Shown here: positions 1 to 64,000 of the stretch, piece by piece
Numbering within the stretch: the first letter of the stretch is position 1
How the letters are laid out: each line of letters opens with the position of its first letter
Notes under the pieces: generated by a model
Databases searched by the model: none
What the model saw: only the letters and a program-made list of their open reading frames with translations
What the model was told of the DNA's origin: nothing
From: Rhodospirillaceae bacterium
GTDB taxonomy: Bacteria > Pseudomonadota > Alphaproteobacteria > Rhodospirillales > UBA2165
Assembly: GCA_947467145.1 (NCBI GenBank)
Contig: CANIGJ010000009.1
Span: forward strand, 1-64,000
Length of the DNA stretch: 64,000 nt
Reading direction: 5' to 3'
Position numbers and translations under genes: made by a program

Positions 1-131
1 AGCCTCGGCTACCGACCACCGGCCCCGGAAACCGCGACGCCGCCATTGCCGCCTTCCGGTTCCGCTACGCTCCACCTTCAGACGGCAATGGCGACGGAGG
101 ACACAATGCACTAACATTCAAACCGGACCAC
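1..131. other. Left-edge segment, no assignable gene
   Basis: Two plus-strand frames are open from the window edge. One closes with TAA at 112-114. The other runs on antisense to the next gene. Neither gives a recognisable domain in so short a stretch. It may be the 3' end of a gene cut by the window edge. Confidence 0.2.
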
Positions 132-1103
132 CTAATGGGGGCCGATCACCTCGATGACGCGGCTTGGCTTGCCGGCCAGCCAATTCTCGATGTTATCGAC
201 CGCTTCGGCGAAGTGCCGCTTATAGGCGTCAACCTCGACAAAGCCGAGATGCGGCGTCAGCACGCTGTTGGGCAAGGACCGCACCGGGTGATCCTTGGGT
301 AGCGGCTCGATATCGTAGACGTCGAGCGCGCAGCCGGCGATTTTGTTCTCGCGCACGGCCTTATAAAGCGCCTCTTGCTCGACGATCGGGCCGCGCGAGG
401 TATTGATCAGATACGCCGTCGGTTTCATGCGCGCGATATCGGCGGCGCTGACGATGCCGATCGAGCGCGGGCCCAGCGGCATGTGAATGGTAATGAAATC
501 CGAGCCGCTCATCATCTCGTCTTTGCTGACGGCCTTGAGGCCCGGCATCACCTTGTCGGCCCGCTCCTGGCTCATGTTCGGGCTCCACACCGCGACTTTC
601 ATATCAAAAGCCAGGGCAACACGAGCCATCGGGATACCGAGATGGCCGAGCCCGATGATGCCAAGCGTGCGCCCCTTCAAGCCGATGCCGACGGTTTCCT
701 GCCAGCGCCCTTCCTGCAGGTTGCGCACTTCGCGCGGGATGTGACGCGCCAGCGCGATGATCATGCCCCAGGCAAGCTCCGGCGTGGACGACGACGACGA
801 CAGCGAGCCGCAGACGACGATGCCTTGCGCGTTGGCGGCCTTCACATCGATCGATCGGTTCACCATGCCGCTGGTCAGCAGCAATTTGAGCTTCGGCAGC
901 TTCTGCAACAGATCCGCCAGGAACGGCGTGCGCTCGCGGTTCATGATGACGATGTCGAAATCGGCGAGGCGCTTGGCCACCGCATCGACGTCGGCAAGAT
1001 TGTCGGTGAAGACGGTGAAATCGACCTTGCCCTTGAGCCGATCCCAATCGGCGAGGCTGAGCGCAACGTTCTGGTAGTCGTCGAGAATGGCGGCTTTAAG
1101 CAT
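132..1103 (-). CDS. D-2-hydroxyacid dehydrogenase family protein
   Basis: A 323-residue NAD(P)-dependent D-2-hydroxyacid dehydrogenase of the phosphoglycerate dehydrogenase-like superfamily. It would reversibly oxidise a D-2-hydroxyacid to a 2-oxoacid in the cytoplasm. The Rossmann motif GLGHLG is at about residues 151-156. The catalytic triad is visible as Arg237 (NTSRGP), Glu266 (YDIEP) and His285 (LTPHLG). Length is normal for the family. Upstream of the ATG a GAGGGAAA stretch can serve as ribosome site. The gene stands alone and ends near the window edge. Substrate cannot be told from sequence; it need not be serine biosynthesis, since the C-terminal ACT domain of SerA is missing. Confidence 0.9.
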   Translation of the reverse strand: MLKAAILDDYQNVALSLADWDRLKGKVDFTVFTDNLADVDAVAKRLADFDIVIMNRERTPFLADLLQKLPKLKLLLTSGMVNRSIDVKAANAQGIVVCGSLSSSSSTPELAWGMIIALARHIPREVRNLQEGRWQETVGIGLKGRTLGIIGLGHLGIPMARVALAFDMKVAVWSPNMSQERADKVMPGLKAVSKDEMMSGSDFITIHMPLGPRSIGIVSAADIARMKPTAYLINTSRGPIVEQEALYKAVRENKIAGCALDVYDIEPLPKDHPVRSLPNSVLTPHLGFVEVDAYKRHFAEAVDNIENWLAGKPSRVIEVIGPH

Positions 1104-1132
1104 AGACTTCAGTTTCCCTCGTCCCTAGGAGC

Positions 1133-1244
1133 GTCATGCCCCGACTTGATCGGGGCATCCACGAAAGCGCGATAGCGCGAAAAGACTCATGTCGGCGCCG
1201 ACGCGCCTACCGTGGATCCCCGGGTCAAGCCCGGGGATGACGGT
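1133..1244. repeat. Dispersed GTCATGCCCCG-type inverted repeat
   Basis: Outer arms GTCATGCCCCG...CGGGGCATCC are followed by a linker containing GAAAGCGCGATAGCGCGAAAAG and a second palindrome (CCCCGGG TCAAG CCCGGGG) ending in ATGACGG. The linker and second palindrome recur almost unchanged at 10140-10233. It lies between two convergently arranged gene ends and has no coding content. Confidence 0.85.
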
Positions 1245-1253
1245 GGAGTAAAA

Positions 1254-1664
1254 TCATTTCTTCGGTGCGGGCGGTTCGACCTTCTGTCCGTCGACCAGCA
1301 GCGCGTCGACGCGGCCCGGATAGAACGCCATATATTCGGTGATCGGCGCGCATTCGTCGTACGGCGTCTCGTACGACCAGATCGCGTTTTCCGCTTCGCG
1401 GCCGTTCGCCACGATCGTGTAATAGGACGCATGGCCTTTGTACGGGCAGTAGCTCGTATGGTCGGTCTTTTTCAGCAGCATCGTGTTCACGTCGGCGCGC
1501 GGCACGTAATAGACCGGACCGTGGTTGCTTTCATCCAGACGCTGCGGGGCCTTCGTCTCGGCGACAATCTGTCCGCCCAACTCGACCTTCACATGCACTG
1601 TGCTGGGCGCGATATCGACGCGGTGCGCGGGGTTCTTCTCGAAACCGGGAGCCTTATTGGACAT
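1254..1664 (-). CDS. DUF427 domain protein
   Basis: A 136-residue member of the DUF427 family, small beta-rich proteins of unknown biochemical role in bacteria and fungi. Family signs are the YYVPRADV segment, the central CPYKGHASYY stretch, and the AFYPGRVDAL ending. The frame is open further upstream, but the start was set at the ATG at 1664 because GGAGG sits six bases before it; the longer N-terminus would be translated from repeat-rich intergenic DNA. No neighbour suggests a function. Confidence 0.88.
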   Translation of the reverse strand: MSNKAPGFEKNPAHRVDIAPSTVHVKVELGGQIVAETKAPQRLDESNHGPVYYVPRADVNTMLLKKTDHTSYCPYKGHASYYTIVANGREAENAIWSYETPYDECAPITEYMAFYPGRVDALLVDGQKVEPPAPKK

Positions 1665-1757
1665 GGTTGCCTCCGAAGATGATGCGCGAAGTAAAGACCC
1701 GGCGCCCACCTTGATCAAGCGCGCCAAAGGCGCGACAGGCGTCAAACCCGAGAAAGT

Positions 1758-1866
1758 GCCTCATGCTGAGCCTGTCGAAGCATGTGGGGTGCCGCTTGCC
1801 CATCCCCCGCGCGCTTCGCGCGCCATAGTTATGCGCGCGGCCGACCGCGCGACAAGCTCAGGATGA
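1758..1866. repeat. Composite repeat: TGAGCCTGTCGAAG family with nested GC palindrome
   Basis: The outer part (CCTCATGCTGAGCCTGTCGA ... AAGCTCAGGATGAGG) matches the repeat at 25237-25304. Inside it, at about 1805-1853, lies a GCGCGCTTCGCGCGCCAT ... GCGCGGCCGACCGCGCG unit. The same unit sits inside the unrelated GTCATGCCCGGG repeats at 2771, 3152 and 10081. The last bases overlap the end of the EamA gene. Confidence 0.8.
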
Positions 1867-2775
1867 GGGCTTTGCGACTTTCTTCATCCGGGCTTCGCGG
1901 ATCAGGATATAGAGCGTGCTGCTGACGATGATCACCGTGCCGATCACCGAATATTCGTTGGGCACCTCGTCGAACAGCCACAGCCCGATGCCGAAGGCGT
2001 AAACGATGCGCAGGTAATCGAACGGCAGCACCACCGTGGTGTCGGCCTGGCGTACGCCTTGCGTGATCAAGGTCTGGCCGACGATGCCGGCGAAGCCGAC
2101 GGCGGTCAGCAGCAGCCAATCGTGCAGGCTCGGCCATTCCCACACGAACAGCGCCGGAATGAACGACAGCACCGCGCCCCAGAACGCGTAATAGAACATG
2201 ATGACCATCGTGCCTTCGCTGCGCGCGAGCTGCTTGATCGACACGATGACGATGGACGCGAACAACGCGCCCAGCACGCCGACGATGGCGTCGGGATCGA
2301 AGCCTTCGCCGAACGGGCGCGTCATCAGCAAGATGCCGGAAAAGCCGATCACGGTCGCAATGCCGCGCGGCCAGCCGACGACCTCTTTCAGCACGATCGC
2401 CGCCAGCACGATGCCCCACAAGGGCCGCGAGAATTGCAACGCCATCGCATCGGCGAGCAGCAGATGCGTCACCGAATAGAACAGACACATATTGCCCATG
2501 ATGCCGACGCCGCCGCGCTGCAGATGGCGCCACGGCACGTCCGTGCGATAGATGTTGCGGCCATGCTTGAACGCCAAGGGCAGCACGAACAAGAGGCCCA
2601 CGAAGGAGCGCACGAAGGTGATCTCGAGCGACGGCAGCCGGTCGCCCAGGAACTTCGCGATCACCACCATGAGGGTGAGGAACAGCGCCCCGGTCGCGAC
2701 CAGCGCGGCGCCCCGCACGTTGGGGTTCAAATCGGCCCAGAATTTCCGCAAACTTCTAAACAAAACAGTCGTCAT
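1858..2775 (-). CDS. EamA-family (DMT) transporter
   Basis: An inner-membrane permease of the drug/metabolite transporter superfamily, about 305 residues with two EamA repeats and roughly ten hydrophobic helices. The first begins at GAALVATGALFLTLMVV; the end is a basic tail (EARMKKVAKPSS). Substrate unknown; relatives export amino acids, nucleobases or drugs. The ATG used here lies within the outer end of a palindromic repeat (GTCAT at 2771-2775 read on the other strand), so the gene's 5' end abuts or was reshaped by the element. No clear ribosome site precedes it, and in-frame TTG codons 4 and 8 residues in are alternatives. The 3' end runs into another repeat. Confidence 0.85.
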   Translation of the reverse strand: MTTVLFRSLRKFWADLNPNVRGAALVATGALFLTLMVVIAKFLGDRLPSLEITFVRSFVGLLFVLPLAFKHGRNIYRTDVPWRHLQRGGVGIMGNMCLFYSVTHLLLADAMALQFSRPLWGIVLAAIVLKEVVGWPRGIATVIGFSGILLMTRPFGEGFDPDAIVGVLGALFASIVIVSIKQLARSEGTMVIMFYYAFWGAVLSFIPALFVWEWPSLHDWLLLTAVGFAGIVGQTLITQGVRQADTTVVLPFDYLRIVYAFGIGLWLFDEVPNEYSVIGTVIIVSSTLYILIREARMKKVAKPSS

Positions 2776-2843
2776 GCCCGGGCCCGCGCGCTTTGCGCGC
2801 CATGATGTAAGCGCGCGGTGACCGCGCGACCCGGGCATCCATC
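2771..2843 (+). repeat. Terminal repeat copy A of the GIY-YIG element
   Basis: Reads GTCATGCCCGGGCCCGCGCG, then a CTTTGCGCGCCAT core, then AAGCGCGCGGTGACCGCGCG and finally ACCCGGGCATCCATC. Internally it is a double hairpin. It is an inverted copy of 3152-3225 with few differences. Confidence 0.85.
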
Positions 2844-2845
2844 TT

Positions 2846-3133
2846 TCAGGCCAGCGTATCGTATAGATCGTTCCAGTCCGGATTCATCGAATGGATCAGA
2901 TCGAACTTCCATGCTCGCGACCAATGTTTGATAAGTTTTTCACGTTGAATTGCCAGCTCAATCTCGTCGTGATGCTCGACGTAAACAAGGTGTTTTAACG
3001 CGTAGCGTTTCGTGAAGCCGTCAACGATACCATCGCGGTGTTCCCAGGCACGGCGTTGGATATCGCTCGTCACGCCGACATACAGTGTGCCGCGCGGTCG
3101 ATTGGTCACGATGTAAACCCATCCGCCCTTCAT
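2846..3133 (-). CDS. GIY-YIG nuclease domain protein (UPF0213/YhbQ-like)
   Basis: A 95-residue protein consisting of little more than one GIY-YIG endonuclease domain. The motifs are WVYIV (GIY), TLYVGVT (YIG), the following QRR arginine, a conserved Glu in QREKLIKHW, and Asn in NPDWNDLY. Such small proteins are structure- or sequence-tolerant DNA nucleases of uncertain role and are often present in several copies in alphaproteobacteria. The start was set at ATG 3133 (MKGGWVYI), which gives the family's usual N-terminus; upstream in-frame codons fall in the repeat. Two inverted palindromic repeats enclose the gene closely. A role in moving those repeats is inferred. Confidence 0.85.
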   Translation of the reverse strand: MKGGWVYIVTNRPRGTLYVGVTSDIQRRAWEHRDGIVDGFTKRYALKHLVYVEHHDEIELAIQREKLIKHWSRAWKFDLIHSMNPDWNDLYDTLA

Positions 3134-3151
3134 AATTTGAGGCTCTAGGAA

Positions 3152-3225
3152 GATGGATACGCGGGTCGCGCGGCCGGCCGCGCGCTTAAACAATGGCGCG
3201 CAAAGCGCGCGGGCCCGCGAATGAC
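3152..3225 (-). repeat. Terminal repeat copy B of the GIY-YIG element
   Basis: Begins GATGGATACGCGGGTCGCGC, continues with a GGCCGGCCGCGCGCTTAAACA core and ends GCGGGCCCGCGAATGAC. It is the inverse of the copy at 2771-2843 and lies just upstream of the nuclease gene. Confidence 0.85.
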
Positions 3226-3390
3226 GGCTAAGTCGGGTGTAAGTGACCGTGGATTGCCCCCTCCCGCGCCCGGTGCTCTACTCCGACCAGCATCCGAGGA
3301 GCCGCCGTCATCTCACCCGATTCCACATCTGCCGCCCCGGCTATTACCACCGCAGGCGTCTTCACCCTGCCGCCGCTGATCAAGCGCAAC

Positions 3391-4614
3391 ATGGCGCTGT
3401 TCGCGCTGTCGCAAAGCTTCACCGGCGCCGGCATGCAATTCGCCTACGGCTTCGGCCCCTTGATGGTGCTGGCGCTCACCGGCTCGGCCGGGCTGGCCGG
3501 GCTGTCGGTGGCGCTGATCGGCTTTTCGCGGTTCCTCATCGCCTATCCCATCGGCGAAGTGACCGACCGCTTCGGGCGCAAGTTCGGCATCTTCATGGGC
3601 TTTACCCTCGCCATCGTCGGCGCGCTTGTCATCGGCACATCGATGACGACGATGAGCCTGTGGATCTTCGTCGTCGGCCTGCTCATCTTCGGCATGGGCA
3701 TGAATGCGGCCGCGCAGATGCGCGTCGCCGCGACCGACATGGTGCCGCCCAATCATCGCGCCCGCGCCCTTGGTTATATGTCGCTGGGTTCGCTCAGCGG
3801 CCTCGCCGTCAGCCCGATCGTCACCGAGTTCGCCACCGGCATCGCGGCCAAGATCGGCACCAACGAGCTGGGCGTGCCGTGGTTCCTGCTGCCCGGCCTG
3901 ATCATCCCCGGCATGATCCTGATCGCCTTCGTGCGCCCCGATCCGCGCGAGATCGGCATGAACCTCGCCAAATTCTATCCGGGCTATAGCGCGCCGGAAC
4001 GCAAGGCGGGAGCGCCGGGCGGTGCGGATGGCGCCATCCCCAACTTCAACGCGTTCACGATGCTCAAAAACCGCCGGATGCTGCTCGCCGTCGTGTGCAA
4101 CAGCGCCGGCACCGGCAATATGAGCCTCGTCATGGTGCTGACTTCGCTCGTGCTGCACGAACACGGCCACTCGCTGACCATGATCGCGCTGTCGCACATG
4201 TTCCATTCGGCCGGCATGTTCGCCTTCACCGTGCCGCTCGGCTGGCTCGCCGATCGTGTGGGGCGCACGCGCGTCATGTATCCGGGCGTCGGCGTCGCAC
4301 TCGTCGGCGCCGGCATGGTCGCGCTTACCGACGGCTCCTACCTGTTCGTCACGCTGGGCACCTTCCTGGTGGGCATGGGCTGGGCGGGCGCCAACGTCGC
4401 GTCCACCGCGCTGATCGCCGACGAATACCAGACGGTGGAGCGCGGCCGCGCCGTCGGCATCAACGAAAGCTTCTCGGGCGGCACCAGCATGGTGATGGCG
4501 CTGGTCACCGGCCCGTTGATCCAATGGTCAGGCTTGCCCGCGACCGGCCTCGCCGCCATGGCGCTGGCGGTCATCCCGTTCGTGATCTACGGCTGGTTTA
4601 AGCTAAAGCGGTAG
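3391..4614 (+). CDS. Major facilitator superfamily transporter
   Basis: An inner-membrane transporter of at least 407 residues with twelve predicted helices. The MFS signature between helices 2 and 3 is present (GEVTDRFGRKFG, about residues 52-63), with a related motif in the second half (GWLADRVGRTR). Substrate is unknown. The frame stays open without any ATG, GTG or TTG from a stop at 3244 to ATG 3391. That ATG lacks a ribosome site, whereas GAGGAG at 3296-3301 precedes an in-frame ATC at 3310. The true start may therefore be a rare codon at 3310, adding 27 residues. Confidence 0.88.
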   Translation: MALFALSQSFTGAGMQFAYGFGPLMVLALTGSAGLAGLSVALIGFSRFLIAYPIGEVTDRFGRKFGIFMGFTLAIVGALVIGTSMTTMSLWIFVVGLLIFGMGMNAAAQMRVAATDMVPPNHRARALGYMSLGSLSGLAVSPIVTEFATGIAAKIGTNELGVPWFLLPGLIIPGMILIAFVRPDPREIGMNLAKFYPGYSAPERKAGAPGGADGAIPNFNAFTMLKNRRMLLAVVCNSAGTGNMSLVMVLTSLVLHEHGHSLTMIALSHMFHSAGMFAFTVPLGWLADRVGRTRVMYPGVGVALVGAGMVALTDGSYLFVTLGTFLVGMGWAGANVASTALIADEYQTVERGRAVGINESFSGGTSMVMALVTGPLIQWSGLPATGLAAMALAVIPFVIYGWFKLKR

Positions 4615-4624
4615 ACGAGTAGGG

Positions 4625-4673
4625 CCGCAAAGCGACGTCATTGCGCCCTCGCAATGCGAGGGATGGGCGTCGC
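4625..4673. repeat. Dispersed repeat, inverse copy at 63942-63989
   Basis: This 49-bp stretch contains CAAAGCGACGTCATTGCG and CTCGCAATGCGAGGGATGGG followed by CGTCGCC. The far end of the window (63942-63989) carries its inverse with few changes. It follows the MFS stop codon. Confidence 0.8.
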
Positions 4674-4777
4674 CTAACAAAGTGAGCGGCCGCACGTCCC
4701 ACAATGAATGCCATCCCATAAAACCCTAGGCATTCGGTGCGGGACGCGGGCGCTCGTGACCCTCGTTAGAACTTTGA

Positions 4778-4800
4778 TCTGCGACGCGAGGTCGCTTTGC
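4778..4800. repeat. 22-bp hairpin repeat TCTGCGACGCGAGGTCGCTT
   Basis: One of four copies in the window (also 13871, 52391, 60106). The GCGAC/GTCGC arms flank a five-base loop. The two arms can form a short hairpin in RNA. Confidence 0.8.
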
Positions 4801-4801
4801 G

Positions 4802-4936
4802 CTAATTGGAAATAACGACTTCGGCCTGCGCGCGCGCTTGCGCGTCAGCTTTGTTAAAGCGGGAAGTGGAGTCGGACATCGCGAACCAGGTGCCGAGCAC
4901 GAGGATCAGGGAAACCAGGCGGACAATCGGTCCCAT
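4802..4936 (-). CDS. Possible 44-residue membrane/secreted microprotein
   Basis: A short open frame reads from ATG 4936 to TAG at 4802-4804. The first twenty residues are a basic-then-hydrophobic helix (GPIVRLVSLILVLGTWFAM), suggesting a membrane anchor or uncleaved signal, and the rest is a polar Ala/Gln-rich tail. It lies divergent to mscL in an otherwise empty 486-bp gap, and its stop overlaps a repeat. An AAAGG stands rather far upstream of the ATG. No family is recognised; it may be chance, but the residue composition looks protein-like. Confidence 0.35.
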   Translation of the reverse strand: MGPIVRLVSLILVLGTWFAMSDSTSRFNKADAQARAQAEVVISN

Positions 4937-5100
4937 CGGGGGGAATGCCTTTCGAAGCGAAGTGGGTGCGGGCCAGAACGTTTCGATGGCGTCTATATAA
5001 AGCAGCCCCGGCGGGCGCGATATTGGGACGAAAACGGAAATCGGGTGGTAGAATCACCTAGGCTCCGGAGTCAGAGCGCAAACCAGCAGGGAGGAATGAC

Positions 5101-5571
5101 ATGGCGGATTATCGCAAGGCGGCGACCGAGCGCGCCGGCGGCTTCATCAACGAGTTCCGCGCCTTCGTATCGCGCGGCAACGTGATCGATCTCGCGGTCG
5201 GCATCATCATCGGCGCGGCCTTCACCTCAATCGTCTCCTCATTGGTGAAGGACATCATCATGCCGCCGATCGGCCTGGCCACCGGCGGGGTCGATTTCTC
5301 CAACATCTTCTTCACGCTATCCGGCGGCACCTACGCCACCCTGGACGAGGCGCAAAAGGCAGGCGCGGCCACCCTCAATGTCGGGCTGTTCCTCAACGCC
5401 GTCGTCAATTTCGTGATCGTGGCCTTGGCCATCTTCATTTTGGTGAAACAGCTCAGCCGGCTGCAGAAGAAGGAAGCGGCGAAGGAAGCCGCCGCGCCTG
5501 CGCCCCCGCCCCGCCAGGAGGTCCTGCTCGAGGAAATCCGCGATTTATTGAAGGCCCGGAAAGCGCCGTAA
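5101..5571 (+). CDS. mscL: Large-conductance mechanosensitive channel MscL
   Basis: A 156-residue inner-membrane channel that opens under membrane tension to release solutes during osmotic downshock; it forms a homopentamer. The N-terminal amphipathic segment ([20 protein letters not shown]) and first helix ([25 protein letters not shown]) are typical. The second helix is at about residues 96-118 ([19 protein letters not shown]), followed by a charged coiled C-terminal bundle ([12 protein letters not shown]). An Ala/Pro-rich insert (about residues 130-140) makes it slightly longer than the E. coli protein. GGAGG precedes the ATG by about five bases. It stands alone. Confidence 0.97.
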
Positions 5572-5628
5572 CGACAAACCCTCTCCGCCCCCGCCGCCGC
5601 CCTTCTCCCTCTCCGCCCTCCCCCCGCC

Positions 5629-5695
5629 GTCATGCCCCGGCTTGACCGGGGCATCCACGAAGGCGCGTCCGCGCCGAAACGACTCTGGCATGACG
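5629..5695. repeat. Dispersed GTCATGCCCCGG inverted repeat
   Basis: GTCATGCCCCGGCTTGACCG and the matching CGGGGCATCC are followed by a GGCGCG-TCC-GCGCC hairpin and end with GGCATGACG. It is the simple form of the family seen at 1133 and 10081, without the nested GC core. It lies between mscL and the cupin gene. Confidence 0.8.
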
Positions 5696-5756
5696 CGCGG
5701 CCCTAACCGGGCTAAGCTGCCGATCAACGATACGGAATTAAACAAGGAGTCCTCCG

Positions 5757-6275
5757 ATGCCCGACGATACCAGCCCGAAACTCGGCAAAGCCGCCCCCGA
5801 TGGGTCCACCGAGAGCCTGCCGAAAGGCTTCAAGCGCATGCCGGTCGCCACGGACGCGGCGCAATGGTTCAACATGCGCGTGCCGCTGCTCGACCAGGGG
5901 CGCATGGACACCGAGATCTGCCGCGCGGCCGGCATGACGGCGCGCATCAAGGTCTATGCCTCGGGCGGCGAGAACGAACTGCATTGCCACGCGAGCCAGG
6001 ACCACATGTTCGTCATCCTGCAGGGCTCGGCGCGCTTCGTCGACAAGGACGGCGGCACGCACGACGTAACCAAGCATGAAGGCGTGATGCTGCCCGCCGG
6101 CTGCTACTACTGGTTCAACGCGACGAGCGTGGAGCCGCTGGTGATGCTGCGCGTCGACAACGCGACCAAACCCGGCGACGACCGCCTCAACATCGAGGGC
6201 AAGCCGATGCCCGGCAACTCGGTCGAGAACAAGACCGTGCCGGTGATCATCCGGCAGGGCGCGTTCTTCGAGTAG
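5757..6275 (+). CDS. Cupin-domain protein
   Basis: A 172-residue single-cupin protein. The metal-binding strands are visible: ELHCHASQDHMFVIL (cupin motif 1, His-x-His with a later acid-lacking position) and the LPAGCYYWFN region (motif 2). Cupins of this kind are small cytoplasmic enzymes or sensors binding Fe or Mn. No substrate can be given. AAGGAG stands eight bases before the ATG. It is transcribed alone, between a repeat and the AT-richer island that follows on the other strand. Confidence 0.82.
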   Translation: MPDDTSPKLGKAAPDGSTESLPKGFKRMPVATDAAQWFNMRVPLLDQGRMDTEICRAAGMTARIKVYASGGENELHCHASQDHMFVILQGSARFVDKDGGTHDVTKHEGVMLPAGCYYWFNATSVEPLVMLRVDNATKPGDDRLNIEGKPMPGNSVENKTVPVIIRQGAFFE

Positions 6276-6288
6276 AGAGATAATCGCA

Positions 6289-7140
6289 TCAACGGTATGA
6301 AGCGGATGATTTGTGTACGGCAACGTCGTTAAACCCAAATCTCCGCAACATGCCGTAGATTATTTGTGTCGGAGTCGGATTTCGAGGACCGATCACAAGT
6401 TCCTTAATTGGGAACGGACGATCTTCCAAAAATCGAATGGGCACGAACGGAACTATTTTTCCGTTGCGAACACAGTATTCCGCTTGCTCCAGCATTCCTG
6501 GAACATTCTCAGTATGCCCACGCGGAATTATGCACACTAGCCGCCATTCTCGTTCTTCGCTGAAAACAGGATTTTTGAAGGAATAGAGGTACTGCAGGAA
6601 GTTCAAGAATTTCATGAAGAGAAGATTCCATGTTTCTATCCATTTAGCTCTATCAGCATCTCCAGACAAAATTGTGGGATATGAAAGTGCCCCATCAGCG
6701 ACGAGTTGCAGTATCTCGTCCATCACGGGCTGGATCAGTTCTTCTTGCGAAGATAGACCGTATTCAATTTTTCTTAAGCGAAATCCAAAGACTTTGTCTT
6801 TAATACCGTCAGACCAACTCTCCAGATAATCCGAATCGAAACCGATGGATACGCCGGCCCCGTCATCGGCATATCCGCGCCATTGGCTTAACAAGTCTTT
6901 TTCTTCGGAAAGACAAAATCCTGTTACTCCGCTGATCTTCAGCACGCCATCGAGGCTTCTAAGCAACTTCTCTAGATCACCTGATGCAACATTCTTTCGC
7001 TCACAGTAGGTTCTGAAAACAGTATGAACCCACTTACCTTCAAGTAAGTCGTTGGAAAGCGAAAAGTCCGAAAGTCGAACTACCCGAGATTCGAGGATCG
7101 AGAGTAGCGATTGATTCGAGGCGTAATGATAAAGAAGCAT
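6289..7140 (-). CDS. DUF2971 domain protein
   Basis: A 283-residue protein of the DUF2971 family. The characteristic start (LLYHYASNQSLLSILESRVV), the NDLLEGKW segment, and the FCLSEEKDLLSQWRGYADDG-type core with GVSIGFD are present. The family's biochemistry is unknown; members are scattered, often near phage-defence or stress genes. Base composition is clearly AT-richer than in the neighbours, suggesting acquisition. It begins 11 bases after the stop of the HEPN-like gene on the same strand, so the two are probably one operon. No catalytic residues can be assigned. Confidence 0.8.
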   Translation of the reverse strand: MLLYHYASNQSLLSILESRVVRLSDFSLSNDLLEGKWVHTVFRTYCERKNVASGDLEKLLRSLDGVLKISGVTGFCLSEEKDLLSQWRGYADDGAGVSIGFDSDYLESWSDGIKDKVFGFRLRKIEYGLSSQEELIQPVMDEILQLVADGALSYPTILSGDADRAKWIETWNLLFMKFLNFLQYLYSFKNPVFSEEREWRLVCIIPRGHTENVPGMLEQAEYCVRNGKIVPFVPIRFLEDRPFPIKELVIGPRNPTPTQIIYGMLRRFGFNDVAVHKSSASYR

Positions 7141-7151
7141 GGGCGCTCAAT

Positions 7152-7916
7152 TTATAATTTTGGAAGCTTGCCAACCAAGTCGCTGCCAAAGAACCAGCAC
7201 GCGGAAGCGATTTCTTCAAACTCAGCGCCGCTAAAAATTACGGGTGTTTGCAGTGGAAAAATCCGTTCACGTCGCCCCCGTTCGATTACTATCTCCTGTT
7301 CTTTTTCGATACGCATATTCGAGTGGAGATCAATTTCGCGACCATCGATCTCCGTGTAAACTTTCAACTTCGGCAAAATCAGGCGCAAGGATTGATTGCC
7401 GTCATTCACATCGAGATGGGAAACAATTCCATCCCGGTGCTCTAGGCAATTCCGCACCTTTTGCAGCGAGAGAAACTCTTCTTCAAATTGCATCGGCTCA
7501 TGCAGTTCTGCATTAACGCTCGCCAGCAAATCAGGAAAATTTATCTGATTGGCGCGTCGGCGAATTTGAATGAATAGTTCGTCGATGCCGCCTTCGGGTA
7601 CTTTTTCTCCACGGAGTTTGCAGACCTCAATATAGAGAAAGGCTTCTTCCAATGATCGTCGGATACCTATCGCTAGATCGTGGAAACCCTTAGAAAGAAG
7701 CCAATTCGTATAAGCAGACTTTTTCTCCGCTGCGGATCTATGGTCCCCCGTGAATGTCCATGAAAAAAAAGATCCTGGGATCTGCGGAGGATTTTCAAGA
7801 TCGGTGCTATCTAACGCAGTAAGGCAGATTGCCATTAGTTCGCAGGTGTTTTGCATTGCCCGCAACGCAGGCGCCATTACACCCTGCGGATTAAGTGTGA
7901 TCTTTAATTCAGGCAT
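7152..7916 (-). CDS. HEPN-like protein, partner of DUF2971
   Basis: A 254-residue protein without a family I can name. Helical segments run from about residue 60 to 165. They include VRNCLEHRDGIV at 154-165, in which Arg155-Asn156-(x3)-His160 fits the RN-x(3-5)-H signature of HEPN ribonucleases. The C-terminal third is beta-rich. The start was set at ATG 7916 (MPELKITL) because GGAAGGTGAAGCAA lies just before it; the longer open frame upstream passes into non-coding DNA. It is AT-rich like its DUF2971 partner 11 bases downstream. RNase activity is an inference from one motif. Confidence 0.7.
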   Translation of the reverse strand: MPELKITLNPQGVMAPALRAMQNTCELMAICLTALDSTDLENPPQIPGSFFSWTFTGDHRSAAEKKSAYTNWLLSKGFHDLAIGIRRSLEEAFLYIEVCKLRGEKVPEGGIDELFIQIRRRANQINFPDLLASVNAELHEPMQFEEEFLSLQKVRNCLEHRDGIVSHLDVNDGNQSLRLILPKLKVYTEIDGREIDLHSNMRIEKEQEIVIERGRRERIFPLQTPVIFSGAEFEEIASACWFFGSDLVGKLPKL

Positions 7917-8085
7917 TTGCTTCACCTTCCGTTTGAAAGCGTAACCTAAAGTCTGAATAATTAGAATTATTTTCTTGACGCCGCACACCGAAATCCGGAC
8001 CATGTGAGTCCGTATCGCGGATAACGCATGACGCGCCCGCCTCTGGCTCTTCGACATTGTTGAAATGAACAGCACCGCTTGAGAG

Positions 8086-8162
8086 TGCGCGGGCGTCTCG
8101 CGCGCACGCGCTCGGGCCCGCGCAAGAAAAGATGGATGCCCGGGTCAAGCCCGGGCATGACG
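8086..8162. repeat. Dispersed repeat, GC palindrome plus GATGGATGCCCGGG unit
   Basis: A variant GC palindrome (GTGCGCGGGCGT ... GCTCGGGCCCGCGC) is joined to GATGGATGCCCGGGTCAAGC and CCGGGCATGACGG. It matches the inner and outer ends of the GIY-YIG element's repeats but with the palindromes rearranged. It lies beside the DUF2971/HEPN island. Confidence 0.8.
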
Positions 8163-8188
8163 GCTTTGCCCGTGGTCCCCCTCCCAAA

Positions 8189-8287
8189 ATGCCAAGACGA
8201 TGATGAGAACATGCACAGAGAATGATGAGATCATCGTTAGATAATGCTGAGAGCATGATGAGACGATGCTAAGACCGTGCATGTCCG
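8189..8287. repeat. 11-bp tandem repeat, consensus ATGMTGAGANN
   Basis: Units begin at 8189, 8200, 8211, 8222, 8233, 8244, 8255, 8266 and, degenerately, 8277. Each reads roughly ATG(A/C)T(G/A)AGA plus two variable bases. Two more copies occur at 8331 and 8341, in 10-bp register. The period equals about one helical turn. It lies in the 518-bp gap before the luciferase-like gene. The rest of that gap holds only the repeat at 8086. Confidence 0.85.
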
Positions 8288-8434
8288 CGCCGATTGGAAA
8301 CGCTTGAATTTCAAGGCGCTCTCGGGTGCGATGCTAAGAAATGATGAGAAACGCCGCGCGGGCAACACCACGGGCGGCGCAACGATAAACACATAACAGG
8401 GACCGGATGCGCGCTCCGCATCCGCAGCGATCGC

Positions 8435-9583
8435 ATGAAATTCTCCTTCTTCATGATGCCGATCCACCAGCCGAGCGAGAGCCCGGCGCTCGCCTTCCAG
8501 CGCGACATCGGCTTCATCCACCAGGCCGACGCGCTCGGCTTCGACGAGTTCATGATCGGCGAGCATCATTCGGGCGGCTGGGAAACCATGCCCGCACCCG
8601 AGATGGCGCTCGCCATGGCGGCCGCGAAAGCGCCGCGCATCCGCCTCGGCACCTCGGTCGTCAACGCGCCCTACCACCATCCGTTCCACGTCGCCGAGCG
8701 CATCGCCTTCCTCGATCATCTGACCGAGGGCCGCGCCATGCTCGGCATCGGCCCCAGCGTGCTGGTGAGCGATATCGAATTGTTCCGCGTGCCGCAGGAC
8801 GAATTGTACGCGCGCATGAGCGAGAGCGCGGATGTGATCGTGCGTCTGCTGGAAAGTGAGGAGCCCATCGATCACGCCGGGCGCTTCTGGTCGTTCAAGC
8901 AGATGCGTTTGCAACTGCGCTCGTACCAGCGCCCGCGTTTGCCGCTCTATATCGCGTCGGCCACCGGATCGGACACCGTGATCGATCTCGCCGCGCGCCA
9001 TGACATGACGCTCATGTCATCCACCGGCGCCAAGCGCCGCGCCGTGATGGGCGAGACGTGGAAGAAACTCGAAGCCGCGTGCGCGCGGCTGGGCAAGCTA
9101 GCACCCACGCGCGATCGCTGGCGGATCGCCACAAGCTTCTATCTGGCGCCGACGCGCGAGGAAGCCTGGGCCGATGTGAGCGCAGGGATTTTGCGCGAGG
9201 CCGAATATTTTTCCGCCATCGGCTTGAAGTTCACCTATGAGCGCACGCCGGGCGAACCGTTGCGCGATTTCACCGCGGCCAGCTGCGCCGAAATGCGCAA
9301 CTGGTGCATCGGTACGCCCGAAGACGCGATTGCGTGGATCGAACGGACGAACGCGGAGGCCGGCGGCATCGGCGGCATCATGATCACCATGCACGATTGG
9401 GCCGAGCAGTGGAAACAGCAGCGCAGCCTCGATCTGTTCGCGCGTTATGTGATGCCGAAATTCCGCGGCCACACGGCCGGATACGAGTCCGAATGGGCGC
9501 GACTGAAAGCGCGCGCGGAAACCGACGGCGGCGCGATGAAGCCGACGTTTCCGAAAGGAAGAACCAATCTCGACACTAACTAA
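8435..9583 (+). CDS. LLM-class flavin-dependent oxidoreductase
   Basis: A 382-residue luciferase-like (bacterial luciferase superfamily) oxidoreductase with a TIM-barrel fold. It would use reduced FMN or F420 to oxidise an organic substrate, often a monooxygenation. Recognisable segments are the N-terminal KFSFFMMPIHQP strand, GEHHSGGW after strand 2, RIRLGTSVVNAPYHHPFHVAE, and the C-terminal GTPEDAIAWIE. The HPFHVAERIAFLDHLTEGR segment is typical of the LuxA-like branch. No flavin reductase partner is adjacent. The ATG has no strong ribosome site. Confidence 0.88.
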   Translation: MKFSFFMMPIHQPSESPALAFQRDIGFIHQADALGFDEFMIGEHHSGGWETMPAPEMALAMAAAKAPRIRLGTSVVNAPYHHPFHVAERIAFLDHLTEGRAMLGIGPSVLVSDIELFRVPQDELYARMSESADVIVRLLESEEPIDHAGRFWSFKQMRLQLRSYQRPRLPLYIASATGSDTVIDLAARHDMTLMSSTGAKRRAVMGETWKKLEAACARLGKLAPTRDRWRIATSFYLAPTREEAWADVSAGILREAEYFSAIGLKFTYERTPGEPLRDFTAASCAEMRNWCIGTPEDAIAWIERTNAEAGGIGGIMITMHDWAEQWKQQRSLDLFARYVMPKFRGHTAGYESEWARLKARAETDGGAMKPTFPKGRTNLDTN

Positions 9584-9587
9584 TAAT

Positions 9588-9656
9588 CGTCATTCCCGCG
9601 AAAGCGGGAATCCAGAACAACGTCCGACTGGATTCCCGCTTTCGCGGGAATGACGG
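9588..9656. repeat. Long inverted repeat CGTCATTCCCGCGAAAGCGG
   Basis: Two 28-bp arms (CGTCATTCCCGCGAAAGCGG plus GAATCCAG, and the reverse) flank a 13-base centre. Each arm also holds its own CCCGC-GAAA-GCGGG hairpin. It could end transcription of the upstream gene, but no T run follows. It is a further palindromic family, different in sequence from the CCCGGG ones. Confidence 0.85.
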
Positions 9657-9682
9657 CTACAAAGAGTCAGGGGAACTCACGC

Positions 9683-10066
9683 ATGGAACCGACTTTGTAC
9701 GAAAACGATTCCTGGCTATGGATCGCGGGTCAGGTGGCGCTGGCCTCGCTCTACATCCATCGCGGGCTCGCGGGCGTCGGCGAATTTTCCGATTACGTCG
9801 CGCAGCTCACCAAGCGCGGCGTGCCGCTACCCGCCTTCGTCATCGCCGGCGGCTTGTTCGTCATGCTGACCGGCGGCCTGATGGTCGCCGCCGATTGGCA
9901 TGCGTTCTACGGAGCACTCGCGCTGATCGTCTTCACCCTGCTCGCCAACCACTGGTTCCATCATTTCTGGCTGATGGAAGACGGCATCATGAAGAAATTC
10001 CACTACCTGTTTTTCTGCAACAACATCTCGATCATCGGGGGGTTGCTGCTGGTGATGGCCAAATAG
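9683..10066 (+). CDS. DoxX-like membrane protein
   Basis: A 127-residue inner-membrane protein with four hydrophobic helices, resembling the DoxX family (helices near residues 12-30, 48-68, 72-92 and 108-125). Family members are loosely tied to thiosulfate or quinone-linked oxidation, but the function here is not determinable. The C-terminal HHFWLMEDGIMKKFHYLFFC stretch is His- and Phe-rich. The start was set at ATG 9683, with GGGGA about nine bases upstream; the open frame before it belongs to the preceding repeat. Confidence 0.75.
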   Translation: MEPTLYENDSWLWIAGQVALASLYIHRGLAGVGEFSDYVAQLTKRGVPLPAFVIAGGLFVMLTGGLMVAADWHAFYGALALIVFTLLANHWFHHFWLMEDGIMKKFHYLFFCNNISIIGGLLLVMAK

Positions 10067-10080
10067 ATATGAGCAGAGCC

Positions 10081-10233
10081 GTCATGGCCGGGCCCGCGCG
10101 CCTTGCGCGCCATTGTGTAAGCGCGCGGCTGACCGCGCGACCCGGCCATCCACGAAAGCGCGATAGCGCGAAAAGACTCATGACGGCGCAGACGCGCCTA
10201 CCGTGGATCCCCGGGTCAAGCCCGGGGATGACG
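10081..10233. repeat. Composite palindromic repeat with nested GC core
   Basis: GTCATGGCCGGGC ... CGGCCATCC encloses the GCGCGCCTTGCGCGCCAT/AAGCGCGCGGCTGACCGCGC core. It continues as the GAAAGCGCGATAGCGCG linker and the CCCCGGGTCAAGCCCGGGG hairpin shared with 1133-1244. It reaches to the stop codon of the next gene. Confidence 0.85.
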
Positions 10234-10785
10234 CTACCGCGTCAACTTACTCGGTGCATCGGCGGGCGCGGTGGCGCCGGCGAGATTGGCCACCATCGCC
10301 GTCTTGCAGAACTGCCCAACCGCGCCGACCACCTCGATCAGCTTGCGGTTGCCCAAGGTCTTCATCGCCGCATCGAAGGACGTTTGCGTGAGCGTGCCGG
10401 TCTCGACCACTTCTTTCGCCACGTCATGCACCGCCTGATCTTCGGCATTGCTCAACGTCGGGCGTTGGCGCGCATTGATGGCGTCGACCGCTTCGCGCGG
10501 GATGCCGGAATCGAGCGCCATCTTCGCCTGCGCCGACCATGGGAAGTCGGAGTTCCATTTGCGCACGGTGACGAGTGCGGCGATACGCACCTGCGCCTTG
10601 GTCAACTCCGCTTTGTTTTCCAGATACGCGCTGACGGTGTTGACCGCTTCCCACAGGCCGGGCACGTAGGCATAGGCGATCGACGGCCCACCGGACGCGC
10701 GGCCGGTTTTCGCCAGCACGTCCTCATAGACGCGTTTCTGTTCGCTATCCATCGCTTCGGGCTTCAAAAGAGGTATGCGCGACAT
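10234..10785 (-). CDS. Carboxymuconolactone decarboxylase-family protein
   Basis: A 183-residue all-helical protein of the CMD/AhpD superfamily. The family core is seen at about residues 60-110 (KAQVRIAALVTVRKWNSDFPW...). The peroxidatic Cys-x-x-Cys of AhpD is replaced by WSAQ, so a peroxidase role is unlikely. It is closer to gamma-carboxymuconolactone decarboxylase-like proteins of unknown substrate. A GGGAG ribosome site lies upstream of the ATG. It diverges from the EamA-OYE pair. Confidence 0.82.
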   Translation of the reverse strand: MSRIPLLKPEAMDSEQKRVYEDVLAKTGRASGGPSIAYAYVPGLWEAVNTVSAYLENKAELTKAQVRIAALVTVRKWNSDFPWSAQAKMALDSGIPREAVDAINARQRPTLSNAEDQAVHDVAKEVVETGTLTQTSFDAAMKTLGNRKLIEVVGAVGQFCKTAMVANLAGATAPADAPSKLTR

Positions 10786-10863
10786 GGCGTGTTTGCTCCC
10801 TGGTTTTTTGATCTATAGCGTCAGCTTACGGCCACAAAAACGATAAGACGATCCCATAATTTT

Positions 10864-11760
10864 ATGAGCACCATCCCCCGTTCGCCGCTTGCCGGCATCG
10901 TTCTCTGCCTGATCGCGGCCATGAGCTTCGCGTGCAATACCGCGCTCGCATCCGTCGCCTATAAACATGGCGCCACACCTTTGTCGGTGCTGACCTATCG
11001 CATCGCACTCGCCGTCATCGCACTTTATGTCGTGCTCAAGATCCAGGGCGTGTCGGTGCGCCTGCCCGCCAAACAGCGCAACATGGCGCTCGCACTCGGC
11101 GTCATCCTCGGGGCCTATTCCTACGGCCTGCTCGGCGCGATCCCTTACATGCCGGTCGCACTCGCGGTGCTCACTTTCTATCTCTATCCGCTGTTCGTCG
11201 GTCTGGCATCCTGGGCACTCGGGCGCGAGAAAATGACGTTCGCCTTGGGTGGCGCGCTCGTTGTCGCCTTCATCGGCCTGTCGTTGGCACTCGATCTCGG
11301 CGGCGGCACTTTGAACCCCATCGGCTTCGCCCATGCGCTGGGCGGTGCCGTGCTGATCACCGTGCTGGTGCTGCTCAATTCCAAGATGGTCGGCACCGGG
11401 GATTCGCGCCCCGTCTCCTTGCACATGTTGTTCACCGGGTTTTTGAGCTACGCCGCGTGCGACATCCTGCTCGGCGAATTTCCACTGCCGGTCGATGCGC
11501 AGGGCTGGGCGGCGTTCTTGGGCGTCGGCGTCTTCTATTCCTTCGCCATCGTGTCCATGTTCGTCACCATCTCGTGGATCGGCACCGTGCGCACCGCGCT
11601 GATCATGAACCTGGAACCGATCACGTCGGTGTTCCTCGGCATCATGCTGCTCGGCCAGCCGATGAGCGCGTCGCAATTACTGGGCGCCGCCATCGTCGTC
11701 GGCGCGATCGTGTTTACCGCGTGGCATAAGATGCGCCCGCAACGCATGGCGCCCGTATAA
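10864..11760 (+). CDS. EamA-family (DMT) transporter
   Basis: A 298-residue inner-membrane permease with two EamA repeats and about ten helices. The first begins at SPLAGIVLCLIAAMSFACNT; the second repeat's LNPIGFAHALGGAVLITVL and the TSVFLGIMLLGQPMS motif are typical. Substrate unknown. Its TAA shares one base with the ATG of the Old Yellow Enzyme gene, so the two are translationally coupled, and the transporter may move a substrate or product of that reductase. That link is inferred. Confidence 0.87.
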   Translation: MSTIPRSPLAGIVLCLIAAMSFACNTALASVAYKHGATPLSVLTYRIALAVIALYVVLKIQGVSVRLPAKQRNMALALGVILGAYSYGLLGAIPYMPVALAVLTFYLYPLFVGLASWALGREKMTFALGGALVVAFIGLSLALDLGGGTLNPIGFAHALGGAVLITVLVLLNSKMVGTGDSRPVSLHMLFTGFLSYAACDILLGEFPLPVDAQGWAAFLGVGVFYSFAIVSMFVTISWIGTVRTALIMNLEPITSVFLGIMLLGQPMSASQLLGAAIVVGAIVFTAWHKMRPQRMAPV

Positions 11761-12839
11761 TGTTGTTCACGCCGTTCAAGGTCGGAAGCCTCGAAATTCC
11801 CAATCGCGTCTGCATGGCGCCGATGACGCGGGCACGCTGGCATCTGCCCGACCTCGTGCCGCAATATTACGCGCAACGCGCCACCGCCGGCTTGTTGATC
11901 GCAGAGTCTTCCGCCGTCGCACCGCTCAGCGTCAGCCGCGATTTCGGCGGCCGCATGGATGAAGACCGTTGGATCGCGCCGTGGGCCAAGGTCGCCGATG
12001 AAGTCCATGCCGCCGGTGGGCGCATCTTCCAGCAGCTTTATCACCTGGGGCGCAAATCCGATCCGACGCGCATGCCGAACGGCGCGCAGCCGGTGGCGCC
12101 CTCGGCCATTGCCTGCACCGGCCAGATCATGGGCAAGCAGGGTGCGATGGTCGATTTCGCCACGCCGCGCGCGCTGGAAATTTCTGAGATTGCCGAAATC
12201 GTCGAACAGTTCCGCGCCGCCGCCGTTCGATCCAAGGCAGCGGGATTGGACGGTGTCGAGATCCACGGCGCCAATTGCTACCTCATCGATCAGTTCCTGC
12301 GCGACGGCGCCAACAAGCGCACCGATGCCTATGGCGGCGCGGTCGCCAACCGTGCGCGCTTTTTGCTCGAGGTTACCGACGCGGTCTGTTCGGTATTCGG
12401 CGCCGATCGGGTCGGCGTGCGCGTATCGCCCCACGCCACCGCCGACGGCACCTCCGACAGCGATATCGTGACGCTGTACGGCCATGTCGCCGAACAATTG
12501 AGCGCGCGCCGCATCGCCTATTTCCATCTGGTCGAGGCGATCGATTATGGCGTTGCCCGCCGCTCGCCGCCGCCCAGCACACCTTTGGTGATGCCTACCG
12601 TACGCGCCGCCTTCGCCGGTCCCCTCATGGTCAATGGCGGCTATACGGCCGAAACCGCCGAGGCGGTCATTGCGGTCGGGCGGGCCGATCTGGTCTCGTT
12701 CGGGGAGCTTTACATCGCCAATCCCGATCTCGTCACACGGTTGTACAATAATGGACCATACAATCCGCGAGATCAGGCTACGGTCTACGGAGGCGGCGAA
12801 AAAGGCTATCTGGACTACCCGAGTCTCACCGTTGTGTGA
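11760..12839 (+). CDS. NADH:flavin oxidoreductase / alkene reductase (OYE family)
   Basis: A 359-residue FMN enzyme of the Old Yellow Enzyme family, similar in layout to NemA and xenobiotic reductases, which reduce activated C=C bonds or nitro groups with NAD(P)H. The N-terminal LFTPFKVGSLEIPNRVCMAP strand, the substrate-activating His and Asn in EIHGANCYLIDQFLRDG, the KRTDAYGG loop and the C-terminal DLVSFGELYIANPDLV phosphate-binding part are present. Length is normal. It overlaps the preceding EamA gene by one base. Its stop codon lies within a CRP-like palindrome serving the next gene. Confidence 0.93.
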   Translation: MLFTPFKVGSLEIPNRVCMAPMTRARWHLPDLVPQYYAQRATAGLLIAESSAVAPLSVSRDFGGRMDEDRWIAPWAKVADEVHAAGGRIFQQLYHLGRKSDPTRMPNGAQPVAPSAIACTGQIMGKQGAMVDFATPRALEISEIAEIVEQFRAAAVRSKAAGLDGVEIHGANCYLIDQFLRDGANKRTDAYGGAVANRARFLLEVTDAVCSVFGADRVGVRVSPHATADGTSDSDIVTLYGHVAEQLSARRIAYFHLVEAIDYGVARRSPPPSTPLVMPTVRAAFAGPLMVNGGYTAETAEAVIAVGRADLVSFGELYIANPDLVTRLYNNGPYNPRDQATVYGGGEKGYLDYPSLTVV

Positions 12840-12850
12840 TTCTTGTCACA
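12835..12850. promoter_or_regulatory. CRP/FNR-type palindrome TGTGA-N6-TCACA
   Basis: A perfect TGTGA-TTCTTG-TCACA site, with symmetry one base wider (GTGTGA/TCACAC). It overlaps the TGA of the reductase gene and lies about 110 bases before the receiver-domain gene. It fits the CRP-family consensus. A second site with a similar spacer occurs at 24617. Confidence 0.5.
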
Positions 12851-12958
12851 CAGGTTAACTCGGTTTTCCTGATATATCTTTTTCTACATTGAGGGACCGA
12901 GGTCAGACCGGGTTCAACCGTCGGCTTATTGGGCTTTCTATCACCAAGGGTGTGAAGA

Positions 12959-13870
12959 GTGGACGCGGCAAACGAAGCCGATAAGATTGATCTGTCGAAA
13001 CTGTCCGTCGTTGTCGGGCAGATGGGCGCCTTTGGCGGCGACGAGATCGAACGCCAGCTCGCCATCCTCGGCATCGAAAAACCCCGCATCACTCACGATG
13101 TCGACCGTGTCGTGCGCTCCATCGAGCATGAGCGCGCCGACGTGCTGCTCTGCGACATGACCAAAAATCGCGGCCGCGCGCAGGATCTGATGCGCGGCAT
13201 CCGCAACCAGGAAGTCGGCAACAACCCGTTCCTCGTCACCATCGCGCTCACCGGCCCGATGACCAAGGACCAGGTCGGCGGCCTGATCGATGCCGGCCCC
13301 GACGATGTCTTCATCGGCGGCTTCACGCGCGATAATTTCGTGCGCCGCGTCAGCGACCTCGCCGTCAACCGCCGCAAGTTCGTCGCTGTCGCCAGCTATA
13401 TCGGCCCGACGCGCCGCTCCACCAATCGCCCGGGACGCAAGACAGCCGAAGAATTCGCCGTACCCAATCCGGTGCTGTCGACAGGTTCAGGCATCGACAA
13501 GGATGTCTTGTGGAAAGAGATCGCGACCGCCTCCAAGTCGCTCAATTTCCGCAAGCTCGACGCCGATGTGGGCATGATCCGCACCTTGGTCGAAGAGATC
13601 ATCCCGGATTATCAGGTCAGCCTGGTGACCGACGATTTCAAACGCCGCATCGTATTGCTGCAGAACACCGTCGAGGCCGTGCATAAGCGCGCGCAGCGCC
13701 TGGGCGCCGACAGCCTCGTCAGCCTGTGCGAAATCGCCGGCAATGTGGTGAAGGACATCAAGGAACGTCCGAAGCCGCCGAACGTGCGCCATCTGCGCGC
13801 CATGCCGCAACTGGTCGTGGGTTTCGAAACGGCGCTGCACGGCATGCCGCAGCAGACAGCATCGGCGTAG
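12959..13870 (+). CDS. Atypical receiver-domain protein with helical C-terminus
   Basis: A 303-residue protein, GTG start. Residues about 15-135 form a CheY-like receiver: the presumed phospho-acceptor is Asp66 (VLLCDMTKN) and the Thr is in IALTG. The usual conserved Lys-Pro is replaced by Gly-Gly at 120-121. The C-terminal half is helical. Its VHKRAQRLGADSL stretch around His242 loosely resembles a histidine phosphotransfer motif, which is inferred only. No kinase is adjacent. The 22-bp repeat follows the stop directly. A CRP-like site lies upstream. Confidence 0.75.
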   Translation: MDAANEADKIDLSKLSVVVGQMGAFGGDEIERQLAILGIEKPRITHDVDRVVRSIEHERADVLLCDMTKNRGRAQDLMRGIRNQEVGNNPFLVTIALTGPMTKDQVGGLIDAGPDDVFIGGFTRDNFVRRVSDLAVNRRKFVAVASYIGPTRRSTNRPGRKTAEEFAVPNPVLSTGSGIDKDVLWKEIATASKSLNFRKLDADVGMIRTLVEEIIPDYQVSLVTDDFKRRIVLLQNTVEAVHKRAQRLGADSLVSLCEIAGNVVKDIKERPKPPNVRHLRAMPQLVVGFETALHGMPQQTASA

Positions 13871-13892
13871 CAAAGCGACCTCGCGTCGCAGA
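13871..13892. repeat. 22-bp hairpin repeat
   Basis: CAAAGCGACCTCGCGTCGCA plus GA, the inverse of the copies at 4778 and 60106. It starts at the first base after the receiver gene's stop and sits between two convergent genes. Confidence 0.8.
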
Positions 13893-13899
13893 CTAGAGT

Positions 13900-14082
13900 C
13901 TACTCGCGGCCGTCGTCCTCGTCGTCGCCCTTATCTTCCTCCACCACCGGCACCTTGTAGTCCTCGTTCAGCCAGCGGCCGAGGTCGAAATCCTTGCAGT
14001 GTTTGGAACAGAACGGCCGGAACAGCGCATCGGCCGGCTTGCCGCAATGCGGGCAGCGTTTGGGTTTCGGCGGCGCACTCAC
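13900..14082 (-). CDS. yacG: DNA gyrase inhibitor YacG
   Basis: A 60-residue zinc protein. Four cysteines (CPHCG and FCSKHCK, residues 10, 13, 25 and 29) bind one zinc, followed by FDLGRWLNEDYKVP, the family's hallmark. In E. coli YacG binds GyrB and inhibits gyrase. The tail is strongly acidic. It overlaps the end of the RNase gene by four bases (ATGA), so it is the last gene of the infA-maf-rng-yacG set. Confidence 0.95.
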   Translation of the reverse strand: MSAPPKPKRCPHCGKPADALFRPFCSKHCKDFDLGRWLNEDYKVPVVEEDKGDDEDDGRE

Positions 14083-15179
14083 AATCTAAACTCTCCGAGC
14101 GCCAATGCGGCATCGACGGTGATCGTCAATTGCAGCGCATGACGGCGCGTCAGATCTTCGAGCACGCTACGTAAGCCCGACTTCAATAGCACATCGATCG
14201 CCGGTGAAATCGTGGGCGCGAACTTGCGCGTACCGCTGCCCTTCGCCTGTTCGTCGATCCCGCGTAACAGATCGAGTGCACCACCCTCAGCCGAACGCAC
14301 GGCCTGCATACGATAACCCAGCCGCACGGCCAGGCTTTCGCCGACGCGGCGGCGCGTGAGTTCGCCCAGACCCAAACGCGTCAGCCCGAGCACGTGAACC
14401 TCGTTGGGATCGTCCGCGGTGGCCGAACGCAATGCGGCGACCAATTGTTCGCGGCGCTCGCGGCCCTTTTCGGGCAGGAAGTCGATAAAAATCTGGCCCG
14501 CAAGATTACGCAGACGAATCTGGCGCGCGATTTCCGCGATGGCCGCCAGGTTGACCGCGTGCGGCGCACCGCGCGGCCCGGTATTTACATCGATGGCCAC
14601 CAGCGCCGCCGTTTCCTCGATCACCAGGCTGGCGCCATCACCCAGCGGCACCACGGCTTGCAAGGCGGCGTCGAGCTGCAGATCGACATCGTGTTCGGAA
14701 AAGATCGGCGTGGACGCGCGACGGATTTCGGCACCGCTGCGCGGCGCATCACTGATCACCCGCCAACCCGCCTGCACGCGTGTCGCCAGGAAGGCATCCA
14801 CCGGATCGGGTGCCGCGACCAGGACAGCCGGCGCTTTCACATCCGCCGGCAATGCATGATCGACGCGGCCGGTCAGCTTCGGACCCTTATCGTCCGTCGC
14901 ATCGCGCGTTACGCGCACGATCACCGGTGCGCCCTCGACCATGCGCGGCGCGCCCTGTTTGGTATCTGAGAACGCGAGCAGGCCGGGGCGTTCAAGACCA
15001 AGATCGATGAAGGCCGCATCCAGTGCCTTGGAAACCGTGGCGACGCGGCCGAGATAGACGGCACCCACTAGGCTGTGCGATCCGACGCGGCTGTTCACAT
15101 ATTCGACCAGCCGTCCGTCCTCGACCAAGGCGAGGCGCGTTTCACCGGGCGCCGCGTTGATCAGGATCTCGGTCGTCAT
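14079..15179 (-). CDS. Ribonuclease E/G family protein, compact form
   Basis: A 366-residue member of the RNase E/G family that cleaves single-stranded RNA in rRNA and tRNA maturation and mRNA decay. The split S1-like part is at residues 30-100 (VGAVYLGRVATV). The catalytic aspartates are Asp197 (VAIDVNTG) and Asp233 (IFIDFLP). The Cys-x-x-Cys zinc link used for tetramer formation in RNase E is absent, and the protein ends soon after the DNase I-like domain, shorter than E. coli RNase G. The start is ATG 15179, overlapping maf by four bases. It belongs to a conserved alphaproteobacterial operon. Confidence 0.9.
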   Translation of the reverse strand: MTTEILINAAPGETRLALVEDGRLVEYVNSRVGSHSLVGAVYLGRVATVSKALDAAFIDLGLERPGLLAFSDTKQGAPRMVEGAPVIVRVTRDATDDKGPKLTGRVDHALPADVKAPAVLVAAPDPVDAFLATRVQAGWRVISDAPRSGAEIRRASTPIFSEHDVDLQLDAALQAVVPLGDGASLVIEETAALVAIDVNTGPRGAPHAVNLAAIAEIARQIRLRNLAGQIFIDFLPEKGRERREQLVAALRSATADDPNEVHVLGLTRLGLGELTRRRVGESLAVRLGYRMQAVRSAEGGALDLLRGIDEQAKGSGTRKFAPTISPAIDVLLKSGLRSVLEDLTRRHALQLTITVDAALALGEFRL

Positions 15180-15763
15180 CTGATTGGGTAACCGAGACCG
15201 GCCAGCATCTGCACGGTTTCGAAAACCGGCAGGCCGACGATGTTGGTGTAGGACCCGTTGATGGCGCGCACGAAGCGCGCCGCCATGCCCTGGATCGCAT
15301 AGGCGCCCGCCTTGCCCTGCCATTCGTCGCCGGCGATGTAATCGGCGATCTCGCTATCGCTTAGGCGCTTGAAAGCGACCGAGGTGACGACGACGCGCAG
15401 CCCTCGTTTGCCGCCAGGGGCGACAACGCACACGCCGCTCATGACGCGATGGCTACGCCCCGACAGCAGGTTCAGGAATTTGGTCGCTTCGGCCGGGCTT
15501 GCCGCCTTGCCCAGGATGCGCCGCCCGACCGCCACGACCGTATCGGCGCCCAGCACGTACGCATCGGGTCGCAGGGCTGCGACCGCATCCGCCTTGCCGT
15601 CGGCCAGGCGCGCCGCAAGCGTGCGCGGCAATTCGCGCGGGCGCACGGCTTCGTCGATATCGGCGGGCAGGATTTCGGTGGGGATCAGGCCGACCTGCTT
15701 GAGCAGGTCCAACCGGCGGGGCGAGGCCGAAGCCAACACCAAGGACGAGGGTCCGACCGCCAA
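15176..15763 (-). CDS. maf: Maf-family nucleoside triphosphate pyrophosphatase
   Basis: A 195-residue Maf protein, a house-cleaning pyrophosphatase acting on modified or non-canonical NTPs. The N-terminal LASASPRRLDLL motif binds the nucleotide phosphates. VLGADTVVAVGRRILGK carries the catalytic Asp, and the C-terminal YAIQGMAARFVRAINGSYTNIVGLP is the family signature. It begins with TTG at 15763, 11 bases after infA, and overlaps the RNase gene by four bases. Confidence 0.94.
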   Translation of the reverse strand: MAVGPSSLVLASASPRRLDLLKQVGLIPTEILPADIDEAVRPRELPRTLAARLADGKADAVAALRPDAYVLGADTVVAVGRRILGKAASPAEATKFLNLLSGRSHRVMSGVCVVAPGGKRGLRVVVTSVAFKRLSDSEIADYIAGDEWQGKAGAYAIQGMAARFVRAINGSYTNIVGLPVFETVQMLAGLGYPIR

Positions 15764-15774
15764 AGTGCGATCGG

Positions 15775-15993
15775 CTATTTGAAGCGGAAGGTGATCCGAC
15801 CCTTGGTCAGATCGTAAGGGGTCATTTCGACATTGACCCGGTCACCCGCGAGCACGCGGATGCGGTGTTTGCGCATCTTACCGGCGGTGTGGGCGAGAAT
15901 TTCGTGTTCGTTATCGAGTTTCACGCGGAACATCGCGTTGGGCAGCAGTTCGGTGACTGTACCGGAAAATTCGAGCAATTCTTCTTTGGACAT
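15775..15993 (-). CDS. infA: Translation initiation factor IF-1
   Basis: A 72-residue S1-fold protein that binds the ribosomal A site with IF-2 and IF-3. The sequence is canonical ([20 protein letters not shown], then [20 protein letters not shown], ending GRITFRFK). AAGGAGG stands just before the ATG at 15993; the open frame upstream of it is not coding. It is followed by maf and preceded by the phosphatase gene, the usual alphaproteobacterial order. Confidence 0.98.
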
Positions 15994-16100
15994 AAGCCCT
16001 CCTTGGCCGTTGCGGAAGCCGGGAAAGTGGTCCTGCCGCCCCCGTCGGTCAAGTCCTTTCGCCCTAAAACCAATGAGATAAGTCGCTGTTGCGTGTCGAA

Positions 16101-16532
16101 TCACGCTTGGGGCGGGAAGCGCTCCGTGATCCGGGCCAGCAGCTCGTCGCGCACCTTGCGGTAGGCATCGAGACGCATGGTGCGCGACCCCTCCACCACG
16201 CTTGGATCGAAGGTTGGCCAATATTCGACGTCGCACGCCATCCAACGGGTCAGCTCGACCGCCGAGTGCTGCGCCTCGGGCGACAGGGACACCACCAGAT
16301 CGAACGAGGAATCATCGAGCGCGTTGAATGATTTGGCGTGATGATGCGACAGATCGATGCCGATCTCGGCCATCACCTCGACGGCGAAGGGGTCGACCTC
16401 GGTCGCGCGCACGCCGACGGAATCGACAAAGATCTTGCCCGGCTGCAGCGATTTCAGGATCGCTTCCGCCATGGGCGAACGGATCGCGTTTTGCGTGCAG
16501 GAAAACAGGACGGCGGAGGGCATATTCGACAT
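16101..16532 (-). CDS. Low-molecular-weight phosphatase family protein
   Basis: A 143-residue protein of the low-molecular-weight tyrosine phosphatase/arsenate reductase fold. The P-loop CTQNAIRS fits C-x5-R-S near the N-terminus, and YWPTFDPS supplies the general-acid Asp region. The substrate is unknown; the conserved position beside UPF0262 and infA in alphaproteobacteria suggests a housekeeping role. The start is ATG 16532 ([12 protein letters not shown]); the next methionine three residues on is possible. It lies seven bases after the UPF0262 gene. Confidence 0.88.
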
Positions 16533-16539
16533 GGCGCCG

Positions 16540-17010
16540 CTACCGCATGTGCAGGACGCAGAGCAGCGTGAAAAAACGCCGCGCGGTGTCGAGATCGACG
16601 ATGACATGATCGGCCAGGCGGGCTTTCAGCAGCTCGGCGCCTTCGTTGTGCAGGCCGCGCCGGCCCATATCGATGGCCTGGATGCGCGATGGCGTGCCCA
16701 TCTTGATCGCATCGTAATAGCTGTCGCAGATGATGTGATAGTCGCGCACGATCGAGCGGAAGGCCGCGATGGAGACCGAGAAATTGAAGGCTTCCTGATC
16801 GGATTCATCGCGCACGTCGAACACCAGGCGATTTTCGCGCACGCCGAGATGCAGGATGAACGGGCCGAGACTGCCGTCGGCCGGTTCGAAATGGTTTTCT
16901 TCCAGCAGATCGAAAATCGCCGCCGCGCGATCGTGGCTGATATGCGGCGTGCCCTGGCCAAGCGAGCCTTCGTCCAGCAGCACGTTGACGATGCGCCGGC
17001 GCTCGTCCAT
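16540..17010 (-). CDS. UPF0262 family protein
   Basis: A 156-residue alphaproteobacterial protein of unknown function. The family's features are HISHDRAAAIFDLLEENHFE, FILHLGVRENRLVFDVRDES and IQAIDMGRRGLHNEGAELL. It sits between hisD and the phosphatase gene with gaps of four and seven bases. The start at ATG 17010 (MDERRRIV) matches the family's N-terminus. No catalytic motif is evident. Confidence 0.93.
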   Translation of the reverse strand: MDERRRIVNVLLDEGSLGQGTPHISHDRAAAIFDLLEENHFEPADGSLGPFILHLGVRENRLVFDVRDESDQEAFNFSVSIAAFRSIVRDYHIICDSYYDAIKMGTPSRIQAIDMGRRGLHNEGAELLKARLADHVIVDLDTARRFFTLLCVLHMR

Positions 17011-17014
17011 CGCG

Positions 17015-18322
17015 TTACTTCCCGCCTGACGGTTCGCCGAGACGGATCGAGATCGACAGCGCGTGCGCATCCAATCCCTCGGCACGCGCCAGGATCACCG
17101 CATCGGGCCCGGTATCGCGCAAGGCTTCAAGCGAAGCACCGATGATCGAGGAACGCTTGAGAAAATCGAACACGCCGAGGCCGGACGAATAGCGCGCACT
17201 GCGCGCCGTCGGCAGTACGTGATTGGGGCCGGCGATATAATCGCCCAAGGCTTCCGGCGCATGGCGGCCGAGGAAGATCGAACCCGCATGATTGATGCGC
17301 GCAAGCAAGGGTTCCGGATCGTCGAGCGCCAGTTCCAGATGTTCCGGCGCAAAACGATCGATCAGCGCGGGCGCTTCATCCAGCGATTGCACCAGGATCA
17401 ACGCGCCAAAATCGCGCCAGCTCTGGCGCGCGATCTCGGCACGCGACAAGGTCTGCAGATGCACATCGATGGCGCGTTCGACGGAGGCCGCGAAGGCCGC
17501 ATCGTCAGTGATCAGGATCGACTGCGCATTCACGTCATGCTCGGCCTGCGCCAGCAGATCGGCGGCGATCCAGGCCGGATTGCTTTTGGCGTCCGACACG
17601 ACGAGCACTTCGGACGGGCCCGCCACCATATCGATGCCGACCGCGCCGAACACCTGACGCTTGGCCGCCGCCACATAGGCATTGCCCGGGCCGCAGATCT
17701 TGTCGACCGGCTTGATCGTTTCCGTGCCATAGGCGAGGGCAGCAACCGCCTGCGCGCCGCCGACGCGATAGACCTCGTCCACACCGGCGATGGCCGCAGC
17801 CGCCAGCACCAACGGATTGATTTCGCCACGCGGCGTCGGCACGACCATGACGAGGCGTTTCACACCGGCGACCTTGGCCGGCAACGCGTTCATCAAGACC
17901 GACGACGGATAAGACGCCGTGCCGCCCGGCACATACATGCCGACCGCATCCACCGGGCGCCAGCGATAGCCGAGGCGATGGCCGGTCGGATCGCGATAAT
18001 CGAGATCGGCCGGAATCTGTTTCGCATGAAAATCGCGGATGCGCTGTGCGGCGTGCTCCAAAGCCTTGATCTGATCGGCCGGGCAAGCGGCGCGCGCGCG
18101 CGCGATTTCGTCCGGCGAAATCGGTAGCGTTTCCTTGGTCACATCGAATTTGTCGAACTTGCGCGTGTAATCGACGAGCGCCGCATCGCCGTCTTGGCGC
18201 ACGTGCGCCACGATATCGGCGACGGCGCGCTCGACATCGCTTTCAACATCGCGCTTCACATTGAGGAAACGAACGAAGTCCTCTTCGAAGCCCGGCGCGC
18301 GGCTATCGAGCCGCGCCGGCAT
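17015..18322 (-). CDS. hisD: Histidinol dehydrogenase
   Basis: A 435-residue zinc enzyme that carries out the last two steps of histidine biosynthesis (histidinol to histidine with two NAD+). The motifs are [42 protein letters not shown], the catalytic Glu-His pair in FAPEHLEL, and the Gly/His-rich [13 protein letters not shown]. The start is ATG 18322, overlapping the end of hisG by 20 bases. Downstream comes UPF0262. Confidence 0.97.
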
Positions 18323-18974
18323 CGACCGCCTCCCGGAACCGTTCGATCCACGAGCCGATTTCGTCGGGCCGCGTCTTGAGCGCCGTGCGATTGACTGCGA
18401 GGCGCGACGTGATCGCGGCGATCTGTTCGACCTCGACCAGGCCATTGGCCTTCAACGTCGCACCCGACGACACGAGATCGACGATGCGCTGACACAGGCC
18501 GAGCGCCGGCGCGATTTCGATGGCGCCGTTGAGCTTGATGCATTCGGCATGCACGCCGCGCGCGGCGAAATGACGACGCGTGATTTCGGGATATTTCGTG
18601 GCGACCCGGATGTGGCTCCACTGCTTGGGATGATCCTCGGGCGCGATCTCGGCCGGCTCGGCGACCACGAGACGGCAATGACCGACATGCAGATCGAGCG
18701 GCGCATAGATTTCGCGCGATTCGAATTCCATCAGCACGTCCGCCCCGGCGATGCCGATATGGGCGGCGCCAAAGCCGACATAGGTCGAGATGTCGAACGA
18801 GCGCACCCGGACGATATCCAGATTGGGGATGTTGGTGGCGAAGCGCAGTTCGCGGGAATCGTCGTCGTTGAAGGCCGCCTCGGGCACGATGCCGGCGCGC
18901 GCGATCAGGGGCATCACATCCTTCAGGATGCGGCCGCGCGGCACTGCCAGAATGAGCTTTTCGTTCGCCAACAT
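18303..18974 (-). CDS. hisG: ATP phosphoribosyltransferase, short form
   Basis: Catalyses the first step of histidine biosynthesis, joining ATP and PRPP. About 223 residues; the AVPRGRILKD opening, GAAHIGIAGADVLME and the EIAPALGLCQRIVDLVSSGATLKANGL PRPP-binding stretch are present. The C-terminal regulatory domain is missing, so this is the short form, which normally needs HisZ; no hisZ is in the window. A TTG four codons upstream (18986) is an alternative start. It is the first gene of the set running to yacG. Confidence 0.95.
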   Translation of the reverse strand: MLANEKLILAVPRGRILKDVMPLIARAGIVPEAAFNDDDSRELRFATNIPNLDIVRVRSFDISTYVGFGAAHIGIAGADVLMEFESREIYAPLDLHVGHCRLVVAEPAEIAPEDHPKQWSHIRVATKYPEITRRHFAARGVHAECIKLNGAIEIAPALGLCQRIVDLVSSGATLKANGLVEVEQIAAITSRLAVNRTALKTRPDEIGSWIERFREAVDAGAAR

Positions 18975-19097
18975 GAGGGTCTTCAAAATTGCTTACGGTT
19001 GGGGCTGAAATCGGCCGTTTACATAGTGTCTTTTGGCCCGAATGGCAAATCCCGCGCCGTGAATTTTAGACGTAAGACCCTGTTAGGACATATTTTT

Positions 19098-19517
19098 TCA
19101 GATTTTTATTCCCATCGCAGCGGCGATAATCGCGTAATCCTCCTCGGTTATCTGAAATACCCCCCGGCGGAAGGCATAGCCCCACGAGGACCGCCCCTGG
19201 GTGAAGGACAGCCGTTCCAGCAGAGGCCGGATGGGGGCGTCAGCGGCCTTGTAGAAATTCACATCGCGCCGGGCCGGCATGAAGTTGCCGCCCATATTGC
19301 CCTCGTAAACCTCGCCCGGCAGGACTTCGCCGATGGCGGTAAAGGCCTGCACCGCCTCGCCTGCCCCCATTTCGGTCTTGGGCGAATAATAGATGATGCG
19401 GTCGCCCGGGCTCAGCCGCTTCACGGGAGCATGTTTGCCATGGCCGAGCTGACAGAAGCCCCCTGCAACGCCGCCCCGCACATGATCCAGCGACGCCACA
19501 CCGACCCAATATTTCAT
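19098..19517 (-). CDS. EVE-domain protein
   Basis: A 139-residue single EVE domain, a PUA-like fold thought to bind modified bases. The KYWVGVASLDHV start, LSPGDRIIYYSPKT and ITEEDYAIIAAAMG are typical. Its target is unknown. GGAGAGGG stands before the ATG. It begins 11 bases after the glyoxalase-like gene on the same strand, so it is probably co-transcribed with it and under the same MarR operator. Confidence 0.85.
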   Translation of the reverse strand: MKYWVGVASLDHVRGGVAGGFCQLGHGKHAPVKRLSPGDRIIYYSPKTEMGAGEAVQAFTAIGEVLPGEVYEGNMGGNFMPARRDVNFYKAADAPIRPLLERLSFTQGRSSWGYAFRRGVFQITEEDYAIIAAAMGIKI

Positions 19518-19528
19518 CGCCCTCTCCC

Positions 19529-19894
19529 TCAGGCTGCCTCGTGCAGGGTCAAAGTATAGCCGTCCGGGTCTTGAAGCGCGAAAAAGCGGCCGAACGGGCC
19601 GTCGGCGGGCGGCAGGACAATCGTCACCCCAGCGTCGGCCAGCGTGCGATGCAGATCGTCGGCGCCCTGCACACCAATCCAGAGCGACACACCCCAGCCC
19701 AGTTTGTTGGCCGCCGCCAGCGGGACCATCGGCTCACGGATGGCGAACGGGATCCCTGTCGTTTTGAACACGACGGCGCCGGGCGGGCTGCGGTCGGCCG
19801 GCTCAAGACCCAACTGCTCGACATAAAACCGCTGCGAGGCCGCCATATCGCTGACCTGAAGGGCGATGAAATCCGGTCCAAGCACCTTGGCCAT
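19529..19894 (-). CDS. VOC (glyoxalase/bleomycin resistance) family protein
   Basis: A 121-residue vicinal-oxygen-chelate protein with paired beta-alpha-beta-beta-beta modules. FIALQVSDMAASQRFYVEQLGL opens the first module and RFFALQDPDGYTLTLHE closes the second, with Glu/His ligands possible. Enzymatic role unknown. The start is ATG 19894, because GGAG lies nine bases before it; the ATG nine bases further up abuts the ribosome site. Divergent from the MarR gene, with two adjoining operators between them, so regulation by that protein is likely. Confidence 0.85.
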   Translation of the reverse strand: MAKVLGPDFIALQVSDMAASQRFYVEQLGLEPADRSPPGAVVFKTTGIPFAIREPMVPLAAANKLGWGVSLWIGVQGADDLHRTLADAGVTIVLPPADGPFGRFFALQDPDGYTLTLHEAA

Positions 19895-19910
19895 GGTTGG
19901 CATCTCCTGT

Positions 19911-19950
19911 AATATAAGGTTCCTTATATTAATATCAGGACCCTTATATT
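19911..19950. promoter_or_regulatory. Double MarR-type operator
   Basis: Two 20-bp palindromes lie end to end. The first is AATATAAGG-TT-CCTTATATT with perfect arms. The second is AATATCAGG-AC-CCTTATATT with one mismatch. They are the only AT-rich stretch between two divergent genes, and the second covers the first base of the MarR start codon. Confidence 0.8.
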
Positions 19951-20386
19951 GTCAACCGCCCAGACCCCGCTCGCCGACCGCTTCGGCTATCTGCTGAAGG
20001 TCGCACAACACGCGCTGCGCACGGCGATGGACGATGCGCTCCGCCCGTTCGGCATCACGACCCCGCAATATGCCGTGCTGTCGGCGCTGGAGCGCGAGCC
20101 GGGGATGTCGAACGCCGATCTCGCGCGCGCAGCCCATGTCACGGCGCAATCGATGCAGGGCATCGTCGCCAATATGGACCGCGACGGGTTGATCAAACGC
20201 ACGACCGATCCCGCACATAAAAGAATCCTCCGCACCGAATTGACGGCGGCGGGGCGCAAAGCATTAGCCCGCGCCGACGCGGCGGTCGCGGATATCGAAG
20301 GCAAGATGCTGAACGGATTGGATGCGAAGCACCGCGCCGAGTTGAACCGGATGCTCAAACAGTGCGCGGAGAATGTTCAGTCCTGA
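19949..20386 (+). CDS. MarR-family transcriptional regulator
   Basis: A 145-residue winged-helix repressor. The dimerisation helix [20 protein letters not shown], the recognition region [30 protein letters not shown], and the wing [18 protein letters not shown] are clear. The start is TTG 19949, inside the second operator half; no ribosome site precedes it, so the mRNA may be leaderless. It probably represses itself and the divergent VOC-EVE genes. The last 10 bases overlap the 3' end of murA. Confidence 0.9.
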
Positions 20387-21660
20387 AGGCGCTCGACGCG
20401 CGCGCCGCAGGCGGCCAACTTTTCCTCGACCCGCTCATAGCCGCGATCCAAATGATAGACGCGGTTGACGATGGTATCGCCCTTGGCGGCGAGACCGGCG
20501 AGCACCAGCGAGACCGAAGCGCGTAGATCGGTCGCCATGGTCTGCGCGCCCGATAGTTTCTTCACGCCGCGCACAATGGCCGAGGCGCCATGCACGTTGA
20601 TGTCGGCGCCCATGCGGCAGAGTTCCGGCACATGCATGAAGCGGTTTTCGAAAATCGTTTCGGTGATCATGGACGCACCGTTGGACACCGCGAGCAGCGC
20701 CATGATCTGCGCCTGCATGTCGGTGGGGAAACCCGGATAAGGTTCGGTCATCACGTCGGCGCCCTTCACCGGCCCGGTATCGCGGCGGATGCGCACGCCG
20801 GCATCGGTCTTTTCCACCGTCGCACCGGTCTTGAGCAGGATATCGCCGACCGCGCCGAACAGTTCGAATTGCGTATTGGCCAGGGTCACGTCGCCGCCGG
20901 TGATAGCCGCCGCCACAGCATAAGTTCCGGTTTCGATGCGGTCCGCGATCACCGTGTGATGCGCCGCATGCAGGGCCTTCTTGCCGCGTATGGCGAGCGT
21001 GCCGGTGCCGATGCCGTCGATCTCGGCACCCATGGCGACGAGGCAGTTGGCGAGATCGGTGATTTCCGGTTCACGCGCCGCATTGGCGATGATCGTTTCG
21101 CCATCGGCGAGGCACGCCGCCATCATCGCGTTTTCAGTGGCACCCACAGAGACGAAGGGGAACAGGATCTTGGCGCCCTTCAGACCCTTGGGCGCTTTCG
21201 CGTATACGTAGCCTTCCTCAAGCTCGATCTCGGCGCCCAGCGCCTTGAACGCATCGAGATGCAGATCGATGGGACGCGTGCCGATGGCGCAACCGCCGGG
21301 CAGCGAGACGCGCGCTTCGCCCCAACGCGCGAGCAGCGGCCCCATCACGAGGACGGAGGCCCGCATCTTACGCACCAGATCATAGGGTGCTGTCGCGGTT
21401 TCGGGCTCGCCCGCCGTCAGGGTCAACACCCGGCCGGTATGCCCGCCGCCGGTCATGCCGTTCATGCTGACCTCGACGCCGAGTTCGGCCAGCAATTGCA
21501 CCATGGTCGAGATATCGACCAGGTGCGGCAAATTGGAAAGGGTCAGCGCCTCGCCGGTCAACAAGGAGGCCGCCATCAGCGGCAGGGCTGCATTCTTGGC
21601 GCCACTGATCGGGATCGTGCCGTTGAGCGCCACGCCACCTTTGATGCGGATTCTATCCAT
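20377..21660 (-). CDS. murA: UDP-N-acetylglucosamine 1-carboxyvinyltransferase
   Basis: Catalyses the first committed step of peptidoglycan synthesis, adding enolpyruvate to UDP-GlcNAc. Length 427 is normal. Lys22-Asn23 (GAKNAALP), the fosfomycin-target Cys in [16 protein letters not shown], and the [10 protein letters not shown] and [12 protein letters not shown] stretches are present. It begins eight bases inside the end of a small upstream gene. The 3' end overlaps the convergent marR gene. Confidence 0.98.
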
Positions 21661-21853
21661 TTTCGTTCCGATCGTTTTCTGTCACGCCCGCAACGCCTGG
21701 CCGTTCGGAAATCTTGCGTTCGGTCGGATTGCGGCGGCGCAAATTGTTGCGCAGCGCAGCCGTGAGCCGGGCGTCGCGCTCACGTTTCGCGGACTCCGCC
21801 CTTTCGGTCAGATCTGGCGTCTGCACTAGGTCTTTGGGGGGCTCGTCGGCCAT
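21653..21853 (-). CDS. Small conserved hypothetical protein upstream of murA
   Basis: A 66-residue basic protein. The central [20 protein letters not shown] with RRNP resembles small uncharacterised proteins found beside murA in alphaproteobacteria. The start is ATG 21853 (MADEPPKD); it overlaps the murA start by eight bases and so is probably co-translated with it. No domain is known and the tail is polar. Confidence 0.65.
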
Positions 21854-21921
21854 GCTTCGTTGTGCGACGCGCCGCCCCTTGAGGTCAAGCTCGCCGCCCA
21901 AACTAACCCACAAGACAGCGA

Positions 21922-24153
21922 CTAGGACCGCTTGGTCCGGGGCTTGAAGCCGCCCGCGTTGCGTTCCGGGCCTGCGGTTTCGCGTTCGAAGGTCCCGGTG
22001 CGCGGCTTTTTGCGAAGCTCGGACCGGGTCTTCTGCTGCACTTCGCGCGGCGCATGTTCGCTGCCCTCCTTCTTCTTGAAGGGCTTCTTCTTGCGGAACG
22101 CGGGTTGTGCGCCATCCTGGGTGCGGAACGCCGTCACGCCGTCCTTGGCGCGAATGGCTGGGGCCTCGCGGCGCATCTCACCATCACGCGGCTCGTCCTG
22201 GCCTTTGCGATGCGGCTTTTTCGCCGACTTAAACGTGTGATCGCCAAAGGCCGAGAATTTCTCGCCGGACTTACGGTCTTCGAATTTCTTGGTGTCGGGT
22301 TTTTTATCGTCGAATTTCCCGGCGCCAAATTTCTTGTCGCCGAATTTCTTATCCCCGAACTTTTTCTCGCCAAATTTCTTATCGCCAAACTTTTTGTCAG
22401 ATGGGCGACCGGATTTGCGCTCGAAGGCACCTTCCGGCTTCGGCTTGTCATCGCGGTACGGGCGGTTTTCCGGACGCCACTCGCGGTCGCGGTCTTGACG
22501 CGCGGGGCGTTCGGTCTGTTCGGTGCGCTCCGGGCGGTCGGCACGCTCGAAACGCTGCGGACGTTCGCCACGCTCTTCGCGGGCCGGTCGTTCGGCCCGA
22601 GGCTCGCGAGTCGGTCGTTCGGCGCGATTCTCGCGCGGGCGATCCTCATGCGCGCGTTCCTTGCGGAACGGTTTGTCTTCGCGCTGACCTTCTTTTTTAT
22701 ACGGCCGGTCGCCGGCAGGCTTAAAGGAGCGCTCACCGTCTTTCTTGTAAGGCCGGTCCCCAGCGGGCTTGTACGAACGTTCGCCCTCGGGACGACGCTC
22801 TTGACGCGCGGGCCGTTCGGACCGCTCAGCGCGCTCCGGGCGCGCGCCACGCTCGCGTTGTTCTTCGCCGGCGAACTTGTCGCGCGGGCCTTTGCGGTGC
22901 GGCTTGGCATCGGCTTTGTCGCCGAAATCTTTGCGCGGACGCGCAGCACGCGGGCTGTTATAGGCGCCGCGCGGAACGGGACCGCCACCGCCGCCGTCTG
23001 GGCGGCCGTCGTGGAACGGATGATCGATATCGACCTGGATGCGCTGGCCGATCACGCGTTCGACGATGCGGATAAGATTGCCTTCGCTGCCCGTCGTGAT
23101 GGACAGCGCCACGCCACGCTTGCCGGCGCGGCCGGTGCGGCCGACGCGATGAACGTACGAATCGCCTTCGACCGGCATGTCGTAATTGATGACGTGGGTG
23201 ATGTCCGGCACGTCGATGCCGCGCGCGGCAACGTCGGTCGCAACCAGGATGTTGATCCGGCCGTCACGGAAATCCTTCAACACCTTCTGGCGTTGCGATT
23301 GTTCGCGATCGCCATGGATGGCGTCGGCGGCCAGGCCGGCATCCTGGATATCTTTGGCCAGCACATCGGCCATCGCCTTGGTGCGCGTGAAGACCAGCAC
23401 GCGCGACACATCTTCGCGACCCAGCAGATGCATCAGCAGCGGCTTCTTGTCGCGATACTGCACCTTCATCACGCGATGATCGACATCGGCGTTGACCGCA
23501 TTTTCCTTGCCGACGTCCAAGCGCTCGGGATTGTGCAGCAGCTCTTTCGCCAGTTCGCGCACGCCACGGCTCATCGTCGCCGAGAACATCATGGTCTGGT
23601 GCGCGGTCGGGATGAGACCGGAGATTTCTTTCACTTCGTTGACGAAGCCCATGTCGAGCATGCGGTCGGCTTCGTCGAGCACGAGGGTGGTGACGCGATC
23701 CAAACGGATGGTGCCGCGACGATGGTGATCCATCAGGCGGCCCGGCGTGGCGATCAGGATCTGCACGCCACGATCCATCACCTTCTGCTGGGTCAGGAAA
23801 CGCGTGCCGCCGAACACGACGGTATAATAGACGCGCATGCCCTTGGAGAAATTACGCAGGGCGTCGCCGATCTGGCTCGCCAGTTCGCGCGTCGGCGCCA
23901 GGATCAGGACTTGCGGACGGCGCGAGATCGGCGGCTCGACGGCTTCGCCGTCTTGGCCCGTGAGACGATTGAGGATCGGCAGCAGATAAGCCGCGGTCTT
24001 GCCTTGGCCGGTCTGGGCGGTGCCCATCAGGTCGCGCCCCTCGAGCAGAATGGGGATCGCCTTGCTCTGGATTTCAGTGGGGGTCGTGAAACCCTCGGCT
24101 TCAATCCAGCGAATCAGGGATGCGCTCAGGCCGAGCGCCTCAAACGAACTCAT
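21922..24153 (-). CDS. DEAD-box RNA helicase with long repetitive tail
   Basis: A 743-residue RhlE-like RNA helicase. Residues 1-380 hold the core: the Q motif (GFTTPTEIQSKAIP), AQTGQGKT, PTRELASQ, TPGRLMD, DEAD, SAT and HRVGRTGR. It would unwind RNA in ribosome assembly or decay. The remaining half is low-complexity and Arg/Lys/Glu-rich, with five Lys-Phe-Gly-Asp/Glu-Lys repeats (plus-strand 22300-22400) and two PAGDRPYKK repeats, probably RNA-binding. The start is ATG 24153, where AAAGGA has proper spacing; the ATG two codons earlier is too close to it. Confidence 0.93.
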   Translation of the reverse strand: MSSFEALGLSASLIRWIEAEGFTTPTEIQSKAIPILLEGRDLMGTAQTGQGKTAAYLLPILNRLTGQDGEAVEPPISRRPQVLILAPTRELASQIGDALRNFSKGMRVYYTVVFGGTRFLTQQKVMDRGVQILIATPGRLMDHHRRGTIRLDRVTTLVLDEADRMLDMGFVNEVKEISGLIPTAHQTMMFSATMSRGVRELAKELLHNPERLDVGKENAVNADVDHRVMKVQYRDKKPLLMHLLGREDVSRVLVFTRTKAMADVLAKDIQDAGLAADAIHGDREQSQRQKVLKDFRDGRINILVATDVAARGIDVPDITHVINYDMPVEGDSYVHRVGRTGRAGKRGVALSITTGSEGNLIRIVERVIGQRIQVDIDHPFHDGRPDGGGGGPVPRGAYNSPRAARPRKDFGDKADAKPHRKGPRDKFAGEEQRERGARPERAERSERPARQERRPEGERSYKPAGDRPYKKDGERSFKPAGDRPYKKEGQREDKPFRKERAHEDRPRENRAERPTREPRAERPAREERGERPQRFERADRPERTEQTERPARQDRDREWRPENRPYRDDKPKPEGAFERKSGRPSDKKFGDKKFGEKKFGDKKFGDKKFGAGKFDDKKPDTKKFEDRKSGEKFSAFGDHTFKSAKKPHRKGQDEPRDGEMRREAPAIRAKDGVTAFRTQDGAQPAFRKKKPFKKKEGSEHAPREVQQKTRSELRKKPRTGTFERETAGPERNAGGFKPRTKRS

Positions 24154-24275
24154 GTGCATGTCCTTTGCGGGCCTGGCCTTTTCCGATCGGGCCCCGTCAA
24201 AAAATTACGCCCGGCCCAGGGTAGCACTGGAGACCGGGGTCAAAAGCGGCCAAATCTCTCAGATTTTGAGAAAAA

Positions 24276-24351
24276 TGGTGCTGCGGAGAGGAATCGAACC
24301 TCCGACCTCATCCTTACCAAGGATGTGCTCTACCGACTGAGCTACCGCAGC
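24276..24351 (-). tRNA. tRNA-Thr (GGT)
   Basis: A full cloverleaf on the minus strand. The acceptor GCTGCGG pairs with CCGCAGC, the anticodon stem CATCC/GGATG encloses TTGGTAA, giving anticodon GGT, and the T-arm holds TTCGATT. The discriminator is A and CCA is encoded. Confidence 0.97.
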
Positions 24352-24616
24352 CCGATTTGCGAAAAGCGGCGCAACTTGCCACGGGCCGGGGGCCTGAGCA
24401 AGCGCGCAGGGTTTCTCCGCATTGCAAAGGAAAGTCAAGGGCCGATTGCCCGAGGTTAGTGAAAATCGCGGCAGCTTATCCACGCGAGGATTGCGCAACG
24501 ATCGGCTATCAAGCAGCTGCGTCGAGAGGAATGGGCCAAAAACGCTTGAGGGGAAGCGGCCTGCCCGAGACGCAACCTAGGGGCGCGGAAAACGCATGCC
24601 AATTCTATCCGGTAGC

Positions 24617-24630
24617 GTGATCTTGGTCAC
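24617..24630. promoter_or_regulatory. CRP/FNR-type palindrome GTGA-N6-TCAC
   Basis: GTGA-TCTTGG-TCAC, followed by A, lies 57 bases before the FliL-like gene. Its spacer is much like that of the site at 12835. The remaining part of this 336-bp gap (24352-24687) shows nothing else that I can name. Confidence 0.4.
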
Positions 24631-24687
24631 AATACTTTAGAGCTGCTCCAAGTAAGCTGCGGGCGCTCGATATAGAGGGATGGGGAA

Positions 24688-25224
24688 ATGTCCAAAACCC
24701 CACAGGACAAAAAACGCGAGCAGCCCAAAAAGGGCGCACCGCGTTCGGAAAACAAATTCGTCACCATCATTGTGGTGACGGCATTCATCGCGACGGTCGT
24801 CTCGGCCTCGGCAGTGCTGTTGTTGCAGCGCTACTTCACGGCCGACCCCGCACCGGTCGCGCAAATCGCCCCGCCCCCGGCGGCGATGACGCCTGCCCAG
24901 CCGAAAGCCGGGCAAAAGTTCGTCTATATGGATTTTCCGAAGCTCACGGTGTTCTTAAAAAAGAACGGCAGCCGCCAGCCGGCGCTGGCCAATATCCGCG
25001 TCACCGCGGAATTCATCGACGCCGCCTCGGTGCCGGTGACCAAGACCGCACAGCCGCGCATCATCGACGCCATGCAATCCTACCTGCGCGGTTGCTCACG
25101 CGAGGAACTGGACGGCCGCGCCGGGACCGAGATGCTGCGCCAAGCCTTCCTCGACATCGTCAACGACGCGATCGAGCCGCACCAGGCGAACACAGTGCTG
25201 TTCAAGGAAATCGTGATCCAGTGA
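24688..25224 (+). CDS. FliL-like flagellar basal-body associated protein
   Basis: A 178-residue bitopic membrane protein: basic cytoplasmic start, one helix at about residues 24-46 (FVTIIVVTAFIATVVSASAV), a Pro/Ala linker, then a periplasmic FliL domain (YMDFPKLTVFL, RIIDAMQSYLRG, ending TVLFKEIVIQ). FliL proteins assist the stator around the flagellar motor. No flagellar genes adjoin, so it is an orphan copy or serves another stator-like complex. Upstream is a CRP-like palindrome. A repeat follows its stop. Confidence 0.82.
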   Translation: MSKTPQDKKREQPKKGAPRSENKFVTIIVVTAFIATVVSASAVLLLQRYFTADPAPVAQIAPPPAAMTPAQPKAGQKFVYMDFPKLTVFLKKNGSRQPALANIRVTAEFIDAASVPVTKTAQPRIIDAMQSYLRGCSREELDGRAGTEMLRQAFLDIVNDAIEPHQANTVLFKEIVIQ

Positions 25225-25236
25225 CAATGGCCACGT

Positions 25237-25304
25237 CCTCATCCTGAGCTTGTCGAAGGATGGGCCAGCGGCACCCCGCATGCTTCGACAGGCTCAGCAT
25301 GAGG
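25237..25304. repeat. TGAGCTTGTCGAAGG-family inverted repeat
   Basis: CCTCATCCTGAGCTTGTCGA ... and its inverse CTTCGACAGGCTCAGCATGA enclose a GGCCAGCGGCACC centre. It is the uninterrupted form of the composite repeat at 1758-1866. It lies between the convergent FliL-like gene and egtD. Confidence 0.85.
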
Positions 25305-25315
25305 GCTTAGTTAGG

Positions 25316-26311
25316 CTACGCTTCCAGAAAATGAATGCTGAACAGGCGCTCGGCGTCGGTCCAGCTTTTGCGCACACCGAAGCCCGCGCGCCGCGCCAGA
25401 TCGGCGAATTCAGCGATCTCGTATTTGTAAGAACATTCGGTGTGGATGGTCTCGCCATCGGCGAAGGCGAAATCCTGCCCGTCGAGACAGACCGTCTGCG
25501 CGCCCAGGCTGGCGAGATGCATTTCGATGCGCCCGAGCGCGACGTTATAGAACGCGCGATGCGCGAAGCGCTCGGGATCGACATCGCAACCCAACTCTGT
25601 CCGCATGCGATGCAGCAGATTGAGATTGAAGCCCGCCGTTTCGCCGGCCGCGTCGTTATAGGCTTCGTTCAACCGATCGACATTCTTCTTGAGATCGACG
25701 CCGATCAGCAACGCGCCACCTGCACCAACGACCGAGCGGACGTGACGCAGGAAACCTTCGGCTTCGGCCGGCGTCTGGTTGCCGATGGTCGAGCCCGGGA
25801 AAAAAGCCACACGGCGGCCGGAGCCGTCGCAGAAATCGTCGGGCAGCTCGAAGGCTTGCGAAAAATCGGCGCAGATCGCGGACACATTCAGGTTCGGATT
25901 CTCGATGGCGATTTCTTCGGCGCTCGCCAGTAGATGATCGCGCGAAATGTCGATGGCGACATAATCGGCGGGTGCGTCGAGCGCGGCCAAGAGCTTGCGG
26001 ATCTTTTCCGCCGAACCGCAGCCGAATTCGATGACCGATGCGGCCGGACCGGCAAGCGCCGCGATTTCCGCGCCGAGATCGTCGAGCATGCCGAGCTCCG
26101 TGCGCGTGACGTAATATTCCGGCGTCTCGCAGATGCGATAGAAGAAATCCGATCCGCGCTTGTCGTAGAAGAACTTCGGCGGGATCGCTTTGGGCGCAGC
26201 CGATAGTCCTGCAACGACGGCGCTCTGAAAATCCTCAACCCGCGGCTTGAGGTCGAGAACGCGCAGCGAGGCTGCGCCGTACATAGCTGGTTTGCGCGCG
26301 AACGAGATCAT
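25316..26311 (-). CDS. egtD: L-histidine N(alpha)-methyltransferase EgtD
   Basis: A 331-residue SAM-dependent enzyme that trimethylates histidine to hercynine, the first step of ergothioneine synthesis. IPPKFFYDKRGSDFFYRICE, the SAM-binding VIEFGCGSAEKIRKLL, YVAIDISRD, FFPGSTIGN and the C-terminal HTECSYKY are family marks. The start ATG overlaps the stop of egtB by four bases, so the two are coupled. Confidence 0.95.
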   Translation of the reverse strand: MISFARKPAMYGAASLRVLDLKPRVEDFQSAVVAGLSAAPKAIPPKFFYDKRGSDFFYRICETPEYYVTRTELGMLDDLGAEIAALAGPAASVIEFGCGSAEKIRKLLAALDAPADYVAIDISRDHLLASAEEIAIENPNLNVSAICADFSQAFELPDDFCDGSGRRVAFFPGSTIGNQTPAEAEGFLRHVRSVVGAGGALLIGVDLKKNVDRLNEAYNDAAGETAGFNLNLLHRMRTELGCDVDPERFAHRAFYNVALGRIEMHLASLGAQTVCLDGQDFAFADGETIHTECSYKYEIAEFADLARRAGFGVRKSWTDAERLFSIHFLEA

Positions 26312-27588
26312 ACATCCTCCGCGAGCCGCAGGCCCGAAAACTGCCAACGATGATGCGAATAGAAAAAATTACGATAGCTGGACCGGATATGACCCGCCGG
26401 CGTCGCGCACGAACCGCCGCGCAGCACGAGCTGGTTGACCATGAACTTGCCGTTATATTCGCCGACCACATCAGCATCGGCCTTGAAGCCCGGATACGGC
26501 GCGTAAGCACTCTGCGTCCATTCCCACACATCGCCAAACATCTGTTGCAGACCAGGTGTTTTGGGCGCCGCCTGCGGATGGAATGTGCCGCTGTCGGCGA
26601 AGTGGCCTGCGACCGGCACGCCGGCGGACGCTACTTCCCATTCGAATTCAGAGGGCAGACGCGCTCCGGCCCATTCGGCGTAAGCAGCAGCCTCGAAGAA
26701 ACTGATATGCGACGCGGGTGCCGCCGGATCGAGGGCGCGCAAGCCCGCGAGCGTGTATTCGCACCATACACCGTCGATCTCTTTCCAATAGATCGGCTGC
26801 GTCCAACCTTCGCGCTTCACCGTCGCCCAGCCGTCCGACAACCACAGCCGCGCATTGCGATAGCCGCCGTCCAGCACGAAGGCGAGGAACTCCGCATTGG
26901 TCACCGGGCGCGACGCGAGACGATAGGGACGCAAGAAAACTTGATGCACCGGGCCTTCATTATCGAAGGCAAAGCCGTTGCCGCGCCAGCCGATCTCGCA
27001 CAGCCCGCCGGCAAAATCGATCCAGTTGAAATCTACGGCGGCGCCGGCAGCCATCGCTGCGCGTTCATAGACCACCGGATGCAGCGGATTGAGCGACATC
27101 GCATGCTTGAGATCGGTGAGCAGCAGTTCCTGATGCTGCTGTTCGTGATTGAGGCCAAGTTCGATCAAAGGACGCAGCGCGCGCAAGGTCGCGTCATTAC
27201 ATCCGCCAAGCAGGTCCTGCATCGCGGCATCGACATGGGCGCGATAGGCGCGGATCTCGTCCACCCGGGGACGCGACAGCACGCCACGATCCGGGCGCGA
27301 GAATTGCGCGCCGATGCCGTTATAATAGGAATTAAACAGGTATTCGTAGGCCGCGTCGAAGACGCGATAGCTGGCGTTCTGCGCCTTGAGGATGAAGGTC
27401 TCGAAGAACCACGAGGTATGCGCGAGATGCCATTTCGTCGGGCTCGCATCCGCCATCGATTGGACGATCATATCTTCGGGGGACAGCGGGCGGGTCAAGG
27501 TTTCGGAAAAGGCGCGCACGCGCGCGTAATCCGCCAGCAACGTCGGGCGCAGGCCGGCATGGGCCGAAAAATCCGTAGCTGCGTCCAT
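26308..27588 (-). CDS. egtB: Ergothioneine biosynthesis sulfoxide synthase EgtB
   Basis: A 426-residue non-haem iron enzyme joining hercynine to a thiol (gamma-glutamylcysteine or cysteine) with O2. The N-terminal DinB-like part carries one iron His in KWHLAHTSWFFETF and the other two in LNHEQQHQELL. The C-terminal formylglycine-generating-enzyme-like domain contains SEFEWEVAS and NQLVLRGGSCATPAGHIRSSYRNFF. The start at 27588 (MDAATDF) fits the family. egtC and egtE are not in the window. Confidence 0.95.
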   Translation of the reverse strand: MDAATDFSAHAGLRPTLLADYARVRAFSETLTRPLSPEDMIVQSMADASPTKWHLAHTSWFFETFILKAQNASYRVFDAAYEYLFNSYYNGIGAQFSRPDRGVLSRPRVDEIRAYRAHVDAAMQDLLGGCNDATLRALRPLIELGLNHEQQHQELLLTDLKHAMSLNPLHPVVYERAAMAAGAAVDFNWIDFAGGLCEIGWRGNGFAFDNEGPVHQVFLRPYRLASRPVTNAEFLAFVLDGGYRNARLWLSDGWATVKREGWTQPIYWKEIDGVWCEYTLAGLRALDPAAPASHISFFEAAAYAEWAGARLPSEFEWEVASAGVPVAGHFADSGTFHPQAAPKTPGLQQMFGDVWEWTQSAYAPYPGFKADADVVGEYNGKFMVNQLVLRGGSCATPAGHIRSSYRNFFYSHHRWQFSGLRLAEDV

Positions 27589-27684
27589 GTGAGTCGTCTC
27601 CGGGTTGCGATCTTTTCCGGGTCGCGTTATCCACAGGGTCTTACCGGGTTCCCCCCCTGTCAACCCCGAGACAACCATCCGCAC

Positions 27685-28482
27685 ATGGGCAAAGTTCCGG
27701 CGAATAGCGGTTTTGAATCAGCAGAGGACGCCGTCGAGATCGGCAATCCGCACGCGCAAACACCCCTGCTGATTATTTGCGATCACGCATCTAACCGCGT
27801 ACCCGATAGCCTAAATAATCTCGGTATTGGTGCGGACGAACTGGCCAGCCATATCGGTTGGGACATCGGCGCCGCTGCGGTGACACGCCGTCTGGCTGGC
27901 GCACTCGACGCCACGGCAATCCTGGCGCGCACCTCGCGTCTGGTCATCGATCCCAATCGCGATCCCGCCGATCCGACCTCAATCCCCGAGATCAGCGACC
28001 GCGTCCGTATCCCAGCCAATTGCGATCTAAATACCGACGAACGCGCACGGCGGCGAGATGCCTATTTCCTGCCCTATCACGATGCCATCGAACGCGAGAT
28101 TGAACGCTTGCGCGCGCATCGCACGGCGCCGGCAATCTTTTCGGTGCATAGCTTTACGCCCGAGATGCCCGGCGAGGAACGCCCGTGGCATATCGGCGTG
28201 TTGTGGAATAAGGATCCGCGCATGGCCGATCTGATGATTCAATCGTTGCGCGCGCACGCCGATGGCTTGGTCGTCGGCGACAACCAGCCCTATTCGGGTC
28301 AACTCGTCGCCTATTCGCTCAACCGCCATGGCGGCGGCAATGGCCTGCCCCATTGCGCCATCGAAATCCGCCAGGATCTGGTGGCCGACGAAGCCGCTGC
28401 GGATCGCTGGGCAGCCATCGTCGAACCGGCTCTGCGCGCCATTCTGGCAAGCCCCGGATTGCATCGCGTGCGGCACTACTGA
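27685..28482 (+). CDS. N-formylglutamate amidohydrolase family protein
   Basis: A 265-residue zinc hydrolase-like protein. LLIICDHASNRVP near the start, IFSVHSFTPEMPG in the middle and the YSLNRHGGGNGLPHCAIEIR end are typical. It would cleave formylglutamate to formate and glutamate in histidine degradation, or act on related N-acyl amino acids. It is divergent from egtB, with 96 bases between the two starts. A second family member lies at 59220. The ATG has no strong ribosome site. Confidence 0.88.
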   Translation: MGKVPANSGFESAEDAVEIGNPHAQTPLLIICDHASNRVPDSLNNLGIGADELASHIGWDIGAAAVTRRLAGALDATAILARTSRLVIDPNRDPADPTSIPEISDRVRIPANCDLNTDERARRRDAYFLPYHDAIEREIERLRAHRTAPAIFSVHSFTPEMPGEERPWHIGVLWNKDPRMADLMIQSLRAHADGLVVGDNQPYSGQLVAYSLNRHGGGNGLPHCAIEIRQDLVADEAAADRWAAIVEPALRAILASPGLHRVRHY

Positions 28483-28560
28483 GCCTTGCACGGGAGCGCT
28501 TGAAGCCCCGCCACGCGGTCGTTATGGTCCGCCTCCACTTGGATCGCGGAAGGGTAAAAG

Positions 28561-28803
28561 ATGGCGGACGTTGGCGGCATTGCTGGAGATCGGCTCAAAT
28601 CGTTCATCGAACGGATCGAGCGTCTCGAGGAAGAAAAAGCGGCGCTCGCAAGCGACGTACGCGATGTCTATGCCGAAGCCAAAAGCTCGGGTTTCGACGT
28701 CAAAATCCTGCGTCAGGTCATTCGTCTGCGCAAATTGGACGAGCCCGACCGCAACGAGCAGGAAGAATTGATCGACCTTTATATGCGCGCGATTGGTATG
28801 TAA
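28561..28803 (+). CDS. gapR: GapR-type nucleoid protein (DUF2312)
   Basis: An 80-residue DUF2312 protein. In Caulobacter GapR tetramers clamp overtwisted AT-rich DNA ahead of forks and polymerases. The first coiled helix (LKSFIERIERLEEEKAALAS) and the conserved VYAEAKSSGFDVKILRQVIR with LRKLD end are clear. GGAAGGG precedes the ATG. A strong terminator follows. Essential or near-essential in alphaproteobacteria, which supports the taxonomic placement. Confidence 0.95.
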   Translation: MADVGGIAGDRLKSFIERIERLEEEKAALASDVRDVYAEAKSSGFDVKILRQVIRLRKLDEPDRNEQEELIDLYMRAIGM

Positions 28804-28825
28804 TTCAGGTCGTCGTTGAAATGAG

Positions 28826-28857
28826 AAAGGGCCGAGACACTGTCTCGGCCCTTTTCG
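28826..28857 (+). terminator. Rho-independent terminator after gapR
   Basis: AAAGGGCCGAG, a seven-base loop, and CTCGGCCCTTTT form a GC-rich hairpin followed by a short T run. It also serves as a barrier to the convergent DUF2852 gene. Confidence 0.9.
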
Positions 28858-28875
28858 TTTATATGCGCCTGCTCG

Positions 28876-29316
28876 TTACGCCGAAGCGGACGACTGATCC
28901 GGCGGCGGCGTGCGGCGATCGGTCATGAACTGATCGAATTCCGCCTTATCCTTGGCATGACGCAGACGTTCGAGGAAATCCTTGAACTCGCGCTGCTCGT
29001 CTTCAAGCCGCTGCAAAGTCTCGTTGCGATATTCGTCGAACGCGCTGTTGCCGCTCGTCGACACGTGATGCTCGCCGTGCCACCGCGCGCGCCACTGTTC
29101 TTTCCAGGCCCGCTTCATATCGCGATAGGCCTGACGTTCCTCGTCACGTTCGGCCCGGTACCAGCGGCCACGACCCTGCCAACATCCCATACGCCTGCTC
29201 CAGATCATGTAGCCCAGGATCGCCAAACCTATGGGCCAGAAAACGACAAAGCCTAGGATCATCAGGGCGATCCAAGCCGGTTTACCAAAATCATCCACCC
29301 GTGATGCGAGATGCAT
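28876..29316 (-). CDS. DUF2852 domain protein
   Basis: A 146-residue protein of unknown function limited mostly to alphaproteobacteria. One hydrophobic helix (ALMILGFVVFWPIGLAILGY) is followed by the WSRRMGCW stretch and a long charged coiled segment (RNETLQRLEDEQREFKDFLE). Probably an inner-membrane protein with a cytoplasmic coiled coil. A 25-bp palindrome stands 12 bases upstream of its ATG, so it is almost certainly repressed by a dimeric regulator, most likely the neighbouring TetR protein. Confidence 0.88.
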   Translation of the reverse strand: MHLASRVDDFGKPAWIALMILGFVVFWPIGLAILGYMIWSRRMGCWQGRGRWYRAERDEERQAYRDMKRAWKEQWRARWHGEHHVSTSGNSAFDEYRNETLQRLEDEQREFKDFLERLRHAKDKAEFDQFMTDRRTPPPDQSSASA

Positions 29317-29328
29317 CTGCGATGCCTC

Positions 29329-29353
29329 ATGTAAATGTAACTTACATTTACAT
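29329..29353. promoter_or_regulatory. 25-bp perfect palindrome, TetR-type operator
   Basis: ATGTAAATGTAA-C-TTACATTTACAT is fully symmetrical about one base. It lies just upstream of the DUF2852 gene and beyond the stop of the TetR gene. The TGTAA half-site recurs at 30051-30067 at the TetR start. Confidence 0.8.
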
Positions 29354-29406
29354 TTTTAGGTCTGAGCCGATCTGGAGTCAATAGGTCGCCCGAACCAGAA
29401 GAAAAA

Positions 29407-30051
29407 TTATTTTGGCGCGCCGATCCCCAGGCCCTGCAGATACAGCAAGATCCCGGCTTCCAGCAGTTCTTCCGGCGACATCGGCAGCTTGCGCCGCGCC
29501 TGATCGGCGCGCGCAAACAAGGACGCGATGCCGTGCGACATCGACCAGACGTGCAGCGCCACCATCAAAGCAGGCGGGCGCTGCCCCACCGGCAAGATGG
29601 CGCAGACCACCTCGGCCGCATCGCGCAGCACGTTGAAGGCCTGATCGGCGGCGCGGTGCAATTCGGGCGTGGCGTCGAGCGGCATGCCGGCTTCGAACAT
29701 AGCCGAATAATAGGCGGGCTCGGTGCGGGCAAAGTTCAGATAGGCGCGGCCCAGCGCCTCGAACGCGCGCTGCGGATCGGGGGCACCGCCATTCCAGGCG
29801 CGCTGCAAGGCAGCCTCGAACAAGGTGAAGCCGCGTGTCGCCACATCGGCCATCAGATCGTCGCGGTCGCGGAAATGGCGATAGGGTGCCGCCGGGCTAA
29901 CACCGATGGCGCGCGCCGCCTCGGCCACGGTGAAGCCGGCCGGGCCTTTCTGCGCGATCAGCTCAAGCGCGCCCTGAATCAGGGCTTCGCGCAGATTGCC
30001 GTGGTGGTAGGAGCGACGCTTATCGTCGTCATCGTGGCGATGCCAGCTCAT
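29407..30051 (-). CDS. TetR/AcrR-family transcriptional regulator
   Basis: A 214-residue repressor-type protein. HGNLREALIQGALELIAQKG leads into the helix-turn-helix FTVAEAARAIGVSPAAPYRHFRDRDDLM (about residues 40-67), then a TetR_C ligand/dimer domain. The N-terminus is His/Asp-rich. The ATG overlaps an imperfect palindrome (TGTTAGA-TAG-TCTTACA) and no ribosome site is visible, so it is autoregulated and perhaps leaderless. It likely also controls DUF2852 through the larger palindrome. Confidence 0.9.
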   Translation of the reverse strand: MSWHRHDDDDKRRSYHHGNLREALIQGALELIAQKGPAGFTVAEAARAIGVSPAAPYRHFRDRDDLMADVATRGFTLFEAALQRAWNGGAPDPQRAFEALGRAYLNFARTEPAYYSAMFEAGMPLDATPELHRAADQAFNVLRDAAEVVCAILPVGQRPPALMVALHVWSMSHGIASLFARADQARRKLPMSPEELLEAGILLYLQGLGIGAPK

Positions 30052-30067
30052 GTTAGATAGTCTTACA
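30051..30067. promoter_or_regulatory. Autoregulatory TetR operator
   Basis: TGTTAGA-TAG-TCTTACA has one mismatch between seven-base arms and touches the TetR start codon. Its TCTTACA/TGTAAGA half resembles the arms of the 29329 palindrome. Confidence 0.6.
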
Positions 30068-30101
30068 TCAAAGCCAGCCTGATCGCACGCCCTCTATAGC
30101 C

Positions 30102-30803
30102 CTAGAATTTCTCGATCCAGGGCCGCACCTCGATCTCCCACGACCAGGCGCTGCGGTGCTGGGTGTGGAGATGATAATAGGTATCGGCGATGGCATCGGG
30201 ATCGAGCCAGCCGTCCGGACCGCGCTCGTTACCCAACCGGCCTTCGCGATCGGCGTTCATGATCCCGCCATCGACCACGACATGCACGACATGGATGTTC
30301 TGCGGCTGAAGTTCGCGCGCCATGCTTTGGGCCAGGCCGCGCAGGCCGAACTTGCCCATGGCGAAGGCGGCCGACTGCGGAAAGCCTTTGACCCCCGCCG
30401 AGGCGCCGGTGAAGAAAATCGTGCCTTGGCCCGCCGGAATCATCAGCTTGGCCGCCGCCCGGCCGACCAGGAAACCGCCGAAGGCCGTCGTCAGGATGGC
30501 CGCCTTAAACTCTTCGGGGTCCACATCCTGGATCGGCCCGCGCGCCCGGCGCGACGCGTTGAAAATGGCCACTTCGGGCGTACCGAGATCGGCCGCCACG
30601 TCGGCGAACAGCTTATCCACATCCGTCGCCACCGAGACATCGCACCGGTAGGTCTCGGCCCCGGTTTTGGCCGCCAAATTAGCCAATTTCTCGGTATCGC
30701 GGGCCGCCAGGGCGATCCGATAGCCTTCTTCGGCGAAACGGCGGGCCAACGCAGCACTCAGGCCCGATCCGGCCCCGACGATCACCGCTACCCTGTCGGC
30801 CAT
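30102..30803 (-). CDS. Short-chain dehydrogenase/reductase family protein
   Basis: A 233-residue SDR. The cofactor motif is GAGSGLSAA (residues 10-18), then RCDVSV, FNASRR (Asn82) and Ser135 in FTGASAGVKG. The catalytic Tyr of Y-x3-K is Phe147 (FAMGK), so ordinary SDR chemistry is doubtful, though Lys151 is kept. A CAGGAGG ribosome site precedes the ATG. It may be a sensor-like or altered-specificity member. It follows the TetR gene on the same strand, but 50 bases and an operator separate them. Confidence 0.85.
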   Translation of the reverse strand: MADRVAVIVGAGSGLSAALARRFAEEGYRIALAARDTEKLANLAAKTGAETYRCDVSVATDVDKLFADVAADLGTPEVAIFNASRRARGPIQDVDPEEFKAAILTTAFGGFLVGRAAAKLMIPAGQGTIFFTGASAGVKGFPQSAAFAMGKFGLRGLAQSMARELQPQNIHVVHVVVDGGIMNADREGRLGNERGPDGWLDPDAIADTYYHLHTQHRSAWSWEIEVRPWIEKF

Positions 30804-30907
30804 TTAAACCTCCTGTATTTCTATGCTATGCTCATATTCTCGGCCCGTTTACGCAATGGTAAGCCCGCCGTGCGATAGAATATCGCGAATTTTGAGAGTG
30901 CAGTGAA

Positions 30908-32029
30908 ATGGTCTCCGGCGCCGGCATTGGCGATGTAGTCAGCACCTACCTAGTGCAGAATCAGACCAAATCGATGGATTCGATTGCGCTGATCAGTCGG
31001 CAGCTCGTCGCGCGGATGAAATCCGAGCGCAAGGAAGTCGCCGTCGATTTCACGCGCCCCGATCTGGCGCGCGCCAATAGCGAAAAGGCGCGCCTGATCG
31101 AATACAAGACCAAGGTCGCCGACGAACTGAGCCTGATGACCAAGGCCAAGGGCGCGGTCGAATGGGCGACGGCGAAGCTCAACACCATGACCGCCAAGGC
31201 GCAGGCCATCCTAGGATCGACAGATCCGGACGAGCGCGCGGCGTTCGCCAAGGAATTCAACGAGGCTCTGCAATTCATCAACGACAAGGTCGATGGTGCG
31301 GGCCAGAAGATCGGCTATCAGAACGTCAATCTGGTGGGCGACGTGGACCAGAGCACCTTCAAGCCGGATAACCTTTATATCCATACCGGCGACAAGGGCG
31401 GCCGCACGATGGTCGAGGGCGCCTATATGGGCTCGCACTACAACATCGTGGATGAGGACGGCTACGTCTGGACCTATGCGGCGAAGGAACAGGCCTTCGT
31501 CCAGCGCGAGAATACGCCGAGCGCGACCGCGACCGGCAACAAGATCGCCTTCAACGGTCTGCTCGTGAACAGCTTCGATCCCGATACGAACGAAGTGACG
31601 CTCGGCGGAACGGGCGGCGGGTTGACCGGCACGGTTCAGCGCGGCGGCATTGGTGTGCTCGACAGCAAATTCTATGGCGACTTTGCGACCGATGCGGACG
31701 TGCAAAACGCCATCGACGATATGTTGGCGGGTATGGACTACGTCAAACAAAAAGGCGCCATGATCAAGACCGACGCCACGATCATGCTGAACGCCAACAA
31801 GTCGATCCAGGCGCGCGTGTCGAACCTGAACAAAGATATCGACCAGATCACGCGCGAGGAACTCGACGATGCGACCGCCAAGGGCAAGGCGGCGAATCTC
31901 AAATTGCAGCTGGCGATCAACAACATCAATTTGGTCACCCAGCATAACAACGCGCTGGTGCAGAACCTGCTCGACATGACCGCCGGCCCAGCGGCACCAC
32001 CGGGCGTGTTCGCCCAGCTGGGCTACTAA
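30908..32029 (+). CDS. Flagellin-like protein of unknown function
   Basis: A 373-residue protein without a certain family. Long helical segments at about residues 15-125 and 270-360 flank a beta-rich, Gly/Thr-rich centre (GGTGGGLTGTVQRGGIG). The helical end NLKLQLAINNINLVTQHNNA followed by LVQNLLDM is like the C-terminal D0/D1 part of flagellins and hook-associated proteins. There is no signal peptide. No flagellar genes adjoin it; a TPR and glycolate genes face it from the other strand. Flagellin likeness is inferred from layout, not homology search. Confidence 0.65.
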   Translation: MVSGAGIGDVVSTYLVQNQTKSMDSIALISRQLVARMKSERKEVAVDFTRPDLARANSEKARLIEYKTKVADELSLMTKAKGAVEWATAKLNTMTAKAQAILGSTDPDERAAFAKEFNEALQFINDKVDGAGQKIGYQNVNLVGDVDQSTFKPDNLYIHTGDKGGRTMVEGAYMGSHYNIVDEDGYVWTYAAKEQAFVQRENTPSATATGNKIAFNGLLVNSFDPDTNEVTLGGTGGGLTGTVQRGGIGVLDSKFYGDFATDADVQNAIDDMLAGMDYVKQKGAMIKTDATIMLNANKSIQARVSNLNKDIDQITREELDDATAKGKAANLKLQLAINNINLVTQHNNALVQNLLDMTAGPAAPPGVFAQLGY

Positions 32030-32044
32030 ACGCCGCCGACTGAT

Positions 32045-32608
32045 CTAAATCGGCGTTTCGCGCTCCTTCAACTCGTTCTTCAAATTCTTGATGTTCTCGC
32101 GCGCCCCGCGCAGATACGGGTGATGCGCCATGGCCATCTCAAACGAGGTGATCGCAGCCGGGAAACGCCCGAGCGCGATATTGACCAAGCCGAGCCCCGA
32201 CAAGGCGCCGAAGTGGCGCGGCTCGAGTTTCAGGGTCTCAGCGATATCGCGCGCCGAGGCATCGTAATCTTGCAGCGCATAATAGACCGTAGCGCGCTTG
32301 TTCCAGGCTTCGGCGAATTTCGGCTCCATCTCGACAAGACGTGAAAAGGTAATCAGCGCCTCACGCAACTGGCCGTCATTCATCTGGCGGATGCCGGCGA
32401 ACATATAACGCTGCGCACGTTCATCCGGATGCGCCAGCCACAAGGTCCAGATCGCATCTTCGGTTGCGGCAGCTTCGGTCGGGTTCGACGTTTCCGCGAG
32501 GCGCTTGAAAAGATCGTCGAGGCGCGCATCCATTTGATCTGCCTTCACCTGAAAAGGAAGCATCGCACACAGCGCCAGGGCGAACAGCGCAATGCCGAGA
32601 CGACGCAT
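32045..32608 (-). CDS. TPR-repeat periplasmic protein
   Basis: A 187-residue protein with an N-terminal signal (MRRLGIALFALALCAMLPFQ, cleavage near VKADQ), then three tetratricopeptide units: QLREALITFSRLVEMEPKFA, YDASARDIAETLKLEPRHFG, and FPAAITSFEMAMAHHPYLRG. TPRs bind partner proteins; the partner is not known. Its ATG shares one base with the glcF stop (TGATG), so it is translated after the glycolate oxidase genes. Confidence 0.85.
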   Translation of the reverse strand: MRRLGIALFALALCAMLPFQVKADQMDARLDDLFKRLAETSNPTEAAATEDAIWTLWLAHPDERAQRYMFAGIRQMNDGQLREALITFSRLVEMEPKFAEAWNKRATVYYALQDYDASARDIAETLKLEPRHFGALSGLGLVNIALGRFPAAITSFEMAMAHHPYLRGARENIKNLKNELKERETPI

Positions 32609-33918
32609 CACGCCCACGGCCCCTGCGCCAATTCGGGCGGGGGTGGGCCGCCCGTCGCCCAGTCGAGCAGTTCGACCGTATGCACGACCGGCAAGCCGCT
32701 CATGCGCGCCAATTGTTCGAGACAACCGATATTGCCGGTGGCGATCACCTCCGCGCCCGTCGCCTCGATCGCTTTGATACGACGCAAGGCGAGTTCATTC
32801 GCTGTCTCGGGCTGCAGCAAATTGTAGCTGCCGGCCGATCCGCAGCAGAAATGTTTGCCCGGCACCTCGGTCACTTCGAAGCCGGCATCGCGCAACAATT
32901 GACGCGGCGGCGCCGTGACCTTCTGGCCATGCAGCAGCGAACAAGCATCGTGATAGATAACGCGCGGCAGGCGTGGCCGTGTCGTTGTCGGCAAGCCACG
33001 CGTTGCGACAAATTCGCTGACGTCGCGCGTCAGATCGGCAACAGTTGCCGCATCGGCCTGTTGCGCCGTACCGCGCATCACGAAGCCGAAATCCTTCATG
33101 TGCGTGCCGCAACCCGCCGCATTGACGATGATGGCCTCAACCGGTGCCTGACCCTGTTGCGCCATCCAGCCATCGACCGCGCTGCCGACGGCCGCATGTG
33201 CATCGTCGCTGCGGCCCATATGATGCACAAGGGCGCCGCAACAACCCGCATTATCCGGCACGACCACTTCGACATTCATGCGGGTAAGCAGACGGATCGT
33301 CGCATCGTTGATCGAAGCGCGCAGGACCTGCTGCGCGCAGCCCGCCAGCAAACCGACGCGGCCAACCCGCGCGCCCGTGGCTTCGAACGTACGCGGGCCA
33401 TCGATGATATCGGAACGTCGCGCTTCGGCCGGCGCCATGCGCAACATCGCCCCGATACGCTTGCCGAGCAGCGCTTCAAGAAGCGGCGCCAACGGTCGCG
33501 CTAGGCGCGCCAGCATGAGGGCCGCCTTGAAACGCCGCGGATACGGCAGCAGACGCGCCAATAGGCCACGCACGAAGGCATCGCCAGGCGCACGCGTCAC
33601 GCTGCGTTCCAGGCGCGGACGCGCGAGATCGATGAAATGCTGATAATCGACGCCCGACGGACAGGCCGACGCACAGGCGAGACACGAGAGACAAGAATCG
33701 ATGGGTGCGAGAATGGATTCGGCATCCTGCTGCACGCCCTCGATCATCGATTTGATGAGATAGATGCGGCCGCGCGGGCTGGTGCGTTCATCGCCGTTCA
33801 ACGAATAGGTTGGACAGGCCGAGAGACAAAAGCCGCAATGCACGCATTTGCGCAGGATCGCATCCATCTCGGCGATATCGGGATCGTTCTTCAGCGCATC
33901 GGGTATCTGGGTGCGCAT
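32608..33918 (-). CDS. glcF: Glycolate oxidase iron-sulfur subunit GlcF
   Basis: A 436-residue electron-transfer subunit. Two 4Fe-4S clusters are bound by CVHCGFCLSACP (Cys25, 28, 31, 35) and CLSCLACASACP. Two CCG domains follow (NAGCCGALVHHMG and HFCCGSAGSYN), as in heterodisulfide-type proteins. It passes electrons from GlcD to the quinone pool. It is four bases after glcE. Confidence 0.95.
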   Translation of the reverse strand: MRTQIPDALKNDPDIAEMDAILRKCVHCGFCLSACPTYSLNGDERTSPRGRIYLIKSMIEGVQQDAESILAPIDSCLSCLACASACPSGVDYQHFIDLARPRLERSVTRAPGDAFVRGLLARLLPYPRRFKAALMLARLARPLAPLLEALLGKRIGAMLRMAPAEARRSDIIDGPRTFEATGARVGRVGLLAGCAQQVLRASINDATIRLLTRMNVEVVVPDNAGCCGALVHHMGRSDDAHAAVGSAVDGWMAQQGQAPVEAIIVNAAGCGTHMKDFGFVMRGTAQQADAATVADLTRDVSEFVATRGLPTTTRPRLPRVIYHDACSLLHGQKVTAPPRQLLRDAGFEVTEVPGKHFCCGSAGSYNLLQPETANELALRRIKAIEATGAEVIATGNIGCLEQLARMSGLPVVHTVELLDWATGGPPPPELAQGPWA

Positions 33919-33921
33919 GCT

Positions 33922-35136
33922 TTACAGTCCCTCGTACATGCGGCCCGGATTGAGAATCCGGTGCGGGTCGAAATTATCCTTCAGGCGCGCGATCAGCACC
34001 GCCTCAGCCCGCGACGGCGGCTGAAAGACCGGCACGGTGCGCCGCACGGCATCGGTCGCGCGGACCAACGTGGCATGTCCACCGACCGCAGCGACGGCGG
34101 CGCGGATACGGATTGTCGTTGTCGCCACATCGTGCTCGCTCGCCAACCAGATGCGTCCACCGCCCCAATCGAAAAACACATCGTCATCGGCCGATGCCAG
34201 GGCCACGATCGTTGCACCCGCCGCCGGTGGCACCGAAACCTGCCAAACGGCGCGCATTCCATCGGATATGAACGGCGTCACATCGCGAATCTCGCGCCAC
34301 AAGACGCGCGAGTCCGGCGTCGCCAGTTCGGCGATATCCCCATGGCCGCGCAACAGATCCTGCAACGCGGCGCGCCGCGCAGCGACCGAAGGTGCCGCAC
34401 CTTCGAGGCGCAGGACCACGACCGATCGACCATGCGCGAGCGCAGCGACGCGCGAGCGCACGGCGGCACGCGCGGGCAGATAGGCAGCACCGCTCAATTC
34501 ATGCGGACTGCGCAAAGCCGCGCCCATGATCTCGATGGCCGCGTTCGCGGCGGCGGCAAAAACCAGGATCGACTGCGCTTCTTCGGGCGCCGGTAAAACC
34601 TTGAGCGTGATCTGCGTCATGACAGCGAGCGTGCCGAACGACCCGCTCAACAATTTCGACAGGTCAAAGCCGGTAACGTTCTTGACGACGCGCCCGCCCG
34701 CCTTGAAGGGTTCCGCCAAACCGTTGACGCCGGAAAAGCCCAGCACATGATCGCGCGCCGCCCCCGCCGCGATGCGCCGCGGGCCCGACAGATTGCAGCC
34801 GATCGCGCCGCCCAAGGTGCCCGCGCCCGCCGCACCGCCGAACAAGGGGCCAAGATCGGGCGGCTCGAACGCCAATTGCTGGCCATGCTGCGCCAGGCGT
34901 TGTTCCAGCTCCGCGATCTTTGTGCCGGCGCGGGCCGACAGCACCAATTCTTCGGGCTCGTAGAGATCGATCCCATCGAGGGCCGAGAGACTGAGCGACG
35001 CCGTCTGCTCACCTGGACGGCCCCAGCCGAGCTTGCTGCCCGATCCCGAAACGGCGAACGCTTGCCGTTCGGCGATCGCCCAGCGCACCGCCGCGACCAC
35101 TTCGGCCTCATTCGTCGGAACGAACCTTTGACTCAT
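33922..35136 (-). CDS. glcE: Glycolate oxidase subunit GlcE
   Basis: A 404-residue FAD-binding subunit of glycolate oxidase. The PCMH-type FAD domain is seen at GGAAGAGTLGGAIGCNLSGP and GRVVKNVTGFDLSKLLSGS. The C-terminal VARIKDNFDPHRILNPGRMY-like end (IARLKDNFDPHRILNPGR) is shared with GlcD. It starts directly after the glcD stop. Confidence 0.95.
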   Translation of the reverse strand: MSQRFVPTNEAEVVAAVRWAIAERQAFAVSGSGSKLGWGRPGEQTASLSLSALDGIDLYEPEELVLSARAGTKIAELEQRLAQHGQQLAFEPPDLGPLFGGAAGAGTLGGAIGCNLSGPRRIAAGAARDHVLGFSGVNGLAEPFKAGGRVVKNVTGFDLSKLLSGSFGTLAVMTQITLKVLPAPEEAQSILVFAAAANAAIEIMGAALRSPHELSGAAYLPARAAVRSRVAALAHGRSVVVLRLEGAAPSVAARRAALQDLLRGHGDIAELATPDSRVLWREIRDVTPFISDGMRAVWQVSVPPAAGATIVALASADDDVFFDWGGGRIWLASEHDVATTTIRIRAAVAAVGGHATLVRATDAVRRTVPVFQPPSRAEAVLIARLKDNFDPHRILNPGRMYEGL

Positions 35137-36633
35137 CTATAACCGCGGCAAATGGGCGAACGGCAGCTCGCCATGATGCACATGCGTGCGACCCTGCTCG
35201 ACGCAGCGATGCAAGGTCGGAAACACCTTGCCGGGATTGAGCAACGAGTCGGGATCGAAGGCGCATTTAACGCGCTGCTGTTGATCGAGATCCGTCTCCG
35301 TAAACATCTCGCCCATCAGATCGCGTTTTTCGACGCCAACGCCGTGTTCGCCTGTCAGCACGCCGCCGACCTCGACACACAGACGCAGGATGTCCGCACC
35401 GAACTCCTCGGCCTTTTCGAGATCGCCCGGCTTGTTGACGTCATACATGATCAAGGGATGCAGATTGCCGTCCCCGGCATGGAATACATTGGCGACGCCC
35501 AGACCATAATGGGCCGACATCTCGCTCATGCGCGTCAGCACGAAGGGCAGCTTGGCGCGCGGGATCGTGCCATCCATGCAGAAATAATCGGGAGCCAGAC
35601 GACCGACGGCCGGGAACGCCGCCTTGCGGCCCGCCCAGAAGCGCAGACGTTCGGCTTCGCTGGTCGACGTCTGCACCGAATTGGCGCCGACCGAGCGCGC
35701 GATCTCAGCCACGCGTTCGCGCAAATACGCGACCTCCACCGCCGGGCCATCCAATTCGACGATCAGCAAGGCTTCAGCGTCCAGCGGATAGCCGGCATGC
35801 ACGAAGGCTTCGGTGGCATGGATGGCGGGACGATCCATCATCTCCATGCCGGCCGGGATGATGCCGGCGCCGATGATCGCGGCAACACAGGCCCCCGCCG
35901 ACTCGGCCGTCGGGAAACCGATGAGTGCCGCTTCGGCAACTTCGGGGCGGCGCAGGATGCGCACCGTCACTTCGGTAACGATGCCCAGCAATCCTTCGGA
36001 ACCCGTGATGAGGCCGAGCAGGTCGTAGCCGCCGGCATCCAGATGGCGGCCGCCCAAGCGCACAATCTCGCCGTCGATCGTTACCAGCTCGACGCCCAAT
36101 ACATTGTTGGTGGTGAGGCCGTATTTCAGGCAATGCACGCCGCCGGAATTCTCCGCCACATTGCCGCCGATAGAGCACGCAATCTGGCTCGATGGATCGG
36201 GCGCGTAATAGAAGCCTTCGCCGGCGACGGCCTCGCTGATCGACAGGTTGGTGACGCCCGATTGCGCGACCACGACGCGATTGGCGTAATCGATATCGAG
36301 GATGCGGCTGAATTTCGACAACCCGACGACGACCGCATCGGCGAGTGGTAAGGCCCCACCTGAGAGCGACGTACCGGACCCGCGCGCCACGACCTTGATC
36401 TTATGTTCGTGGCAGTGGCGCAGCACGCGCGCGACCTGTTCGGTCGTTTCCGGCAAGACGACACACAACGGCCGCATGCGGTAGGCGCTCAGCCCGTCGC
36501 ATTCGAACGCGCGCAGCTGCACCGGGTCGGTGATGACCGCGGCCTTTTCGTCAGCACGGAAGAGATCGGACAATGCCTGCGCGATCTCGTCCTTGCGGGC
36601 GATCACGGCGGCATCGGGTTCGGGCATCCTCAT
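35137..36633 (-). CDS. glcD: Glycolate oxidase subunit GlcD
   Basis: A 498-residue FAD-linked oxidase that converts glycolate (or D-lactate) to glyoxylate (or pyruvate). The FAD site is at about residues 85-130 (KVVARGSGTSLSGGALPLAD) and IGGNVAENSGGVHCLKYG. The GDGNLHPLI motif with GEHGVGVEKR marks the catalytic half. It leads the glcDEF-TPR operon. A GhrA-like glyoxylate reductase lies nearby at 37408. Confidence 0.95.
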   Translation of the reverse strand: MRMPEPDAAVIARKDEIAQALSDLFRADEKAAVITDPVQLRAFECDGLSAYRMRPLCVVLPETTEQVARVLRHCHEHKIKVVARGSGTSLSGGALPLADAVVVGLSKFSRILDIDYANRVVVAQSGVTNLSISEAVAGEGFYYAPDPSSQIACSIGGNVAENSGGVHCLKYGLTTNNVLGVELVTIDGEIVRLGGRHLDAGGYDLLGLITGSEGLLGIVTEVTVRILRRPEVAEAALIGFPTAESAGACVAAIIGAGIIPAGMEMMDRPAIHATEAFVHAGYPLDAEALLIVELDGPAVEVAYLRERVAEIARSVGANSVQTSTSEAERLRFWAGRKAAFPAVGRLAPDYFCMDGTIPRAKLPFVLTRMSEMSAHYGLGVANVFHAGDGNLHPLIMYDVNKPGDLEKAEEFGADILRLCVEVGGVLTGEHGVGVEKRDLMGEMFTETDLDQQQRVKCAFDPDSLLNPGKVFPTLHRCVEQGRTHVHHGELPFAHLPRL

Positions 36634-36675
36634 GAAACGAGAATAGCCTTTGATTTAAGAAAAGAGCCAGAAAGT

Positions 36676-36700
36676 AAAAAACCGCGCAGCTGCGCGGTTT
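36676..36700 (-). terminator. Rho-independent terminator after rpmJ
   Basis: Read on the minus strand, AAACCGCGCAGCTGCGCGGT is followed by seven T. The hairpin is almost perfect. It ends the rpmJ transcript and lies between it and glcD. Confidence 0.9.
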
Positions 36701-36755
36701 CCGTAGGTAAGAAGCCGATTGCTCGGCCCCGGATCGCAGCTCTTAGCCGGTCAGG

Positions 36756-36881
36756 TTAACCCTGGCGGGCTTTAAAGCGCGGGTTCTTCTTGTTGATGAC
36801 GTAGAGGCGGCCCTTGCGGCGCACGATGCGGCAGCCCTTTTCACGGAGCTTCGCGGATTTGAGGGAATTGCGGACTTTCAT
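36756..36881 (-). CDS. rpmJ: 50S ribosomal protein L36
   Basis: A 41-residue ribosomal protein too short for most gene callers. [20 protein letters not shown] is followed by [20 protein letters not shown] and Gly. Only one of the usual zinc cysteines is present, as in the zinc-independent paralogue type. It stands alone, with a terminator about 56 bases beyond the stop. Confidence 0.95.
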
Positions 36882-37013
36882 GAGACGCTTTCCGTGACCA
36901 ACCTATCTGTCCTCGCGCGACCGTCGCGGCGAAGAGGGCGGACCATAGGGGCCGAAGGATGGCCTGTCAACGCCGGAAAAGGCGCTAAAAAGCCGATTTT
37001 GGGGACAATTTAA

Positions 37014-37292
37014 CTAGCGCGTATGCAGCCAGTTGATAAGGGCGGGCGAGAACCACGCGGCGGCCAGGAATCCTATGAAAATGACGCCCAGCCAGGCCCC
37101 CGCGACGTTGAACATGCGCTTACGCTTGGCAAGCTTGCGCGCAAGTTCCTTCTTACGCTGCTGTTCGCGGCGTATTTTAATACGGCTATCACGGCTCTCG
37201 GCCTCGCGCTTCAGCAGCGCGGGATCGCGTCCGCGATCGTCGCCGTCCGTGTCGCGTGCGTCACCCCTGTCTGCCATGGCAGTTTGCTTCAT
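37014..37292 (-). CDS. Small membrane protein, unknown
   Basis: A 92-residue protein with a charged, Asp/Arg-rich N-terminal two-thirds (RIKIRREQQRKKELARKLAK) and a single C-terminal helix (AGAWLGVIFIGFLAAAWFS). That layout suggests a tail-anchored inner-membrane protein. A second ATG five codons in is possible. No family is recognised. It is isolated between rpmJ and the GhrA-like gene. Confidence 0.55.
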   Translation of the reverse strand: MKQTAMADRGDARDTDGDDRGRDPALLKREAESRDSRIKIRREQQRKKELARKLAKRKRMFNVAGAWLGVIFIGFLAAAWFSPALINWLHTR

Positions 37293-37407
37293 TAATCGGG
37301 CCCCCGGCAGCCATTCTGCTGCCCGATAATGGATGTAGGCCGGATTCCTTTATAATTTATTTATAATTTACCTAGCCTTTTTCGCCAAATGCTTTCGGCC
37401 GCTTTGA

Positions 37408-38337
37408 TTAATAACCGGCATTACGGTTAACCAGTAGGATCAACGGTTCATTTGCGCGTAGCCGGCGCAGGTTTTCGACGATCTGAGGCATGGTTTCGGC
37501 CAAACTGGGGCGCCGGGCCACGTGCGGCATGATGGTGAGCCCCGGCACATCCCACAAGGGATGATCGGCCGGCAGGGGCTCCGGATCGGTCACATCCAGG
37601 GTCGCCGAGGACAATTGCCCCGATTCCAGGGCCGCGATCAGATCGGCGTTCACCACATGCTGGCCACGACCGAGATTGATGATCGAGGCGCCTTTGGGCA
37701 TCGCCGCAAAGGTCTTGGCGTTCAAAATCCCCTTGGTGTCATCGGTCAACGGCAGCATGCACAGCGCGATCTCGGTCCGCGCCAGAAAGGGCGCGAAGCC
37801 CTCTGCGCCGACGAAAACCTCGATATCCGCGTCCGGTTTCGGCGTGCGCGCCCAGGCCGCGACATTGAACCCATTGGCCTTGATCTTGTCGGCCATCGGT
37901 TTCGACAAGGTGCCATAGCCCATGAGACCGACCGAGCGGTCCTCGGCGCGCTTCGCCGGCAGGCCTTCCCACTTATGCTTGGCCTGGTTGACGCGATAGA
38001 GCGGGATGTTGCGGTGATGATAGAGTACCAGCGACAAGGCGTATTCGGTCATCATCCGATCGCCGGTCGGCGGCTCGACCTTGACCAGCGGCACATTGGG
38101 CAAGGCCGGATCCTTGATCATGGCGTCGACGCCGGCCAGCAAACTGATCGTCAGTTGCAGATTGGGCAGCGTCGGCAGTTCCTTGAGTTTCGGGATGCCG
38201 ACGATCAGAACGTCGATGTCGTCGAGCTTGCCGGCATCCGGCCAGAAGCGCACGTCCTCCTTGGGCAGCGCCTTGGCCATGGCGTCCTTCCACGCTTCGA
38301 CCGTGCCGCGCATCGGATTCTGGATCAAGATCGCCAT
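37408..38337 (-). CDS. ghrA: Glyoxylate/hydroxypyruvate reductase A-like protein
   Basis: A 309-residue D-2-hydroxyacid dehydrogenase of the GhrA branch, reducing glyoxylate and hydroxypyruvate with NADPH. VGLMGYGTLSKPMADKIKAN is the nucleotide loop, INLGRGQHVV has the active Arg, DVTDPEPLPADHPLW the Glu, and TIMPHVARR the His. The start was set at ATG 38337, since AGGGG is properly spaced from it; the ATG two codons earlier is one base from AGGGGC. It suits the neighbouring glycolate oxidase genes. Confidence 0.88.
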   Translation of the reverse strand: MAILIQNPMRGTVEAWKDAMAKALPKEDVRFWPDAGKLDDIDVLIVGIPKLKELPTLPNLQLTISLLAGVDAMIKDPALPNVPLVKVEPPTGDRMMTEYALSLVLYHHRNIPLYRVNQAKHKWEGLPAKRAEDRSVGLMGYGTLSKPMADKIKANGFNVAAWARTPKPDADIEVFVGAEGFAPFLARTEIALCMLPLTDDTKGILNAKTFAAMPKGASIINLGRGQHVVNADLIAALESGQLSSATLDVTDPEPLPADHPLWDVPGLTIMPHVARRPSLAETMPQIVENLRRLRANEPLILLVNRNAGY

Positions 38338-38412
38338 GGACATGCCCCTGCTGCTTTTATTTACTGCGCGGCACTTTAGGGAGCGAGGAACCCTCGTGGC
38401 AAGCCGAGGCCG

Positions 38413-39096
38413 CTAGGCATCCGCCCAGCGGCGAATGAGATTGTGGTAGATGGCGGTCAGCTGAATGACTGTCGGATCGGCGTTGCCCTTTTCGGCCACC
38501 AAGGTCTGGATATTGGTATCGAGCTGAAACAGGATCGTGCGTTCGCCTTCGTCACGCACCATGCTTTGCAGCCACAGGAACGACGCGACGCGGCTCCCCC
38601 GCGTCACCTCGGTCACGCGATGCAGGCTGGTCGACGGATACAGGATGAGATCGCCGGCCGGCAGCTTGGCGCGATGTTCGCCGTAGGTATCTTCGACGAT
38701 CAATTCGCCGCCGTCATATTCATCGGGCTCGGCCAGGAACAAGGTCGCCGACAGATCGGTGCGGATACGGAAATCCGCGCCGCTATAGGCACGGATCGCG
38801 TTGTCTACGTGATTGTTGAAATATTGCCCGCCGGAATAACGATTGAAGAGCGGCGGAAAAATTTTCTGCGGCAAGGCGGCGGAGATAAAGAGTGGATTGC
38901 ACTCCAAACCGTCCATCACCAACTCGCCGAGCTGAACGGCGATCGCCGAGCCTTCGACAAGCTGCATGTTTTTCTTGGCCAAGGCCGATTGCGCGCCGGA
39001 CGTCACATTGCCGTCGACCCACTCTCCTTTTTCCATCGCCTGGCGACATTGCGCGACCTGCTGTTTCGTCAGCACGCCGGGAACATGCAGCATCAT
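38413..39096 (-). CDS. PKHD-type (PiuC-like) Fe(II)/2-oxoglutarate hydroxylase
   Basis: A 227-residue dioxygenase of the PiuC/YbiX type, often found beside TonB-dependent siderophore receptors and iron-repressed. Iron ligands are His-x-Asp in [14 protein letters not shown] and the later His in [20 protein letters not shown]; the Arg binds 2-oxoglutarate. The natural substrate is not settled. It lies 82 bases after the receptor gene on the same strand, so is probably in the same iron-controlled unit. Confidence 0.92.
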
Positions 39097-39178
39097 CGCA
39101 CGACGTCTCCCCTCAAAAGGAATGCCCCATCCGGCGATGCCAGATGGGGCAAAACCAATCCTAGCTTAAGCTACGAAC

Positions 39179-41401
39179 TCAGAATTTGAAATTCGTTGTC
39201 AGCAGCGCCACGCGTCCCGGCGCCACGCCGGCCATGTGGTTGGTATAAGGCTTATCGTAATAGGTTTCGTCGAAGAGGTTGTTGATATTGAGGCGAAAAT
39301 CGACTGTGTCGTTCAGCTTGTATGACGCCATCGCGTCGAAACGCCAATAGTCCGGCACCCACTTGGTGTTCTGAACGTTACCTTCACGCGAAGACATGAA
39401 GATCGCGCCACCGCCCAGTGTGATGTCCTTCAAGATGTCGTAGGTCGACCAGAGGCTCAAGCTGTGCTCGGGCGTGTTGGGCACATCGTTGCCTTCATCT
39501 GTGGCAAACGGGCCGTCGTCGAGGATTTCGCTCTTCATGAACGAATAGCCGCCGAAAACCTTCCATTTATCCGTGATGGCACCGGCAAGACCCAGCTCAA
39601 GGCCGTCGATGCGCTGCTTGCCGATAAGTTGATTATCAGCGTTCGTCGGACCGACCACACGCGCGTTGGTCTTTTCATTGCGGAAAATGGCACCCGTGGC
39701 TGTCATCTTGCCGCGGAACAGATCCCACTTCGTGCCAAGTTCGTACGAAACGTTTTCCTCCGGCGCAAGCGAGTCGTTGGCTGCGGCAAGGTTATCCGTG
39801 CCTTCGCCAGCCGCGGTACCGGATGGCGTCGCCGACGTGCCGTAAGCCACATAGATGCTACCGAACGGCAGAGGCTTATAGACGATACCCGCCTGGTAGG
39901 TCGTGAATGTCGCTTCGTTCGCACTGACCGAGGTCAAGGTCTCGCTCGTGGTCTTGAAATCGTCATAGCGCAAACCAAAGTTGATCGACCATTGCGGATT
40001 AAATTCGATCGTGTCGAACGCGTAGAGCGCGCAAGTGTCGACATGCGTTTCGGTAAACGCGCCGTTTGGCCCGATCGTGCCGTCCCAATTGTCGTCCGGG
40101 TCGGGATTGATCAAATTGGTGCAGTTGCCGAGCGTTATCTGCAGCGCCGTACACTGGTTGCTGACACCGGCATTGATGCTGAAGCCGCGATTGCGGTTTC
40201 TTTCCTTACTGATCTCGAAGCCGGTGATATAGCTGTGTTTCAGGTCGAAGGTTTCGAATTTGCCCTTGAGATCGGTCTGGTTGACGATCAATTCGGCCTG
40301 CGAATTGCGGCTCTTCGGCGAGCGGTACACAAGGCCATTTTGGATATTGTTCGGCGCCGAGTCGTTGGGTGTCGTGACGATCTGCACATTCGATGACACG
40401 CTATAGCGCGTCGAATTCATCAGGGTAAAATTCTCGTTGAATTCGTGCTCGAGCTTCACCGTGGCCGCGTCAACCTGCGTGTTCAGGAAGTCGCGCTTGG
40501 TGAGACCGTAAAAATTGTCGCGGTCGACGTCCACCGGATAGCCGGTGACCGGATTGTAGGGATGGCCGTAATCGGGGATATCGTCCGACTGCATATGGTA
40601 GAAACTGATGATCGCTTTGGTGGGCGAATTCATTCCCAACGTGATCGTCGGCGCGACACCCCAGCGATTGACCGTCACTTCGTCACGGCCGGCCACATCG
40701 GCGTCGTGATACATCGCGTTCAGACGAACGGCCACATCGTTGTTTACAGAGTAGTTGACGTCGCCCGTCACGCGCTTGGTCATGTCCGTGCCGAAGGTTA
40801 CCGAGCCTTCCTGGAAATTGCTCGCCTTAGCCGTCTTGCTGACCATGTTGACAGAACCGCCGGCGGAACCGCGTCCGCCATAGGCGCTGCTCGGCCCTTT
40901 GATCACTTCGATCGAGTCGAGGTTGAACGAATCGCTATTCTGCATGCCGCCCAAGCGCATACCGTCCAGAGTGACGTTCGCGTCCGACTGGAAGCCGCGG
41001 ATGCTGGGACGATCGCCGTTGGGGCTGCCGCCTTCGCCTTGGCCGAGCGTAATACCCGGAATGGTGCGCATGACGTCCTGTAAGGACGGCGTACCGCGCT
41101 CTTCCATGACCTCGCGGGTGATGACGGTGACCGATTTCGGCGTGTCGAGCAGCGGCGCCGTGAATTTCGGCGATTGCGCTTCGTCGACCTTGTAGCTGGT
41201 CGCCGGATCGTTCGGGCGTTCACCCTCGACCGAAGCAGCCGGCACCTCGATCGGCTTGGTTGTCGCCGGTGCGGCCTGCTGAGCGACAGCGGGAAAAGCC
41301 GTGCCCAACGCCAAAGCGGATACAAGGAGCGTGGGTCTCACGCGCTTTAGCTGCAACCGGCCAATGGTCGGCTGCGCCTGAAGATGGATCGGATTGGTCA
41401 T
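39179..41401 (-). CDS. TonB-dependent siderophore receptor
   Basis: A 740-residue outer-membrane barrel, catecholate/Fiu-like. A signal peptide ends near AFPAVAQQ; the plug includes LLDTPKSVTVITREVMEERG and RPSIRGFQSDANVTLDGMR; the barrel ends with RVALLTTNFKF, the terminal Phe needed for assembly. It takes up ferric siderophore powered by TonB-ExbBD, whose genes lie divergently. GGGGACG precedes the ATG. Fur-like sites fill the upstream gap. Confidence 0.95.
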   Translation of the reverse strand: MTNPIHLQAQPTIGRLQLKRVRPTLLVSALALGTAFPAVAQQAAPATTKPIEVPAASVEGERPNDPATSYKVDEAQSPKFTAPLLDTPKSVTVITREVMEERGTPSLQDVMRTIPGITLGQGEGGSPNGDRPSIRGFQSDANVTLDGMRLGGMQNSDSFNLDSIEVIKGPSSAYGGRGSAGGSVNMVSKTAKASNFQEGSVTFGTDMTKRVTGDVNYSVNNDVAVRLNAMYHDADVAGRDEVTVNRWGVAPTITLGMNSPTKAIISFYHMQSDDIPDYGHPYNPVTGYPVDVDRDNFYGLTKRDFLNTQVDAATVKLEHEFNENFTLMNSTRYSVSSNVQIVTTPNDSAPNNIQNGLVYRSPKSRNSQAELIVNQTDLKGKFETFDLKHSYITGFEISKERNRNRGFSINAGVSNQCTALQITLGNCTNLINPDPDDNWDGTIGPNGAFTETHVDTCALYAFDTIEFNPQWSINFGLRYDDFKTTSETLTSVSANEATFTTYQAGIVYKPLPFGSIYVAYGTSATPSGTAAGEGTDNLAAANDSLAPEENVSYELGTKWDLFRGKMTATGAIFRNEKTNARVVGPTNADNQLIGKQRIDGLELGLAGAITDKWKVFGGYSFMKSEILDDGPFATDEGNDVPNTPEHSLSLWSTYDILKDITLGGGAIFMSSREGNVQNTKWVPDYWRFDAMASYKLNDTVDFRLNINNLFDETYYDKPYTNHMAGVAPGRVALLTTNFKF

Positions 41402-41614
41402 TTACGTCCCCGTGATTCACGAATTGCCAAAAAGTCGAACGTCGCGCGGTGGGTCAGGAGTGCCCAAACGGCGAGCGATGTTCTGGCTGGCGGCCTTCGG
41501 GCGGCAGTCGATGCCGCTAATCCGGGGTGGCTGGCTTAACGAAGTCATGGCCCAGAAGGTCTTTACGACGACCTCCCTGCCAAGAGTGAGCGGAAGCTAG
41601 CAGCAAAATTTTTG

Positions 41615-41633
41615 ATTTGCAAATGAGACGCAA
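41615..41633. promoter_or_regulatory. Fur-like site, receptor side
   Basis: The palindrome ATTTGCAAAT is followed by GAGACGCAA, resembling TGCAAATGAGA half-sites of alphaproteobacterial Fur boxes. It is about 215 bases before the receptor start. Confidence 0.45.
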
Positions 41634-41706
41634 CAGCAAGAAATCGAAAGATGCTAGAATTGTTGCAGTCTCGCCGCGGCTACACGGCCGCCTCGGCTGC
41701 CACAGA

Positions 41707-41739
41707 GCATAATTTTGCGAGTGATTCGCAAAATTATGC
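41707..41739. promoter_or_regulatory. 33-bp inverted repeat with Fur-like core
   Basis: The arms GCATAATTTTGCGA and TCGCAAAATTATGC are perfect and flank GTGAT. The middle TTGCGAGTGATTCGCAA resembles a Fur box. It lies in the middle of the divergent iron region. Confidence 0.6.
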
Positions 41740-41806
41740 GTCTCTCAAACTCTTCTCTAATTAACAAGGTCGCTCCCCGGGGGATGCGTTGAGAATTACT
41801 CGCACT

Positions 41807-41859
41807 TGCAAAATTATTTGCAGGGGCATAAAAGCCAATGCAAATGAGAATGGCTCGCA
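41807..41859. promoter_or_regulatory. Two Fur-like sites before hemP
   Basis: TGCAAA-ATTA-TTTGCA at 41807-41822 and TGCAAATGAGAATGGCTCGC at 41839-41858 are close to Fur-type half-sites. They precede hemP by 35-87 bases. The other parts of the 492-bp gap hold no gene I can see. Confidence 0.5.
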
Positions 41860-41893
41860 ATTTTGTCGCCGATGCCGACCGAGGATGCATGTA

Positions 41894-42061
41894 ATGGATA
41901 TCGCCAAAGACAATAAGAAGGATATGACGCAACAGAGCGGCACTCGCCGCGTTGCGTTGACCGACATCCTAGGCGGCGACCGCGAGATCATCATCAGCCA
42001 TCAAAACGACGAATATCGGTTGCGCCTGACGAGCAACAACAAACTTCTTCTGACCAAATAA
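41894..42061 (+). CDS. hemP: Hemin uptake protein HemP
   Basis: A 55-residue protein of the HemP/HmuP family, small regulators or helpers of haem and iron uptake. The conserved GGDREIIISHQNDEYRLRLT and SNNKLLLTK end is exact. The start ATG 41894 has GAGG nine bases upstream; a second ATG ten codons on is possible. It opens the hemP-PepSY-exbB-exbD-tonB series. Confidence 0.93.
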   Translation: MDIAKDNKKDMTQQSGTRRVALTDILGGDREIIISHQNDEYRLRLTSNNKLLLTK

Positions 42062-42148
42062 ACGACCGCAGCAATTTTTCAGCCAGCGACATGGCGATGA
42101 TCGACCATTTAGCCAGCCAGACCCGACAGACGTATTCGGAGGCTCTAC

Positions 42149-42253
42149 GTGACCATCATCGCCGTTGCTTGTCCGCAGTGTAAAGCCAGCGCGCAGACTG
42201 CGAGCCTGGATCGTGAACGTCGTTCCGCCAGCGTCGATCGTGGAGCGCGGTAA
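42149..42253 (+). CDS. Possible 34-residue CPQC microprotein
   Basis: A GTG-started frame preceded by GGAGG at perfect spacing ends two bases before the PepSY gene. The peptide opens MTIIAVACPQCKASAQTA and is basic at its end. One Cys-x-x-Cys suggests metal or redox binding. It could instead be a leader peptide coupling translation to the next gene. No family recognised. Confidence 0.45.
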   Translation: MTIIAVACPQCKASAQTASLDRERRSASVDRGAR

Positions 42254-42255
42254 TC

Positions 42256-43434
42256 ATGTCGACCGTGCCGGCGGGCGAAACCAGACTGCATCGTATTCTG
42301 CGGCTCACACATCTTTGGATGGGTGCGGGCCTGCTGATTCCCCTGGTCGCGATCGGCCTCAGCGGAACGATCCTGACCTTCAATCACGAGATCGCCGATC
42401 TCACCGCACCGCCGGGCTTCGCCGCAACGACGCACGGTGAGCCGCGCGCGCTGAGCGAACTGCTCCGTGCCGCGCAGCCGTTCGCGCCCGAAGGATCGAA
42501 CCTAACGATGATCGTGCTGCCTGAAGAGCGCACGGATCCGACCATCGTGCGGTTTCAGCGGCGCGGCGCGCAAGGCCCGGGCGGCATTCATCAAGTGATG
42601 ATGGATCCTGTCACGCTCAAGGTCCTTGGTTCCGGGCCGTTCTCCAACGACGGCTTCATGCGCATCATGCATCAGTTGCACGGCAGCTTGCTGATCACCG
42701 GCGGGACGGGACGCGAGATCGTCGGCTGGCTCGGTGTCGTCATGTTGGCACTCGGCGTCAGCGGCCTCATCATGTGGTGGCCGAAAACCAAACAAGCGCT
42801 CGCGGCAGCCTTCAAGGTGACGCGCGGCGTGCGGGGTTTCCGCCTGCATCGCGAATTGCACGGCGCACTCGGCATCTGGAGCTGGCTGGTCTTCATTGTC
42901 GTCAGCTTCAGCGGCGTCTACATCGCCTTCCCGAACGTCACGGGCAACATGATCCGTGCGGTGTTCCCGGCCGGTGAAGCGCGCGTCAATCTCAACACCG
43001 TGACCGTGCAGCCGGTCCCCGGCACACAGCCCATCGGCATCGACGAAGCGGCGCGCCTCGCGATCGCCGCCGTGCCGGACACCCGCGTATGGACGGCGCG
43101 TTATCCCGCGCGGCCTGATCAACCCTATCGTTTCGGCCTGATCCGCCCGGGTCATGAACATGGTCAGCCCGCCGCGCAGGTCGCGGTTGATCCGTGGAAA
43201 GGCACCGTGATCGGCGCGCTCGATCCGCGAACCTTCACCATCGGCGAAAGCATCATGGCCTGGCAGCGCGGCCTGCATGCCGGCGAAGGCGCGGGTTGGA
43301 TCTGGAAGATCCTGGTCGCCCTGTCGGGTCTATTGCCGCTCGTCTTTGGAATTACGGGTATCGCGATGTGGCTGAACCGCCGCCGCGCCCGCCGCAACAT
43401 TGCCCAACAAACTGTAACGCAAGGGGTACGTTGA
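42256..43434 (+). CDS. PepSY-associated membrane protein (PiuB-like)
   Basis: A 392-residue inner-membrane protein with four helices: near residues 20-40 (WMGAGLLIPLVAIGLSGTIL), 155-180, 205-230 and 350-375. Between them are PepSY domains. Relatives act in reductive release or transport of siderophore iron. It overlaps exbB by one base, so it is coupled with the energising genes. Confidence 0.9.
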   Translation: MSTVPAGETRLHRILRLTHLWMGAGLLIPLVAIGLSGTILTFNHEIADLTAPPGFAATTHGEPRALSELLRAAQPFAPEGSNLTMIVLPEERTDPTIVRFQRRGAQGPGGIHQVMMDPVTLKVLGSGPFSNDGFMRIMHQLHGSLLITGGTGREIVGWLGVVMLALGVSGLIMWWPKTKQALAAAFKVTRGVRGFRLHRELHGALGIWSWLVFIVVSFSGVYIAFPNVTGNMIRAVFPAGEARVNLNTVTVQPVPGTQPIGIDEAARLAIAAVPDTRVWTARYPARPDQPYRFGLIRPGHEHGQPAAQVAVDPWKGTVIGALDPRTFTIGESIMAWQRGLHAGEGAGWIWKILVALSGLLPLVFGITGIAMWLNRRRARRNIAQQTVTQGVR

Positions 43435-44180
43435 TGAACCCGGAAACGCAAACCGCACCTGTCACGCCGGAGGCGGCCATCGCCTCCATCGGGTTGCCGC
43501 ATGACCTGACCCCGTGGGGCATGTTCATGAATGCCGACATCATCGTGCAGGGCATCATGATCGGGCTGTTCATCGCCTCGATCATCACCTGGACGGTCCT
43601 GCTGGCGAAAGGCATCGAGCTGATCATGGCCGGACGCGCCAGCCGCGCCGCCACGACGCGGCTCGCCAATGCCAACTCGCTCGCCGAGGCCGCCGAACGG
43701 ATTGATTTGCCCGATTCGGATGTCGGCGTCCTGATCGGTGCGGCCCTGCAGGAAATCCATCATTCCGGCGATTTGCCGCCGGACGGCATCAAGGAGCGTA
43801 TCGCCTCGCATCTTGACCAGATCGAGGCTGCGGCGCGCCGGCGCGTGCAACGCGGCATCGGCATCCTGGCGACCATCGGCGCCACCGCGCCCTTCGTCGG
43901 ATTGTTCGGCACCGTGTGGGGTATCATGAACAGCTTCATCGGCATTTCGAAGGCGCAGACCACGAACCTCGCCATCGTGGCACCCGGCATCGCCGAGGCG
44001 CTACTCGCCACCGCGCTCGGCTTGGTCGCCGCCATCCCCGCCGTCGTGATCTACAATATGTTCACGCGCATCATCACCACTTATCGTGCGCAATTGTCCG
44101 ATGCGAGTTCGAGCATAAAGCGTCTGGCGAGTCGCGATCTCGACCGTCCGCGCGCCGCATTTCGCGTGGCGGCGCAATAA
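43434..44180 (+). CDS. exbB: MotA/TolQ/ExbB proton channel protein ExbB
   Basis: A 248-residue inner-membrane protein, three helices, forming the pentameric proton channel with ExbD. The first helix is at residues 36-60 (IIVQGIMIGLFIASIITWTV); the conserved GILATIGATAPFVGLFGTVW is present, as is IAEALLATALGLVAAIPAVV. The ATG shares a base with the PepSY stop. Confidence 0.95.
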   Translation: MNPETQTAPVTPEAAIASIGLPHDLTPWGMFMNADIIVQGIMIGLFIASIITWTVLLAKGIELIMAGRASRAATTRLANANSLAEAAERIDLPDSDVGVLIGAALQEIHHSGDLPPDGIKERIASHLDQIEAAARRRVQRGIGILATIGATAPFVGLFGTVWGIMNSFIGISKAQTTNLAIVAPGIAEALLATALGLVAAIPAVVIYNMFTRIITTYRAQLSDASSSIKRLASRDLDRPRAAFRVAAQ

Positions 44181-44183
44181 ACC

Positions 44184-44603
44184 ATGTCGATGCAGGTCGG
44201 CAAAGACGACGACGATCTGGCCGAAAGCCACGAGATCAACGTCACCCCGTTCATCGACGTGATGCTGGTCTTGCTGATCATCTTCATGGTCGTCGCACCG
44301 CTCGCCACCGTCGACGTGCCGGTCGATCTGCCGGCCTCGACCGCGCAACCGCAACCGCGCCCGGACAAGCCGCTGTTCCTCACCGTCAAAGCCGATCTTG
44401 GCCTGGCGATCGATAATGCGAACATCGAACGCGAACGCCTGGCTGCCGCGCTGGACGCCGCGACCAAGAACGACAAGACCCAACGCATCTTCCTGCGCGC
44501 GGCGCAGTCGGTGTCCTATGGCGATCTGACCGACGTCATGAACGCACTGCGCGCCGCCGGTTATCTCAAGGTGGCGCTCGTCGGTCTCGAGGCGCGCAAG
44601 TAA
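44184..44603 (+). CDS. exbD: Biopolymer transport protein ExbD
   Basis: A 139-residue protein with one helix carrying the proton-active Asp (INVTPFIDVMLVLLIIFMVV) and a periplasmic domain ending with VMNALRAAGYLKVALVGLE. It couples proton flow to TonB. It begins three bases after exbB. Confidence 0.95.
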   Translation: MSMQVGKDDDDLAESHEINVTPFIDVMLVLLIIFMVVAPLATVDVPVDLPASTAQPQPRPDKPLFLTVKADLGLAIDNANIERERLAAALDAATKNDKTQRIFLRAAQSVSYGDLTDVMNALRAAGYLKVALVGLEARK

Positions 44604-44604
44604 C

Positions 44605-45300
44605 ATGGCGGATCGCAGCGAAATCGTCCGTTGGACCGTGAGCTGCGTGACGGTGCTCGTCTGCTACGGCGCGGCCGCGACCGCGATCCTCGCCTGGGAG
44701 CCGCATTACGAAGTGCCGAGTACCCCGGAAACGATCGCGATGCTCGATCTGGCGCCGCTGCCCCCCGAACTGACGCCACCGCCGCCGGCCCCACCGCCGC
44801 CGCCCGAGCCCGAGGTCATTCCCGAGCCGCCGCCCGAGGTGAAGGTCGAAGTGCCGTTGCCGCCGGTCAAGAAACCGCCGCCGCCCAAGGTGAAGCGCGA
44901 AGAACCGCCGCCGGAAACCCCGCCGGCGCCCGCGCAGCCGGTGGAAACCGCAGCCGTTCTCACCCCGGCGCCGCAGCCGCGCATGGCCGCACGCGTCGAT
45001 CCGTCGCCCAATATTCTGGCGAGCTATGTCGGACGTGTCTCCGCGCATTTGGTGAAAAACCTACAATATCCACGAGGAGTATTGCGGCGCAACGAACGCG
45101 CTACTGCCTACGTACTCGTGACGATCAATAGGAGCGGCAAGATCCTGTCATACACGCTCCAGACCGGCACAAACCGCCGCCCGCTCGACGAGGAGGCGCT
45201 CGCCGTCGTCTTGCGCTCCGATCCGCTGCCGGCTGTCCCGCCGGAAATCGACATCGATGGAATTCCGTTGCGCCTGCCGATCGAATTCTACGTGCGCTGA
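44605..45300 (+). CDS. tonB: Energy transducer TonB
   Basis: A 231-residue protein: one N-terminal helix (SCVTVLVCYGAAATAILAW), a long Pro/Glu/Lys-rich periplasm-spanning part (about residues 50-130), and a TonB C-terminal fold with VLVTINRSGKILSYTLQTGT and a YPRG loop. It links ExbBD to the receptor at 39179. It starts one base after exbD, completing the locus. Confidence 0.95.
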   Translation: MADRSEIVRWTVSCVTVLVCYGAAATAILAWEPHYEVPSTPETIAMLDLAPLPPELTPPPPAPPPPPEPEVIPEPPPEVKVEVPLPPVKKPPPPKVKREEPPPETPPAPAQPVETAAVLTPAPQPRMAARVDPSPNILASYVGRVSAHLVKNLQYPRGVLRRNERATAYVLVTINRSGKILSYTLQTGTNRRPLDEEALAVVLRSDPLPAVPPEIDIDGIPLRLPIEFYVR

Positions 45301-45386
45301 CAATAGCTGCTCAGGCCGCGCAGGGCTTTCACCACGTTCTTCCGGCTCGGTTTGAACCCTCGCCCCATAGCCTGTAAGACAAAGGC

Positions 45387-46421
45387 ATGCTCGGCATCTT
45401 CTTCGCCATGATCTCCGCCGCGTGCTTCGGGTTCCAAAACGCCAGCGCGCGCCGCGGGGCGCTCAGCGGGACGGCCATGCAAGGCCTCGTCACCAGCATG
45501 GTCGCGGGCACGATGCTGTTCCTGGGTTGCACCATCGTCTTCGGCGAACTGGGCGCGCTCGAACGTATGAGCCTGTCCGATATCGGCTTTCTGTCGGCCG
45601 CCGGTTTTGCGCATTTCGTCTGGGGCCGTTACTGGAATATCCGCGCGCTGGGCGCCATCGGTGCGAACCTCGCCGGCCCGGTGCAACAATATCAATTGCT
45701 GCTGTCACTCTCGCTCGCGATCTTCTTCCTTGGCGAATATCTCACGCCGCTGAAGGTGCTCGGCATCGTCTTGGTGATTTCCGCGCCCGCCTTCATCCTG
45801 CATCAGCGGCGCGCCAAAACGAAACGCGTCCAAGCGCAGCCGGCGGAAGTCACCGTCGCGGATGCCGGCACCGGCGCCGCCGATGCGGATGCCAGGCCCA
45901 AATTCACACCGCGCCTGCTCGAGGGTTACGTCTGCGCGATCCTGTCCGGTCTCGGCTTCGGCTCGTCGGCCGTGCTCGCCAAGGCGGGGCTGACGTCGAC
46001 CGGCGCGGGCTTCGCGGGCGGTTTCATTTCTTATGTCTGCGCGACCAGCTGCGTCGGCATCATGTTGCTTAGCCCGCGCAATCTCGCCGAGGTGCGCGCG
46101 ATGCGCGGCGAAGCCCGCAAATGGTTCTTCGTCTCCGGCATGGCGGTGTCGTTCTCGCAGATGTTTCGGTACCTCGCGCTATCGCTGGCGCCGGTCACCG
46201 TCACGCAACCGATCCAGGCCACGTCGCTCATCTGGCGCATGGTGTTCGGTTACTTCATCAACCGCGAACACGAATCCTTCGACCGCTTCGTGCTGATCGG
46301 GCTGTGCCTCTCGTTCGCCGGCGCCTTTGCGCTCGCGGTCTCGGACGGCATGGTCCTGAGTTATTTCGATGCCCCGGCCTGGATCATCGAACTGTCGCAT
46401 TGGCGCTGGCCGAACCGCTAA
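45387..46421 (+). CDS. EamA-family (DMT) transporter
   Basis: A 344-residue inner-membrane permease with ten helices. A long polar insert at about residues 140-178 (RAKTKRVQAQPAEVTVADAG...) between the two EamA repeats makes it longer than usual. FFAMISAACFGFQNASARRG begins the first repeat. Substrate unknown. It follows tonB by 86 bases on the same strand but need not share its promoter. Confidence 0.85.
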   Translation: MLGIFFAMISAACFGFQNASARRGALSGTAMQGLVTSMVAGTMLFLGCTIVFGELGALERMSLSDIGFLSAAGFAHFVWGRYWNIRALGAIGANLAGPVQQYQLLLSLSLAIFFLGEYLTPLKVLGIVLVISAPAFILHQRRAKTKRVQAQPAEVTVADAGTGAADADARPKFTPRLLEGYVCAILSGLGFGSSAVLAKAGLTSTGAGFAGGFISYVCATSCVGIMLLSPRNLAEVRAMRGEARKWFFVSGMAVSFSQMFRYLALSLAPVTVTQPIQATSLIWRMVFGYFINREHESFDRFVLIGLCLSFAGAFALAVSDGMVLSYFDAPAWIIELSHWRWPNR

Positions 46422-46437
46422 GCACCGCGCGCCACCG

Positions 46438-47127
46438 TCAGCGCAGGCCTTTGTTCTGGCCGCCCTTCCATAAGGGCGTCGACATGCTCTCCGTGTAGCG
46501 CGGGAACATCATGTCGAACGAGACGCTGATGCGCTCGCGATCACTGAGATTGGTCGGCACGTCGTGTTTCAGCCAGGCTGGAAAAAGCACCAATCGGCCC
46601 GGTTTGGTTTCGAGCTCAATCAAATTCGCATTGTAGACATTGCGCTGCGTGCGCGGCGGCATCATGACCTCGGCTTGCGGCCGCGGATCGTAGAAACGGA
46701 TGACGTTCGCCTTGGCATCGCTCTGGACGTAATAAACGCCCGACAGGAAATTGTTCGGATGCGAATGCACCGAATGCTTGGCGCCCGGCGGATTGACGTT
46801 CGCCCACATGGATGTGACGACGATCTCGTCGTACTTCAACGCCATCTGCTGCAAACCGCCCTTGGCCAGCTTGGCGACAGCCTCGATGATCGGCGCGAAG
46901 ACCGGCTCCATATGAAGATTATGTTCGGTCTGGAACGTTTCGCTGCGGAAGGACTGCACGCGCGGGCCGGTTATCGCATCGAGCGCCGCCTTGATCTGAT
47001 CGTTGAGCGGCTCTGCGCATTGTGGCGCCAGATCGGCCAGCCAGATCAAGGTCGGAAAAGTTTCGCTCACCGACGAATGAACGAACGAGATATCGGGTTG
47101 CGAATCGAGGATCGGCGCACTGCTCAT
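46438..47127 (-). CDS. 2OG-Fe(II) oxygenase-like protein (TIGR02466 type)
   Basis: A 229-residue putative Fe(II)/2-oxoglutarate-dependent oxygenase. Iron ligands are probably in SVHSHPNNFLSGVYYVQ and LVLFPAWLKHDVPTN; the following Arg (DRERISVSFD) would hold 2-oxoglutarate. Such proteins are known from phage, cyanobacteria and proteobacteria and their substrate is unknown. It faces the EamA gene end to end. Confidence 0.8.
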   Translation of the reverse strand: MSSAPILDSQPDISFVHSSVSETFPTLIWLADLAPQCAEPLNDQIKAALDAITGPRVQSFRSETFQTEHNLHMEPVFAPIIEAVAKLAKGGLQQMALKYDEIVVTSMWANVNPPGAKHSVHSHPNNFLSGVYYVQSDAKANVIRFYDPRPQAEVMMPPRTQRNVYNANLIELETKPGRLVLFPAWLKHDVPTNLSDRERISVSFDMMFPRYTESMSTPLWKGGQNKGLR

Positions 47128-47180
47128 GTGCCAATCCTAGTCTAATTAGAAAATGAACCCAATTGTTAATTGGGGCGTGC

Positions 47181-48320
47181 CTAAGATTGGGCCCGCGGCT
47201 TCACCGGCGCGCCCGGTCCGATCTTCTGCAGATTGTCGGTGATCACCGCATCGCCTTCGGCCACACCCTTTTCGACCACGACGGCATCGCCGATCTCCGC
47301 ACCCAGGGTGACGAACTTCTGTTCCACATGGCCGTCCGCCCCCACCACGAAGACGAACTTGCCCATCTGGCCGGAGCCGATCGCGACCTTCGGCACCAGC
47401 AGCGCATCGGGACGCTCGGCGAGCAACACGCGGATTTTGACATACTGGCCGGGCAGCAAGGTGCGCTGCGCATTGGCGATGGTTGCCTGCGCAGCGATGG
47501 TGCCGGTCTTGCGATCGATCGCATTGTCGACGAAGGAAACGGTGCCGGTGAACTTGGCGCCGTTGGCATCGCCTAACAAAACCTCGACCGGCAGATCGCG
47601 GTTGGCACGCGCCTGATTGATCGCGATGAGATCGCGTTCACTCGGGCTGAACGTCACTTTGATCGGATCGAGCTGCACGAGCGTGTTCAACTGGGTGCCG
47701 GCCTCGGCATTGATGAACGATCCCTCATGCACCAGGCTGCGGCTCAAGCGGCCCGGGAACGGCGCCTTGATATCGGTGTAGGACAGCCGCAGCCGCGCCG
47801 TGCGGATCGCGGCCTCGTCCGCAGCCAGTACGGCATCGGATTGCTGCAAGGAACTCGCCGTCTGTTCGAGGGCATCCTTCGCCACCCAGCCGTCCTTGGC
47901 CAATGCCGCGTTGCGCGTCTGGCGCGACTGGTTGTAATTGCGCGCGGCCGCATCGCGGCGCAGCGCCGCGACAGACTGATCGACGGCAGCCTGATAGTCG
48001 CGCGGATCGATGCGATAGAGCATATCGCCCTCGTTCACATCGGCGCCGTCCTTGGCGACCTGTTCGAGCAGATGGCCGGAGACTTTCGCCTGCAAGGTGA
48101 CGATGCGCATGGCTTCGGTCGTACCGACATAATCGATAAAGACCGGGACAGTGTGTTTCGCGACGGTCGCGATACCGACCTCCATCGCAGGCATGCCGCC
48201 CGGCCCGCCGTGACCGCCGTTGGCCGCGTTGGATCCGTGATCCTTGGCGGCGAACACAACCAAGCCTAGGGCAGCAACGCCAACTGCGGCCCAACCCATC
48301 GTTTTGCGCGACATCTGCAT
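47181..48320 (-). CDS. RND efflux periplasmic adaptor protein
   Basis: A 379-residue membrane-fusion protein. One N-terminal anchor helix (GWAAVGVAALGLVVFAAKD), then barrel-sandwich (VTLQAKVSGHLLEQVAKDGA), alpha hairpin (AVDQSVAALRRDAAARNYNQ), beta-barrel and membrane-proximal domains. It bridges the RND pump to an outer-membrane channel, which is not encoded here. The start is ATG 48320 with GGAG eight bases before; GTG 48329 is a weaker choice. It follows the pump gene by 17 bases. Confidence 0.92.
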   Translation of the reverse strand: MQMSRKTMGWAAVGVAALGLVVFAAKDHGSNAANGGHGGPGGMPAMEVGIATVAKHTVPVFIDYVGTTEAMRIVTLQAKVSGHLLEQVAKDGADVNEGDMLYRIDPRDYQAAVDQSVAALRRDAAARNYNQSRQTRNAALAKDGWVAKDALEQTASSLQQSDAVLAADEAAIRTARLRLSYTDIKAPFPGRLSRSLVHEGSFINAEAGTQLNTLVQLDPIKVTFSPSERDLIAINQARANRDLPVEVLLGDANGAKFTGTVSFVDNAIDRKTGTIAAQATIANAQRTLLPGQYVKIRVLLAERPDALLVPKVAIGSGQMGKFVFVVGADGHVEQKFVTLGAEIGDAVVVEKGVAEGDAVITDNLQKIGPGAPVKPRAQS

Positions 48321-48337
48321 CTTACTCACTCCAAATT

Positions 48338-51300
48338 CTATTCTGCCGGCGCCGCTTTGGGCACCACGGGCTCGGCGTCGCGCTCACGCAGACGCTCGAT
48401 CACCGCGTAGAACACCGGCACCAACAACAAACCGACAATCGTACTGGCCAACATGCCGCCGAAGACCGTGTTACCAATCGACTGACGGCTGGCGGCACCC
48501 GCCCCCGACGCGATGGTCAACGGCACGACACCGAGAATGAAGGCGAACGCCGTCATCAGGATGGGGCGCAGGCGCAAACGCCCGGCTTCCATCGCGGCAT
48601 CGACGATGCTGCGGCCCTGCTCGCGCAGATGCTTGGCGAATTCGACGATCAGAATCGCGTTCTTCGCCGCCAAGCCGATCAGCATGACGAAGCCGACCTG
48701 CGAGAAGACGTCGATCTGGATATTGCGCAGCCACAACATGCCGACCGCACCGGACATGGCGAGCGGCACACCGAGGATGACCATGAAGGGCATCGACCAG
48801 CTTTCGTATTGCGCCGCCAGGAACAGGAAGACGAAGACGATGGCGAGACCGAAGATCAGCCCCGCGACATCGCCGGCGCGCAGTTCCTGATAGGTAATGC
48901 CGGTCCATTCATAGGCAAAGCCCGGCGGCAGTGCCGTCGCGGCGGCGCGCTGCATCGCGGCGACCGCCTGGCTGGACGAATAGCCGGGCGCTGGCGAGCC
49001 GTTGATCAGGGCCGACGGATAGATGTTGTAGTGCGAGACGAACTCGGGCCCGACGATCGGCGTCAGCTTGCCCAACGTATCCAACGGCACCATGCCACCG
49101 GTATTGTTGCGCACATAGAGCCGCGACAGATCCGTCGCCTCAGCGCGCGCCGCTTTATCGGCCTGCAACGTAACGCGAAAGGTGCGCCCAAACAGGTTGA
49201 AGTCGTTCACATAGAGCGATCCCAGATAGATCTGCATCGTGCTGAAGACATCGGGCAGATTGAGGCCCAGCAGTTTCGCACGGGTACGATCGAGATCGTA
49301 ATTGTATTGCGGTGTTGTCGTACTGAAGGTCGAGAACAACGCATGGCCATTGAGTTCGGGCTGCTTGCGCGCTTCGGCCATCAGCGCCTGCGTCGCGCCA
49401 TTGAGCGCCAGTGGGCCGAGGCCCGCCCGATCCTCGAGCTGGAATTCGAAGCCACCGGTGGCGCTGATGCCCGGGATCGAGGGCGGATCGAAGCTGAGCA
49501 CGAGCGCTTCGGGGATCGACAGCAGCTTGAAGCGCACCGCATTGACGATATCGGATGCCGTTCGGCCGCGGTCGCCCCACGGTTTGAGCACCGCGAACTG
49601 CGCCGCCGCGTTCGACTGGCTGGCGCCGGTCAGGAAGTTGAAGCCGACCACCGAGATCGCATCCTGCACGCCGTCTTCGGCCGCCAGGATCGCGCGCGCT
49701 TTTTCCGCCACCGCTTCGGTGCGCTCAAGTGACGCGCCATCCGGCAATTGGATGATGGTAAAGAAATAACCCTGGTCTTCGACCGGCAGGAAGGTCGTCG
49801 GCACGCGCTTATAGAGCGCGTAGGTCGCAACCAGCCCGACCGCGAACAACACCAACGCGATGCGCCGCGCCGCGATCAAATGACGGATCGAGTTCGAATA
49901 ATTTGTCGACAGCCAGCCGAAACCGGCGTTGAATTTCTTGAAGAAGTACGACTTCGCGGGTTCGCGGCGGCGCAGCAGCACCGCACCCAAAGCTGGCGAG
50001 AGCGTCAACGAGTTGAAGGCCGAGATAGCCACCGAGATCGCGACGGTCAGCGCGAACTGGTTGTAGATCTTGCCGGTGACGCCAGGCAGAAAGGCCACCG
50101 GGATGAACACGGCGAGCAAGACCGCCGTGGTCGCGATGATCGGGCCCGTGACCTCTTTCATCGCGATGATGGCCGCCTCCATCGGCTCTTTGCCTTCTTC
50201 CAACTGGCGCTCGATGTTTTCGACGACGACGATCGCGTCATCGACCACGAGGCCGATGGCCAGCACCATGCCAAGCATGCTGACGGTGTTGAGCGAGAAG
50301 CCGAAGGCGAGCATCAGCACGCAGGTGAACAGCAGCGAGACCGGAATCGCGATGCCGGGAATGAGGGTCGCGCGCCAGTTCTGCAAAAAGAGATAGACGA
50401 CCAAAATGACCAAGATGACGGCGATGGCCAAAGTTTCGGCGACCTCGAACATGGAGGCCGACACGAACATGGTGGTATCGTATACGATGCCGGCGTCGAT
50501 CCCCTTAGGGAACGTCGCCTTCAGCTCATCGACGGTCTTGCGCACCGCCTGATCCATCGACAGCGCGTTGGAGCCGGGCAGTTGGAAGATCGCGACGAAC
50601 ACCGTCGGCTTGCCGTTGATGGTGGCGCTCGAGCCATATTGCTGCGCGCCCAGTTCGATACGCGCCACATCGCTGAGACGCACGGTAGAATTGGCGCCGT
50701 TGCTCATGCGCACGATGATTTCGCCGAATTGTTCGGGCGTGGTCAGGCGGCCGAGCGCATTGACCTGGACCTCGAACTCGGTGCCCGCCGGGGCCGGCGA
50801 CTGGCCGATCTTGCCGGCGGCAACCTGCACGTTCTGTTCGGCGATCGCCTGCTGCACATCGACCGCGGTGATGCCCATCTGCGCCAGGCGATCGGGATCG
50901 AGCCAGATGCGCATCGCATAGCGCCGTTCGCCGAAAATCTGCACGTCGCCGACGCCGGGCACGCGCTTCAACGTGTCGGCCATCTGCAGATAGGCGTAAT
51001 TGCTGAGCGTGATCAGATCGACGGATTCGTCCGGCGAATAAACGTTCACCGCGAGGGTGAAATTATTGTTCTGCTTCTGGACGGTGATGCCGCCCTGATT
51101 GACGATGCCGGGAAGGCGCGGGCTCGCCTGCGACACGCGATTCTGCACGTCGACCGCCGCGGTCTCCAGTGAATAGCCAACATCGAAGGTCACCGTGATC
51201 GTCGAGGTGCCGTCGTTGGCGCTGATCGACGACATATAAGCCATGCCCGGCACGCCGTTGATCTGCTGTTCGAGCGGCGTCGTCACCGAGTCGGCGACCA

Positions 51301-51466
51301 CCTGAGAAGACGCCCCTGGATAGGCGGCGCGCACCACAACCTGCGGCGGCGCGATCTCGGGGAACTGGGCGATCGGCAGCAAGGCCAGGCTGATAAGACC
51401 CGCCAATGCCATGATGATCGCGATCGACCCGGCGAAAACCGGGCGGCGAATGAAGAAACTGACCAC
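48338..51466 (-). CDS. RND efflux permease (AcrB/MexB, HAE1 family)
   Basis: A 1042-residue inner-membrane proton/drug antiporter with twelve helices and two large periplasmic loops. FFIRRPVFAGSIAIIMALAG is the family's start, VVDDAIVVVENIERQLEEGK has the proton-relay Asp pair in helix 4, and AAKNAILIVEFAKHLREQGR the equivalent in helix 10. It starts with GTG preceded by AGAGG. It lies between a 55-codon ORF and the adaptor gene, an uncommon order because the adaptor usually comes first. Confidence 0.96.
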   Translation of the reverse strand: MVSFFIRRPVFAGSIAIIMALAGLISLALLPIAQFPEIAPPQVVVRAAYPGASSQVVADSVTTPLEQQINGVPGMAYMSSISANDGTSTITVTFDVGYSLETAAVDVQNRVSQASPRLPGIVNQGGITVQKQNNNFTLAVNVYSPDESVDLITLSNYAYLQMADTLKRVPGVGDVQIFGERRYAMRIWLDPDRLAQMGITAVDVQQAIAEQNVQVAAGKIGQSPAPAGTEFEVQVNALGRLTTPEQFGEIIVRMSNGANSTVRLSDVARIELGAQQYGSSATINGKPTVFVAIFQLPGSNALSMDQAVRKTVDELKATFPKGIDAGIVYDTTMFVSASMFEVAETLAIAVILVILVVYLFLQNWRATLIPGIAIPVSLLFTCVLMLAFGFSLNTVSMLGMVLAIGLVVDDAIVVVENIERQLEEGKEPMEAAIIAMKEVTGPIIATTAVLLAVFIPVAFLPGVTGKIYNQFALTVAISVAISAFNSLTLSPALGAVLLRRREPAKSYFFKKFNAGFGWLSTNYSNSIRHLIAARRIALVLFAVGLVATYALYKRVPTTFLPVEDQGYFFTIIQLPDGASLERTEAVAEKARAILAAEDGVQDAISVVGFNFLTGASQSNAAAQFAVLKPWGDRGRTASDIVNAVRFKLLSIPEALVLSFDPPSIPGISATGGFEFQLEDRAGLGPLALNGATQALMAEARKQPELNGHALFSTFSTTTPQYNYDLDRTRAKLLGLNLPDVFSTMQIYLGSLYVNDFNLFGRTFRVTLQADKAARAEATDLSRLYVRNNTGGMVPLDTLGKLTPIVGPEFVSHYNIYPSALINGSPAPGYSSSQAVAAMQRAAATALPPGFAYEWTGITYQELRAGDVAGLIFGLAIVFVFLFLAAQYESWSMPFMVILGVPLAMSGAVGMLWLRNIQIDVFSQVGFVMLIGLAAKNAILIVEFAKHLREQGRSIVDAAMEAGRLRLRPILMTAFAFILGVVPLTIASGAGAASRQSIGNTVFGGMLASTIVGLLLVPVFYAVIERLRERDAEPVVPKAAPAE

Positions 51467-51477
51467 GTCTGGAACCT

Positions 51478-51645
51478 CTAAATAACGTCGCTCCGACCGG
51501 AACTTACATGGCGGAGATTACGGGCGATGCGTTGCAAATCGGCCGCAAGCGCCGTCGGATCGACACCGTCGGCCTTCATGACGGCGCGGATCACGGGATC
51601 GGAGAGGGCTTCGCTTAAAGAGGGTTCGATCGCTTGGCAAGGCAT
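51478..51645 (-). CDS. 55-residue conserved-looking protein leading the RND operon
   Basis: A short frame opens at ATG 51645 and its TAG lies 11 bases before the pump's GTG. SLSEALSDPVIRAVMKADGV followed by DPTALAADLQRIARNL looks like a two-helix small protein; similar small proteins occur beside alphaproteobacterial transport genes, though I can name no function. It could be a pump accessory or a translated leader. It faces the TetR gene and its operators. Confidence 0.6.
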   Translation of the reverse strand: MPCQAIEPSLSEALSDPVIRAVMKADGVDPTALAADLQRIARNLRHVSSGRSDVI

Positions 51646-51702
51646 GGCACGCGCTTTCGGAAACTACGGGTGGACATAGGGCCGATCAGGAACTAGATTA
51701 AT

Positions 51703-51718
51703 GTTACTGAACGGTAAC
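51703..51718. promoter_or_regulatory. TetR operator 1, GTTAC-N6-GTAAC
   Basis: GTTAC-TGAACG-GTAAC is a palindrome in the divergent region between the efflux operon and tetR. It shares TTAC-N6-GTAA with a second site 28 bases away, centre to centre. Confidence 0.75.
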
Positions 51719-51730
51719 ACCCTATGAATA

Positions 51731-51746
51731 CTTACCGGTCGGTAAC
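51731..51746. promoter_or_regulatory. TetR operator 2, TTAC-CGGTCG-GTAA
   Basis: The TTACCGGTCGGTAA palindrome lies downstream of the first in-frame ATG (51724) but upstream of TTG 51772. It therefore fits a leader position if TTG is the real start. Confidence 0.75.
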
Positions 51747-51771
51747 ATGTCAAGAGCCACCTGAGGTAAAA

Positions 51772-52383
51772 TTGAACAACATCGGTACCCTCGCTCTCGA
51801 AGACATCGCCAAGGCGGACCTCCCCCCCAAAGACCGAATTGTCCGCGCCGCGCGCGAATTATTTTACCGTAGCGGGCTGCACAGCGTTGGGGTCGATGCG
51901 ATCGCCGAAGCAGCCGGCACCAACAAGATGACCCTCTACCGCCATTTCGATTCCAAGGATCTGCTGATCGCCGAATGCATGCGCCAGATATGCGCGGACT
52001 TCCTGAACGCCTGGGAATCAGTCTCGCCGAGTTGCGAGGGTGATCCCAAACGTTTGCTGAAGCTTTGGCTGGATTTCAGCTTCGATCAAAAGACCCATAG
52101 TCGTGGCTGCGCGCTCGCCAATGCCGCAGTCCAACTGCCCGACAAAGATCACCCCGCCAAGCGCGTCATCGAGGACAACAAGCGCAAATTCCGCGAAATG
52201 ACGGCGCAGCTCTGCCGCAACGCCGGCCTCGAAGATCCCGAACTGCTCGCCGATGAATTGTTCCTGCTGTGCGAAGGCGCGCATGTCAGCGTTGAAAGCG
52301 TCGGCACCGAAGGGCCCGTCCAACAAGTTCCGCGCATGATCGAGAACATGGTCGCGCGCCATACGCCGCGCATCAGCGCGTAA
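51772..52383 (+). CDS. TetR/AcrR-family regulator of the RND operon
   Basis: A 203-residue regulator. The helix-turn-helix is LHSVGVDAIAEAAGTNKMTLYRHF (the ATG-started frame would add 16 residues that span an operator). TTG 51772 is preferred because GAGG stands six bases before it. The C-terminal domain (QVPRMIENMVARH end) would bind an inducer. It is divergent from the efflux genes, with two matching operators in between, so repression of both directions is likely. A repeat and terminator follow. Confidence 0.88.
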   Translation: MNNIGTLALEDIAKADLPPKDRIVRAARELFYRSGLHSVGVDAIAEAAGTNKMTLYRHFDSKDLLIAECMRQICADFLNAWESVSPSCEGDPKRLLKLWLDFSFDQKTHSRGCALANAAVQLPDKDHPAKRVIEDNKRKFREMTAQLCRNAGLEDPELLADELFLLCEGAHVSVESVGTEGPVQQVPRMIENMVARHTPRISA

Positions 52384-52390
52384 CCGGCAG

Positions 52391-52412
52391 CAAAGCGACC
52401 TCGCGTCGCAGA
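52391..52412. repeat. 22-bp hairpin repeat
   Basis: CAAAGCGACCTCGCGTCGCA plus GA, identical to 13871-13892, eight bases after the tetR stop. Confidence 0.8.
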
Positions 52413-52425
52413 ACAAAAGACAGCA

Positions 52426-52457
52426 AAAAACCCTCCGCCTTACGACGGAGGGTTTTT
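52426..52457. terminator. Bidirectional terminator between tetR and the Bug gene
   Basis: AAAAACCCTCCG, an eight-base loop, CGGAGGGTTTTT. Both strands carry a T run, so it can end tetR and the convergent Tct operon. Confidence 0.92.
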
Positions 52458-52479
52458 CGTTTTAGAGAATTAGAAGCGA

Positions 52480-53472
52480 TTACTGCTGCGGAACGACACC
52501 GCCGGCCTTGATGATCTCACCCCACTTCTTGACTTCAGCCGTGACGAAATCGCCCAGCCATGCACCGGTACGCTCGGCGCCTTCCGGCGGGATGACGCCG
52601 CCCAGATCTTCGAGGCGCTTGCGCGTCGCCGCATCCGACAACGCCTTGTTGAGCGCGTCGTTCAGCTTCGCCACGACATCCTTCGGCGTGCCTTTCGGCG
52701 CGAACATCGCGTTCCAGGCGCTCACCTTGAATTCCGGCAGACCGGCTTCTGCCGACGTCGGAACGTCCGGCAAGGCAGGCGAACGCTTGTCGGTTGCGAT
52801 CGCATAAGCCTTGATCGCGCCGCCCTGAATCTGCGAAGCGACCGAGACGATCTGGTCACACGCATAATCGATCTTGCCCGCCAGCATGTCGTTGATCACC
52901 GGGCCGGTGCCGCTATACGGCACGCGCGTCGGCTTGGCGCCGGCGAGCACGTTGAACATGACGCAAGTGGTGAAGGAGACCGAACCGACGCCGGCCTGGC
53001 CTTCGTTCAGCTTGTCGCCGTCCGCCTTCAGCTTGGCGACGAATTCCTTGAGATCCTTCGCCGGATAATCCTTGCGCGCGACAACCAGGATCGGCGTGCC
53101 CGCCGCCATGCCGATCGGCTCAAAATCCGACGCCGGCTTGTATTTGAGATTGGCGTAAAGCGCCGGCGCCGCACCATGCGTACCCATATGGCCCATCATG
53201 ATGGTGTAGCCGTCCGGGCTCGCCTGGAACGCCTTGGTGATGCCGGTCGTGCCGCCCGCGCCGACGACGTTCTCGACGATGAGCTGCTGACCCAGCACCT
53301 TGCCCATATGTTCGCTGACGATGCGCGCGATGACGTCCGTCGGGCCGCCGGCCGCGAAAGGAACGATCACGGTGATGGGACGCGCCGGATAATTCTGCGC
53401 CTGCGCGAGACCCGAGGTGAGCGCGACAGCCGCGCCCATCAGGGCAAATGTTTTCAGAAATTTCGCGAACAT
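52480..53472 (-). CDS. Tripartite tricarboxylate transporter substrate-binding protein (Bug family)
   Basis: A 330-residue periplasmic binding protein. The signal peptide is MFAKFLKTFALMGAAVALTS... to AQAQ, followed by NYPARPITVIVPFAAGGPTD, the typical Bug opening; VVGAGGTTGITK and LPDVPTSAEAGLPEF are also diagnostic. The ligand is probably a carboxylic acid. AAGGAGG precedes the ATG. Its gene is the last of TctB-TctA-TctC order. Confidence 0.95.
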   Translation of the reverse strand: MFAKFLKTFALMGAAVALTSGLAQAQNYPARPITVIVPFAAGGPTDVIARIVSEHMGKVLGQQLIVENVVGAGGTTGITKAFQASPDGYTIMMGHMGTHGAAPALYANLKYKPASDFEPIGMAAGTPILVVARKDYPAKDLKEFVAKLKADGDKLNEGQAGVGSVSFTTCVMFNVLAGAKPTRVPYSGTGPVINDMLAGKIDYACDQIVSVASQIQGGAIKAYAIATDKRSPALPDVPTSAEAGLPEFKVSAWNAMFAPKGTPKDVVAKLNDALNKALSDAATRKRLEDLGGVIPPEGAERTGAWLGDFVTAEVKKWGEIIKAGGVVPQQ

Positions 53473-53542
53473 TATGTTCCTCCTTATTGGACTGAATGAA
53501 CGATACGGCCCAGGCCTTACGGCCCTTTTTACAAGCTTGGCC

Positions 53543-55054
53543 TTATGGGTCGGTGCCCGCGAGGGCGATCGCCTTCTTCGCACGGATGGACGGCAACACG
53601 GCCAGGATGATGATCCCAACCGAGATGACCAGCAGCACCGCCGAGACCGGATTGTTGACGAAGGTCATGAAGTCGCCGCGCGAGATGATCAGCGCCTGAC
53701 GCAGCTTTTCTTCCATCAGGCGGCCGAGCACAAAGCCCAGTAGCAAGGGTGCCGGCTCGAATCCGAACTTGATGAAGACGTAACCGGCCAGACCGAACAA
53801 CGCCGTCAGCAGCACGTCGCTTGCGTCGTTGTTGATCGAATAGATGCCGATCGAGCAGAACAGCAAGATCGCCGAGAACATCAAACGGTACGGCACGTTC
53901 AGCAGCTTTACCCAGATGCCGATCAGCGGCAGGTTGATGATCAGCAGGAAGGCATTGCCGATCCACATGCTGGCGACCATACCCCAGAACAGATCCGGGC
54001 TTTTCGTCATCACCTGCGGACCCGGGATGATGCCGTGAATGGTCATCGCGCCAACCATCAACGCCATCACCGCATTGGGCGGAATGCCGAGTGTGAGCAG
54101 CGGAATGAACGCCGTCTGCGCGCCGGCATTGTTGGCGGCTTCCGGGCCGGCGACACCTTCGATCGCGCCCTTGCCGAAGCGCGACGGATCCTTTGCCAGT
54201 TTCTTTTCCGTCGCATAGGACGCGAACGGTCCGAGCACCGCGCCGTTGCCGGGCAGAATGCCGAGGATCGCGCCGAGCCCGGTGCCGCGGATCATCGGCA
54301 TGATGCTCGCCTTTACATCTTCGCGGTTGGGTAGCAGCCGACCGATTTTGGCGCTCACCAGATCACGCGATTCCGGATTCTCGAGATTGCGAAGGATTTC
54401 GGCGAAGCCGAACATGCCCATGGCGAGCACAACGAAATCGATACCGTCGGCGAGTTCGGAGAAGCCGAAGGTCAGACGCTCCTCGCCGGTTTCCAGATCG
54501 GTCCCAATGGACGCCAGCAGAATCCCTAAGAAAATCATCGCTGCCGCCTTGAGCAGCGAGCCTTGCGCCAGCACGACGGCGAAGGACAGGCCCAGCACCA
54601 TCAGCGCAAAATATTCTGCCGGGCCGAACAGCAGCGCCAATTTGGTGAGCGGCACGCCGAGGGCAGCAACCACGATCGTCGAGACGGTGCCGGCAAAGAA
54701 CGAGACAAGTGCGGCGGTGCCGAGCGCCACGCCAGCGCGGCCCTGGCGCGCCATCTGATGGCCGTCGAGCACGGTGACCACACTGGTCGCCTCACCCGGA
54801 ATGTTGATCAAGATCGCGGTGGTCGAACCGCCGTACTGCGCGCCGTAATAGATGCCGGCCAACATGATGAGCGCGCCCGTCGGATCGAAATTGAAGGTGA
54901 GCGGCAGCAGCATCGCGATGGTCGCGATCGGGCCGACGCCGGGCAGGATGCCCACCAACGTGCCGACGACCACACCAATGAAGCAGAGACCCAGATTGTT
55001 GAGCGAAACGGCAATCGAGAAGCCGTGCGCGAGATTATCGATCAATCCATCCAT
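53543..55054 (-). CDS. tctA: Tripartite tricarboxylate transporter large permease TctA
   Basis: A 503-residue inner-membrane permease with about twelve helices. [20 protein letters not shown] and [20 protein letters not shown] carry the two PG-rich signature motifs. It moves a tricarboxylate or related acid with cation symport, supplied by the Bug protein 70 bases downstream and assisted by TctB eight bases upstream. Confidence 0.95.
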
Positions 55055-55061
55055 GGCGACC

Positions 55062-55502
55062 TCAATATCCGATCAGCCATGGCGCGACCGGGATCGGCAG
55101 GGTCAGCGCATAGCGGAAAAGGGCGACGCAGAAGATCGTCATCCCGGTGGCGAAGATGATGATTTCCTTCCATCGCGTTTCATGGCTGGCAAAAGCCGCG
55201 ACGACGACGAGCAGGGGGCCCGCGACGGTCAGTCCCAGCGGGCGGACGGTCAGACCGAAGACGACGGCCGCACCCAAGATGAAGATGGGTCCGCGCAACG
55301 GCCAGCGCCCGCTGTCGCCGCGATCGCCGCGCCACCACATGAGCATGAGCAGCACGCCGATAAATCCCAGGATCGCCGCCAGGGTCAGCGGGATCATGCC
55401 CGGACCGATATGGCGCAGAGTACCAACAGATAAAGACGAGCCCTGCGCCCCGGCAACAGCCGCAATGGCGATCAAGAGCAGGCCTGCCATCAAATTTTGC
55501 AT
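55062..55502 (-). CDS. tctB: Tripartite tricarboxylate transporter small permease TctB
   Basis: A 146-residue four-helix membrane protein (LMAGLLLIAIAAVAGAQGSS at the start, then GPGMIPLTLAAILGFIGVLL). It pairs with TctA. The first gene of the Tct operon. Sequence conservation in TctB is low, but the position makes the call safe. Confidence 0.88.
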   Translation of the reverse strand: MQNLMAGLLLIAIAAVAGAQGSSLSVGTLRHIGPGMIPLTLAAILGFIGVLLMLMWWRGDRGDSGRWPLRGPIFILGAAVVFGLTVRPLGLTVAGPLLVVVAAFASHETRWKEIIIFATGMTIFCVALFRYALTLPIPVAPWLIGY

Positions 55503-55657
55503 GACGCTATATGAACCCCGACTACCCCGAACCGTCGCCGAAAGTTTATTTTTTACAGGTATTTACCGGCTAGTGGAAATGTTAGCAGACGGAACCACAG
55601 GGCAAAAGGGTGGAATATCGCCATCCAGCCGTATTCCGCACCACGGAGCACCGCTCG

Positions 55658-57268
55658 TCACGCTTCCGCCTTGGCCGGCAGTGTGAAATAGAACGTCGTC
55701 CCGCCGCCCTCAGGGCATTCGAAGCCAATCGTGCCGCCATGCGCCTCGACGATCGAACGCGTGATGTTAAGGCCCAATCCGGTGCCGCCCTTCGCCCGCT
55801 TGTTGCTCACATCGGCCTGGGCGAATTTGCCAAAGATCTTGCTGCGGAAGTCGAGCGGGATGCCCGGCCCGTTGTCGTGCACGGAAATCCGGAAGAAGCG
55901 GTCCTGTTTGTCCAAAACAATATCGACGACATCGTTCTCCGGCGAGAACTTGGCCGCATTGGACAGCAGGTTGGACAAGACCTGCATCAAGCGGCCGTGG
56001 TCGCCGTCGACCCAAGCCAGGGCGACGGCCGAGTTCAGCGCAAAGCGAACCTTGAAGCTGTCGCCGTAACCTTTGTTGGCTTCGATCGCTTCGGCCAGGA
56101 AGCCTGCCAGCTCCAGCGGCTTGAAGGCATAATCCATTCGGCCCGCGGCAATTTTCTGGGCATCCAGAATGTCGTTGATCAATCGAACCAGCCGTTCGCT
56201 GTTGCCCGCCGCGATATCGACAAGCTTGGCGATACCATCCGGCACGGCGCCGACCACGCCCGACTTGATCAGGCTCAACGAACCTTTGATCGACGTCAGC
56301 GGCGTGCGCAGCTCGTGGTTCATCGTCGAGATGAAATCTTCTTTCGCGGCTTCGATGTTTTTGCGCTCGGTGATGTCGATCGCCATGCGGAAATAGCCGA
56401 GCAGGGTATTGTCGTCATCGCAATCGGGAACGCGGGTGATTTCGACCCAACGCGTGACGCCATCGGGATAGGTCAGATGCTGTTCGCTGACCGTCGTGTG
56501 GCCGTCCAGGGTGCGATTCACCGCCTCGCGATCGCCCGGCCCGAGCGAAACGAATTCGTCGAACTTCTTGCCGATCATTTCCAGGCGCAGCGCATTGTTC
56601 CAAGCTTCCGTCGTGCGATTGACGAACTGGATGGCGCCGCCGGCATCGATATAGGCGATGGAGATCGGCAGGTTATCGGTGACCGAGCGGATGAAATTAT
56701 TGCGATTGTTGAGCAGGGCCTCGCTGGCCTTCTGCTCGGAGATATCGATGCCGAGGCGGAAATAGCCGCGCACGAAGCCATGGTCGTCGATATCGGGCAG
56801 GCGGCTCACCGTCACCGTTCGTTTGATGCCATCGGTCGACGTCAGCACACGTTCGGTCTGGGTCGCCTCTCCCTTCAACGCCAGCTCCGCATAAATGCGA
56901 TCCGAGTCGACACGTTCCGATGTCGGCTTCGATTGACCCTGCGCATTCACGCTGGAGCGCGCATGCCAGTCGCGCGATGTTTTGTTCGCGAACCTGAACG
57001 TGTTGTTATTGTCGATGTAAGCGATGGATACCGGAAGGTTGTCGGCGACGGTGCGCAAAAACGCCTCCCCACGGCGGGCCTCTTCGGTGCGTTCTTTCAC
57101 ACGCTCTTCAAGCCGATCGCGCTCCGTCTGCACCGCGCGCTCGGCCGTGCGCAGCCGATAGTTCGAAACCATCAGGGAAATGGCAAAGCCGATCAAAATC
57201 AGGAAGACCGAATTTGCCGCGACCTGCGCAACAAGGAGTTCCCAAATTTGATGAACGACGTCCAACAC
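55658..57268 (-). CDS. PAS-domain sensor histidine kinase
   Basis: A 536-residue kinase. One N-terminal helix (ANSVFLILIGFAISLMVS) and a coiled linker (ERAVQTERDRLEERVKERTE) lead to two PAS domains (VADNLPVSIAYIDNNN and VTDNLPISIAYIDAGG), then HisKA with the phospho-His in MNHELRTPLTSIKGS, and HATPase (DNGPGIPLDF, KGGTGLGLNITRSI). The start is GTG 57268 with GGAG at six-base spacing; the ATG upstream lies in unrelated DNA. No response regulator adjoins. Confidence 0.92.
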   Translation of the reverse strand: MLDVVHQIWELLVAQVAANSVFLILIGFAISLMVSNYRLRTAERAVQTERDRLEERVKERTEEARRGEAFLRTVADNLPVSIAYIDNNNTFRFANKTSRDWHARSSVNAQGQSKPTSERVDSDRIYAELALKGEATQTERVLTSTDGIKRTVTVSRLPDIDDHGFVRGYFRLGIDISEQKASEALLNNRNNFIRSVTDNLPISIAYIDAGGAIQFVNRTTEAWNNALRLEMIGKKFDEFVSLGPGDREAVNRTLDGHTTVSEQHLTYPDGVTRWVEITRVPDCDDDNTLLGYFRMAIDITERKNIEAAKEDFISTMNHELRTPLTSIKGSLSLIKSGVVGAVPDGIAKLVDIAAGNSERLVRLINDILDAQKIAAGRMDYAFKPLELAGFLAEAIEANKGYGDSFKVRFALNSAVALAWVDGDHGRLMQVLSNLLSNAAKFSPENDVVDIVLDKQDRFFRISVHDNGPGIPLDFRSKIFGKFAQADVSNKRAKGGTGLGLNITRSIVEAHGGTIGFECPEGGGTTFYFTLPAKAEA

Positions 57269-57416
57269 GTGCCACTCCGGTTTCGAATCGCCGCATGATA
57301 GCCAAGTCTTCCGGTCGGAGAACAAGGGGGAACCCCAATCGTCCGTCGCCAAATACCAACCTCGGGGATCGCCGGCTCCCCGAACGGGGAAAATGCTTGG
57401 GTATCGAGAGGGGAAA

Positions 57417-57491
57417 TGGTGGGCGTGGCAAGGATCGAACTTGCGACCCCCTCGATGTCAACGAGGTGCTCTCCCGCTGAGCTACACGCCC
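57417..57491 (-). tRNA. tRNA-Val (GAC)
   Basis: A minus-strand cloverleaf. GGGCGTG pairs with CACGCCC, the anticodon stem CCTCG/CGAGG encloses TTGACAT, giving anticodon GAC, and the T-arm has TTCGATC. CCA is encoded. Confidence 0.97.
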
Positions 57492-57669
57492 ACTGCGGCT
57501 GGGTTATATCGATTTCGTGGGCGGAGGCAAGCCCAAGGAGGAAATCCGGCCGAAACTGACATAAAAGCCCCGTTTTACGCCGGATTTCGGTTCCAGCCGT
57601 AAATTGGCTAGACTTGCGATTAAGGCAGACGGGGCTACCGTCGCCGCAACCGAAAACAGGGAACTGAAC

Positions 57670-58740
57670 ATGCGAAAGATCCTACCGGCGCTCGGCGCCG
57701 TGTGCCTATTGCTGCCCTCCGCCGCCGGGGCCCAGCAGTCAGTCGCCGATTTCTATAAAGGCAAATCCATCGACCTCTATATCGGCCTCAGCGCCGGCGG
57801 CGGCTACGATCTGTATGCCCGCATCACCGCCAAGCACATGGAAAAGCACATCCCGGGCAATCCGAATATCGTGCCCAAGCAGATGCTGGGCGCCGGCGGA
57901 CAGAAGGCGGCGGCCTATGTCTATGAGGTGGCACCCAAGGACGGCACCGCCATCGCCGCCGGCCCGCAGGAGATCGCATTGGAACAGACGCTCGGCACCC
58001 TGCCGATCAAGTTCGATGCCGCTAAGGTGCAGTGGATCGGCAATCCGAGCATCGACAACAACGTGCTCGTGACGTGGCATACGTCCGGCATCAAAACCAT
58101 CGCGGATGCCAAGACCAAGGAATTCGTGATCGCGGCCACCGCAGCGACGGGTGCTTCGGCGCAATATCCGCAGGTCCTCAACACGCTGCTCGGCACCAAG
58201 TTCAAGATCATCGCCGGCTATCCGGGCGGGCGCGACATGGACCTCGCCATGGAACGCGGCGAAGTCCACGGGCGCGGCTCCAACGCGTATGCGTCCTACA
58301 AGGCAACCGCGCCGGAATGGCTGAAGGACGGCAAGATCAACATGATCGTGCAGGTCGGCCTGGCCAAGGAAGCCGAACTGCCGAACGTGCCGTTGCTGAT
58401 GGATCTAGGTCCCACGCCGGAAGACCGGGCCGCCCTTAAACTGCTGTCCAGCGTCACCGCCGTCGGACGGCCGCTGTTCACCAGCCCGGGCACGCCACCA
58501 GAACGCGTGGCGGCCCTGCGGCGCGCCTTCGATCTGACGGTGAAGGATCCGGCCTATCTGGCGGAGTTGCAGAAGATCAACCTGACGCTCAACCCGATGG
58601 GCGGCGAGGAGCTGCAAAAATTGATCGAGGATACGGTCAATACGCCCAAGCCCATCGTCGAACGACTGCTCAAGGCGATCGAAGGCCGCGACGTCAAAGA
58701 GCTGCCCGCCGCGGATGCGACCAAAGGCGGCGCGAAGTAG
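57670..58740 (+). CDS. Solitary Bug-like substrate-binding protein
   Basis: A 356-residue periplasmic protein: signal peptide (MRKILPALGAVCLLLPSAAG, cut near AAGAQQ), then DFYKGKSIDLYIGLSAGGGY in place of the usual Bug phosphate-like loop. It belongs to the tripartite-transporter receptor family but to a divergent group. No permease is near, so it may feed the Tct genes at 53543 or act as a sensor. The start at 57670 follows CAGGGAACTGAAC. Confidence 0.85.
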   Translation: MRKILPALGAVCLLLPSAAGAQQSVADFYKGKSIDLYIGLSAGGGYDLYARITAKHMEKHIPGNPNIVPKQMLGAGGQKAAAYVYEVAPKDGTAIAAGPQEIALEQTLGTLPIKFDAAKVQWIGNPSIDNNVLVTWHTSGIKTIADAKTKEFVIAATAATGASAQYPQVLNTLLGTKFKIIAGYPGGRDMDLAMERGEVHGRGSNAYASYKATAPEWLKDGKINMIVQVGLAKEAELPNVPLLMDLGPTPEDRAALKLLSSVTAVGRPLFTSPGTPPERVAALRRAFDLTVKDPAYLAELQKINLTLNPMGGEELQKLIEDTVNTPKPIVERLLKAIEGRDVKELPAADATKGGAK

Positions 58741-58848
58741 CGAAAAGTCCGTCCGGAATGCTGATCTAGGTAACCGCGCCAGCTTGCGCCCGCTTAGCAA
58801 ACTCGCCGATGATCGTTTTAATAAGGGGCTAACATTAGGGGTGGTCGA

Positions 58849-59106
58849 ATGCTCGCGCAGCTTTGGAGCGGCGGATACCTGCTCGATTGGGCCGGATTGG
58901 TCTTTGAGTTTGCGGGCGCGGCGGTAGCCGCCCTCGGCATCCTGCCGTCCAGCCGCTATTCGGCTGACCAGGACGGACAGCACTCGATGGCGTTCATGAT
59001 CCTGCAGTCGCGCCAGCTCCGCTTTGGTCTGATCCTGCTGGCCATCGGCAGCCTGCTGCAATGCGCCGGCACGTTTCAGGCGGCGCTACCGTTTTTCGCG
59101 AAGTAA
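58849..59106 (+). CDS. Small two-helix membrane protein
   Basis: An 85-residue protein with two hydrophobic helices (WAGLVFEFAGAAVAALGILP and RFGLILLAIGSLLQCAGTFQ) around a polar loop. AGGGGTGG precedes the ATG. Family unknown. It lies 108 bases after the Bug gene. Confidence 0.65.
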   Translation: MLAQLWSGGYLLDWAGLVFEFAGAAVAALGILPSSRYSADQDGQHSMAFMILQSRQLRFGLILLAIGSLLQCAGTFQAALPFFAK

Positions 59107-59219
59107 GTATCGGGAATAACCCGAACCTGAGTAGGGCCGCTTTTCCCTTTTTGATTCACGCTAATGGCGCTAACGTTCGTGTGTGAGCAGCACGCTCGGG
59201 AGGCTTGGTTAGTCGCATC

Positions 59220-60104
59220 ATGTCGTCGGATCGCACCGTAGAGCCCGTGCCTCCTTTCCTAATCGAACGGCCCAAGCGCCAGACGATCCCTTTCGTCTTC
59301 GCGTCGGGCCATAGCGGCTCCACCTATCCGGACGAGTTCGTGCAGGCCTCGCGCCTCGATCCCATCACCTTGCGCAAATCCGAAGACGCCTTCGTCAACG
59401 AATTGTTCGGCGCCGCCATGGCGCATGGTGCGCCGTTGCTGCGCGCGACCTTCCCGCGCGCCTGGTGCGATCCGAACCGCGAGGCGTGGGAATTGGACCC
59501 GCGCATGTTCGAAGATCGCCTGCCCGCTTTCGTGAACACGAAAAGTGCGCGCGTCTTCGCCGGGCTCGGCACGGTGGCGCGCGTCGTCGCCAACGGCGAG
59601 GAAATCTACAACCGCAAGCTCACCTTCGATGAGGTCGCCAAACGTATCGAAGATGCGTACGAGCCCTATCATGCCGCGCTACGCGGCCTGATCGACGAGA
59701 CCTGCAAACTGTTCGGCCATTGCATCGTCATCGATTGCCATTCCATGCCCTCGGTCGGCGGGCCGATGGACAATGATCCGGGCAACCAGCGCGTCGATAT
59801 GGTGCTGGGCAACAATCATGGTGCGACCTGCCACACCCGCCTGATGAATTATGTCGAAGCCGTGCTCGCCGATGCGGGCTATCAGGTGCGCATCAACAAT
59901 CCCTATTCCGGGGGCTTCACGACGCGCCATTACGGCCAGCCGCGGCGCGGCATCCAGACCCTGCAGATCGAGGTCAATCGCGCCCTCTATATGGACGAGC
60001 AGGCGATCGCGAAAGCGGCCGGTTTTGCCCAGTTGCAGGCCGACCTCTCGCGCTTGATCGAGGCCTTGGCCAATTACGAGCCGGCCAGCATTGCCGCGGA
60101 CTAA
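59220..60104 (+). CDS. N-formylglutamate amidohydrolase family protein (second copy)
   Basis: A 294-residue hydrolase. PFVFASGHSGSTYP, ATFPRAWCDPNREAWELDP, IVIDCHSMPSVGGP and NNPYSGGFTTRHYGQPRRG are the conserved stretches; the metal-binding residues appear intact. It differs clearly from the 27685 copy, so the two probably act on different acyl amino acids. The start was put at ATG 59220; TTG 59205 is an alternative close to GGGAGG. A 22-bp repeat follows the stop. Confidence 0.88.
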   Translation: MSSDRTVEPVPPFLIERPKRQTIPFVFASGHSGSTYPDEFVQASRLDPITLRKSEDAFVNELFGAAMAHGAPLLRATFPRAWCDPNREAWELDPRMFEDRLPAFVNTKSARVFAGLGTVARVVANGEEIYNRKLTFDEVAKRIEDAYEPYHAALRGLIDETCKLFGHCIVIDCHSMPSVGGPMDNDPGNQRVDMVLGNNHGATCHTRLMNYVEAVLADAGYQVRINNPYSGGFTTRHYGQPRRGIQTLQIEVNRALYMDEQAIAKAAGFAQLQADLSRLIEALANYEPASIAAD

Positions 60105-60105
60105 A

Positions 60106-60125
60106 TCTGCGACGCGAGGTCGCTT
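60106..60125. repeat. 22-bp hairpin repeat
   Basis: TCTGCGACGCGAGGTCGCTT begins one base after the stop codon; the fourth copy of this family. Confidence 0.8.
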
Positions 60126-60169
60126 AGCGACCAGCCCCCTCACCTCTCCCAAAACCTGCCGTTAAGGTT

Positions 60170-60184
60170 TGGCACGCCCTTTGC
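60170..60184 (+). promoter_or_regulatory. Sigma-54 type -24/-12 promoter
   Basis: TGGCACGCCCTTTGC has the GG-N10-GC spacing and matches the TGGCACG-N4-TTGC consensus. Transcription would start near 60196, some 28 bases before the transglycosylase ATG. Confidence 0.65.
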
Positions 60185-60223
60185 GTATTAGGGCCATAAC
60201 GCCGATCCAAAACGGACGGGAAG

Positions 60224-61135
60224 ATGAAACATACGGGCGTGATTTTGGCTGCATGGAGCCTTGCGGCCGGCCTCCTGATCGGGGGGTCCGGACCGGCCTC
60301 GGCTGCCTTGCAAACCCTTCAAGTTGTTAATGATTTGTGCAATCAGGCGGCCAAGACGGCCGAGACCCAATCGAAGATTCCGCGCAATCTTCTAACCGCC
60401 ATCTCGCTGGCCGAATCGGGCCGCTGGGACGACAAGCAGAAGGCAAGTTTTGCCTGGCCCTGGACGGTCACGAACGGCGCCTCGGCCACCTATTACCCCA
60501 CCAAGGAAGAAGCCATCGAGGGGGTGAAGGCGCTGCGCAAGGCCGGTAAGACCAACATCGACGTCGGCTGCATGCAGATCAATCTGTACCATCACCCGAA
60601 CGCCTTCGAATCCATCGAGGACGCCTTCGACCCGGTGACCAATGTCGGCTATGCGTCCCGCTTCCTGGCCGGGCTGCAGAAAGAGACCGATTCCTGGGCC
60701 GAAGCCGCCGGGCGCTATCATTCGAGCGATCCGACCAAGCTCGGCGCCTATCGCGATAAGGTGCTGGGCCTGTGGGAGCGGGTCTCGGGGCGCAAGCAGA
60801 CGGAACTCGGCAAGATCGAGGTCGTGAAACCCGATGCCGAGGAAGTGGATCTGCGCCGCATTCAGCAGGCGACCATCCAGATGCAGTTCCGCGCGCGTCT
60901 CGCCGCCGAACGTCAGGCGCCGAAAAATAACCGCGCCATGGCGCAGCTTGAGAAATTCCGCGCCGACCGCTTCGGACCCAATTTCCGCGATCAGTCGGCG
61001 GCGGTGCAGAAATCGGAAACCGAACGCAAACGCACCGGCGATCTCGCCGACAAAAAACAAAGCTTCGAGGAAAAACGCCAAGCGCAATTGGCGCAGTGGC
61101 GTCAGAGCAAATCGGTCGGCGCGTTCCGGCAGTAA
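60224..61135 (+). CDS. Lytic transglycosylase (SLT domain) protein
   Basis: A 303-residue periplasmic murein-cleaving enzyme. Signal peptide to about residue 28 (GPASA). The SLT domain has the catalytic Glu64 in ISLAESGRW and GCMQINLYHHPNAF, then YHSSDPTKLGAYRDKVLGLW. The C-terminal third is charged and helical. GACGGGAAG precedes the ATG. A sigma-54 promoter upstream hints at a role in building a flagellum, pilus or secretion machine through the wall. No such genes adjoin. Confidence 0.9.
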   Translation: MKHTGVILAAWSLAAGLLIGGSGPASAALQTLQVVNDLCNQAAKTAETQSKIPRNLLTAISLAESGRWDDKQKASFAWPWTVTNGASATYYPTKEEAIEGVKALRKAGKTNIDVGCMQINLYHHPNAFESIEDAFDPVTNVGYASRFLAGLQKETDSWAEAAGRYHSSDPTKLGAYRDKVLGLWERVSGRKQTELGKIEVVKPDAEEVDLRRIQQATIQMQFRARLAAERQAPKNNRAMAQLEKFRADRFGPNFRDQSAAVQKSETERKRTGDLADKKQSFEEKRQAQLAQWRQSKSVGAFRQ

Positions 61136-61205
61136 CGCGAAAAAATCGAATCTCTCAATGCGTAGTCAAATAACCTCTAGAGATTCCTGCATCAGAAAAG
61201 TTCGC

Positions 61206-62576
61206 TTAACTAATTTTCACCTCTTCACAGACAGACGAGCGTTCTCTCGATGTCACAGCGAACAACAAAAAACCACGAGAAGCCACTTCCTGAATTACAT
61301 AGCTTCCAGGATGACGCCATTTGCTATAGCGATCGGCAGATGCGATACAGAAATCAGGCCTGATAGCATCCAGCAAATCACCATGGAAATTATGATCGGA
61401 ACCGTGGTGCGGCAGCGTGAACGTTGCCACTTGCTTCAACAACACACCGTAGTGCGCTAAAAAATTTGCCCTAGGCTTTTTCTTACCGAATACCGCGTCA
61501 CCGCTTGCCAACCATGCGAGGCGATCTCTTTTGCCGCGAAAAGACCATCTTCTCGTATGAAAGTTCAATTCGCCCCGAATACGAGTGGCGTTAGACGCAT
61601 GCGGCCCCGAATATAGGCACATCGTAGTCACATTGAGATTCTTATCGATGGTCGCATACGCGGCCGAAAGTTTAGGTCGATGATCAATCACAAGCTGCTC
61701 AACGCTTCCCGGCGTTGCGAGCCATTTGTCCAATACCGCGCGCGTCCATCCGAATTCGGCGGCAAGCTGATCTAAGAAAGCAACACGACTATTACTCACA
61801 GTAGGATCAATATAGGGAGCCAGTAGCCAGCTAAGGTGACTGCTTACCGTGCGGCCAATTATTGTCGGAGCAGAAGTATCTGGAATTACCGCGACAAATG
61901 GGCCGGCCTGTCCACTGCCGGACGCTTTTGTCGTGCCATTCAATGATCGCACCTGCCCCTTTCCCATCAGCTTCCAGGCAGGCTTTCCGTCGGACCCCCC
62001 TCCAAAAATGCGCGGGCCATCGGGAGCACCCTCCGGCGGACCATCGCGTCCTGGAGCGCCGTCCTCTCGACTACCCGATTCTACGTATAATATTTGATCA
62101 GGGCCAAAACCGCTAAGTGCCGCCGTCGGATCGACAATAAACTGTCGATAGAAGTCTGTCGCAGCTGAACCTGGATCTTCAACGAGCGTTCTCGCAAAAG
62201 CGATGAGGCGATCAATATCTTCCAACAGAGGCAAAATGATTGTGCCGATTTTTAGTCCCTTTGACCGATGAAGTAACCGCCCCACACCGTTTATGTGATC
62301 GGCGTGTGCATGCGAGATGAATAGGAAGTCCAGTTTGCGGCCAACACCAACTTTGGCCACATAGCCATCGATTTCCCGATCACATTCGTTGCGATAATGG
62401 GCCATCGCGCCGCAATCGTAGACATATCTAGCCAGCACAGTTCGACCGTCTTTCAATTCGGCGCCATGAAAGAAGCCCTGACCTACCGCTTTCTGCGCTC
62501 TTCTGTTGCGAAACATTCTTTTTCCAGACCTCACCCGCAACTCGCACAACTCTGATCGCTTAAGAGTAAGCTCCAA
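61206..62576 (-). CDS. Metallo-beta-lactamase-fold hydrolase, ComEC-like type
   Basis: A 456-residue stand-alone hydrolase. The HxHxDH motif is His89, His91, Asp93 and His94 (SHAHADHING). Near the end, LPHHGSDHNFHGDLLDAIRP and CIASADRYSKWRHP resemble the ComEC C-terminal domain. The substrate may be a nucleotide or nucleic acid. It starts with TTG just after an in-frame stop, so ATG 62516 is the alternative. The gene is AT-richer than its neighbours, suggesting transfer. The middle (residues 170-230) has a Gly/Pro-rich insert. Confidence 0.75.
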   Translation of the reverse strand: MELTLKRSELCELRVRSGKRMFRNRRAQKAVGQGFFHGAELKDGRTVLARYVYDCGAMAHYRNECDREIDGYVAKVGVGRKLDFLFISHAHADHINGVGRLLHRSKGLKIGTIILPLLEDIDRLIAFARTLVEDPGSAATDFYRQFIVDPTAALSGFGPDQILYVESGSREDGAPGRDGPPEGAPDGPRIFGGGSDGKPAWKLMGKGQVRSLNGTTKASGSGQAGPFVAVIPDTSAPTIIGRTVSSHLSWLLAPYIDPTVSNSRVAFLDQLAAEFGWTRAVLDKWLATPGSVEQLVIDHRPKLSAAYATIDKNLNVTTMCLYSGPHASNATRIRGELNFHTRRWSFRGKRDRLAWLASGDAVFGKKKPRANFLAHYGVLLKQVATFTLPHHGSDHNFHGDLLDAIRPDFCIASADRYSKWRHPGSYVIQEVASRGFLLFAVTSRERSSVCEEVKIS

Positions 62577-62637
62577 ACGTCCCCATTGTTATAAGTGAGC
62601 CGCACTTTCTAGGGCCCGGAATGGGATAATCTAAGAT

Positions 62638-63921
62638 TTACTCCGCCGCGATCTGTCTTTGCGGATCGGCGATGTTGTGCGGGGCAAGATCCTGCCAGCG
62701 TTCGCCTTGCGGTATTTCGGTATCGGCGACTGCTGCCACCTTCGACACATCGGGCAGCGGCAACGGATCGTCGCCGCCCGCGACACGCCGTGCCGCATCG
62801 AGCAGAATGCGTCTCAGATGCACGACCGCGCCGTCGGCGGGCACGAGATGTTCCTTGGAACGATCGAAGATCGGCCCCATCGACAAGGCCATCGCGCCGT
62901 CTTCCGGTTCGAAGCCACGAAAGCCCGACCAGCTTTCGCGCGAACGCATCTTGGCGCGATCCTGGCCGAAGCGGTTGGCCCAGGTCGCCTTCCAATGACG
63001 GTCGGTTTCCGACCAGAAGCGCGGATCGTCCAGCCCCGACATATAAAGATTGCGCGCGCGGTTCTTCGAATGCGGCCCATAAGCCACCAAGAACGTGCTG
63101 GTATGTTCGTCGTCGACCGGAACTTCGAAAAGCGTGGCCATGCGCTCGGGCGCCGGGATGATACGCGCGCACGGCATGATGAAAGGCACGATGCGAATGC
63201 TTTGGCCGCCCTGCTCGCCCTTGCGGATGGCGGCATAATGAAAACCGAACTGCGTCGTTTCGATACTAAGGCTCGGCGCGTTGTCATCGACCGCGATACC
63301 ACCCGGATTGTTCGGATCGTCGCTGCGCGTGAAAGCGCCGTGCTGCCAGCCGGGGCGCGCGAAATCGGCATGCAGGATGCCGACATGCGAGGAATCCATG
63401 CCGCCTTCGAGCAATTGCAGATAATTGCAATCGAGATCGACGCGGAAGATGTACATCCCATCGACTGGGTGATGCATGAAGGCGTAATCGGGAAACGCCG
63501 GTTCCTTTTCCTTCGGCCCGAAATAACCCCAGATCAAGCCGCCCGCTTCGCGGATCGGATAAGAGGGCGCCTTGAAGCCCTTCTTGAAATGCGGATCGGG
63601 ATGGTTGGGCGTATCCAGCAATTGCCCATCAGCCGCGTATTTCCAGCCGTGATAGAGACAGCGGATGCCGCAATCTTCGACCCGCCCCAAGGCGAGCGAA
63701 GCGCCGCGATGCGGGCACAATTCATCGAGCAGGCCCAACGTGCCGTTGCTGTCGCGAAAAGCGACGTAATCTTCGCCGCAGAAGCGTACGCGCAAGGGAT
63801 CGCTGTCTTTATCGGCCAATTGCTTGGCATCGGCGATGGGCGACCAGTAGGAACGGAACACCTGCCCCATGGCAGTGCCGGGCCCGACGCGAACGAGCAG
63901 TTCGTTGTCTTCCTTGCGCAT
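62638..63921 (-). CDS. Rieske aromatic ring-hydroxylating oxygenase alpha subunit
   Basis: A 427-residue oxygenase. The Rieske 2Fe-2S ligands are Cys69-His71 (CPHRGASL) and Cys88-His91 (CLYHGWKY). The catalytic iron is held by Asp and two His in LLEGGMDSSHVGILH. It hydroxylates or demethylates an aromatic acid; relatives are phthalate 4,5-dioxygenase-like and vanillate demethylase-like. The start is ATG 63921, with GGAGG five bases before it. No reductase gene lies in the window. Confidence 0.9.
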   Translation of the reverse strand: MRKEDNELLVRVGPGTAMGQVFRSYWSPIADAKQLADKDSDPLRVRFCGEDYVAFRDSNGTLGLLDELCPHRGASLALGRVEDCGIRCLYHGWKYAADGQLLDTPNHPDPHFKKGFKAPSYPIREAGGLIWGYFGPKEKEPAFPDYAFMHHPVDGMYIFRVDLDCNYLQLLEGGMDSSHVGILHADFARPGWQHGAFTRSDDPNNPGGIAVDDNAPSLSIETTQFGFHYAAIRKGEQGGQSIRIVPFIMPCARIIPAPERMATLFEVPVDDEHTSTFLVAYGPHSKNRARNLYMSGLDDPRFWSETDRHWKATWANRFGQDRAKMRSRESWSGFRGFEPEDGAMALSMGPIFDRSKEHLVPADGAVVHLRRILLDAARRVAGGDDPLPLPDVSKVAAVADTEIPQGERWQDLAPHNIADPQRQIAAE

Positions 63922-63941
63922 GAAAACCTCCATGTTGGTTC

Positions 63942-63989
63942 GGCGACGCCCATCCTCGCATTGCGAAGACGCAATGACGTCGCTTTGCC
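63942..63989. repeat. Dispersed repeat, inverse of 4625-4673
   Basis: GGCGACGCCCATCCTCGCAT, TGCGAAGACGCAATGACGTC and GCTTTGCC form the reverse of the repeat after the MFS gene. It lies just upstream of the Rieske oxygenase start. Confidence 0.8.
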
Positions 63990-64000
63990 ATGCCCATCTG

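Follow-up and report, generated by a model that had tools for sequence, protein, structure and literature searches.

A GIY-YIG nuclease gene enclosed by inverted CGTC-tagged REPs in a Rhodospirillaceae bacterium looks like a minimal mobile unit

Ssn proteins, which Chenal et al. are said to have described in Nat Commun in 2025, are reportedly site-specific single-stranded GIY-YIG nucleases associated with NTS/dRS3 repeats. The Neisseria enzyme is said to cut single-stranded DNA at the NTS repeat and, through this repeat, to modulate natural transformation. We take the NTS repeat to match dRS3 and hence to be a CGTC-1 REP. Free-standing GIY-YIG homing endonuclease genes are selfish-looking nuclease genes that occupy variable positions.

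Di Nocera and colleagues (2013) defined the GTAG and CGTC REPs and left the latter without a dedicated transposase (PMC3733652). CGTC REPs, which occur mainly in Alphaproteobacteria, consist of a CGTC tag, a stem of 8-9 bp starting with AT, a loop of 4-5 bp and a CCA tail, and they form head-to-head dimers; loop variants occur in some species, and dRS3 of Neisseria was classed as CGTC-1 (PMC3733652).

The window analyzed here is a stretch of 64,000 nucleotides (contig CANIGJ010000009.1, positions 1 to 64,000) from the Rhodospirillaceae bacterium assembly GCA_947467145.1, a genome of 3.74 Mb in 37 contigs. Among named organisms, the nearest relatives of its proteins belong to Alphaproteobacteria. 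The unit under study and the related repeats of the window are as follows.

1133 to 1241, no strand assigned: REPIN of two inverted CGTC REPs, approximately 109 bp, containing no gene (left end counted from the printed sequence)
1761 to 1866, no strand assigned: CCTC-type REP pair that shares the loop module of the window unit; this repeat type flanks the second GIY-YIG clade
2767 to 2845, plus strand: left inverted repeat, a CGTC-tagged REP (CGTC and stem ATGCCCGGG, enlarged loop, CCCGGGCAT and CCA at 2841), tag outward and CCA towards the gene
2786 to 2818, plus strand: loop module within the left REP
2846 to 3133, minus strand: GIY-YIG nuclease gene, Ssn-like by homology (open reading frame and Pfam match; ATG start, TGA stop, 95 aa)
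3150 to 3229, minus strand: right inverted repeat of the same REP type as the left, tag outward
3178 to 3210, minus strand: loop module within the right REP
8133 to 8161, minus strand: solo CGTC REP
9589 to 9654, no strand assigned: REPIN of the GTCATTCCCGCG type
10081 to 10232, no strand assigned: REPIN, one REP of which has the loop module
25239 to 25302, no strand assigned: CCTC-type inverted REP pair

The two repeats of the unit (79 and 80 bp) align over their whole length in inverted orientation with a score of 103; among 3,000 intervals of 288 bp placed at random in the window, no score was as high (best, 93). The stop codon of the nuclease gene directly abuts the inner end of the left repeat, approximately 4 bp from the CCA end of the hairpin, and the start codon lies 16 bp from the right repeat. 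The open reading frame, the Pfam match, the repeat alignment and the random intervals together confirmed the original prediction of a 95-codon GIY-YIG gene between two inverted repeats; the predicted repeats were real, but the limits of 2771-3225 and the repeat length of approximately 73 bp were slightly short.

The Pfam GIY-YIG domain was detected in the window protein at 49.6 bits against a cut-off of 22.6. Residues Tyr7, Tyr18, Gly20, Arg28, His32 and Glu65, which make up the GIY/YIG, Arg, His and Glu positions, were invariant in 42 relatives, showing that the active site is intact. The AlphaFold model of the protein had a pLDDT of 96, and the solved folds nearest to it were those of UPF0213 proteins of the YhbQ/YazA type (1zg2 and 1ywl), with a weaker match to Slx1. 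These fold matches alone are uninformative on repeats, and the structure-specific cutting of Slx1 serves only as an analogy for the window protein. No defence-system match was found.

Both repeats share the CGTC tag, the AT-initiated stem of 8-9 bp, the CCA tail and the inverted pairing of the CGTC-tagged REPs (PMC3733652), as judged from the sequence and from the DNA fold of positions 2770-2841. In place of a 4-5 bp loop, however, they have a structured loop of approximately 50 nt that folds further. The published survey of this class found no enzyme, whereas in our data such repeats are regularly partnered by a GIY-YIG gene.

The homologue of the window protein in the gonococcus is 47.7% identical to it, with 91% of the protein aligned, and has inverted pairs of the dRS3 repeat (CGTCATTCCCGCG..GCGGGAAT) on its flanks; this gonococcal gene is presumably the Ssn orthologue. 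The window gene thus shares with the Ssn family both its homology to a Neisseria GIY-YIG protein and its tie to a repeated palindromic candidate target. Both are small solo GIY-YIG proteins, with inverted repeat pairs also at the gonococcal homologue; the window repeat differs in sequence and has the enlarged loop. The suggestion that no nuclease-driven parallel had been described is not supported, as the Ssn of 2025 reportedly cuts dRS3/NTS and the repeat at the gonococcal homologue is exactly dRS3. The window gene belongs to this Ssn-like kind of nuclease and repeat that is already known, and the fresh evidence concerns positional mobility. Our literature search returned no paper joining GIY-YIG genes to REPs; the Ssn paper lay outside its reach, and so this absence proves little.

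The predicted likeness to the REP/RAYT layout was a good one. As in REPIN/RAYT systems, an enzyme gene lies between inverted hairpin repeats, gene-less inverted pairs occur elsewhere, and enzymes within one genome are repeat-specific. The window unit differs in that its gene encodes a GIY-YIG and not a Y1/HUH protein, its tag is CGTC (CCTC in related units) and not GTAG, and its genome contains no RAYT (no PF01797 match). Homing endonuclease genes resemble it in their variable position; the window unit differs in carrying its presumed target as terminal repeats and in having no intron or intein.

Pattern searches, on which our repeat counts for this genome rest, yielded 38 copies of the CGTC REP pattern GTCATNSCCGG...CCGGSNATCCA, compared with none for the pattern read backwards, and seven inverted pairs of approximately 110 bp (REPINs) among them. 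The loop module GCGCGCTTTGCGCGCCAT..AAGCGCGCGG was found six times in the genome (control, 0), each time in the loop of a REP, which was CGTC-type for five copies and CCTC-type for the sixth. The window copies of this structured module lie at 1809-1840, 2786-2818, 3178-3210 and 10096-10128, nested in two unrelated REP types. This nesting accounts for the solo repeats of the same family that had been predicted elsewhere in the window: such repeats do exist, but the set was mixed; the shared pieces at 1809 and 10096 are the loop module.

Contig 22 of the same genome carries further units of the window gene's family between REPs of another loop type, and the loop measures 5 nt in other units of the genome. 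A more distant GIY-YIG gene (L001) sits between CCTC-type REPs; the stop codon of this second-clade gene (L001:1456-1806) lies inside the downstream CCTC-type REP, so that the repeat encodes the C-terminus of the protein. No flanking repeats were found at L002, a GIY-YIG gene of a different subfamily in this genome. A clade-A copy at the start of C22, on overlapping contig ends (L006:3-206 and L007:3-128), showed an apparent internal deletion with both REPs intact. It may be a derivative that has lost the gene or an artefact of assembly, and we left it out of the analysis because the contig-end overlap makes an assembly error possible.

To survey the association, loci were chosen by protein similarity alone from 385 alphaproteobacterial genomes and from plasmid-collection records, and the complementarity between upstream and downstream flanks was scored (pass, at least 30), with controls shifted by 560 bp. 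The family of the window gene was flanked by inverted REPs at 88 of 124 loci, compared with 8 of 246 shifted controls (p 1e-45), and 61 of 74 genomes had at least one flanked copy. A separate multi-phylum set of 80 loci from named organisms gave 54/78 against 1/147 for the controls; outside Alphaproteobacteria, 15 of 22 were flanked, for example in Neisseria, Gallionellaceae, Nitrosomonadales and Deltaproteobacteria. Relatives of L001, the second GIY-YIG clade, had CCTC-type, CCTCATCCTGAG..CTTCGAAGGATG-like flanking repeats at 21/30 loci versus 1/59, and although gene ends are approximate at some of these loci, the counts stand because the flank test is symmetric. The tag of the innermost upstream hairpin pointed outward in 90 cases, compared with 21 in which it pointed inward, and several loci had a whole REPIN on each side of the nuclease. 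Small GIY-YIG genes with repeats at both ends, which the original prediction had proposed to look for in relatives, thus recur at numerous positions in numerous genomes, and the association of the repeats with GIY-YIG copies extends across phyla (88/124, 54/78 and 21/30), contrary to the concern that they might have no such tie. Approximately 30% of family members had no flanking repeats by the flank test; these may be decayed, have another repeat type or be non-mobile.

REPs are concentrated in intergenic DNA and close to gene ends (PMC3733652) and, as common 3' elements, might fall beside any small gene. We consider such hitch-hiking hardly credible as the source of the pattern, since only 0.7-3% of shifted controls passed versus approximately 70% at the nuclease, and the repeats form matched inverted pairs. 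We rejected chance flanking on the evidence of the shifted controls and of swaps between copies.

Genes of the DUF559 family (PF04480) likewise often lay between inverted palindromes, here of another type (CCCTCTCCC..GGGAGAGGG; 14/26 versus 2/49 controls; L313-L342 and L179:2317-2727). DUF559 may represent a second nuclease-like family with its own repeat partner.

Within multi-copy genomes, the left and right repeats of a copy matched each other (score of at least 30) in 68% of cases, compared with 17% when repeats were swapped among the copies of a genome. In one genome (G123), each copy with flanking repeats had a different, private repeat. Nuclease identity tracked repeat similarity between host families (rho 0.17; null maximum 0.13 in 1,000 permutations), with host history partly controlled. 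With the same partial control, the nuclease was detected in 55 of 71 REP-rich genomes and in 67 of the 314 others among the 385 (odds ratio 12.7, p 8e-19), where the REP-rich cut-off of at least 10 and the single repeat pattern were our own choices; a nuclease of this profile was undetected in 16 REP-rich genomes.

A separate enzyme, such as a RAYT or an IS transposase, might move the REPs in trans with the nuclease as a passenger. The shared anatomy of REP/RAYT systems (PMC3733652) and the occurrence of REPINs without a nuclease agree with this explanation, but we regard it as very improbable: the source genome has no RAYT, the presence of RAYTs was not significantly associated with CGTC REPs in the 385 genomes (odds ratio 1.8, p 0.06), and a passenger would not retain a matching repeat type of its own. 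RAYT as the partner was accordingly rejected for the source genome and was weak in the survey.

Orthologous sites without the unit, whose existence the original prediction had made a test, were found in four groups. In Azospirillum lipoferum 4B, a REPIN-nuclease-REPIN arrangement lies between sufB and sufC, and the same gap in A. oryzae, A. ramasamyi and strain B510 has neither the nuclease gene nor REPs. The fnrL site of Sphingobium is occupied in some strains, bare in TYG72, and marked by one near-perfect palindrome in TYG64 and TYG74. At the window's own site, the sister species G385 has both neighbouring genes and lacks the nuclease; a REPIN and a solo REP are present there. In genus g42, the site is occupied in G263, has a single REP in G340 and G405, and has none in G407. 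Occupied and unit-less orthologous sites therefore both exist, as expected of a mobile unit. Orthologous GIY-YIG genes in the same place without repeats had been named as evidence against such a unit; when this was examined, the orthologous sites without the nuclease carried REPs or nothing.

The palindrome of TYG64 and TYG74 (L176 and L178) has a CGTC tag at both ends, at the place where relatives carry the nuclease unit, and it looks like the scar of a deletion between repeat arms. The sufB-sufC gap (L046, L180 and L179) is a recurrent insertion spot in an operon: Azospirillum lipoferum and Shinella PSBB067 have a GIY-YIG gene there, and Sphingomonas parapaucimobilis has a DUF559 gene.

Both flanks were common to only 2 of 44 same-genus cross-genome pairs, and comparison of the four sister-species copies with two own-genome copies revealed no similarity of flanks. 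Unit positions thus change rapidly, whereas the protein is conserved. In Azospirillum, Sphingobium, genus g42 and the sister species, the flanking intergenic DNA has diverged too far between the species available for an exact joint or a target-site duplication to be defined. Each case may be one of gain or of loss, and the unit-less sites may have lost the unit instead of never having held it. The presence of a REP or REPIN at several such sites is compatible with copying into existing REPs and equally with gene loss.

The nuclease might instead serve or defend its host as a resident enzyme whose substrate is single-stranded DNA that bears the repeats, for example by tuning the uptake of foreign DNA, with repeats that gather because the pair is co-inherited and not because the nuclease moves them. 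The reported role of Ssn in natural transformation and the strong purifying selection on the nuclease family (dN/dS mostly 0.04-0.18) are in line with this idea. We nevertheless think it unlikely, given that positions are hardly ever common to congeners (2/44), that several diverged copies with private repeats coexist in one genome (G123), and that only some species carry units within conserved operons such as suf.

Taken together, a nuclease with a matching repeat at shifting positions across bacteria suggests that the window unit is a minimal mobile unit, as it appears to be, and that the nuclease is probably the long-missing partner enzyme of CGTC REPs. This rests on the unit and its recurrence, the private match of nuclease and repeat, gain or loss at orthologous sites, turnover, selection and the lack of a RAYT in the genome. 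We think it likely that the compact unit combines a sequence-specific GIY-YIG endonuclease with a hairpin repeat that it recognizes at each end, and that it moves by REP nicking followed by copy-in. By analogy with Neisseria Ssn, which reportedly cuts single-stranded NTS/dRS3, the window enzyme probably cuts its own REP when single-stranded. The nuclease would nick its REP hairpin while the DNA is single-stranded (on the lagging-strand template, during repair or during DNA uptake), the cut end would be healed by copying from another REP-bounded segment, and the whole nuclease unit or a gene-less REPIN would be copied into REP-like sites in a homing-like manner. Cleavage would in this case cause the movement, and the nuclease would drive the spread of the repeats.

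The positional mobility, the pairing of two clades with CGTC and CCTC repeats, and the loop module may be new. More tentatively, and with somewhat less than even confidence, GIY-YIG nucleases could be the general mobilizing enzymes of CGTC- and CCTC-tagged REPs, as nuclease-only selfish units that spread by hairpin cutting and copy-in in parallel to REPIN/RAYT systems, with DUF559 nucleases and other palindromes as a further parallel class. CGTC REPs are widespread short repeats, found chiefly in Alphaproteobacteria and with dRS3 of Neisseria among them, yet a broad survey assigned them no enzyme (PMC3733652). Now that they have a consistent nuclease partner matched to the repeat, how they arose and spread can be tested directly, and the many natural pairs of nuclease and repeat form a ready set for learning how a GIY-YIG protein of 95 residues reads a DNA hairpin.
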